Origin: Gemmatimonadota bacterium
Lineage (GTDB): Bacteria; Gemmatimonadota; Gemmatimonadetes; Gemmatimonadales; GWC2-71-9
NCBI GenBank assembly: GCA_003221895.1
Contig: QHUJ01000046.1
Location: 1 to 32,957 of the forward strand
Direction of reading: 5' to 3'
Length of the DNA: 32,957 nt
Shown here: positions 1 to 32,957 of the stretch, in pieces
Layout: every line of letters starts with the position of its first letter
Numbering within the stretch: position 1 is the stretch's first letter
Translations under genes and position numbers: made by a program
The notes under the pieces: generated by a model
Told to the model about the DNA's origin: nothing
Databases searched by the model: none
Seen by the model: only the letters and a program-made list of their open reading frames with translations

Positions 1-617
1 CACCCGGAATAGACACTAGACTCGAGGCTGTACAGCTCCACCACGAGATTGTAGCCCTGGGGCGCCGAGGTCGGTCCGAGCGTGATGGCCTTATCCAAGT
101 CGCTCAGCGCCCGGTCGCAGGCACGCAGGGCGTTGTAGTGCCGTCCACGCCGCAGATAGAGAAACGCCTCGGCCGGATGAAGCTCGATCGCTTTACTGTA
201 GTCCGCCGTGGCTGCGTCTCGCTGATTGAGGGCATGCTCTGCCTCTGCCCGGCGCAAGTAAGCGTCCCAGTTGTCTGGCTGTCGTTCGATCAGCCGTGTG
301 AAGTAGGGAATGGCGTCAGCCAGGCGCAGCACGTCCACGCTGTCGACCCAGCCTGAATCACCGCCGCTCGTCGACATGATCCACAGTCGCCGCCCCTCCC
401 GACGCGAGATGGGCGCGACCAGGTTGATGCCGACCGCAGTGGCAAGACGGGTACTGTCCGACGGACTATGAACCTCACCCATGCCCTTCAACATGACGAT
501 CCGGTGGCTGACCCAACCCGAGTCAGCCAGGACTCGAACCGTCTGGCTCAACGCCGGTGATCCTGCCAGCAGACACACGCAGGCAATGAGGGTGCTTCGC
601 GCGCGCAGGAGGTTCAT
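1..617 (-). CDS. Secreted TPR-repeat protein (3' end beyond window)
   Basis: The reading frame is open from an ATG at 617 to the window edge, giving at least 205 residues. Residues 1-25 are a signal peptide (MNLLRARSTLIACVCLLAG, then SPALSQ). A middle part of about 85 residues has two similar DSGWV segments, which suggests a small repeated or SH3-like fold. From about residue 100 there are TPR-like helices (NWDAYLRRAEAEHALNQRDA and AFLYLRRGRHYNALRACDRA). It is the gene of the leftmost visible cassette and starts 40 bases after the boundary at attC 652-779. No clear Shine-Dalgarno sequence is seen. TPRs mediate protein-protein contacts, so a periplasmic scaffold role is plausible, but the function is unknown. 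Confidence 0.75.
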   Translation of the reverse strand, partial: MNLLRARSTLIACVCLLAGSPALSQTVRVLADSGWVSHRIVMLKGMGEVHSPSDSTRLATAVGINLVAPISRREGRRLWIMSTSGGDSGWVDSVDVLRLADAIPYFTRLIERQPDNWDAYLRRAEAEHALNQRDAATADYSKAIELHPAEAFLYLRRGRHYNALRACDRALSDLDKAITLGPTSAPQGYNLVVELYSLESSVYSG

Positions 618-651
618 TGTGGAGTCTACGTTGGGCGGTGACAGAGCGGCC

Positions 652-779
652 GCCTAACGGATGGCCCTTAAGCAGCGGCGCCAAGCTTGAGGTTTCACAA
701 ACGTAATTCTACCACACCGGGCCCACGTCGGCCGGATTCATTGACGACGGACGCCGACAGCTTCAAGCGCGTGTTAGGG
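652..779 (-). repeat. attC site A (128 bp)
   Basis: On the minus strand R'' is CCCTAAC, L'' is CGCTTGAAGC, L' is GCTTAAGGG and R' is GTTAGGC. The extra G in L'' fixes the orientation. It follows the stop codon of the SMP-30-like gene and precedes the TPR gene. The central part carries a TTTGTGAAA-type stretch shared with sites B and E. Predicted cleavage is between 658 and 657. Confidence 0.88.
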
Positions 780-798
780 GGCAACCCTCGGCTGCTAC

Positions 799-2106
799 CT
801 ATTGCTCCGAAAGATCCAGCACGCGCACAGTCGAAAGAGGTGCGGGTGTTCGGCTAGCAGGAGCCAGGCGGTTATCGTCGCCGAGCCGGTCGTAGTGGCT
901 GCTCGCGATGTAGTAGAAATGATCGCCGACTATTGTACCTGTGGTCGGTAGATGGAGTAGACTGTCGCCACGCTCGAGCACGGTCACGTGCCGAATCGAG
1001 CGACCATCAGGGGCGAGATCGTAGCGCGCGACCTGCTCGAGGCCAGGCAGGTGCTGAACCCCGATGAGACTACCGCGATACCAGTAGAGCCCGTCGATAG
1101 AGGCAGCGCTCCCGGCGGCAAGCAGGGGCACGCGCGTGATCGCTTTGGTGCGGATGTCGATACGTGCGATACCTTCGACGAAAGCGACATACAGGGTACG
1201 GTCGTCGGCGGACAACGTGATGCCATTTGCGTCCGAGAATCGCTCGCGGTCCGTGGAGAGGAAGAGCTCAAGGGTGTCGACGTCCAAGCGGACGCGATAC
1301 ACGGACCCTTGGTCAGTGTCGGTGATGAACACATCACCGTTCCGGCGTATCGCCAAGTCATTGAACAAATGATCGCCTCCGGAGTCGGAGGGGACATACG
1401 TCCGCAAGATGTGGCCGGTCCGTAGATCGCACTTGAAGAGCCGGGTTTGGCTCGGGGGCTCCCCGAACGGTGTCGAGGACGCCTCGCGTGGCGCCCAGGT
1501 GGCGAACCACAGAAGCGCACGAGCGGAATCGACATGAATGCCGACAACGCGAAGGAGACCGCTGTTCGAGATGAAATCGGAGCCGGTCCCGTTTCGCGCA
1601 AGGCGGATGATCTTGCGTTTCGCGAGGCTGCCGACGAGCCACTCATCCGTGATCGGATCGCGGGCGAGAGCCTCGGGCAGGAGATCAGCGTCGGGGAGGG
1701 TGAACGCTGGTGCGCCGCGAGCGACCGGGACACGGTTGCGCTGCAGGCGAGCCCGAACCGCGCGGAACTCGGATGAGCTACGCAGACCGACGAATGCGGA
1801 ATCGGAATCAACGTCCCGGCCGGCGCCGACGTCTCCGAGCCGACCAAGCCAACGGAGGGCCGCAGCGGGCTGACCGACGAGAGCGTACCCACGTGCGACG
1901 GCGTAGATCACGCCAGGGTGATCGGGCGCTCGCGCAGCGAGCGTACTGACGTAGTTGAGGTAGTCGCCGTAGCGGCCCGCCGCCAGCGCGCTACGGGCAT
2001 GGTCGGAGAGGCACAAAGCACTGCACGGCGGCGAAGAAGTTTGCGCAGAGAGAAGCGCGGGCGCCAGCAGCAGGGGCCACGTGGGCCAGCCGGAGATGCG
2101 ACTCAA
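799..2106 (-). CDS. Secreted SMP-30/gluconolactonase-like beta-propeller protein with N-terminal helical region
   Basis: The protein has 435 residues. Residues 1-22 form a signal peptide (WPLLLAPALLSAQ). Residues about 30-125 look like one or two TPR-type helical pairs (LAARAPDHPGVIYAVARGYA). Residues about 140-420 have the repeated strand pattern of an SMP-30/NHL-type propeller, with motifs such as FNDLAIRRNGDVFITDT, DANGITLSADDRTLYVA and IDGLYWYRGSLIGVQ. This family includes lactonases and sugar-binding sensors, but the metal ligands and substrate cannot be assigned here. The start must be TTG at 2106, because an in-frame stop lies just upstream and the signal peptide begins there. No Shine-Dalgarno sequence is visible, so translation may depend on the gene upstream, which starts at 2953 and stops 43 bases away. 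It is the last gene before attC A. Confidence 0.72.
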   Translation of the reverse strand: MSRISGWPTWPLLLAPALLSAQTSSPPCSALCLSDHARSALAAGRYGDYLNYVSTLAARAPDHPGVIYAVARGYALVGQPAAALRWLGRLGDVGAGRDVDSDSAFVGLRSSSEFRAVRARLQRNRVPVARGAPAFTLPDADLLPEALARDPITDEWLVGSLAKRKIIRLARNGTGSDFISNSGLLRVVGIHVDSARALLWFATWAPREASSTPFGEPPSQTRLFKCDLRTGHILRTYVPSDSGGDHLFNDLAIRRNGDVFITDTDQGSVYRVRLDVDTLELFLSTDRERFSDANGITLSADDRTLYVAFVEGIARIDIRTKAITRVPLLAAGSAASIDGLYWYRGSLIGVQHLPGLEQVARYDLAPDGRSIRHVTVLERGDSLLHLPTTGTIVGDHFYYIASSHYDRLGDDNRLAPASRTPAPLSTVRVLDLSEQ

Positions 2107-2149
2107 GGGAGGCGTCCGTCACATCGCAGGGTTCGTGCCGGGCATCCGG

Positions 2150-2953
2150 TTACCTCGCACGAAGCGCTCGCATTTCGTCGATACCGGCATCGAACGAATA
2201 GAATCCGTTCGTCACACGGACCCGTTTCAGTCCGCGTTTCGTCGCGAGGCCTCGGACAAACTGGACGTCGGACGTACTGGGTACCGGGATACCCAGCGCG
2301 CCATTGCTTTGCCGCGTATGGTTGTGCAACACGTACCAGTAGCTCCAGCCCTGCGCCAGGTAGTCGTCGACGATGTCGAAGCCGTAGACCGTCTTCGGAG
2401 GGAACAACTCGGTCCCGGCCCCGAACACGACCACGATCTCCTCACGCTCATCGGTGCCTTTCCTGAGAACGGAGGCCAGAAACTCGGTGGGGCGCTCTCG
2501 CTGTGGTACGCGAGCGTTCTGCTGGGCAAACAGGAGAGCATCGAGACAGGTGATCGGGCCGATCGCGCCCACACCGCCTTTATAGGCCAGGTCGTTGTTG
2601 AAACTCTCGTCGCGCCAAACATCAGCGTTGGGTCCGCTTGCTCCGGTCGGGACCGCGAGCGCGGGGGATCGTTCTTCCGCCCCCCCCTCACGGATCGCCG
2701 CTCGATAGGCCAAAAGCCCCGCGTCGTTCGGAAGCGCTGGACGCGCGTACGCATCCCTCCACGGAACCCTCCAAACCCACAGCACGACCCCTCCATGCTC
2801 GAGAACGACTGCGGGAGCTCGGGGCAACACGCACGCTGGGTCAACGGGATCCGAACCTCGGGCATTCTGCCCTTCGATGGGTCGGAGAGAACTGCACGAA
2901 CCAAAGATCGACACCAGAACGACAAGCGCGAGTCGATTCGGAAAGCGTCGCAT
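2150..2953 (-). CDS. Lipoprotein with a JAMM/MPN-like metalloprotease motif
   Basis: The protein has 267 residues from the ATG at 2953, preceded by GAGG about ten bases upstream. A longer frame reaches 3079, but the signal peptide MRRFPNRLALVVLVSIFGSC supports 2953, with Cys20 as possible lipidation site. The C-terminal third has HNH (His210, His212) followed by STSD (Ser226, Asp229) and an upstream acidic stretch. This resembles the HxH...SxxD zinc site of JAMM/MPN+ proteases, with a longer spacer than usual. Glu157 could be the catalytic Glu. What is seen is the motif; peptidase activity is inference. There is no attC between this gene and either neighbour, so it shares one cassette with the collagen-like and SMP-30-like genes. 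Confidence 0.6.
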   Translation of the reverse strand: MRRFPNRLALVVLVSIFGSCSSLRPIEGQNARGSDPVDPACVLPRAPAVVLEHGGVVLWVWRVPWRDAYARPALPNDAGLLAYRAAIREGGAEERSPALAVPTGASGPNADVWRDESFNNDLAYKGGVGAIGPITCLDALLFAQQNARVPQRERPTEFLASVLRKGTDEREEIVVVFGAGTELFPPKTVYGFDIVDDYLAQGWSYWYVLHNHTRQSNGALGIPVPSTSDVQFVRGLATKRGLKRVRVTNGFYSFDAGIDEMRALRAR

Positions 2954-3078
2954 CCTGCGTTTACCTCGCGATGCGTTATGACAGCCCCGTCTGGCTGTGA
3001 TGACGTTGCCCACTCGGCCAGCCGTCGGATGCACGATACTCCACCTTGTCCAATGGCAGGCGGAACCGGCCGCCATCA

Positions 3079-3615
3079 CTACGCTGAGGCGCAGATGGCG
3101 GTCACTGTGGTTTGCCTGCTAGATGATCCTGCGTTTTGTACCAAGGCGTTCCAACCGTGGTCAATAAGGTTCCCATCACCATCGCTTGGTTCAGACGAGA
3201 AGACCCGCACGTCCGTTGGCGTCTCGATTTCGAACCCACCGCCGAGCACCCTCTTTCCAATCGGGCACTCGACATGCACGTTCGCGATCGTGCTAGGGGA
3301 CAGAGACTCTTGATGGGTTACGATCTGGTAGCCGGAGATCCCGCTCGGTCCTGGAGGCCCTGCAGGTCCTTGAGGCCCGACCAGCCCGAGCGCCACCGGG
3401 TCGAGTTGTTGCTCATTTGAAAGACACTGCTGGCGCACAAAGACTGATCCACTCGGGTTGGAGCACAGCACCGTCTGCGCCACCGTTGCACCGCCATCGG
3501 AGCTGTTGGTGAAGTCCCGTGCAACGGCGGACATCTTCTTGGCCGGTGCCGTGGCCTGTTCGGAACACGCGACGGTCAGCACGGCGAGGGTCAGTTCTGC
3601 GAGAATCCTTCGCAT
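3079..3615 (-). CDS. Collagen-like lipoprotein
   Basis: The protein has 178 residues. The start at 3615 is chosen over the longer frame (3642) because GGAGG lies six bases upstream and a lipoprotein signal (MRRILAELTLAVLTVAC) begins there. Residues about 75-95 hold a short collagen-type Gly-X-Y run (GPQGPAGPPGPSG). The C-terminal part (about 100-178) is a small globular domain with VECPIGKRVLGGGFEIETP, a pattern found in secreted bacterial proteins of unknown role. Exposed collagen-like proteins often trimerise and act in adhesion; this is inference. A leader of about 250 bases separates it from the cassette boundary at 3878/3879, much longer than for the other cassette genes. Confidence 0.65.
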   Translation of the reverse strand: MRRILAELTLAVLTVACSEQATAPAKKMSAVARDFTNSSDGGATVAQTVLCSNPSGSVFVRQQCLSNEQQLDPVALGLVGPQGPAGPPGPSGISGYQIVTHQESLSPSTIANVHVECPIGKRVLGGGFEIETPTDVRVFSSEPSDGDGNLIDHGWNALVQNAGSSSRQTTVTAICASA

Positions 3616-3738
3616 ACACACCTCCGGGTGAAGAGCGCACACGCTACCCGTCGGTGACCGTGACTGTCGTCAGGGGTGGAGTCCTACAAGGAGGGCAGCG
3701 CCTCGCGGCAACGCATCGAGGTCATCGACGCATATCAC

Positions 3739-3846
3739 TCAGGGGCCGAATATACCGGCGCGCGTCAGAAGGGCCAGGAACGAATCGCCAGGGATCCCCG
3801 TTCCAGCGCCGACGAGTATTGTGAGACCGATAATAATTGGCTGCAT
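3739..3846 (-). CDS. Possible 35-residue hydrophobic peptide at the cassette start
   Basis: A small frame starts at ATG 3846, 32 bases inside the cassette boundary, with AGGGA about nine bases upstream. This is the usual position of a cassette gene. It encodes a hydrophobic peptide beginning MQPIIIGLTILVGAG and stops at 3739-3741. The position and likely ribosome site are the only support; no family was recognised. It could be a small membrane peptide, the truncated start of a lost gene, or chance. Confidence 0.3.
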   Translation of the reverse strand: MQPIIIGLTILVGAGTGIPGDSFLALLTRAGIFGP

Positions 3847-3872
3847 TTAGCGTTCCCTACGCCTAAGGCACC

Positions 3873-4002
3873 GCCTAACGAAATGCGCCTAAGCTGCGGC
3901 GCCGAGCTGGAAGTTTCACAAACAGAACTCTACGATGCCGGAATTCAGCATCAAGCCGTAGTCTCAGGGAAGGGCGCCGCCAGCTTCAGGCGCGTGTTAG
4001 GC
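3873..4002 (-). repeat. attC site B (130 bp)
   Basis: On the minus strand R'' is GCCTAAC, L'' GCGCCTGAAGC, L' GCTTAGGCGC and R' GTTAGGC, with an extra G in L''. The TAA stop of the MtfA-like gene is inside R''. Its central part resembles sites A and E (TTTGTGAAA). Predicted cleavage is between 3879 and 3878. Confidence 0.9.
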
Positions 4003-4812
4003 CACGCCCGTGGAACCCGTCGCACCGAGCAGCAATGCCGGATCGAGCTTGAAAAACTCGGAGAGTAGGGCATAAAGGCCGGGTTGGTCCGTTCGCAGTT
4101 GATCAGGTATCTCGAAGAAGGCTTCCGTGGCGACGGCAAAGAACTCCGCCCGGTTCGTGGCTCCATAGGGATCAAGCAGCGTCGACTCATTAGCATCCAC
4201 ACGCCTCACGTGTTCCGCGAATTGCGCCGACCATTGAGTGACCCACGTATGGTAACTGGCGCTGGAGTCTACGACGGGGATGCCATCCATTCTTCCGTCC
4301 TCGGCATCCAACATGTGGGCGAACTCATGGAACACCACATTGTGTCCATCGTCGATTGCTTGTGCGCCGTCTTTGACTTCCTCCCACCCCAGGACCACAA
4401 CGCCGTCCAGCCATGCTTGGCCGGCCGCTGGCCGGTCAGGCGTGGGGGGTTGATTGGGATCGTACAAGTGCTGGGTCTTGGGCACAAACGCGAATGGATA
4501 GACCAAGACTCGTCGAACTCGTTTGTACCGAGGATAGGGCATTTTCAGAACCAGCAGACAGGCCTGGGCCGCGATCGTCACCTGAATCTCCTCACGCAAT
4601 TCAAGCCCGCCGCACGCCTCGAAAGGCACCTCTTTGAGGAAGAGCTGCATGATGTGATAGAGGCGATCTTGGTCACCTGACGAAAGCCGCGCGACGAGCG
4701 AAACCCGATTACTGACCAGCTGGGGCCAGTTTGTGGGAATCGGCTCGCTCGGAAGTCGGACCCTGGTAAGAAGGTCCGCCAGTTTTTGCACCGTTGCGAC
4801 GAGGCGCTTCAC
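3997..4812 (-). CDS. MtfA-like zinc metallopeptidase (M90 family)
   Basis: The protein has 271 residues, close to the usual size of MtfA (about 265). A zinc site HEFAH is at 162-166 (His162, Glu163, His166). A downstream acidic stretch, RAEFFAVATEAFFE at about 222-236, fits the third ligand region of this family, and the N-terminal half has the typical VLVYPFAFVP segment. No signal peptide is seen, so it is probably cytosolic. E. coli MtfA cleaves peptides and binds the repressor Mlc in glucose-PTS control; whether this homologue does so is unknown. The start is GTG at 4812, 26 bases after the cassette boundary. The stop codon TAA forms part of the attC R'' box. It is the only gene of its cassette. 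Confidence 0.85.
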   Translation of the reverse strand: MKRLVATVQKLADLLTRVRLPSEPIPTNWPQLVSNRVSLVARLSSGDQDRLYHIMQLFLKEVPFEACGGLELREEIQVTIAAQACLLVLKMPYPRYKRVRRVLVYPFAFVPKTQHLYDPNQPPTPDRPAAGQAWLDGVVVLGWEEVKDGAQAIDDGHNVVFHEFAHMLDAEDGRMDGIPVVDSSASYHTWVTQWSAQFAEHVRRVDANESTLLDPYGATNRAEFFAVATEAFFEIPDQLRTDQPGLYALLSEFFKLDPALLLGATGSTGVA

Positions 4813-4832
4813 GGCTGAGAGTTGACGGCGCT

Positions 4833-4934
4833 GCCTAACGAAATGCGCCTAAGCTTCGGCGCGGCCGGTCCAGGCGCGAGTCGCTCGCGCAGTCCGCGAG
4901 CGGCCGCGCCGTCAGCTTTAGGCGCGTGTTAAGC
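4833..4934 (-). repeat. attC site C (102 bp)
   Basis: On the minus strand R'' is GCTTAAC (a perfect RYYYAAC), L'' GCGCCTAAAGC, L' GCTTAGGCGC and R' GTTAGGC, with an extra A in L''. The centre is a GC-rich palindrome unlike the other sites. The TAA of the VOC gene lies in R''. Predicted cleavage is between 4839 and 4838. Confidence 0.9.
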
Positions 4935-5333
4935 CGCATGCGTCCTTGAGATTGTCCACCGAAACCCATCCGGATCGCGTACCCGGAAGACCCGCGCCCC
5001 CCACGGCATGTCCTTGGGCTCGGTCTCTAGCGCACCTCCCCGCTCCAGAATTCGGTTGGCAACCGCATCGACGTTTTGCGTCGTGCTGATCTGGAAGGAC
5101 ATTCCCTGACCCTTGACCCGGTCCCAGCCTTTCGCGCCGTCGTCCTGGTTCAAGATGATCCGGACGTCACCGGCCTGGACCGCGACTCCTCGCAGCTTCC
5201 CATCGCGCTCGATACGGCGCGACACCGTGAAGCCCACGACCTCCACGTACCAAGCGAGGCTCTTGTCGAGATCCTTTACGGTCAACGAGGCCTGCAACGA
5301 TTGTCCCTGTAGCGGTTCAGGCGTCGAGCTCAT
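4929..5333 (-). CDS. VOC-family (glyoxalase/bleomycin-resistance-like) protein
   Basis: The protein has 134 residues, the normal size for a single-unit VOC protein with two beta-alpha-beta-beta-beta modules. The first module carries ASLTVKDLDKSLAWYVEVVGF (18-38). The second ends with WGARVFRVRDPDGFRWTI, a classical C-terminal VOC signature in which the Asp-Pro-Asp-Gly turn precedes a metal-side strand. Members include glyoxalase I, dioxygenases and resistance proteins; the substrate cannot be told. It is cytosolic. The ATG at 5333 has GGAG a few bases upstream. The stop TAA at 4929-4931 is embedded in attC C. VOC proteins are recurrent cassette cargo in known integrons. Confidence 0.88.
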   Translation of the reverse strand: MSSTPEPLQGQSLQASLTVKDLDKSLAWYVEVVGFTVSRRIERDGKLRGVAVQAGDVRIILNQDDGAKGWDRVKGQGMSFQISTTQNVDAVANRILERGGALETEPKDMPWGARVFRVRDPDGFRWTISRTHAA

Positions 5334-5404
5334 GCGGCTCCAATGGCGTGCGTGGTACGGGAAATCTAGCGGGACTGCGATCCGCCCGGACTACAGCGCA
5401 TGCG

Positions 5405-5495
5405 GCCTAATGGATCGCGCTTAAGCTGCGGCGCGCTGGTGAAAGAGTCGTCATTCAATATCCTTCGCGCCGCCAGCTTGAAGCGCTTGTCAGAC
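5405..5495 (-). repeat. attC site D (91 bp), degenerate core boxes
   Basis: Inner arms are intact: L'' CGCTTCAAGC and L' GCTTAAGCG with an extra C. Both outer boxes deviate: R'' is GTCTGAC instead of RYYYAAC, and R' is ATTAGGC instead of GTTAGGC, so the G at the cleavage point is missing. The centre (ATTGAATGACG) matches site F closely. This site is probably weak or inactive in recombination. Confidence 0.75.
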
Positions 5496-5675
5496 GGCGC
5501 GCTTGCGAGAAGACGCATGCCGCTTCAAAACCTGCGATCCGGCAGGTGCAGCCCTTCCAACGAACCAGACGGTACGAATGTCGTAGCCCGACTCCAAGAG
5601 ATGGGTCGCAAACGAGTGGCGCAGCGTGTGGCAGCTCGCCGCCTTCGCGATCCCCCTCGGCCCGCGTCTTGCCGT
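5490..5675 (-). pseudogene. Integron integrase (intI) 3' remnant
   Basis: The minus-strand frame after the RCC1 stop codon reads [13 protein letters not shown] and then [21 protein letters not shown] (5568-5630). The second piece is the signature around box 2 of the tyrosine recombinase IntI (catalytic HxxR). Box-2 surroundings of IntI usually continue with QELLGH and a catalytic Tyr within MIYTH; here the sequence changes after RTV to [10 protein letters not shown] and no active-site Tyr follows. The frame ends at a TGA inside the R'' box of attC D. There is no room for the N-terminal 200 or more residues, which are replaced by the RCC1 gene. It is clearly a broken fragment on the same strand as the cassettes. 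Whether it is the relic of the integrase that built this array is inference. Confidence 0.82.
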
Positions 5676-6845
5676 TCAGTCCGGAGAGGCAACCTGGACA
5701 GGTCGGGAACGGTCCTCGAATATCCCGTCGCCCAGTTGTCCGTAATTGCCCTGGCCCCAGCAGAATGCCGTTCCGTTAGCGGTACGACCACAGGTGTGGT
5801 TTCCGCCCGCCATAATCGCGATATAGACGCCGGGTGGGGCGATGCGTACTGGAATCGATGAGTCTTCAGTCGAGTCGTTCCCGAATTGACCGCGCACGTT
5901 GCTGCCCCAGCAGTACACCGCTCCATCGGTGGTCTGGCCACAACTGTGCTGGTTGCCGAGCGATATCGCGGCCCACCGCAGATCCCCGTTCACAAGTGTG
6001 GGCGAGCTCGTCGCGGCAGTAGTTCCGTTTCCCAGTTGTCCGTGTCCATTCCAGCCCCAGCAGTACACCTGTGCATCCTGAGTGAGGCCGCAGACGTGAT
6101 TCGTGCCTACAGCGAGCGACGTGAAGCGGTGATTTCCGACGACGCGGGACGGAGCAGCGCTGTCGGGGCCTGCCACCGGTGGCTGGCTATCGCCCAACAT
6201 GCCGTAGTCGTTGACCCCCCAACAGTACGCGTCGCCTTCGATCGTGATACCGCACGAGGTGCCAATACCGGCGTACACGGCAACCCAGGACAGGTTACCG
6301 AGAACCGCGACAGGGCGCGGCGTCCCCCCAAACAACAGCTGTCCATTTCCCAATGCACCGCGGAATTCATCCCCCCAACAGTAGGCCTGGTTATCGACGG
6401 TCACTCCACACGTGTGCGCGCCGCCTGCCGAGATCGTCCGCCAACGAAGGTCTCCCACAACCGGGGACGGAGTGCGCTTGGCTATGAAAGAGCTATCACC
6501 AACCTCTCCCCATTGATTCGCCCCCCAACAGCGAGCCCCGCGCTCCGCATCGAGTGCACAGATCGACAGGTCCCCGACGGTAATGACCGTGAACCGATAC
6601 CCGCCCGGGACGGGCAGGGGTAGCGCCGACTTTGGGATGAGCGAATCCTCGAGAGGCTGCGGGTCGTAATAGCCGGGCACCCAGCCCCAGCAGAACGCCT
6701 CGCTGGTGGGTGAAAGACCGCAGGTATAGGGCCCGCTGGCAGCGAGTGTTACCCAGTGAGAACTGCGCGCAGGCTCAGAGGTGTCGATACACGCGCCGAC
6801 CGCGCCCAGCTCGCCGAACAGAGCGAGAACGACCGGGAATCTCAT
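5676..6845 (-). CDS. Secreted RCC1-repeat beta-propeller lipoprotein
   Basis: The protein has 389 residues. The N-terminus MRFPVVLALFGELGAVGAC is a signal peptide with a possible lipidation Cys19. The rest holds about seven RCC1-type repeats of around 50 residues, each with a His/Tyr-x-Cys-Gly start and a Tyr-Cys-Trp-Gly end (HTCG and YCWG), consistent with one seven-bladed propeller. The paired Cys residues probably form a disulfide in each blade, as suits an exported protein. RCC1-type propellers are protein-binding; the ligand is unknown. The ATG at 6845 directly follows a TAA (6846-6848) that ends an upstream broken frame. The stop TGA is followed in frame by the intI remnant, so no attC of its own separates the two. 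Confidence 0.8.
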   Translation of the reverse strand: MRFPVVLALFGELGAVGACIDTSEPARSSHWVTLAASGPYTCGLSPTSEAFCWGWVPGYYDPQPLEDSLIPKSALPLPVPGGYRFTVITVGDLSICALDAERGARCWGANQWGEVGDSSFIAKRTPSPVVGDLRWRTISAGGAHTCGVTVDNQAYCWGDEFRGALGNGQLLFGGTPRPVAVLGNLSWVAVYAGIGTSCGITIEGDAYCWGVNDYGMLGDSQPPVAGPDSAAPSRVVGNHRFTSLAVGTNHVCGLTQDAQVYCWGWNGHGQLGNGTTAATSSPTLVNGDLRWAAISLGNQHSCGQTTDGAVYCWGSNVRGQFGNDSTEDSSIPVRIAPPGVYIAIMAGGNHTCGRTANGTAFCWGQGNYGQLGDGIFEDRSRPVQVASPD

Positions 6846-6999
6846 TTACGCCATCACCACCACCGGGGCGTGGCCCGCGTCGACGAGCTGCTTCGTCACC
6901 GGTTCCACGCGAAAGTTCAGCCCTTCCAGGGTTCGCGAACCCAATAGCGCGAAATCGCCGGGCAACCGGCAGCGGGTCCATTGAGTTCCTTGTCGCGCC
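6846..6999 (-). other. Cassette leader with a frame-broken small ORF
   Basis: An ATG at 6981 lies 24 bases inside the cassette boundary and has AGGA a few bases upstream, the ideal position for a cassette gene. Its own frame gives MDPLPV and then a low-complexity Arg/Gly sequence running into RCC1. The neighbouring frame gives a more protein-like sequence (GDFALLGSRTLEGLNFRVEP, then VTKQLVDAGHAPVVVMA) and stops at TAA 6846-6848, directly against the RCC1 ATG. One base shift in the CCCGG run would join them into a peptide of about 44 residues. The family was not recognised. Confidence 0.3.
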
Positions 7000-7130
7000 G
7001 TCTAACGGATTGCGCTTAAGCTGCGGCGCAGACTTGAGGTTTTCACAAACGGAATGCTAGCACACCGACAGTCGGCAGTCATTGCGATCAATTGAGCGCA
7101 GGCGCCGACAGCTTCAAGCGCATGTTAGGC
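7000..7130 (-). repeat. attC site E (131 bp)
   Basis: On the minus strand R'' is GCCTAAC, L'' GCGCTTGAAGC, L' GCTTAAGCGC and R' GTTAGAC, with an extra G in L''. The centre belongs with sites A and B (TTTGTGAAAA). It follows the small membrane protein gene. Predicted cleavage is between 7006 and 7005. Confidence 0.9.
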
Positions 7131-7140
7131 AGCACGGCCG

Positions 7141-7470
7141 TTATCCCCCTTCCATTGGTGGAGGCCAGAAATCCGTCGGAGGTCTGCGCCGGAAAGGTCG
7201 TCCACGTCCTAGCACACCCTGATAGATACCCCAGCAGACACCCATGAATACGGATGCGCCCCAGGACATTTGCGGGAATAATTGCTTGTGTAACCCGAGC
7301 GACAAGTAAATGAGACTGGCAACGAGGGTTGTGGCGAGTCCGCCAGCGCTGGCGGCAACCCACTCGCGACCCCAGCGAGGCGAGCTTGAGTCCTTGATCT
7401 TCACGTACGTCCCGGCGCCGGCTAGTTGAGCAGGGACTAGCCCGATGAAAATGATCGCCACAGGACCCAT
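7141..7470 (-). CDS. Small hypothetical membrane protein
   Basis: The protein has 109 residues with probably three membrane segments: about 3-22 (GPVAIIFIGLVPAQLAGAG), 39-58 (AASAGGLATTLVASLIYLSL) and 68-85 (SWGASVFMGVCWGIYQGV). The C-terminus is basic and proline-rich. The ATG at 7470 has GAGGG about eight bases upstream and lies 35 bases inside the cassette boundary. It is the sole gene of a 0.5-kb cassette. No family was recognised, which is usual for cassette genes. Confidence 0.65.
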   Translation of the reverse strand: MGPVAIIFIGLVPAQLAGAGTYVKIKDSSSPRWGREWVAASAGGLATTLVASLIYLSLGLHKQLFPQMSWGASVFMGVCWGIYQGVLGRGRPFRRRPPTDFWPPPMEGG

Positions 7471-7498
7471 GGTAAGCCCTCGGCTTACAGGCCGTGCT

Positions 7499-7591
7499 GT
7501 CTAACGAATCGCGCTTAAGTTGCGGCGCGCTGAAGAAAAAGGTGTCATTCAATATTCTACGCGCGGCCCCAGCTTCAAGCGCTTGGTAGGC
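7499..7591 (-). repeat. attC site F (93 bp), degenerate R''
   Basis: On the minus strand R'' is GCCTACC (expected GCCTAAC), L'' CGCTTGAAGC, L' ACTTAAGCG and R' GTTAGAC. The centre ATTGAATGACACC is nearly the same as in site D. The stop codon of the Adhesin_E-like gene (TGA 7575-7577) lies in the L'' arm. Confidence 0.85.
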
Positions 7592-8009
7592 GCCGGCACA
7601 ACGCGCTCGTCGATTGCGCGCCAAGACTACCCTTAGAATACGCGCGCCACTTCGCGTCCGTGCTGTCCACCTGTACGGTGCTCGACGTCGCGCTGTCGCC
7701 CAGAAGGACCAGCGGTTTCCTCGAGTCGACAGCTTTCAGCACACGTTGACGTAGACCTCGACAGTCAACTTCAACCTGTTCCACACGGTACTCGGCTCCA
7801 AGCTCGGGCCCGTGCCGATCAAAGTCCCAACGCAACCAGACTATGAAGGAGCCATCCCTGCGTCCGACCGCGGCGGTGTCCAAATCGACCGTCTCGCCTT
7901 CAGTGGTAAGAAGCCGCACCCAGTGGCGAGATGGGGCGACCTGGCAGGGAGCCATCGATGGAGCAAGGATAGAAGTGAGCAGAACAACCAGGCTTACCTG
8001 AGTTTTCAT
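7575..8009 (-). CDS. Secreted Adhesin_E-like (surface-adhesin protein E family) protein
   Basis: The protein has 144 residues. Residues 1-23 are a signal peptide (SLVVLLTSILAPSMAPCQ). The remainder has the layout of the small Adhesin_E domain: a WVRLL start, TVDLDTAAVGRRDGSFIVWL (Asp then a Trp strand), a central DCRGLRQRVL Cys, then KWRAYSKGS and a final LCRRL Cys, so one disulfide is likely. Family assignment rests on the motif pattern only. It would act in the periplasm or at the surface. The start is ATG 8009, 40 bases inside the array edge. Its C-terminus and stop are encoded within attC F. It is the first (rightmost) cassette gene and so would be nearest to any cassette promoter. Confidence 0.65.
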   Translation of the reverse strand: MKTQVSLVVLLTSILAPSMAPCQVAPSRHWVRLLTTEGETVDLDTAAVGRRDGSFIVWLRWDFDRHGPELGAEYRVEQVEVDCRGLRQRVLKAVDSRKPLVLLGDSATSSTVQVDSTDAKWRAYSKGSLGAQSTSALCRRLPSA

Positions 8010-8043
8010 GTGCCACCCGAACGCAAAAAGGACCGTGCCGAGC

Positions 8044-8050
8044 GCCTAAC
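8044..8050 (-). other. Lone R box at the array edge (candidate attI/first cassette junction)
   Basis: The minus strand reads GTTAGGC here, matching GTTRRRY, with no partner L arms to its right. This is what the junction between attI and the first cassette looks like. The next 184 bp to ppdK have no attC and no integrase reading frame. Confidence 0.5.
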
Positions 8051-8161
8051 GGTAGTTCGACAGAACTGTTATCGCCATTTCGCCCATATTCCTCGCAGCC
8101 TAAGCTGAGAATCCCGTGCTCAATCAATGAAATAGGCCGGTCGGTCTAAACGCAATATCAC

Positions 8162-8184
8162 AGCGCGCGCTCGGGTCGCGCGCT
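8162..8184. repeat. 8-bp inverted repeat in the ppdK leader region
   Basis: AGCGCGCG and CGCGCGCT flank a 7-base loop. It lies between the array edge and ppdK, 51 bases before the ppdK start. No T-run follows on either strand, so a classical terminator is unlikely; it could be an operator or RNA hairpin. Confidence 0.35.
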
Positions 8185-8234
8185 AGATCGCGGTCCCCCT
8201 ATCGCCGGACCTTTTCGGGCTCCATAATCGCCGT

Positions 8235-10895
8235 ATGTCCGTCGAACGACACGTCTACTTCTTCGGCAACGGCCGCGCCGATGGTTCCGCTGCGATGCGG
8301 GACATCCTGGGAGGCAAGGGCGCCGGTCTCGCCGAGATGGCCAATCTGGGCCTGCCCGTCCCCCCGGGCTTCACGCTTTCCGCCAAGTTGTGCATCGCCT
8401 ACGTCGAACAGGGCACCTTCCCGCCGGCGCTGCGGGGCGAAGTCGATCGCCACCTGAAGCATCTCGAGCGCGTCACGGAGAAAGGCTTTGGCGATTCGCA
8501 GAACCCCCTGCTCGTGTCGGTGCGCTCAGGGGCTGCCGTGTCGATGCCGGGCATGATGGAAACGATTCTGAACCTCGGCCTGAACGACGAGACGGTCGAA
8601 GGCCTGATCGCCGGCTCCAAGAATGCGCGCTTTGCCTACGACTCCTATCGGCGCTTCGTCCAGATGTACGGGGACGTTGTGTTCGACCTCGGCAAGGAGC
8701 CCTTCGAGGAAGAGCTCGCGAAGGCGAAGGCGCGGCGCAAGGTCAAACGCGATATCGATCTGCCGGCCGACGATCTCCATGACCTGGTGCACGACTTCAA
8801 GACGATCGTCAAGAAAAAAACCGGCCACCCCTTCCCCGACGACCCCCAGCAGCAGCTCTGGGGCGCAATCGAGGCGGTGTTCAAGAGCTGGAATACGCGC
8901 CGCGCGAATGATTACCGCCAGGTGCACGGCATCCCCGACAGTCTGGGAACGGCCGTCAACATCGTCGCGATGGTCTACGGCAACATGGGCGACGACTGCG
9001 GCACCGGGGTCGCGTTCACGCGCGACTGCCGCACCGGTGAGAACCTGCTGAACGGCGACGTCCTGACCAACGCGCAGGGCGAAGACGTCGTCTCGGGCGC
9101 GCGCACGCCCGAGCCCATCGAGAAGATGAAGAAAGGGAAACTCGCGAAGATCTACCGCGAGCTCGACAGCCTGGCGACGAAGCTCGAGAAGCACTTCAAG
9201 GACGTGCAGGACGTCGAGTTCACGTTCGAGCACGGGCAGCTGTACATGCTGCAGACGCGGCGCGCGCAGCGGACCGGCATTGCCGCCGTGCGGGTGGCGG
9301 TCGAGATGGTGGACGAAGGGCTGATCACCGAGGACGAAGCCATCCAGCGCGTGCCGCCACAAGATCTCGATCAGCTCTTCCACCCCATGGTCGATCCCCG
9401 GACGAGCGTGACGGTGCTCGCCAAAGGGCTGCCGGCCTCCCCCGGTGCAGCCACCGGCGAAGTGGTGTTCGACGCCGACGACGCCGAGGCCCTGAAGAAA
9501 AAGGGTCATGACGTGATCCTGGTGCGGCCGGAGACCTCACCCGAGGACTTCCACGGCATCGTGGCAGCGCGCGCGATTCTCACCGCGCGCGGTGGCATGA
9601 CGAGTCACGCCGCGGTGGTGGCACGCGGTATGGGCAAGACGTGTGTCGTGGGCGCCAAGGAGCTGGACGTCGATCCGGCCGCCGGCAAGTTCCGGGTGAA
9701 CGGCCGGGTGGTGAAGCGGGGCCAGATCATCACCGTCGACGGCACCACGGGGCGGGTCATTCTCGGCGCGGCGAAGCTCGTCGCGCCGAAGGTCGGCAAG
9801 GAATTCGACCGGCTGATGGCCTGGGCCGATACCAAGCGCCGGCTGCGTGTGCGGGCGAACGCCGACATCCCCGCCGATGCGCGCCGCGCGCGCGAGTTCG
9901 GTGCCGAGGGCATCGGGTTGTGCCGGACGGAGCACATGTTCTTCGAGGGCGACCGGATCACGCTGATGCGGGAGATGATCGTCGCGTCGGACGAGGCGGG
10001 CCGCCGCAAGGCACTCGCGAAGCTGCTCCCGATTCAGCGCCGGGACTTCGAGGGGATCTTCGAAGTCATGGATGGGCTGCCCGTCACGATTCGCCTGCTC
10101 GATCCCCCGCTGCACGAATTCCTGCCGCACACGCGCGCGGAGATCGCGGCGCTCGCCAAGCATGCGAAGGTGCCGGCGGCGCAGCTCGAAAAGCTGATCG
10201 GGTCGTTGCGAGAGGCGAACCCGATGCTGGGGCACCGGGGCTGCCGGCTCGGCATCACGTACCCCGAAATCACCGAGATGCAGGCTCAGGCCATCTTCGA
10301 GGCCGCGGGGCATGTCGCGAGTCGCGGGAAGAAGGTGACGGTCGAGATCATGATCCCGCTCGTCGCCGACGTCCGCGAGCTCACGAATCAGACGGCTATC
10401 GTTCGCCGCGTCGCACAGGAGGTGTTCCACCGCGAGGGGCGCGCGGTGCCGTACCTGATCGGCACGATGATCGAGCTGCCGCGTGCCGCCGTGACGGCCG
10501 ACGAGATCGCCAAAGAGGCGGAGTTCTTCTCGTTCGGCACGAACGACCTCACGCAGACGACGTTCGGGCTATCGCGCGACGATGCGGGACGCTTCCTGCC
10601 GTTCTACGTGGAGCACGGGTTACTCCCGGACGATCCCTTCCAGGTGCTCGATCAGGGCGGCGTCGGCAAACTTATCGAGATGGCGGTGAAGCTTGGTCGG
10701 AAAACGCGGCACGAGCTGAAGATCGGGATCTGCGGCGAGCATGGTGGGGAGCCGAGCTCGGTGAGGTTCTGTCACCGGACGGGAATGAACTACGTCTCCT
10801 GCTCACCTTTCCGAGTGCCGATCGCCCGCCTCGCCGCGGCCCAGGCGGCCCTCGAGGAGGCGGGCGTCGTCAGTCGGACGAAGGCTACTGTTTAG
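8235..10895 (+). CDS. ppdK: Pyruvate, phosphate dikinase
   Basis: The 886-residue protein interconverts pyruvate, ATP and phosphate with PEP, AMP and diphosphate at the glycolysis/gluconeogenesis node in the cytosol. Domains in order: N-terminal ATP-grasp nucleotide-binding domain (LGGKGAGLAEM at 26-36), a central phosphohistidine domain with the catalytic His in GGMTSHAAVVARGMGKT (about residue 458), and a C-terminal TIM-barrel PEP/pyruvate domain with GIGLCRTEHMFF, FSFGTNDLTQTTFGLSRDD and GICGEHGGEPSSV followed by the catalytic Cys in MNYVSCSPFRVPIARLA. The length is normal (about 870-900). The start ATG matches the usual N-terminus; no clear Shine-Dalgarno sequence is seen. Its 3' end overlaps the convergent Yip1-family gene by 11 bases. 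It marks the start of core genes right of the cassette array. Confidence 0.97.
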   Translation: MSVERHVYFFGNGRADGSAAMRDILGGKGAGLAEMANLGLPVPPGFTLSAKLCIAYVEQGTFPPALRGEVDRHLKHLERVTEKGFGDSQNPLLVSVRSGAAVSMPGMMETILNLGLNDETVEGLIAGSKNARFAYDSYRRFVQMYGDVVFDLGKEPFEEELAKAKARRKVKRDIDLPADDLHDLVHDFKTIVKKKTGHPFPDDPQQQLWGAIEAVFKSWNTRRANDYRQVHGIPDSLGTAVNIVAMVYGNMGDDCGTGVAFTRDCRTGENLLNGDVLTNAQGEDVVSGARTPEPIEKMKKGKLAKIYRELDSLATKLEKHFKDVQDVEFTFEHGQLYMLQTRRAQRTGIAAVRVAVEMVDEGLITEDEAIQRVPPQDLDQLFHPMVDPRTSVTVLAKGLPASPGAATGEVVFDADDAEALKKKGHDVILVRPETSPEDFHGIVAARAILTARGGMTSHAAVVARGMGKTCVVGAKELDVDPAAGKFRVNGRVVKRGQIITVDGTTGRVILGAAKLVAPKVGKEFDRLMAWADTKRRLRVRANADIPADARRAREFGAEGIGLCRTEHMFFEGDRITLMREMIVASDEAGRRKALAKLLPIQRRDFEGIFEVMDGLPVTIRLLDPPLHEFLPHTRAEIAALAKHAKVPAAQLEKLIGSLREANPMLGHRGCRLGITYPEITEMQAQAIFEAAGHVASRGKKVTVEIMIPLVADVRELTNQTAIVRRVAQEVFHREGRAVPYLIGTMIELPRAAVTADEIAKEAEFFSFGTNDLTQTTFGLSRDDAGRFLPFYVEHGLLPDDPFQVLDQGGVGKLIEMAVKLGRKTRHELKIGICGEHGGEPSSVRFCHRTGMNYVSCSPFRVPIARLAAAQAALEEAGVVSRTKATV

Positions 10896-11619
10896 TCATC
10901 ATCGCGACGAACAGGAGCGGAACACAGATGATCAGCAAGCAGATCACGTAAGCGACCGCGGTTGCGCCGATCGCGGCGCCGCGTGACATCCGATGCGTAA
11001 CCGACACACCGGTTCCCGCCAGCCACACGCCCCACACCGAGAACGGATTGATTCCATTCAGAACACCGCCGAGATAGAGCCCCGCGCTCGGGACCAGCAG
11101 ATCGAGTCCTAACGGCGGGCGGACGTCCTCGAATCCCGTGATCCCCGCCTTGCCACGCACCGTCAACACCATGACTCCCACGAGCGCGAAGAGCACATAG
11201 GTGATGGTCGAATAGGCGAGGACGCTGAACAGGGTTTTGTAGCGAGCCTGCGTTCCAGTGATCGACACCGCGATCCACAAAACACCGGCGCCCGCGGCCA
11301 GCATCACCAGGACTACCACCGGTGTGAAAATGAGCCCGAGCGGTCCACCGCCGGCGCCGCGATTGCCCATCTTGGCCGCCTGCTCCGGGGTGAGCGTGCT
11401 CTTGAACGCGTCGAACGCCGCCTGCTGGTACGGGCGCGTCAGGATGGTGATGATAATGACCGCCACCGATAGCACGACCCACGGCGCCACGATGCGCGCC
11501 CGGTCGCTGACGCGTTTGAACACCCCGTCCGGATCATGGATGACGTTGAACACGTCCAGCATGTCGTTCAGGAAGCTGCCGGTTGCCGGTGTGGTCGATG
11601 GTTGTGCGGTGGTGCCCAT
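10885..11619 (-). CDS. Yip1-domain integral membrane protein
   Basis: The protein has 244 residues. A soluble N-terminus of about 45 residues (SFLNDMLDVFNVIHDPDGVF, then KRV) is followed by about five membrane segments, near 48-66, 108-128, 141-162, 184-200 and 222-240. The pattern of an N-terminal amphipathic region plus conserved small-residue helices, with NPFSVWGVWLAGTGVSVTHRMS before the last helix, is typical of bacterial Yip1/YIP1-family proteins. Their function in bacteria is unknown. The ATG at 11619 has GGAG about eight bases upstream. The gene is monocistronic and convergent with ppdK. Confidence 0.75.
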   Translation of the reverse strand: MGTTAQPSTTPATGSFLNDMLDVFNVIHDPDGVFKRVSDRARIVAPWVVLSVAVIIITILTRPYQQAAFDAFKSTLTPEQAAKMGNRGAGGGPLGLIFTPVVVLVMLAAGAGVLWIAVSITGTQARYKTLFSVLAYSTITYVLFALVGVMVLTVRGKAGITGFEDVRPPLGLDLLVPSAGLYLGGVLNGINPFSVWGVWLAGTGVSVTHRMSRGAAIGATAVAYVICLLIICVPLLFVAMMTKQ

Positions 11620-11680
11620 GAGGTCTCCCGGAGGGTGGGGATTCGGCGGGTAATCTACTCCTTACTCGTCATGATGCAGA

Positions 11681-11755
11681 CTGGGAAGCGAGCAGGGGGA
11701 ACGCAGCGCCGTTTCCTGCTTCGGAGTCCCCGTTGGGCCACCGGGGACTTCCCAG
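11681..11755 (+). other. Possible three-way-junction RNA structure upstream of the gene at 11804
   Basis: An outer stem CTGGGA/TCCCAG (11681-11686 with 11750-11755) encloses two arms: AGCAGG/CCTGCT (11691-11696 with 11715-11720, extended by AACG/CGTT) and AGTCCCCG/CGGGGACT (11725-11732 with 11742-11749). All pairs are exact. It lies in the divergent intergenic region, so it could be a leader RNA, a terminator or a protein-binding site. No known riboswitch family was recognised. Confidence 0.35.
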
Positions 11756-11803
11756 CGGCTGAACCGCGATGTAGGCTAGGAGGAACGGACCCAACGGACC
11801 CCC

Positions 11804-12664
11804 ATGTTCCCCTCTCTTGTTGTGACGGTCGGACTGCTGATGCAGGCGGTGGGCAATCCACAGCCCGTAGCGGCCACGCGAGCACCCCGCCCCGAACCGG
11901 TCCGCGTCTGGCGCACCGACTCTGTTGCGTACGTGCAGCTCGTGCAACCCGGTCACCTTGTGGTCCTGCAAGTCGATGCGATCGGTCGAATCGCGGTGCT
12001 GTTCCCTTCAGCTCCGTGGGACAGCACGGCGGTCTCGGCGGGCGCGCCCGTCGCCATCGACCTGGTACCGGAAGCCCAAGGGAATCCCGCAACGTTCCTG
12101 GCGCTCCGATCTCGTTGGCGCTTCGACTTTGAGACGCTGCTGTCGGGGATCGAGTGGAATTACGATGCGTTGCTGCTCCAGCCGACCGCGGGCGATCCGC
12201 TCGCGGCGCTATTCGACATCGCGGACCGCATCACGCACGGCCGTCCGTATGACTACGGCGTCGTGACCTACGCGCGGGATGGGAGCGTGTTGGCCCGCGG
12301 ACCGGTACAGACGCCCGATGTGTGCCTGGGCTGCGTGCGCCGCGCGGCTCCCGCTGCCGCTCCGGCTGCGGTGGCCACGAACTCGGCGGACTGTTCGAAT
12401 GCGTCGCTGACGAACGCGTTTTGTGGGGTCAACAGCGGCAGCGTATCGTTTACGACCGCGCCCTCCGGACCGCCGCAAGTGATTTACCAACCAGCGCCGG
12501 TCACATACACGTACTATCCGCTCTATCCCGGAGTGTTCTTCAGTCAGTCGCGGTCACGATTCGACCGGCCGATTCCGGAGATGCGTCCCGCCGTGCCGAG
12601 CGCGCTTTCGATCGCGCCGCGGGTGGTCGCTCCGTCGCCTGGAATGCTGGGCCGGCGTCCCTGA
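11804..12664 (+). CDS. Secreted protein with DUF4384-like domain
   Basis: The protein has 286 residues. A short signal peptide (MFPSLVVTVGLLMQAVG) is followed at about 35-105 by a segment with RVWRTDSVAYVQLVQPGHLV and then GRIAVLFPSAP. This recalls DUF4384-type domains, which sense or present envelope data and often precede Ser/Thr kinase or TPR partners. The middle carries CLGCVRR and an Ala/Pro linker with two further Cys. The C-terminal quarter is Pro/Tyr/Ser-rich and probably disordered. AGGAGG lies 20 bases before the ATG, which is far; no better start is in frame. A strong hairpin terminator follows 13 bases after the stop. Function unknown. Confidence 0.6.
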   Translation: MFPSLVVTVGLLMQAVGNPQPVAATRAPRPEPVRVWRTDSVAYVQLVQPGHLVVLQVDAIGRIAVLFPSAPWDSTAVSAGAPVAIDLVPEAQGNPATFLALRSRWRFDFETLLSGIEWNYDALLLQPTAGDPLAALFDIADRITHGRPYDYGVVTYARDGSVLARGPVQTPDVCLGCVRRAAPAAAPAAVATNSADCSNASLTNAFCGVNSGSVSFTTAPSGPPQVIYQPAPVTYTYYPLYPGVFFSQSRSRFDRPIPEMRPAVPSALSIAPRVVAPSPGMLGRRP

Positions 12665-12677
12665 GCGACAAACGAGA

Positions 12678-12723
12678 AACGCAAAACGGGACACGGTGCG
12701 TTTGCCGTGTCCCGTTTTGCGTT
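12678..12723. terminator. Strong hairpin terminator (19-bp perfect stem)
   Basis: The arms 12678-12696 and 12705-12723 are exactly complementary (AACGCAAAACGGGACACGG and its reverse complement) around an 8-base loop. It is A-rich at one foot and T-rich at the other, so it can serve both strands. On the plus strand it ends the gene at 11804-12664. On the minus strand it lies 5 bases after a duplicated tmRNA 3' end, where the ssrA terminator is expected. Confidence 0.85.
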
Positions 12724-12728
12724 ATGAG

Positions 12729-12770
12729 TGGAGGCGCGGGGAATTGAACCCCGGTCCGAGCATGACTCCG
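12729..12770. repeat. Distal att-like direct repeat (copy of ssrA 3' end)
   Basis: It is 42 bases identical to 14153-14194. It includes the T-arm and acceptor strand of tmRNA (GGTTCAATTCC and GCCTCCA on the minus strand). It is not a functional tRNA or tmRNA because the 5' part is missing. It contains the start codon of the BTAD gene. Confidence 0.85.
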
Positions 12771-13484
12771 CAGCTTCGTCTGCTGACGTTTGGCGGCGTG
12801 AACCTGCGCGTAGGTGATTCCACGATGACTGGGGCGGCGACCGGACGCCGTCGGCTGGCCCTCCTTGTGCTGCTTGCCGTCGCGCGTGATAGGGGGCTGA
12901 ACCGCGACAAAGTCCAAGCCTATCTCTGGCCCGAGAGCGACGCCGAGCAGGCGCGTCACGGGTTGAACCAGATGGTCTATTTCCAGCGACGCCGCCTAGA
13001 GAGCGGAGACGTGTTCATCGGCAAGAAAACGCTTCGTCTCAATCGGGCGGTAATCACTGCGGATGTATGGGATTTCGAAGACGCCCTCGACACGGGCGCC
13101 CACGAGGTGGCGGTAGGGTTATATGCCGGCCCGTTTCTCGATGGCTTCTTTGTGCGGGAGGCGCCCGGGTTCGAGCGGTGGGTTGACGAGCAGCGGAGGC
13201 GCTTTGCGGAACGATGTGCTCACGCTTTTGGCCAGCTCGCGGCGGCGGCTCCAACAAAGCACCAGGCGGCGGAGTGGTGGCGCCGCGCTGCCGAGCTGAA
13301 TCCCTATCACACGGACACCGTGCTGCGCCTGGCCAACGCGTGGGTGGCGATCGGCGATCGGGCGGCGGCGCTGCGGTGCGCCCAGCAGCATGCAGATCTG
13401 CTTCAGACCGAGCTCGGGCTTCCGCCGGATCCCAACGTGGTGAGAATGATCGAGCAGTTGCGGCAAGGCTGTGAGCTCGGTTGA
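12762..13484 (+). CDS. BTAD/SARP-type transcriptional regulator, short form
   Basis: The protein has 240 residues. Residues 3-95 resemble the winged-helix DNA-binding domain of SARP/BTAD regulators (LRLLTFGGVNLRV, GRRRLALLVLLAVARDRGLN, then YLWPESDAEQARHGLNQMVY). Residues about 98-240 form the bacterial transcriptional activator domain of TPR-like helices (FERWVDEQRRRFAERCAHAF, then the final TELGLPPDPNVVRMIEQL). Relatives are often longer, with kinase or TPR parts, so this is a minimal form. The ATG at 12762 lies inside the 42-bp att-like repeat; the upstream extension to 12696 runs through a terminator and a tmRNA fragment and is not credible. It is in the mini-island next to a lipoprotein on the other strand. 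Target unknown. Confidence 0.8.
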   Translation: MTPQLRLLTFGGVNLRVGDSTMTGAATGRRRLALLVLLAVARDRGLNRDKVQAYLWPESDAEQARHGLNQMVYFQRRRLESGDVFIGKKTLRLNRAVITADVWDFEDALDTGAHEVAVGLYAGPFLDGFFVREAPGFERWVDEQRRRFAERCAHAFGQLAAAAPTKHQAAEWWRRAAELNPYHTDTVLRLANAWVAIGDRAAALRCAQQHADLLQTELGLPPDPNVVRMIEQLRQGCELG

Positions 13485-13559
13485 CGAGTGCCCAGACGCG
13501 GGGCCCGCGGCGTCGCGCCGACGGGCCCGGTTGGAGAACGTGACATCAGGAACTTGGCA

Positions 13560-13943
13560 TCACCTTGGACAGCTGCCAATGCAATTCCTCACTCTGAAGG
13601 TCTCAACCCTCTGCTGACTGCCGGACGCCACCGTCAACGTCAACAACAGATCTCCGTCGGTGTCCTCGACGCGGAGCGACACCTTTTGCTCGGTAGCCGT
13701 CATGATGCTTTTGCCCGATTGGTTCGTTACGATCCAGTCGTATGTGTATGCACCGGATCCGCCGAAAGCGAATGCCGCCCAGCTGAAGAGGCCGTTGGCA
13801 TCGATCCGGGATGGACCGCTGATCTCAACCGAGAGAGACGGGTCCGAATGAGGTGGCGCGGCTGGCGGAACTGCGACTGGGGACTCGCAGCCGATCAGCA
13901 ACGCGGCGCATGTGGCGTAGGCGTGGAGCGGAAAGCGACGCAT
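13560..13943 (-). CDS. Lipoprotein with a PKD/Ig-like domain
   Basis: The protein has 127 residues. The N-terminus has a lipoprotein signal (HAYATCAALLIGC, lipidation at about Cys19) followed by a Pro/Ala linker. Residues about 36-118 have a PKD or Ig-like beta-sandwich pattern (SVEISGPSRIDANGLFSWAA, then YTYDWIV, then LLLTLTVASGSQQRVETFRV). Two Cys at the C-terminus (NCIGSC) may pair. The ATG at 13943 has AAGG six bases upstream. It is the second gene of the mini-island, convergent with the BTAD gene. A role in adhesion or recognition is only a guess. Confidence 0.62.
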   Translation of the reverse strand: MRRFPLHAYATCAALLIGCESPVAVPPAAPPHSDPSLSVEISGPSRIDANGLFSWAAFAFGGSGAYTYDWIVTNQSGKSIMTATEQKVSLRVEDTDGDLLLTLTVASGSQQRVETFRVRNCIGSCPR

Positions 13944-14064
13944 AGAACCTTCTTTGTGTTAAGGGACCGGTTTCTTCTGACTCGACTTGTTTCGCTCGAC
14001 TGGAAGACAGATTAAGAAGGGCCGGTCAGTGCGCGGTCACGCGAAAGTCAGCGAGGAGTCATCT

Positions 14065-14099
14065 GGGGGGGGTGGGGGGAGGGGGGGAAAGGCGAGGGG
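14065..14099 (+). other. G-tract cluster (G-quadruplex-capable)
   Basis: Runs of 8, 6, 7 and 4 G are separated by one to eight bases, just downstream of ssrA in its direction of transcription, where the RNA would be C-rich. The composition is unlike the surroundings. Confidence 0.6.
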
Positions 14100-14138
14100 A
14101 GAAAGGCTGGGGAAACCGTCCCCATTCCAATCTCCCCT
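14095..14138 (-). terminator. Possible present-day ssrA terminator
   Basis: A nested hairpin forms from AGGGGAGA (14095-14102) with TCTCCCCT (14131-14138) and an inner TGGGGA/TCCCCA pair (14108-14113 with 14119-14124). It lies 15 bases beyond the tmRNA 3' end. The following RNA is C-rich with only a short U run, so it is weaker than the hairpin at 12678-12723. Confidence 0.35.
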
Positions 14139-14152
14139 TTCCTATCGTTCAA

Positions 14153-14194
14153 TGGAGGCGCGGGGAATTGAACCCCGGTCCGAGCATGACTCCG
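14153..14194. repeat. Proximal att-like direct repeat within ssrA
   Basis: This is the 42-base 3' end of ssrA, identical to 12729-12770. It is the second boundary of the mini-island and keeps the tmRNA intact after insertion. Confidence 0.85.
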
Positions 14195-14507
14195 ATACCG
14201 CTCCTACGTGCGTAGACAAAGCTTTGGTGGTCTCACCGCCTCGGCGCTTTGTCAGCCCTGGCAGTAACAAGCCTCTGCAAGCTCTTGCGGCAGCCGTTGA
14301 GGCCCCAGCTGCCGCCAGCCCGACTTTGCGATACGTGAGCGCCGCCTCAGGCGGGCTGCCACTCACGCAGGTGCGTGAAGCCGAAGCTTACGCAGCCAGA
14401 GCCAGTTCAGAGTTGGCTTGTGTGTCTTCCCAGTTGATTTACCAGGTGACTGAGAACCTGGGCACGCAACAATACCCTCGCCAAACCCGTCGAAGCCTGT
14501 CGCCCCC
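14153..14507 (-). ncRNA. ssrA: tmRNA (transfer-messenger RNA)
   Basis: The 355-nt RNA rescues stalled ribosomes by acting first as alanyl-tRNA and then as template for a degradation tag. The 5' end GGGGGCGACAGGCTTCGACG is the canonical tmRNA start and pairs over seven bases with the 3' acceptor strand CGCCTCC followed by discriminator A; CCA is not encoded. The T-arm reads GGTTCAATTCC. The tag frame at 14417-14388 encodes ANSELALAA then TAA, a normal hydrophobic ending in Ala-Ala. The gene begins 10 bases after the stop codon of the GGDEF gene. Its last 42 bases are duplicated at 12729-12770. SmpB, its partner, is not in the window. Confidence 0.97.
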
Positions 14508-14543
14508 TGGGACAACTCTAGTAGGAGCGGGCCGCCTTTTCAA
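14508..14543 (-). promoter_or_regulatory. Predicted ssrA promoter
   Basis: On the minus strand TTGAAA (14543-14538) and TAGAGT (14520-14515) are separated by 17 bases, and the tmRNA 5' end follows seven bases later. This fits a sigma-70-type promoter. The -10 hexamer overlaps the TAG stop codon of the GGDEF gene. Confidence 0.6.
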
Positions 14544-16023
14544 CTCGATTCCGGCCTAATTCCTTGGCGCGGTACAGCGCCGCGTCCGCGGCTGCGGGGA
14601 GATTGAGCAGCTCGGCGATCGGTTCCGGATAGCTGGCCACACCGCACGAGGTGGTCAGCGGATATGCGGTGCCGCTCCAGTGCCAGGTCGTATTCGCAAC
14701 CGAGTCGCGGATGCGCTCCGCCACCTCCCATGCTTCGCCCAGCTGCGCGTGCGGCAGCCACACGGCGAATTCTTCGCCGCCGATGCGCGCGACGAGGTCG
14801 CCCTCGCGCATCGCTTCCTCCAGAACGCGCGCGATGTGCTTGAGTGCGGCATCGCCGGCCGGGTGCCCCAGCGTATCGTTGAGTCGTTTGAAGTGATCGA
14901 GGTCGACATAGATGAGTGACGCGGGTAGCGTCTGCTCGCGCGCGCGATACCCAGCGAGCACGCGCTCGAACTCGCCGCGATTCCGCAGGCCGGTGAGGGG
15001 GTCGAGCACCGCGCGCTGCTCCGCATCGTGCACGGCTTTGGCGGCGGCGAGCCGCGGCCCCAGCTCGGCGACGAGCGACGCGATGCGATCTCCGGCCGGA
15101 GCGCGCTGACCCACAAGCACCAGCGCCCCGATGACGCTGCGACCGTCGAGCAGCGGATAGACCGCGCCGCCCCGTTCATGACGCCGGCGTTCCGGCATGC
15201 CGGGACCAAAGACATCCTCGGCGCCCGTGGTGACGAGCGGGATGCCGCCCTGGATCGCGCGCGCGACGGGCGCTTCCGGATCCAGCCTGCGCCCGGTCAG
15301 CCGTTTGTCGGCCGCGGTCGAAACGGCAATGATGTGAATGGCGTCACGCTCGCGCACGCTCCGGATGACGACGGCCGCCCCCCGCTGCCCGAGCTGTTGG
15401 GCGAGCTCGGCACCCGCGCGGGCGATGCCGGCCAGTGTTTGCGCGCCGGCCACACCGAGCGCGAGCTGGCGGGCCACCAGCTGGCCCTGTCCGGGCGTCG
15501 CGTGCTGCTCGGCGTGCCGCATCGTGTCGATGAGCCGGCGCAGATCGTTGACCGCGGCCGTCACGCGCCGCTGATCGGCATCGCGACCGCTGAGGAGGAG
15601 CGCGGTCCCATAGGGGAAATCGCCGGTGGCGACGTACGTTCCCTCGATTTCGTGCGCCACGTGGACGCGACCATCGACCGACGCGAGCTGCACGAACGCC
15701 GCACCCCGCCGCCGCGCTTCAGCGCCCTGCTCTTCCTGGACTGCGTCCCCGACGACCTCCACCGGTCCTTGGGCGAGTCCAATCGCCCATCCCACCCGCG
15801 CGTCATGCGCCCGCCGCAACAGATCGAGGGTGTGGGGGAGGTCGAACGCGTCAGTATCAGACAGTGTGTCGTGGCGGCTCCAGCGGAACGCGAGCCCCAG
15901 CAGGAGACCGCTGGCGACGCCGAGCAGCGTCCAGGCGGTGCCGCGCCACACGGCTTCCACCAGCAGGCTGCCGCCGATGACAGCCAGCGCGGGCGCAATC
16001 CACGCGCCGCGCTTCAATTTCAC
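14518..16023 (-). CDS. Membrane-anchored GAF-like and GGDEF diguanylate cyclase
   Basis: The protein has 501 residues and makes cyclic di-GMP from two GTP. Two membrane helices lie at about 8-24 and 29-46. A middle region (about 70-330) contains a GAF-like sensor (AVVIRSVRERDAIHIIAVST and YPLLDGRSVIGALVLVG). The GGDEF domain occupies about 345-500, starting with DPLTGLRNRGEFERVL; the active site is GGEEF and an RxxD inhibitory site (REGD) lies five residues before it, so product inhibition is expected. The start GTG at 16023 overlaps the larB stop as GTGA; the longer frame to 16398 is Arg-rich shadow sequence inside larB. It is the third gene of a dusB-larB-GGDEF transcript. Confidence 0.88.
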   Translation of the reverse strand: MKLKRGAWIAPALAVIGGSLLVEAVWRGTAWTLLGVASGLLLGLAFRWSRHDTLSDTDAFDLPHTLDLLRRAHDARVGWAIGLAQGPVEVVGDAVQEEQGAEARRRGAAFVQLASVDGRVHVAHEIEGTYVATGDFPYGTALLLSGRDADQRRVTAAVNDLRRLIDTMRHAEQHATPGQGQLVARQLALGVAGAQTLAGIARAGAELAQQLGQRGAAVVIRSVRERDAIHIIAVSTAADKRLTGRRLDPEAPVARAIQGGIPLVTTGAEDVFGPGMPERRRHERGGAVYPLLDGRSVIGALVLVGQRAPAGDRIASLVAELGPRLAAAKAVHDAEQRAVLDPLTGLRNRGEFERVLAGYRAREQTLPASLIYVDLDHFKRLNDTLGHPAGDAALKHIARVLEEAMREGDLVARIGGEEFAVWLPHAQLGEAWEVAERIRDSVANTTWHWSGTAYPLTTSCGVASYPEPIAELLNLPAAADAALYRAKELGRNRVEKAARSY

Positions 16024-16685
16024 GAGTGGTTGATGCGGCTGGCTGCGGCGGCGGCGCCGAATCCGTTGTCGATATTGACGACGGTGACGCCGGACGCGCA
16101 GGAGTTCAGCATGGCGAGCAGCGCGGCCAGCCCGCCGAACGAGGCCCCATAGCCCACGCTGGTCGGCACCGCGATGACGGGGACCTTGACGAGCCCGCCT
16201 ACGACGCTGGGCAGCGCGCCCTCCATCCCCGCGACGACGATGATGACGCCCGCCGAGCGCAGCACGTCGGTTTGAGTGAGGAGCCGGTGGATGCCGGCGA
16301 CGCCGACATCTGTCAGCCGTTCGACGCGATTCTTCAGCGCCCGCGCGCTGACGGCAGCCTCTTCCGCAACTGCCAGGTCGCTGGTGCCTGCGGTGCACAC
16401 CAGCACCGTGCCGCGTCCGGTCGGTGCGGGCTCGGGATCAGGCGGCAGGTAGACTGTGCGCCCCAGAGCGTTGACCTCGGCGCGAGGAAAGCGGGCCGCG
16501 AGCGCCTCGGCCTGCGTCGTGTCGGTACGCGTGGCGAGGAAGCTCCCCCCGGCACTCTCCAGCCGCTCCGCGATCACGACGACCTGGCCTACGGTTTTGC
16601 CCGGACTGAAAATCACCTCCTGATGCCCCTGAGTGATGGGCCGGAGGTGATCGATCGTCGCGAACGGGAGTCGCTCGAAGTTCAC
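16020..16685 (-). CDS. larB: LarB, nickel-pincer cofactor biosynthesis protein
   Basis: LarB carboxylates and hydrolyses nicotinic acid adenine dinucleotide to pyridinium-3,5-biscarboxylate mononucleotide, the first step of the nickel-pincer nucleotide used by lactate racemase and relatives. The 221-residue protein shows the family pattern: N-terminal QEVIFSPGKTVGQVVVIAER, then the AIR-carboxylase-like core with VLVCTAGTSDLAVAEEAAVS, VIIVVAGMEGALPSVVGGLV, VIAVPTSVGYGASFGGLAAL and VVNIDNGFGAA near the C-terminus. The start GTG at 16685 overlaps the dusB stop by four bases, and its stop overlaps the next gene in the same way. LarC and LarE, the partners, are not in the window. Confidence 0.93.
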   Translation of the reverse strand: MNFERLPFATIDHLRPITQGHQEVIFSPGKTVGQVVVIAERLESAGGSFLATRTDTTQAEALAARFPRAEVNALGRTVYLPPDPEPAPTGRGTVLVCTAGTSDLAVAEEAAVSARALKNRVERLTDVGVAGIHRLLTQTDVLRSAGVIIVVAGMEGALPSVVGGLVKVPVIAVPTSVGYGASFGGLAALLAMLNSCASGVTVVNIDNGFGAAAAASRINHS

Positions 16686-17668
16686 GCCGCGGATCTCACG
16701 GATCCGAACAGATAGTCGCAGAAAATGGCTTCGGCCTCCGCCATGGACTCGATCGCAAAGAGCCGCTCGCGCAGCGCCGTGGAGTCCCGGAGTCCCTTCG
16801 TGTACCAGCCGAAATGCTTGCGGAATTCGAGTGCCGTCTTGCGCGTATCACCCTGCAACCGCAGCGCCAGGCGTGCGTGATCGAGTGCGACGGAGAAGCG
16901 CTCTTCGGGCGTCGGATCGGAGCGCTTGGCGCGATCGGCGAGCAGATCGCGCGCCTGCGCAAACAGCCACGGATTCCCAAAGGAGCCACGCGCGACCATG
17001 ATGCCGGCGCAGCCGGTGTGGCGGCGCATGGCGAGCACGTCGTCCGCCGTCTTGATATCGCCGTTGCCGATCACCGGAATGTCCAGGGCCTCCACCACCC
17101 GCGCGATCTCGTCCCAGTCAGCGGCGCCATGATACATCTGCGTGCGCGTCCGCGGGTGCAGCGTCAGTACCTGCGCGCCGGCATCCTGGCACCGGAGCGC
17201 GATTGTCACCGGATCGCGTTGCGCTTCGTCCCAGCCGCTGCGGATCTTGACCGTGACGGGCAGATGGGTGGCCTGCCGGACGGCCTCGATGATCCCGCGT
17301 ACCAGCGTCATGTCCCTCAGACAGCCCGACCCGCCGTTGTTCCGCACGACTTTCTTCACGGGGCAGCCGAAGTTGATGTCGACGAAATCGGGCTCGAACA
17401 GCTCCGTCACCATGGCCGCGGCCTTTGCCATGACCGCCGCGTCGGCCCCGTAGATCTGTATGCCGATGGGGCGTTCTACGGGCTCGAATCGCATCTCCGC
17501 CAGCACTCGCTCGATGCCGAGGGAGATGCCAACCGCGGAGATGAACTCGGACACCACGACGTCAGCCCCGAACCGGCGGCAAATCTGCCGGAACGGGGAC
17601 TCCGACACGCCTGCCATGGGAGCGAGGAAGAGCGGCACTTCCTGCGCGGTGGAGTACGGGAAGTCCAT
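16682..17668 (-). CDS. dusB: tRNA-dihydrouridine synthase (DusB-like)
   Basis: This flavoenzyme reduces uridines in the D-loop of tRNA using NADPH. The 328-residue protein has the FMN TIM barrel: FLAPMAGVSESPFRQICRRF at 15-34, GIQIYGADAAVMAKAA, the catalytic Cys in VDINFGCPVKKV, VKIRSGWD, and the phosphate-binding PVIGNGDIKTADDVLAM with GIMVARGSFGNPWLF. The C-terminal helical domain ends with the LarB overlap. The start at 17668 (MDFPYS) is chosen; the open frame runs on to 17923, but that extension covers the divergent PTS gene. First gene of the dusB-larB-GGDEF set. Confidence 0.93.
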   Translation of the reverse strand: MDFPYSTAQEVPLFLAPMAGVSESPFRQICRRFGADVVVSEFISAVGISLGIERVLAEMRFEPVERPIGIQIYGADAAVMAKAAAMVTELFEPDFVDINFGCPVKKVVRNNGGSGCLRDMTLVRGIIEAVRQATHLPVTVKIRSGWDEAQRDPVTIALRCQDAGAQVLTLHPRTRTQMYHGAADWDEIARVVEALDIPVIGNGDIKTADDVLAMRRHTGCAGIMVARGSFGNPWLFAQARDLLADRAKRSDPTPEERFSVALDHARLALRLQGDTRKTALEFRKHFGWYTKGLRDSTALRERLFAIESMAEAEAIFCDYLFGSVRSAA

Positions 17669-17728
17669 GCGGTGGAACGTAATAGCGCGTTGCGCGCCGA
17701 GCAACCAACATTTACCTTTCGCCCGCCG

Positions 17729-18181
17729 ATGCGCCTGCGAGAGTTCTTCTCCGAAGATGCGATCAAGCTCGAGCTCGAGAGCACGTCGAAAGACGCCGTG
17801 CTCAAGGAGATCGTCGGGCTGCTGAGGCTCGACGAAAAAGCTGAGGCCATGCTGTTCAAGATGCTGAAGCGTCGTGAGACGCTGGGCTCGACCGGCATCG
17901 GACAGCAAATCGCCATCCCCCACTGCCGGTCACTCGTGGTGAGCCGCTTGCGCTGCGCGTTTGGACGGAGTCAAAAGGGGATCGACTTCAAGGCCATCGA
18001 CGACAAGCCGGTGCTCTACTTTTTCCTGATCGTTGCGCCGCCGCTCGAAGTCTCGAATCAATACCTCCCCGTGCTCGGTAAGATTGCGCAGTTTGCGAAG
18101 GAACCGGATGTGACGGCGAGATTCGCAAAGCTCAGTACGCCGGCGGAGTTTCTGCAGCTTCTCGAAGAGAAAAACATCTAG
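17729..18181 (+). CDS. PTS EIIA (PtsN/fructose-type) domain protein
   Basis: The protein has 150 residues, the size of a stand-alone IIA of the fructose/mannitol or nitrogen PTS class. LREFFSEDAIKLELES at the start and the phospho-acceptor His in QQIAIPHCRS (about residue 65) match the family. The helical C-terminus LPVLGKIAQFAKEPDVTARF is also typical. Stand-alone IIA proteins of this kind usually regulate rather than transport. It is divergent from dusB with 60 bases between the two starts, where both promoters must lie. A hairpin follows seven bases after the stop. No EI, HPr or sugar permease is nearby. Confidence 0.88.
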   Translation: MRLREFFSEDAIKLELESTSKDAVLKEIVGLLRLDEKAEAMLFKMLKRRETLGSTGIGQQIAIPHCRSLVVSRLRCAFGRSQKGIDFKAIDDKPVLYFFLIVAPPLEVSNQYLPVLGKIAQFAKEPDVTARFAKLSTPAEFLQLLEEKNI

Positions 18182-18187
18182 AGCGAT

Positions 18188-18213
18188 ACACGTCGGTCGA
18201 CGTGCCGACGTGT
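18188..18213. terminator. Hairpin between the convergent PTS IIA and pilin-like genes
   Basis: ACACGTCGG (18188-18196) and CCGACGTGT (18205-18213) form a 9-bp stem with an 8-base loop. There is no clear T-run, so Rho-independent action is uncertain. Confidence 0.45.
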
Positions 18214-18220
18214 CACGTGA

Positions 18221-18589
18221 TCATGTGCACTGCGGCGCTCCCTCCTTCGTGGCGGGTGCCAATGCCGTGGATCCTGTGTAGACCGCGCATGTCCTGGTGG
18301 TAGTGGTGTGACCCACCAGTGCCGTCCACCCGTCGCCCGTCAACGTAATTGTCGGTCCCAGCACACCGGTGCTCGTCCGATACGCCGGACCGAGGTTCGT
18401 CGTGTACGCGATCGAATCGGCGAAGTACGCCTCCTCGGCGGTGACCAGGTTGCGGAGATCGGATTTCATTGACGCCAGGTAGGCTTTTTCTCTCGTGTTC
18501 GCAAACTTCGGAATCACGATGCTCGCCAGCACTCCGACGATCACGACGACAACCACCAGCTCGATCAGCGTCAATCCCTTGCGGTCCAT
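18221..18589 (-). CDS. Type IV pilin-like / pseudopilin protein
   Basis: The protein has 122 residues. The N-terminus MDRKG then LTLIELVVVVVIVGVLASIV is a class-III prepilin signal: cleavage after Gly5, methylation of the new N-terminal Leu, Glu at mature position 5 and a hydrophobic helix. A helix with REKAYLASMKSDLRNLVTAE follows, then a small C-terminal beta-domain with two Cys (RTCAVY and PQCT) that may form the D-loop disulfide. It could be a minor pilin or secretion pseudopilin; the assembly machinery is not in the window. It stands alone between the PTS gene and the broken glycosyltransferase gene. Confidence 0.88.
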   Translation of the reverse strand: MDRKGLTLIELVVVVVIVGVLASIVIPKFANTREKAYLASMKSDLRNLVTAEEAYFADSIAYTTNLGPAYRTSTGVLGPTITLTGDGWTALVGHTTTTRTCAVYTGSTALAPATKEGAPQCT

Positions 18590-18613
18590 ACTGACTCCCT
18601 GCGGTGGGTCGCG

Positions 18614-20051
18614 TTACGGTGGTACAAGAGGGATTCTAACGCGACTCGTATCGAGCGAAAGAGGGAACCTGGCCCGCGTTTCTCGGGTCACCGCGGCAGC
18701 GCCGGCACTATCGCCGGCTCCCAGCAAGGCCTCTCGCAGGCCGTCCCATGCGGGGGGGAGGGCGCTATCCACCGCGATGGCAGCGCGAAGCTGCTGGATG
18801 GCCGGCTGCCACAGCTTGGCGTGGATGTAGAATCGGGCCAGATCGACGCGGGGGCCGGCAAGCTCGGGAGCGAAGGCTATGGAGGCCAGCAGCAAGCGCT
18901 CTCCGCTTCCCCACCGCCCCGCGGCGAATTCATCCTTCCCCTCGAGCCAGAGCGTGCGATAGGAGCGAGGCGCATCACGTTGCATGGCCTGGTAGTGCAG
19001 CTCGTCGTCATGCCAGGTTGGTATATGACCGATGGTGCGCAGCGCCCCTGCGGCGACGACCGCACCCACCAGTGTGTAGCGCAGCCGAACCGAGCGGATC
19101 GACATTGCCGCTGAGGCCAGCGCAAACACGACGCCGAAGGACGCCAGATAGAGCGTACGCTCGGCGATCAGGAATTCGGTCGGGAAGAGGACGTTGCTGA
19201 TGGGCGAGATCGTAATGACGACCCAAACCAGTCCGATCGCGATGCCGGGGAGACAGCCGCACCATGGCCCAGGTGCGCTCGAACACCCCGAGGTGCTCTA
19301 GACCCACCGCGAGCCCGCCCGCGTAGAACGTCCGGATGCCGACAAAAGCGTGAACGATGAAGTACGCCGCGATGGCACCGGCCGCGGCGAGTGCCGGCCG
19401 CCAGGCCGGGCGCAGGCCCGAGCCGCGGCCGACATACACGAGCAACACCGCCGCCGGCAGCGTGACCGCGATCTCCTTCGCGGTGATCGCCAGCGCGGCA
19501 CCGAGCATGACGCCCAGCAGGTACTTCGCGTCCCGTTCCGCGCGGTTTGCGCACACCAGGGCGACGGCGTATCCGGCCGCCGCCATCAGCTCAGCCCGTC
19601 CGACGACGTTGGCTACTGCCTCGACGTGCACCGGGTGTACGGCGAACAGCAGCCCCGCGATCAATCCCACCACGGGTCCCGCGAGCTCACAAGCGAGCAG
19701 AGCGAACAAGGCTGTGGCGATCGCGGCCCACACGACGTTCATCGCATGAAACCAATGCGGGCTCGTCGAGACCTGGTAATCGATTGCAAACGACGAGATC
19801 ACCGCGGGCCGCCACATCACGCCACCGAATGACGCGGGCCAGTACGGCTCTTTCAGGACGGCGCCAACGGAGGGGGGATGCTCGAGCACCTGCCGGTTTG
19901 CGACGACCCATTGATCGTCGGCGACGAACTCATTGCGGATCGACGGCGCGGCCACGGCTGCGGCAAGCAGCCCCGCGAACACCACACCATGCCATGCGCG
20001 AATCGTGAGACGTGCCGGGGTGCCATCGTGCGACAGCTCGTTTACTCCCAC
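18614..20051 (-). pseudogene. Broken TMTC-like (O-mannosyltransferase/TPR) membrane protein gene
   Basis: The first frame (GTG 20051 to about 19255) gives about 260 residues with several membrane helices and the family segments NEFVADDQWVVANR, MWRPAVISSFAIDY, GLIAGLLFAVHPVHVEAVAN and AKEIAVTLPAAVLL. After FERTWAMVRL the frame turns into nonsense. The family sequence resumes one frame over with GIAIGLVWVVITISPISNVL then FPTEFLIAERTLYLASFGVV, and ends in one or two TPRs at 18614. Intact relatives have several dozen residues with a DUF1736-type segment between these two parts, so there is a deletion as well as a frame change. The start overlaps the guaA stop. Loss of function is likely, although an assembly error cannot be excluded. 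Confidence 0.7.
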
Positions 20052-21595
20052 TCGATCGTCGCCGGGGGTTTGGAGCTGACGTCGTAGGCCACGCGGTTTA
20101 CGCCGCGCACTTCGTTGATGATGCGATTGCTGATCCGGCCCAGCACGTCGTGCGGAAACGGAAACCAGTCCGCCGTCATCCCGTCCCGGCTCGTCACGGC
20201 ACGCAATGCCACGACGTTGTCGTACGTGCGGCCGTCGCCCATCACACCGACCGACTTGACCGGCAGGAGCACGGCAAAGGCCTGCCAGATCTGGTCGTAC
20301 AGTCCGGCGGCGCGGATCTCTTCGAGGTATATCGCATCCACGCGCCGCAGCACATCGAGGCGCTCCTCGTTCACCGTGCCCAGTACGCGAATGGCGAGGC
20401 CAGGACCGGGGAACGGGTGGCGGCCAACGATCTCGTCCGGAAGGCCCAGCTCGCGGCCCACCTGACGTACTTCATCCTTGAACAGCTCGCGCAGCGGCTC
20501 GATCAGCTTCCACGGCAAGTTCGGCCGCAAGCCGCCGACGTTGTGATGCGTCTTGATGGTTGCCGACGGACCACCCCTGGGCGACGTCGATTCGATGACG
20601 TCCGGATAGAGAGTCCCCTGCACCAGGAACCCGACGCTCCCCTCGACGTGCCGGGCAGCGTCCTCGAAGACGTCGATGAAGGTGTGTCCGATGCGGCGGC
20701 GCTTCTCCTCAGGATCCTCGACATCCTTGAGCTCGCGCAGAAACCGGTGGGTCGCGTCCACGACGCGCAGATCCATGCCGAGGTGGGCGCGGAACGTCTG
20801 CTCGACCTGCTCTCGCTCGCCCCGCCGCAGCAGGCCGTGATCGACAAAGACGCACGTCAGCCGATTCCCGATGGCGCGGTGGACGAGCGCAGCGGCCACC
20901 GCTGAGTCGACACCGCCGGACAGGCCGCAGATCGCCCGGCCGGCAGGCCCGACCAGCTCCCGGATGCGCGCCACTGCATGATCGATGAAGTGTCCCGGTG
21001 TCCAGTCGGGCGTGCAGCCGCAAATGTCGAACAGGAAGTTGTGCAGGATCTCACCGCCGCGCGGCGTATGTGCCACTTCGGGGTGAAACAGCACAGCATG
21101 GATCGGTTTCGTGTCGTGCTGCATCCCGGCGACCGGGGCATTGGCACTCGTCGCGGTCACCCGGAAGTGCGGCGGTGGTTGGTCGATGCGGTCGCCATGG
21201 CTCGCCCAGACGATGGCGGTGGCATGCGGCTCGAATCCGGCAAACAGGCCCTTATTCTCGCGGATCGCGATCTCGGCCCGTCCGTACTCACGCTCGTTCG
21301 AGGGCACCACCTTCCCTCCGGCGAGCCGGGCGACGAGCTGCATGCCGTAACAGATGCCAAGGACGGGGATGCCGAGGTCGAGAATCCCCGGGTCGGCCGT
21401 TGGTGCACCCTCATCGAACACGGAGCTCGGGCCGCCGGAGAGAATGATCCCCTTTGGGTCGAACTGCCGGATGAACGCGAGGTCCGAACCCCGCGATGCC
21501 GGATGGATCTCGGAGTAGACGCTCGCTTCCCGGATGCGGCGCGCGATGAGCTGCGTGAATTGTGAGCCGTAGTCGAGGATGAGAATCCCGTTCAC
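20042..21595 (-). CDS. guaA: GMP synthase (glutamine-hydrolysing)
   Basis: The enzyme converts XMP to GMP with ATP and glutamine. The 517-residue protein has the usual length and domain order: class I glutamine amidotransferase ([20 protein letters not shown] at 3-23; nucleophile Cys in GICYGMQ; His-Glu in FHPEVAHT), ATP-pyrophosphatase with the PP-loop [14 protein letters not shown] at about 230, and the dimerisation domain with [15 protein letters not shown], ending [13 protein letters not shown]. The start GTG at 21595 overlaps the lysA stop as GTGA. It is the last intact gene of the long minus-strand run that begins with mreB. Confidence 0.97.
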
Positions 21596-22845
21596 GCCTT
21601 GTACCACGTGGTCGGTTCGGCCGTCTCGCCGCGCACGAGGTCGTCCAGCGTCTCCCGCTGCCGCGCGACGTAGTAGCGATCGCCGTCGACAACGACTTCG
21701 GGTGCACGCGGTCGTTGATTGTACGTCGAGGCCATGACAAATCCGTAGGCGCCGGTGCCGAGCACGGCGAGGACCTCGCCGGGACCCACTGAGACGAGCT
21801 TGCGATCGAGGGCGAGGAAGTCGCCGGTCTCGCAGATGGGCCCGACCACGTTCACCGTCTCTTCCGCCCGCTTGCCGTCCCGCAACGGAATGATCTCGTG
21901 ATGCGCGTTGTAATGGCTGGGCCGCACGAAATCCGACATGCCGGCGTCCACGATCACGTACTCCTTGCCACCCGCGTGCTTGCGATAGAGCACGCGCGTC
22001 AGCAAGACGCCGGCATTGGCGACGAGGTAGCGGCCCGGCTCGCACAGCAGGCCGAGCCCGGCGGCGCTCACCGCCGGGACGACTGCCTCGGCAAACGCCT
22101 TCGGACTCGGCGCCTTCTCGTTGTGGTAGCGCACGCCGAGTCCGCCACCGACATCGAGCGCCTCGAGTGTGGTGATCCCGGACGCGCGAATCGCCGTCAC
22201 CAGCTCGAGCAGCTTGATCGTGCCGCGGTGGTAAGGCGTCACATCGGCAATCTGCGAGCCGATGTGCATCGCGAGACCGCGCAGCAGGAGCCTCGGCTCG
22301 GCGGCGATGCGTGTGGCGACGGCCACCACTTCATCGAAGGGAATGCCGAATTTCGCCGTTTTCTCGCCGGTCTTCATGTACAGATGCGACTCGATGGCGA
22401 CATCCGGATTCACCCGGATGCCGATGCGCGCGGGCGTCTTGAGATCGTTCGCGACGCCGGTGAGCGTGTCCAGCTCACTCGTCGATTCGACGTTGATGAA
22501 CCCGACGCCGGCCCGGATCGCTTCGGCGATCTCGGCGGCGGTCTTGCCCACGCCGGAGAAGACGATTCCGTCCGGATCGAACCTGGCCATCAGCACACGC
22601 CGCAACTCGCCCACCGACACGATGTCGGCGCCGGCCCCCAGCTGCTTGAGCACGCGGAGTACGCCGAGGTTGCCGTTGGCCTTGACCGAGTAGCAGATGC
22701 GATGCCGGATACCGTGTAGTGCATCGGCGAGCGCGTTGTACTGCGCGCGAATCAGATTGGCGCTGTACACGTACGAGGGCGTCCCGATGCGATCCGCGAT
22801 CGCCTGCAGCAACCCCGGATCGAATCCTAGTACGCCTGCGCCCAC
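21592..22845 (-). CDS. lysA: Diaminopimelate decarboxylase
   Basis: This PLP enzyme decarboxylates meso-diaminopimelate to lysine, the last step of that pathway. The protein has about 417 residues. The PLP lysine is in [17 protein letters not shown]. Other family motifs are [64 protein letters not shown] (the Glu-Pro-Gly-Arg phosphate site) and [11 protein letters not shown] with the catalytic Cys. The start is taken as GTG 22845, where GGAGG lies four bases upstream; the frame stays open to 22878. The 5' end overlaps the proS 3' end by 19 bases and the 3' end overlaps guaA. The alternative, a shorter start, would lose the first helix. Confidence 0.94.
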
Positions 22846-24320
22846 ACAGCCTCCGTGACGCTGGGCGCGCCGCACCACATGCAGGTGCGCGGGGCTTCTT
22901 TGCTGCGGAACTCGGGATCGGGCAACACGCGAATCGTCGCGTTGGTCTGCTGCTTGATCTCCGCCTCGCAGGACGGGTTGCCGCAGAACCCACCGTACGC
23001 AAATCCGCCGCCGCCCTTCATGAACTCGATGAACTGCGCCTTCGTCGCGCCGCGAATCGAATTCTTCTCGCTACGCGCGCGTGCAGCCGCGAACAGCGCA
23101 GCCTGGATTTCGTCCAATGCGGCGGTCACTGCCCCGACGATGCCCTGCAGGGGTGTGGGGGTCTTGCCGCCGGTGCGGCGCGCCAGCACGGCTTGGCCGC
23201 TCGCGAGGTCTCTGGGGCCGATCTCCAGTCTCACGGGAACGCCCAGCGCTTCCCATTCGAAGTACTTCGCGCCGGGCTTCAGGCTGTCCCGGACATCCAG
23301 CTCGACACGCAGGCCGGTTTTTTCGAGATCGGTTTTGACCTGATCCCCGACACCTGATACCTGACGCCTTTCATCATCACTCTTCCAGATGGGCACGATT
23401 GCGACCTGCACTGGCGCGAGCTTGGGCGGCGCCACCAGGCCGTTGTCGTCCGAATGCGTCATGATCAGCCCACCGATCAGCCGCGTGGAGACGCCCCAGG
23501 AAGTATTCCACACGTACTCGAGGCCGCCGGCAGCAGTCTGATACTGCACGCCGAACGCCTTGGCGAAATTCTGGCCGAGGTTGTGCGAGGTGCCCGCCTG
23601 CAGCGCCTTGTTATCCTGCATCAGGGCTTCAATGGCGTACGTGCGCAGCGCGCCCGCGAACTTCTCGCTCTCCGTCTTCACGCCGGTGATCACGGGCATC
23701 GCCATCCACTCCTCGGCAAAGCGGCGGTAGATGCCGAGAATGGTTCTTGCCTCGCGCTCGGCATCCGCCTCATCGACGTGCGCCGTATGCCCTTCCTGCC
23801 ACAGGAATTCCGTGGTGCGGAGGAACAGCCGGGTCCGGAGCTCCCAGCGCACGACATTGGCCCACTGGTTCAAGAGCAGCGGCAAATCGCGGTAGCTCTG
23901 GATCCACTTGGCGAACATCGCGTAGATGATCGTTTCCGACGTCGGCCGAACGACGAGCGGCTCTTCGAGCTCCGAGCTGGGGTCGACCTCGATCGCGCCG
24001 GCGCCCTCCTTGCCGGTCGCGCGTAGCCGCGTGTGTGTCACGAGCGCGACTTCCTTCGCGAAACCTTCCACATGCTCGGCTTCCTTGGCGAGGAAGCTCA
24101 TCGGGATGAACAGCGGGAAGTACGCATTGCGGTGCCCCGTCGCGCGGAACATGTCGTCCAGGGCGCGTTGCATCAGCTCCCAGATGCGGTAGCCGTGGGG
24201 ACGAATGACCATGCAGCCCCGCACCGGCGAATAGTCCGCCAGCTGGGCCTGAGCAATGACGTCCCCGTACCACTCGCTGAAATCCTTGGCGCGTGGCGTG
24301 ATCTGTTTAGCCTGTGCCAT
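22827..24320 (-). CDS. proS: Prolyl-tRNA synthetase, archaeal/eukaryotic-like type
   Basis: The enzyme charges tRNA-Pro. At 497 residues without an editing insertion, and with a C-terminal zinc-binding domain (GFCGNPSCEAEIKQQ and CMWCGAPS) ending in Tyr, it is the archaeal/eukaryote-like form rather than the longer bacterial type. Class II motifs are visible: motif 1 region around AYFPLFIPMSFLAKEAEHVE, motif 2 NVVRWELRTRLFLRTTEFLW, and motif 3 WGVSTRLIGGLIMTHSDDNG. The start ATG at 24320 shares one base with the hisS stop (TGATG). A four-unit heptamer tandem repeat lies inside the gene at 23337-23364, in the anticodon-binding domain. Confidence 0.96.
   Translation of the reverse strand: MAQAKQITPRAKDFSEWYGDVIAQAQLADYSPVRGCMVIRPHGYRIWELMQRALDDMFRATGHRNAYFPLFIPMSFLAKEAEHVEGFAKEVALVTHTRLRATGKEGAGAIEVDPSSELEEPLVVRPTSETIIYAMFAKWIQSYRDLPLLLNQWANVVRWELRTRLFLRTTEFLWQEGHTAHVDEADAEREARTILGIYRRFAEEWMAMPVITGVKTESEKFAGALRTYAIEALMQDNKALQAGTSHNLGQNFAKAFGVQYQTAAGGLEYVWNTSWGVSTRLIGGLIMTHSDDNGLVAPPKLAPVQVAIVPIWKSDDERRQVSGVGDQVKTDLEKTGLRVELDVRDSLKPGAKYFEWEALGVPVRLEIGPRDLASGQAVLARRTGGKTPTPLQGIVGAVTAALDEIQAALFAAARARSEKNSIRGATKAQFIEFMKGGGGFAYGGFCGNPSCEAEIKQQTNATIRVLPDPEFRSKEAPRTCMWCGAPSVTEAVWAQAY
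23337..23364. repeat. Heptamer tandem repeat inside proS (4 units)
   Basis: Four 7-base units read GACCTGA, TCCCCGA, CACCTGA and TACCTGA. The phase of seven is not a codon multiple, yet the frame is kept, and the segment encodes QVSGVGDQV. Confidence 0.6.
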
Positions 24321-25567
24321 CAATCGAAATATCCGTTGAGAAGCTTGTCGATCGGTACCTTGGCCTCGGTGCCGGCTCTCAAGTCCCGGACCACGGCGAG
24401 GCCCGCTTTCCGCTCCTCGGGTCCGATAATCACGGCCCGGGGCGCCCCGCGCGCCGACGCCAGCTCGAGCTGCTTGCGCACGCCCGCGTGCCGCAGCCCG
24501 TACTCGACCGCGATACCCTTCTCACGCATCGCGTGGGCGAGCCGCAGCATGGTCGGCATGTCCTCTCCCCCGACCGCGACTAAAAAGGCGCCGAGCTCGA
24601 TCGACGCCTTGGGAGCCACGCCGCGCTCCTTGAGGAGCTCGCCGAGTACAACATCGCCCATGCCGAACCCCAGCGCAGGGAGGTCCAGCAGGCCGTCGTA
24701 GCGGCCACCCCCGGCGATCGCGCGCAGCGTCTTCTGGGCATCGAACAGCTCGAAGACAATCCCGGTGTAGTAGGCCAGGCCGCGCACGATCGTCAGATCG
24801 ATCGCGACAAATTCTCCGAGGCCCATCGCTTCGAGCGCCTGCACCGCTTCACCCAGTGGCTCGGCCGCAGCGCCGGCTGCGGTGAGCGCATCCTTTCCAC
24901 GAAGCCCGGCGACGTCAAAGACCGCCGCCGCTTCCGGTTTCCCGTATCCCGTTTCCCGAAGCATCTCCTCCAGGACGTTTTTCGGGACTCTCTCACTGCG
25001 ATCGATGACCGCGAAGGCCGTGGCGAGCTGCGCCTCGGTCACGCCTCGAGACATGAGCAGCGACTTCAAGACACGCCGGTCCGAAACGCGCAGCTGCACA
25101 TCCTTGGGCCCCAGGCCCAACGCCCGCATGATGTCCACAGCGGCCGCCATCAGCTCGGCATCGGCCAGCGGCGACGCCTCCCCGATGATGTCCATGTTCA
25201 GCTGGAAGTGCTCGCGTAACCGGCCGCGCTGCTGGCGCTCGTAGCGAAACAGCTGTGGGATCGAGAACCAGCGGATGGGCTTCTTGAGCGCCTGCACCCG
25301 GGCCGCCACCATCCGCGCGAGAGTGGGCGTCATTTCGGGCCGCAGGGCAACCTCCCGGTCCCCCTTGTCCCGAAACGTATAGAGCTGCTGCACGATCTCC
25401 TCGCCGCTCTTTTTCGTGTACATCTCGAGCGATTCGAGCGGCGGCCCATCGTACTCCTCGAACCCATAGCGCCCGGCGACGCTGCGCCAGGTCGCAAAGA
25501 GGTGGTTTCGGAGGGTCAGATCTTCAGGGTAAAAATCGCGAAAGCCGGGTAGGGCTTTTCCTTGCAT
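24320..25567 (-). CDS. hisS: Histidyl-tRNA synthetase
   Basis: The enzyme charges tRNA-His. The 415-residue protein has class II motifs: LPGFRDFYPEDLTLRNHL at the start, motif 2 around RPEMTPTLARM and LFRYERQQRGRLREHFQLNM, and the histidine-specific sites VRGLAYYTGIVFELF and GGGRYDGLL (about 245-275). The C-terminal anticodon-binding domain covers about 325-415. The start ATG at 25567 lies nine bases after the folC stop. The stop overlaps the proS ATG by one base. A three-unit heptamer repeat is inside the gene at 24938-24958. Confidence 0.96.
   Translation of the reverse strand: MQGKALPGFRDFYPEDLTLRNHLFATWRSVAGRYGFEEYDGPPLESLEMYTKKSGEEIVQQLYTFRDKGDREVALRPEMTPTLARMVAARVQALKKPIRWFSIPQLFRYERQQRGRLREHFQLNMDIIGEASPLADAELMAAAVDIMRALGLGPKDVQLRVSDRRVLKSLLMSRGVTEAQLATAFAVIDRSERVPKNVLEEMLRETGYGKPEAAAVFDVAGLRGKDALTAAGAAAEPLGEAVQALEAMGLGEFVAIDLTIVRGLAYYTGIVFELFDAQKTLRAIAGGGRYDGLLDLPALGFGMGDVVLGELLKERGVAPKASIELGAFLVAVGGEDMPTMLRLAHAMREKGIAVEYGLRHAGVRKQLELASARGAPRAVIIGPEERKAGLAVVRDLRAGTEAKVPIDKLLNGYFD
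24938..24958. repeat. Heptamer tandem repeat inside hisS (3 units)
   Basis: Units read TTTCCCG, TATCCCG and TTTCCCG. The encoded segment is RETGYGKP in a linker-like region before the histidine-specific motifs. Confidence 0.6.
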
Positions 25568-25576
25568 CGCAACAAC

Positions 25577-26779
25577 TTAACCGACGGGCGCGAAGCCCGG
25601 CAAGCGAGCCATCGCGTCGCCGACGGTGTGAAACGATCCGGTTACGACGACGGTGCCGGCGCCCACCTGAATGTCGTCCAACGCATGCGCGAAGTCGGGA
25701 TCGAAGTGCAAGAGCGCATCGACGTCCTCGAGCGACCAGCGCTGCATCACCGGAATCGAGGGAGGCACCGTCAACACGAGCTTGTCGACGGCGGGTCGCA
25801 ACGTTTCGAGCATGCCGCGCCAGTCCTTGTCGTTGCGGATCCCGACCAGCGCGTGGACCGGACGCGGGAGCGGCGGATCGGCCGATAGAATCGCGGCGGC
25901 CACGACGTTCATGCCGTCGGGGTTGTGGGCGACGTCAAAGATCCACTTGCCCCGCACTTCAAAGCGACCGGGGATGTAGGCGTCGGCAAAACTGGCCGGA
26001 AAACTCTTTCCGACCGGACCGAACGGCTTCGGCAGGGCGTTCAGCACCGCATGTGCGACCAGCGCATTGGCGATCTGATGCCTGCCGCGCAGTCCCAAGT
26101 GCGTATCGCGCCTCGCCCGCAGCGTCGTGTCCACGGTGATGATCGGCTCCGCGCCGCGGCGCTTGGCCTCCTTCACCAGCTCTGCCTGGATCTCCGGATT
26201 CGACTCGCCGGTGATGAACGGGACCTTGGGTTTGGCGATGCCTGCTTTCTCGCGGGCGATGCCTTTGAGGTCGTTGCCCAGGTAGTCCGTGTGCTCGAGC
26301 GCGATCTTCGTCACCGCGCTGACCAGGGGCGTGAGAACGTTGGTCGCGTCGAGGCGGCCGCCCAGCCCTACTTCGATGACAGCGATATCGACGCCCCGCG
26401 CGGCGAGGTCGGCGAAGGCAATCGCGGTGGTCGCCTCGAAGAAGCTGGCATCGAGCCGCTCGATGTGCGGCCTGAGCTCCGCGGTCCATTGCGTGAATGC
26501 GGCTTCACTGATCGGCACGCCATTCACCGTGACCCGCTCGGTGGGGGAAACGAGATGAGGCGACGCGTACAGCCCGACGCGCCAGCCCTGCGTCTCGAGC
26601 TCATGGGCGACGAATGCGCAGGTCGAGCCCTTCCCGTTGGTTCCTCCGATGTGAATCGTGGGAAAGTGACGCTCGGGGCGGCCCAGCACGTCCAGGAGTC
26701 CCTCGGTCGGCCCGAGGCTCCATTTGATGCGACCGGCTTGTCTGGCGAAGAGGTACTGGCAGGCGTCTTCGAACGTCAG
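25577..26779 (-). CDS. folC: Folylpolyglutamate/dihydrofolate synthase
   Basis: FolC adds glutamate to folates (and to dihydropteroate in many bacteria). The 400-residue protein has the P-loop HIGGTNGKGSTCAFVAHELE (about 46-65), LYASPHLVSPTERVTVNG, EVGLGGRLDATNVLTP, then the C-terminal ligase domain with IFDVAHNPDGMN. Homology begins well before the first standard start (GTG 26689): the frame from 26779 reads LTFEDACQYLFARQAGRIKW and then SLGPTEGLLDVLG, a normal FolC N-terminus. An in-frame stop lies just upstream, so the only start that includes it is CTG at 26779. That CTG overlaps the accD stop as CTGA, with GAGG eight bases upstream. The start choice is inference. Confidence 0.92.
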   Translation of the reverse strand: MTFEDACQYLFARQAGRIKWSLGPTEGLLDVLGRPERHFPTIHIGGTNGKGSTCAFVAHELETQGWRVGLYASPHLVSPTERVTVNGVPISEAAFTQWTAELRPHIERLDASFFEATTAIAFADLAARGVDIAVIEVGLGGRLDATNVLTPLVSAVTKIALEHTDYLGNDLKGIAREKAGIAKPKVPFITGESNPEIQAELVKEAKRRGAEPIITVDTTLRARRDTHLGLRGRHQIANALVAHAVLNALPKPFGPVGKSFPASFADAYIPGRFEVRGKWIFDVAHNPDGMNVVAAAILSADPPLPRPVHALVGIRNDKDWRGMLETLRPAVDKLVLTVPPSIPVMQRWSLEDVDALLHFDPDFAHALDDIQVGAGTVVVTGSFHTVGDAMARLPGFAPVG

Positions 26780-27633
26780 TCGGCGGCCTCAGCCGGCCAC
26801 GCGCCGGTCATATGCCGCAGCAGCTGGGCGCCCGTGTCGCGCAGCTCGCCGCGCGGTACGACGGCGTCGATCATCCCATGCTCGAGCAGGAACTCGGCGG
26901 TCTGGAAGCCCTCCGGCAAGTCCTGGCCGATGGTCTGCTTGATCACCCGCGGGCCCGCGAAACCGATCACGGCGCCAGGCTCGGCGAGGATGAGATCGCC
27001 TTGCATGGCGTAGGAGGCCGATACGCCGCCGGTGGTCGGATTGGTCAGCACGGACACGAACGGCACACTCGCACCCTGCAGCTCGGCGATCACGACCGAC
27101 GTCTTGGCCATTTGCATGAGCGACAGCACACCCTCCTGCATGCGGGCGCCGCCGGAGGCGGAGATGAGGATCAGGGGCGTTCGCTTGTCGATCGCGTGCC
27201 GAGTGAGCCGGGCGATCTTCTCCCCCACCACCGAACCCATCGAGCCACCCATGAAGGCGAAATCCATCACGCCGAGGCTGATCGACATGCCGTGCAGGCG
27301 GGCATAGCCCGTGCGGATAGCGTCCAACGGCCCCGCCTTCTTTATGGCGGCTTGTATGCGGTCGGCGTAGTTCTCGAATTTCAGGGGATCGGCGGACTTC
27401 AACGAGCCAAACAACTCGTGCCAGGAACCTTCATCGATCAGGAGATCGATGTATTCCTGCGCCGTAATTCGGCGATGGTAGCCGCAATTGGGACAGACAT
27501 TCAGAGCGCGGACGAACCGCTCTTTGATGTCTACGTGGCCGCATTGATCACACTTTTCCCAGGCGTCTGCCGGGATCTCGAGCTTTACACGCTCGGAAGT
27601 GCGCGGCTTACGTTCTTTTTTGAACCAGGCCAT
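26776..27633 (-). CDS. accD: Acetyl-CoA carboxylase carboxyltransferase subunit beta
   Basis: With AccA, this subunit transfers the carboxyl group from biotin to acetyl-CoA to make malonyl-CoA for fatty acid synthesis. The 285-residue protein starts MAWFKKERKPR as most AccD do. The zinc ribbon is CDQCGH...CPNCGYH at about 28-52. The crotonase-fold core has LGVMDFAFMGGSMGSVVGEK, SASGGARMQEG, LTNPTTGGVSASYA and AEPGAVIGFAGPRVI, ending with EGFQTAEFLLEHGMIDAVV. An ATG nine bases earlier (27642) is a possible alternative start. The stop overlaps folC by four bases. Confidence 0.97.
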   Translation of the reverse strand: MAWFKKERKPRTSERVKLEIPADAWEKCDQCGHVDIKERFVRALNVCPNCGYHRRITAQEYIDLLIDEGSWHELFGSLKSADPLKFENYADRIQAAIKKAGPLDAIRTGYARLHGMSISLGVMDFAFMGGSMGSVVGEKIARLTRHAIDKRTPLILISASGGARMQEGVLSLMQMAKTSVVIAELQGASVPFVSVLTNPTTGGVSASYAMQGDLILAEPGAVIGFAGPRVIKQTIGQDLPEGFQTAEFLLEHGMIDAVVPRGELRDTGAQLLRHMTGAWPAEAAD

Positions 27634-27705
27634 TCGCGCCATAGAAGTGACGAAGCGCACAATCTGTGAGCGACTGTGCGCGGACGCCAGTCCCGACGAC
27701 TTAAC

Positions 27706-28959
27706 TCATTGTCCTAGTTCGCCATACCCGGACTGCCGGGATTCCCAAGCGACGCGCAACGCGATCCCGACGCCCAGCGAACACGCCAGCAAAAACGACC
27801 CGCCGTAGGAGAAAAACGGCAGCGGAATGCCGGTGATCGGCATCAGGTTCACGGTCATTCCCACGTTCTCAAAGATGTGCGTGAAGAACAGGCCCGCGAT
27901 GCCGAACACGCACAAGCTGGAGAATGGGTCGGTCGCCCGCCGCGCGATGCGCAGCAAGGCAAAGAGCAGCCACCCGAACAACGCCAGGGCTACCAGTACG
28001 CCGACAAATCCCAGCTCCTCACCGACGATCGAGAAGATGAAGTCGGTATGCTGTGCCGGGAGGAAGGCCAGGCGTTTCTGGGTGCCTTCGGTGAACCCTT
28101 TTCCAAACAGACCCCCCGACCCGATGGCCACCTTTGACTGGATGACGTGCCAGCCCGCGGCCCGGGGATCGACGTCGGGGTTGAGAAACGCCAACAGCCG
28201 GTTCTGCTGGTATGGCGCCAAGCGATTCCACATCGGGAGCGCAATGACGCCGCCCAGCACGTTCAGGCCCATGATGGCGATGCTCTCCCACACGTAGGGC
28301 CGCCACCAGAGCAGGAGCACGGTGAGCACCGCAATCCAGGCGCCCCAGGCGACCGTGGAGAACGCCAGGGCGAGTCCGATGACGGGCGACGCGGCGAGGA
28401 GGAGCAGCGACGGCTTCGTGCCGGCCCAGAACAGCATGAAGAAGAGGATCGCCACAAACACGATCGCCGACCCCAGGTCGGGCTGCTTGAGCACCAGCAG
28501 ACAGGGCAGTCCCGTGATCGCCGCTGGTGGGATCAGGTCGCGGATGCCTGAGGGTGCCTCGCGCAGTCCGGCCAGCCAGCGCGCCAGCATCAGGATGACG
28601 GCGAGCTTTGCCAGCTCGGCCGGTTGGCCAAACCGATGCCCGCCGATTGACAGCCACGACTTGGATCCGGCCGCCGTGCCTGCGCCGGTGCCGACGGCGA
28701 GTGTGAGGAGCAGGAGCAGGACGGTAATCGCATACGCGATCGGTGTGGCCCATTCGAGCATGCGCGGCGAAGTCCGGTACGTCAGCCAGGCGACAACGAC
28801 GCACAGTCCCAACCAAATCAGCTGCCGCTGCCAGATGGTCGCAACGAATGTGGGCACGTCGGTCTGCCCGGCGGAGTAGAGCGTCGCCAGCCCGTAGAGG
28901 GCCAGTACGCTCACCGAGACGACGAGCGACTTATCGAGTTGGCGGACGCGGGAGAACAC
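27706..28959 (-). CDS. rodA: RodA, SEDS-family peptidoglycan glycosyltransferase
   Basis: RodA polymerises lipid II for cell elongation together with PBP2. The 417-residue protein has about ten membrane helices. SEDS landmarks are visible: SKSWLSIGGHRFGQPAELAK (4th loop), LKQPDLGSAIVF with the key Asp, the large loop from NRLLAFLNPDVDPRAAGWHV to GKGFTEGTQKRLAFLPAQHT and DFIFSIVGEELGF, and the C-terminal MPITGIPLPFFSYGGS. The start is taken as GTG 28959 (MFSRVRQLDKSL), within the last 29 bases of mrdA; the longer frame to 29241 is Arg/Ser-rich shadow of that gene. Confidence 0.95.
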   Translation of the reverse strand: MFSRVRQLDKSLVVSVSVLALYGLATLYSAGQTDVPTFVATIWQRQLIWLGLCVVVAWLTYRTSPRMLEWATPIAYAITVLLLLLTLAVGTGAGTAAGSKSWLSIGGHRFGQPAELAKLAVILMLARWLAGLREAPSGIRDLIPPAAITGLPCLLVLKQPDLGSAIVFVAILFFMLFWAGTKPSLLLLAASPVIGLALAFSTVAWGAWIAVLTVLLLWWRPYVWESIAIMGLNVLGGVIALPMWNRLAPYQQNRLLAFLNPDVDPRAAGWHVIQSKVAIGSGGLFGKGFTEGTQKRLAFLPAQHTDFIFSIVGEELGFVGVLVALALFGWLLFALLRIARRATDPFSSLCVFGIAGLFFTHIFENVGMTVNLMPITGIPLPFFSYGGSFLLACSLGVGIALRVAWESRQSGYGELGQ

Positions 28960-30838
28960 TGTCGCGGAGAATCGGAGTATCGCGTGGAATCGACGGGAGG
29001 GTGGGGGCCAACGTATCCAGCAACGGAGGAAGCTGGAACGGCTGCGGCGCGGAATCTGTGGGCACCGCGACCCGGATGTTCTGGAAGCGTTTGTCCTCGA
29101 TCCCGAGGTAATGCGCGATCGTGCGCGCGACGAGCGGCGCCACCGCGGTGCCATGCTGGGCGAATTCAATGATCGCACCCACGACGATCTCCGGCTTGTC
29201 CGCCGGTGCGAAGCCGATGAACCAGCCGTGATCGGGCCCATGTGAGTTCTGGGCCGTCCCGGTCTTGCCCGCGATCGTCAGCGCGGCGAGGCGTGAACCG
29301 CGTGCCGTGCCCTCCTCGACCACCGCGATCATCGCACGTCGCAGCCAGGCGATCTGGTCCGCCGTCAGATCGAGCGACGTATTCTCGTTGCTGGTGGCGG
29401 CCTGGCGTACCACAAAGGGTGTGCGCAGCCGCCCGTCACTGGCGAGCTGCTGGTACAGCCGGACCATCTGCACCAGGGTCTGCGCGTTCTCTCCCTGTCC
29501 GATCGCGAGGTTCAGGGCGACCGCCGACGTCCAGCGTCGTGGCCCGTAGACGCGGTCGTAGTACTCCGGTCCAGTAGGAAACTCGGAGGGAATCTCTCCG
29601 GGGAGATCGATGCCGGTCCGGCCTCGGAAGCCCCACGCGTTCCCGTCCTCGAGCAGCGTTGTCACGCCGAGTTTGATGCCGAGCTGATAGAAGTAGACGT
29701 CGCAACTTTGCGCGATCGCTTCGGTGAGCGTCAGATCTCCGTGCCCGCGCGCGTTCCAGCACCGGAAGTAGCGGTTGCCGTACTGGAGCCCGCCGCGGCA
29801 TGGAATGGGCATATGGCTCCGCGGGCCCACGATGCCGCGCTTCAGCGCCATCGCCGCGATCGCCAGCTTCCACGTCGATCCTGGTGGATAGCGCGCCTGG
29901 ATCGCGCGATCGAGCAGCGGGTGCGCGGGACTCTCGCTGATGGTGCGCCAGTACGGCGCCGAGACACCGCCGACGAACGCGTTGGGATCGAAGCTCGGCG
30001 CGCTGTAGAGGGCGAGGACCTCGCCGGTGTTGGGATTGAGCGCGAGGACCGCGCCGCGCTGACCGGGAGGGAAGATCTTCGAGATGAATTGCTGCAAGCC
30101 GAGATCGATCGTCGTGTGGAGATCGGTGCCCGGCACCGGATTGAGGTTGGCGGCCGCCTCCGCATCGCGCACCATCTGACCTTTCGCACTCACTTCGACG
30201 AACCGCACGCCTTCCGAGCCGCGCAGCGAGTCGTCGTACTCGCGCTCCAGCCCATCCTTGCCGACCAGCCCGCCGAGCCGCACCATCGCGAAGCGCCGCG
30301 TGGCCCGCTCGACTTCCGTCACCTCGCCCACGTAGCCGACGAGATGAGCGACCACCGCCGTGTCAGGATACCAGCGCTTCGGCTCGGCCTGAATCAGCAA
30401 TCCGGGAATCGCGACGCGGCGTTCTTCGAGCGCGGAGACGACACTGAATCGCGCGTCGCCCAGCACGAGGGCCGGCTGGTACGGCGCGCGATGGGCGCGC
30501 TGAATGACGCGCTCGATGGCCGCGCTGTCGATGTTGGCGATGGAGGCGATGGCCGCGAGCGTCGCGCGCAGAACCGGCTCGGGGCCGGGCAGGAGCGAGA
30601 CGGTGTAGCCGGGGACGTTCTCCGCGAGCACGCGCCCGTTGCGGTCGTAGATGAGCCCGCGTGGTGCGGGCAGCGGAATCGGCCGCAGGCGGTTGGTCTC
30701 CGATTGCAGCTGATACTTGCCGTGACCGAGGATCTGGGTGCGGAAAAACCACAAGACGAGAAGGGCGAGCACGAACCAGACAACGAGCCGCGCCATTCCG
30801 AGGCGGCGGTCGAGCAGATACGGATGGAACGAGCTCAC
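28931..30838 (-). CDS. mrdA: Penicillin-binding protein 2 (elongation transpeptidase)
   Basis: This transpeptidase cross-links peptidoglycan during lateral growth. The 635-residue protein has one membrane helix at about 15-33 (ARLVVWFVLALLVLWFF), a pedestal domain with APRGLIYDRNGRVLAENVPG (about 55-75), and the catalytic domain with SxxK in YPPGSTWKLAIAAMA, the SxN-equivalent SCD in AIAQSCDVYFYQLG, and KTG in IAGKTGTAQNSHGPDHGWFI. The C-terminal tail is Pro-rich. The start GTG at 30838 overlaps the mreD stop as GTGA. The open frame upstream to 31075 is mreD shadow. Confidence 0.96.
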   Translation of the reverse strand: MSSFHPYLLDRRLGMARLVVWFVLALLVLWFFRTQILGHGKYQLQSETNRLRPIPLPAPRGLIYDRNGRVLAENVPGYTVSLLPGPEPVLRATLAAIASIANIDSAAIERVIQRAHRAPYQPALVLGDARFSVVSALEERRVAIPGLLIQAEPKRWYPDTAVVAHLVGYVGEVTEVERATRRFAMVRLGGLVGKDGLEREYDDSLRGSEGVRFVEVSAKGQMVRDAEAAANLNPVPGTDLHTTIDLGLQQFISKIFPPGQRGAVLALNPNTGEVLALYSAPSFDPNAFVGGVSAPYWRTISESPAHPLLDRAIQARYPPGSTWKLAIAAMALKRGIVGPRSHMPIPCRGGLQYGNRYFRCWNARGHGDLTLTEAIAQSCDVYFYQLGIKLGVTTLLEDGNAWGFRGRTGIDLPGEIPSEFPTGPEYYDRVYGPRRWTSAVALNLAIGQGENAQTLVQMVRLYQQLASDGRLRTPFVVRQAATSNENTSLDLTADQIAWLRRAMIAVVEEGTARGSRLAALTIAGKTGTAQNSHGPDHGWFIGFAPADKPEIVVGAIIEFAQHGTAVAPLVARTIAHYLGIEDKRFQNIRVAVPTDSAPQPFQLPPLLDTLAPTLPSIPRDTPILRDSVLPRPPTR

Positions 30839-31335
30839 GCGATCCTCCGGCGTGGGGGCGACAGCCACCCACGGAAGAACCACAGGACCACGACACCGAC
30901 CAGCGCCGTCGACAAACCCTGCAGCGGCGACCACACGAGCAGCTCCCAGGCGACCTGCGTGCTCTGGAGCCGGCCCGAGACCAGCAGCAGGATGAGATTC
31001 CTGATCCACGTGCCGGCAAAGAACACGCACGCCCGTACGAACACGTGCTCGGCGAAGAACACCGCCTTCGACCACGACGACATGAATCCCACGATGGTAT
31101 GCGCGAGCGCTCCGGCGCCAAAGCTCGCGGGCGTGAGCGCATCGCGGAGCAGGCCGACAATGAAGCCCGCGGCGGCGCTGCGGCCGGGCTCGGCGCGAAT
31201 CGTGTAGATGAGCAGCGCGAGCAGCAGGAAGTCCGGCGCCACGCGGTCACCGCCCAACCGGCTGCGGACCGTGAACTGCATCAACACGAGCAGCGTCATG
31301 ATGATGGGATAGCGGTAGCGGTCCGTGCGTCTCAT
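30835..31335 (-). CDS. mreD: Rod shape-determining protein MreD
   Basis: MreD is an inner-membrane protein of the elongasome. The 166-residue protein has about five membrane helices, beginning PIIMTLLVLMQFTVRSRLGG, with PDFLLLALLIYTIRAEPGRS and the characteristic GFIVGLLRDALTPASFGAGA. Length is typical (about 160-175). The ATG at 31335 overlaps the mreC stop as ATGA, and the stop overlaps the mrdA start. Assignment rests on membrane topology, motif and position between mreC and mrdA. Confidence 0.93.
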   Translation of the reverse strand: MRRTDRYRYPIIMTLLVLMQFTVRSRLGGDRVAPDFLLLALLIYTIRAEPGRSAAAGFIVGLLRDALTPASFGAGALAHTIVGFMSSWSKAVFFAEHVFVRACVFFAGTWIRNLILLLVSGRLQSTQVAWELLVWSPLQGLSTALVGVVVLWFFRGWLSPPRRRIA

Positions 31336-32210
31336 CTCGGCGGCGCCTCACTGGGAAGGGCACTGTCCGTCGGTACCGTGAACGCGTTGCGCAGATCGGA
31401 TCCTGCGGCGCGCGGCGAGGTCAGAATCATCACGTGAGACAGGGCGGCGGGCTGAACCACCGGCCGCACGAGATAGGTCCTGCCCCATCCCTTCTCCTCG
31501 CCCGCGGGCCCGACGACGACCCCGATCGGGATCCCCCGTGGAAAGACCCCGCCGAGTCCCGAGGTCACGATCACGGTACCGGCCTGCACCTGCTGGCGGT
31601 ACAGCACGCCCTGCAGCTCGAGCAGCCAGACCCGTGGGCCATCGGCCCCGTGCGGTGCCGCGATGCCCACGACGCTGCCGTCACTGGCGATCGCACTGGC
31701 GCGGAATTCGGGATGCGCCCAGCTCAGGACCACGCTCGTGTGCTCGTCGACCGTGGCGACCAGTCCCACGAGGCCCTCGGGACTGACGACCGCCGACAGC
31801 GGGCGGACCCCTTCGCGCTTCCCGGCCGAGACCACAAAACTGAGAGGATTCGTCGGTTCGGGCTGGTGCAGGATTTCGGCGGGCACGTAGCCGCTCCCGA
31901 GATGACTGCTGAGACCGAGCAGGCTGCGCAGGCGGGCGTTTTCGCTGCGCAGCTCGGGCAAGAAGGTCGCGGCCAGCGCGACCGAATCCCGCTGCGCGAC
32001 CACGGCATCGTAGCGAGCTCGCGCCGCCGCCAGCAGCTCCGTTTGCCGCTGCAGGAACAGAAACGGCGCGAGCACGCTCTGCCGCAGTCCCTGGGCAAGT
32101 GGGTCGCGCCATTCGTCAGGAAGGCTCAGCGCGGCAATCGACAGTCCCACGCAGGCGATGAAGAGCAGCGTGTCCGCGCGCGAAGCGTAGCGATCTGTGC
32201 CGATCGCCAT
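31332..32210 (-). CDS. mreC: Rod shape-determining protein MreC
   Basis: MreC is a periplasmic scaffold that links MreB filaments to PBP2. The 292-residue protein has a short cytoplasmic start, one membrane helix (about 14-31, LLFIACVGLSIAALSL), a coiled-coil stretch (about 45-98, ending RSENARLRSLLGLS), then two beta-barrel domains with SAVVSPEGLVGLVATVDEHT, VQAGTVIVTSGLGGVFPRGI and PIGVVVG. The length is within the family range. The ATG at 32210 lies four bases after the mreB stop. Confidence 0.95.
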   Translation of the reverse strand: MAIGTDRYASRADTLLFIACVGLSIAALSLPDEWRDPLAQGLRQSVLAPFLFLQRQTELLAAARARYDAVVAQRDSVALAATFLPELRSENARLRSLLGLSSHLGSGYVPAEILHQPEPTNPLSFVVSAGKREGVRPLSAVVSPEGLVGLVATVDEHTSVVLSWAHPEFRASAIASDGSVVGIAAPHGADGPRVWLLELQGVLYRQQVQAGTVIVTSGLGGVFPRGIPIGVVVGPAGEEKGWGRTYLVRPVVQPAALSHVMILTSPRAAGSDLRNAFTVPTDSALPSEAPPR

Positions 32211-32214
32211 GCGG

Positions 32215-32957
<743 letters not shown>

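Follow-up and report, generated by a model that had tools for sequence, protein, structure and literature searches.

How a 1.4-kb stretch holding two genes came to lie between identical copies of a tmRNA gene end is the question raised by this locus from an uncultured soil member of the Gemmatimonadota. The initial annotation of the window (the whole stretch of DNA analysed, 32,957 nucleotides) described perfect 42-bp direct repeats 1,424 bp apart at ssrA, enclosing a BTAD regulator and a PKD-like lipoprotein, and read them as the trace of site-specific integration by a small satellite-like element. The repeat search of the window recovered exactly this pair (42/42 bp, spacing 1424 bp) as the only long perfect direct repeat, and a search of the 3.71-Mb assembly with a 30-mer of the repeat, allowing up to 3 mismatches, returned just these two positions. 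The proximal copy coincides with the ssrA 3ʹ terminus as delimited by ARAGORN and Rfam RF00023, with the encoded CCA of the gene as the exact end of the repeat, so the tmRNA end is indeed duplicated. Between the copies there are one BTAD open reading frame and one convergent small lipoprotein open reading frame, as annotated, and the ATG of the BTAD gene (12762) lies inside the distal repeat. The tag called by ARAGORN for the window tmRNA was odd (GKTHKPTLNW..., in a different frame); read in the alignment, the encoded tag is in fact the usual ANSELALAA of its relatives.

Features of the ssrA locus and of the insert (window positions)
Feature	Position	Strand	Basis
DUF4384-like gene, convergent with ssrA and next to it where the site is empty	11804–12664	+	Sub-threshold Pfam match
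Hairpin of the type found directly after ssrA in relatives	12678–12723		Repeat search; comparison with relatives
Distal 42-bp copy, 100% identical; provides the BTAD start codon	12729–12770	-	Repeat search
BTAD (small SARP-type) regulator; first codons from the ssrA repeat	12762–13484	+	PF03704, E 1.5e-9
Small lipoprotein with lipobox LIGC and a weak PKD-like match; beta-sandwich predicted	13560–13943	-	Pfam; structure model
Lipoprotein promoter, four TGAY boxes and TAnnnT	14009–14061	-	Pattern search; alignment
Spacer segment TTCTCCCCTCGCCTTTCCC, common only to G002, in the same ssrA–lipoprotein interval	14085–14103	-	Sequence search
Proximal 42-bp copy, ssrA 3ʹ end to CCA	14153–14194	-	Repeat search
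ssrA (tmRNA gene), intact, tag ANSELALAA	14153–14507	-	ARAGORN; Rfam RF00023, 139.5 bits; tag from alignment

The ssrA locus was compared in nine congeners and several further members of the family. Empty sites, which had been proposed as the check for an insertion, are present: in G003 and G007, ssrA is followed by a AACGGGACACG-type hairpin and then by the convergent DUF4384 gene 66–76 bp away. A hairpin of this type also stands directly 3ʹ of ssrA in G004, G005, G006, G008, and G009, and across 248 kb of sequence from the genus, hairpins of this kind are rare and mostly located at ssrA. In the window, the AACGGGACACG-type hairpin lies past the distal repeat, where the distance from the repeat to DUF4384 is 64 bp, and it is unlike the hairpin now found behind the window ssrA. 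The empty sites in relatives, together with the position of their hairpin type beyond the distal repeat, indicate that an insertion split ssrA from its own terminator, and the hairpin is probably the original terminator shared by ssrA and DUF4384. We conclude that there is a genuine insertion between ssrA and its terminator, with the flanking gene order being that of the genus.

The content of the gap behind ssrA varied among congeners. Where it could be read (the contigs of G001 and G005 end too soon), both genes were present in G002 and G009, the lipoprotein alone in G006, and neither in G003, G004, G007, and G008; thus the 1.4 kb is not a constant neighbour of ssrA, and its presence in all relatives, which the initial annotation had named as fatal to its reading, does not hold. 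The gap of G006 carries a Phi_1-like lipoprotein (just under the Pfam cut-off) in addition to the PKD-like lipoprotein, and that of G008 carries a gene of 1.9 kb in which a HELGH motif like that of zinc peptidases was read by eye. A second genuine copy of the ssrA end was found in no other genome of the 102-genome family set. Apparent second copies in G075 and G114 were overlapping contig ends, not duplications.

The gene pair itself looks like a regulator with its target. The BTAD structure model (pLDDT 92) comprises a winged-helix domain, which alone was sub-threshold in Pfam, and a BTAD domain. Sequence comparison with the PDB gave generic TPR matches alone and the assignment was settled by fold comparison, in which the nearest solved folds were EmbR (E 5e-10) and AfsR (E 1e-9), with TM of about 0.7. 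The modelled protein therefore has a SARP fold, which points to a small SARP-type activator resembling EmbR and the SARP domain of AfsR in its combination of winged helix and BTAD domain (PMC10936776). For the lipoprotein, Pfam yielded a single sub-threshold PKD-like match, and the model is a beta-sandwich; its best structure match, a CARDB domain (E 6e-4), was too general to assign a function. Neither insert protein was matched by NCBIfam.

In front of the lipoprotein gene, four TGAY boxes follow one another with an 11-bp period (14025–14061), and the last box lies 7 bp before a -10-like TAnnnT element (14009–14014). In SARP promoters described in the literature, the repeats are spaced by 11 or 22 bp, and 8 bp separate the last one from the -10 element (PMC10936776). 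The lipoprotein promoter has this SARP-style layout of 11-bp direct repeats close to a -10-like element, but differs in the box itself (TGAY), in the number of copies (three or four), and in the distance of 7 rather than 8 bp. Unlike small SARP activators that control antibiotic clusters, the apparent target here is a single lipoprotein gene, and the phylum is the Gemmatimonadota. The four-box pattern occurs once in the host genome. Across the 102 family genomes, it was found 11 times, compared with 0 for the reversed pattern, and three TGAY boxes with TAnnnT were found 25 times (loci L120–L144), again compared with 0 in the reversed control, while the chance expectation is about 0.3 for each pattern at an assumed 67% G+C. 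A BTAD gene lies within 1.5 kb in 11 of the 25 three-box loci, 5 of the 11 being copies of the window module, compared with 2 of 30 control loci, a count that is expected since the module-bearing ssrA loci of G009 and G002 are among the controls. A lipobox-like motif accompanied 13 of the 27 listed sites, with a few counted twice because L123 and L139 overlap. The probable role of the BTAD protein is to bind the TGAY boxes and so turn on the neighbouring lipoprotein promoter. In G002 and G009, DUF4384 and BTAD are only about 20 bp apart; the insertion in the window places the terminator hairpin between them, so BTAD expression in the host genome may be altered.

G002 and G009 carry the lipoprotein and BTAD genes in the same order and place beside ssrA, but without the distal repeat. 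The BTAD gene begins there with ATGGAGCAGCTTCG, and the native start ATGGAGCAG also occurs at unrelated loci in G006, G008, G024, and G069. In the window, all sequence before CAGCTTCG has been replaced by ssrA, which changes the native MEQLRLL to MTPQLRLL, and only one base at the join is common to native BTAD and ssrA. This BTAD–ssrA junction was absent from every other module copy with a readable BTAD start, including G002 and G009. An attachment site of a mobile element would be expected in the other copies, and its absence speaks against such a site. We also considered whether CTCCA beside BTAD in G002 and G009 is what is left of an ssrA end; this was rejected, the sequence being the native start ATGGAG that is present at unrelated loci. 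The BTAD copy of G008 (L075 1526–2402, contig C100) shows a 5ʹ partial duplication and a frame change, giving two overlapping matches.

The ssrA-proximal side behaves differently from this far junction. The spacer of the window next to ssrA is homologous to that of G002, a homology carried by one short segment: TTCTCCCCTCGCYTTTCCC, with at most 1 mismatch, occurs once in the window and once in G002, and in 0 of the 8 other genus genomes. The ssrA gene alongside this spacer is conserved between genomes in the alignment. G002 moreover retains half an ssrA-type hairpin in the interval from BTAD to DUF4384, indicating that its pair likewise entered between ssrA and DUF4384, with another far junction. 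One common homologous junction combined with two differing far junctions is the pattern expected of one-sided homologous recombination, although one old island that underwent separate deletions could likewise yield shared near and different far junctions.

Synonymous sites were compared with rows in antisense frames or over ssrA left out. Fourfold-site identity between the window and G002 was 0.78 for BTAD and 0.32–0.60 for the other window genes; between the window and the other genera G024 and G069, it was again 0.77–0.78 for BTAD, compared with 0.41–0.57 for the other compared genes of G024. The BTAD values are above those of other genes, a pattern that, as judged at fourfold sites, shows horizontal transfer of the BTAD gene. 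The signal of the lipoprotein is weaker, with identities of 0.59–0.82 in the correct frame over just 33–47 sites per pair. Pairwise dN/dS was 0.3–0.96 for the lipoprotein (window 13560–13943, L086–L091) and 0.11–0.38 for BTAD, and by these ratios, the lipoprotein evolves fast at the protein level, with its partner BTAD being more constrained.

Between G002 and G009, fourfold-site identity was 0.88 for BTAD, 0.83 for the lipoprotein, and 0.81–0.98 for genes further off on the contig. For the ssrA-flanking genes DUF4384, Yip1, GGDEF, and DUS (L032, L039), it was 0.43–0.57. Genomes alike elsewhere and unlike in these genes have a mosaic ssrA neighbourhood, which suggests allelic replacement around ssrA in these close relatives.

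The age of the junction can be set against that of the module. In the BTAD tree, the window branch is longer than those of G002 and G009, and by the pairwise values its length is about 0.18 synonymous changes per site. If the distal 42-bp copy were as old as this branch, the probability of its remaining unchanged would be 5e-4, so the copy is younger than the divergence of the module or has been kept alike by gene conversion. The 42/42 identity thus implies a young junction.

Agreeing with the initial annotation, we detected no integrase or integrase fragment in the insert; nor was any PF00589 integrase annotated near ssrA in the genus. The assembly, which may lack about 3% of the genome, has as tyrosine recombinases XerC (score 333.9 against a cut-off of 335.2), XerD, and one integrase fragment, and no resolvase-domain protein was found in it. 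This short fragment, which resembles the end of an integron integrase, lies elsewhere in the window, at 5568–5654 on the minus strand. The surrounding stretch at about 5400–8060 is integron-like, with several attC-like sites of the GTCTAACG...GTTAGGC type, read by eye. The insert gave no PHROG or PADLOC match that would mark it as phage or defence, and no tRNA genes lie beside the module copies in the loci of other genomes.

We consider it an even call that the two-gene module entered through ssrA homology on one side and an illegitimate join on the opposite side. The cargo would be a laterally exchanged module of a SARP-type BTAD activator and its probable target lipoprotein. DNA from a G002-like relative already carrying ssrA, lipoprotein, and BTAD would have been taken up by a recipient cell with the empty site of ssrA, terminator, and DUF4384. 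At one end, homologous exchange would have occurred inside the near-identical ssrA; at the other, a homology-free join would have attached codon 3 of the donor's native BTAD gene to the ssrA of the recipient, at a point 42 bp short of the ssrA 3ʹ end. Such a join would leave a perfect 42-bp duplication automatically and would require no integrase, and the duplication would stop at the ssrA 3ʹ terminus because the likeness of donor and recipient ends there. Homology-facilitated illegitimate recombination would in this way produce the perfect repeat, its exact end, the lost native start, and the lack of an integrase together, and recombination anchored in ssrA into an empty site is the account with the fewest steps. 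Like the known products of this process, the insert has one end that homology, here in ssrA, would explain, at most 1 bp in common at the other, and no recombinase gene (PMC3240628). It differs in that the event is deduced from comparison alone, whereas the laboratory cases used designed DNA and not ssrA. Reports of the process cover three competent species and E. coli conjugation, in which it was rare, at 3e-10 per recipient cell (PMC3240628). Against the account based on ssrA-anchored recombination stand this rarity wherever the process was measured, the identical structure that classical ssrA integration leaves, the weaker transfer signal of the lipoprotein, the single short segment behind the spacer homology with G002, and a comparison set in which no intermediate, same-species strain, or donor was found.

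A somewhat less probable history, which we regard as rather unlikely, makes the insert the relic of an integrase-bearing ssrA island that had the gene pair at its ssrA-proximal end and lost the integrase and most of the cargo through differing internal deletions; the deletion in the window would have fused the distal att to codon 3 of BTAD, while G002 and G009 would have lost the att and half the terminator. In a variant, a non-autonomous element was moved by an integrase acting in trans. The precise copy of the ssrA 3ʹ end up to CCA, the empty sites, the variable gap behind ssrA, and the half terminator in G002 all fit such a relic, and ssrA islands with a 3ʹ-end repeat are well known. The vcr islands of Dehalococcoides (PMC3146451), for instance, are likewise inserted at the 3ʹ end of an intact ssrA, with a direct repeat of this end at the far boundary and empty sites in relatives. 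However, those are full elements rather than 1.4 kb without a recombinase, their repeat is 20 bp rather than 42 bp, and the window junction, unlike theirs, is not common to other copies of the same genes. The island history also has to accommodate an insert and genus-wide ssrA surroundings without an integrase, a host assembly without a resolvase-domain protein, a single duplicated ssrA end in the whole family set, a BTAD–repeat junction unique to the host genome, and a 42/42 identity that argues against an old att. Of the initial reading, insertion at ssrA therefore stands, whereas site-specific integration of a satellite-like element is unsupported, given the missing recombinase, the unshared junction, and the lack of an ssrA-end repeat in every other family genome.

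That the locus is an assembly artefact, with module-bearing and module-free strains joined at their common ssrA end, we hold to be improbable. The assembly is fragmented (250 contigs) with 3% contamination, and the contigs of two relatives, G075 and G114, break inside ssrA; but a false join would still need reads with BTAD directly beside the ssrA segment, a junction that no relative has, and the BTAD start codon stays in frame within flanking genes arranged in genus order. It is more improbable still, to the point of being hard to credit, that the pair has always stood beside ssrA in the genus and the repeat was copied later from the resident ssrA. The shared gene order of G002 and G009, without the repeat, would suit such a static arrangement, but the four readable gaps lacking the pair and a BTAD synonymous divergence too low for vertical descent oppose it. 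The differing hairpins beyond the distal repeat and behind ssrA indicate, in addition, that repeat and hairpin were not copied from behind the resident ssrA.

If the module did enter by recombination anchored in ssrA, the gap behind this gene might serve the genus as a docking place for integrase-free gene capture, with the near-identical ssrA as the homology anchor, cargo exchanged one-sidedly between species, and att-mimicking repeats left behind. We offer this generalization tentatively, as a doubtful possibility drawn from comparing genomes. The cargo would be the lipoprotein–regulator pair in the genome of the window (G000), G002, and G009, two lipoproteins in G006, a peptidase-like gene in G008, and none in G003 and G007.

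The promoter comparison provides a testable rule: BTAD or SARP-type regulators of the Gemmatimonadota appear to act on TGAY promoters with an 11-bp period, many of them before lipoprotein genes. Our literature search on BTAD or SARP regulators in this phylum returned unrelated community studies or nothing, and found no paper describing a SARP-style TGAY promoter class there. For the insert itself, flanking repeats that copy the 3ʹ end of a tRNA or tmRNA gene are routinely taken as proof of integrase action. The present comparison argues that the same signature can arise when homologous exchange has its anchor in the RNA gene, a route that would account for tiny integrase-less "islands" in metagenome genomes.
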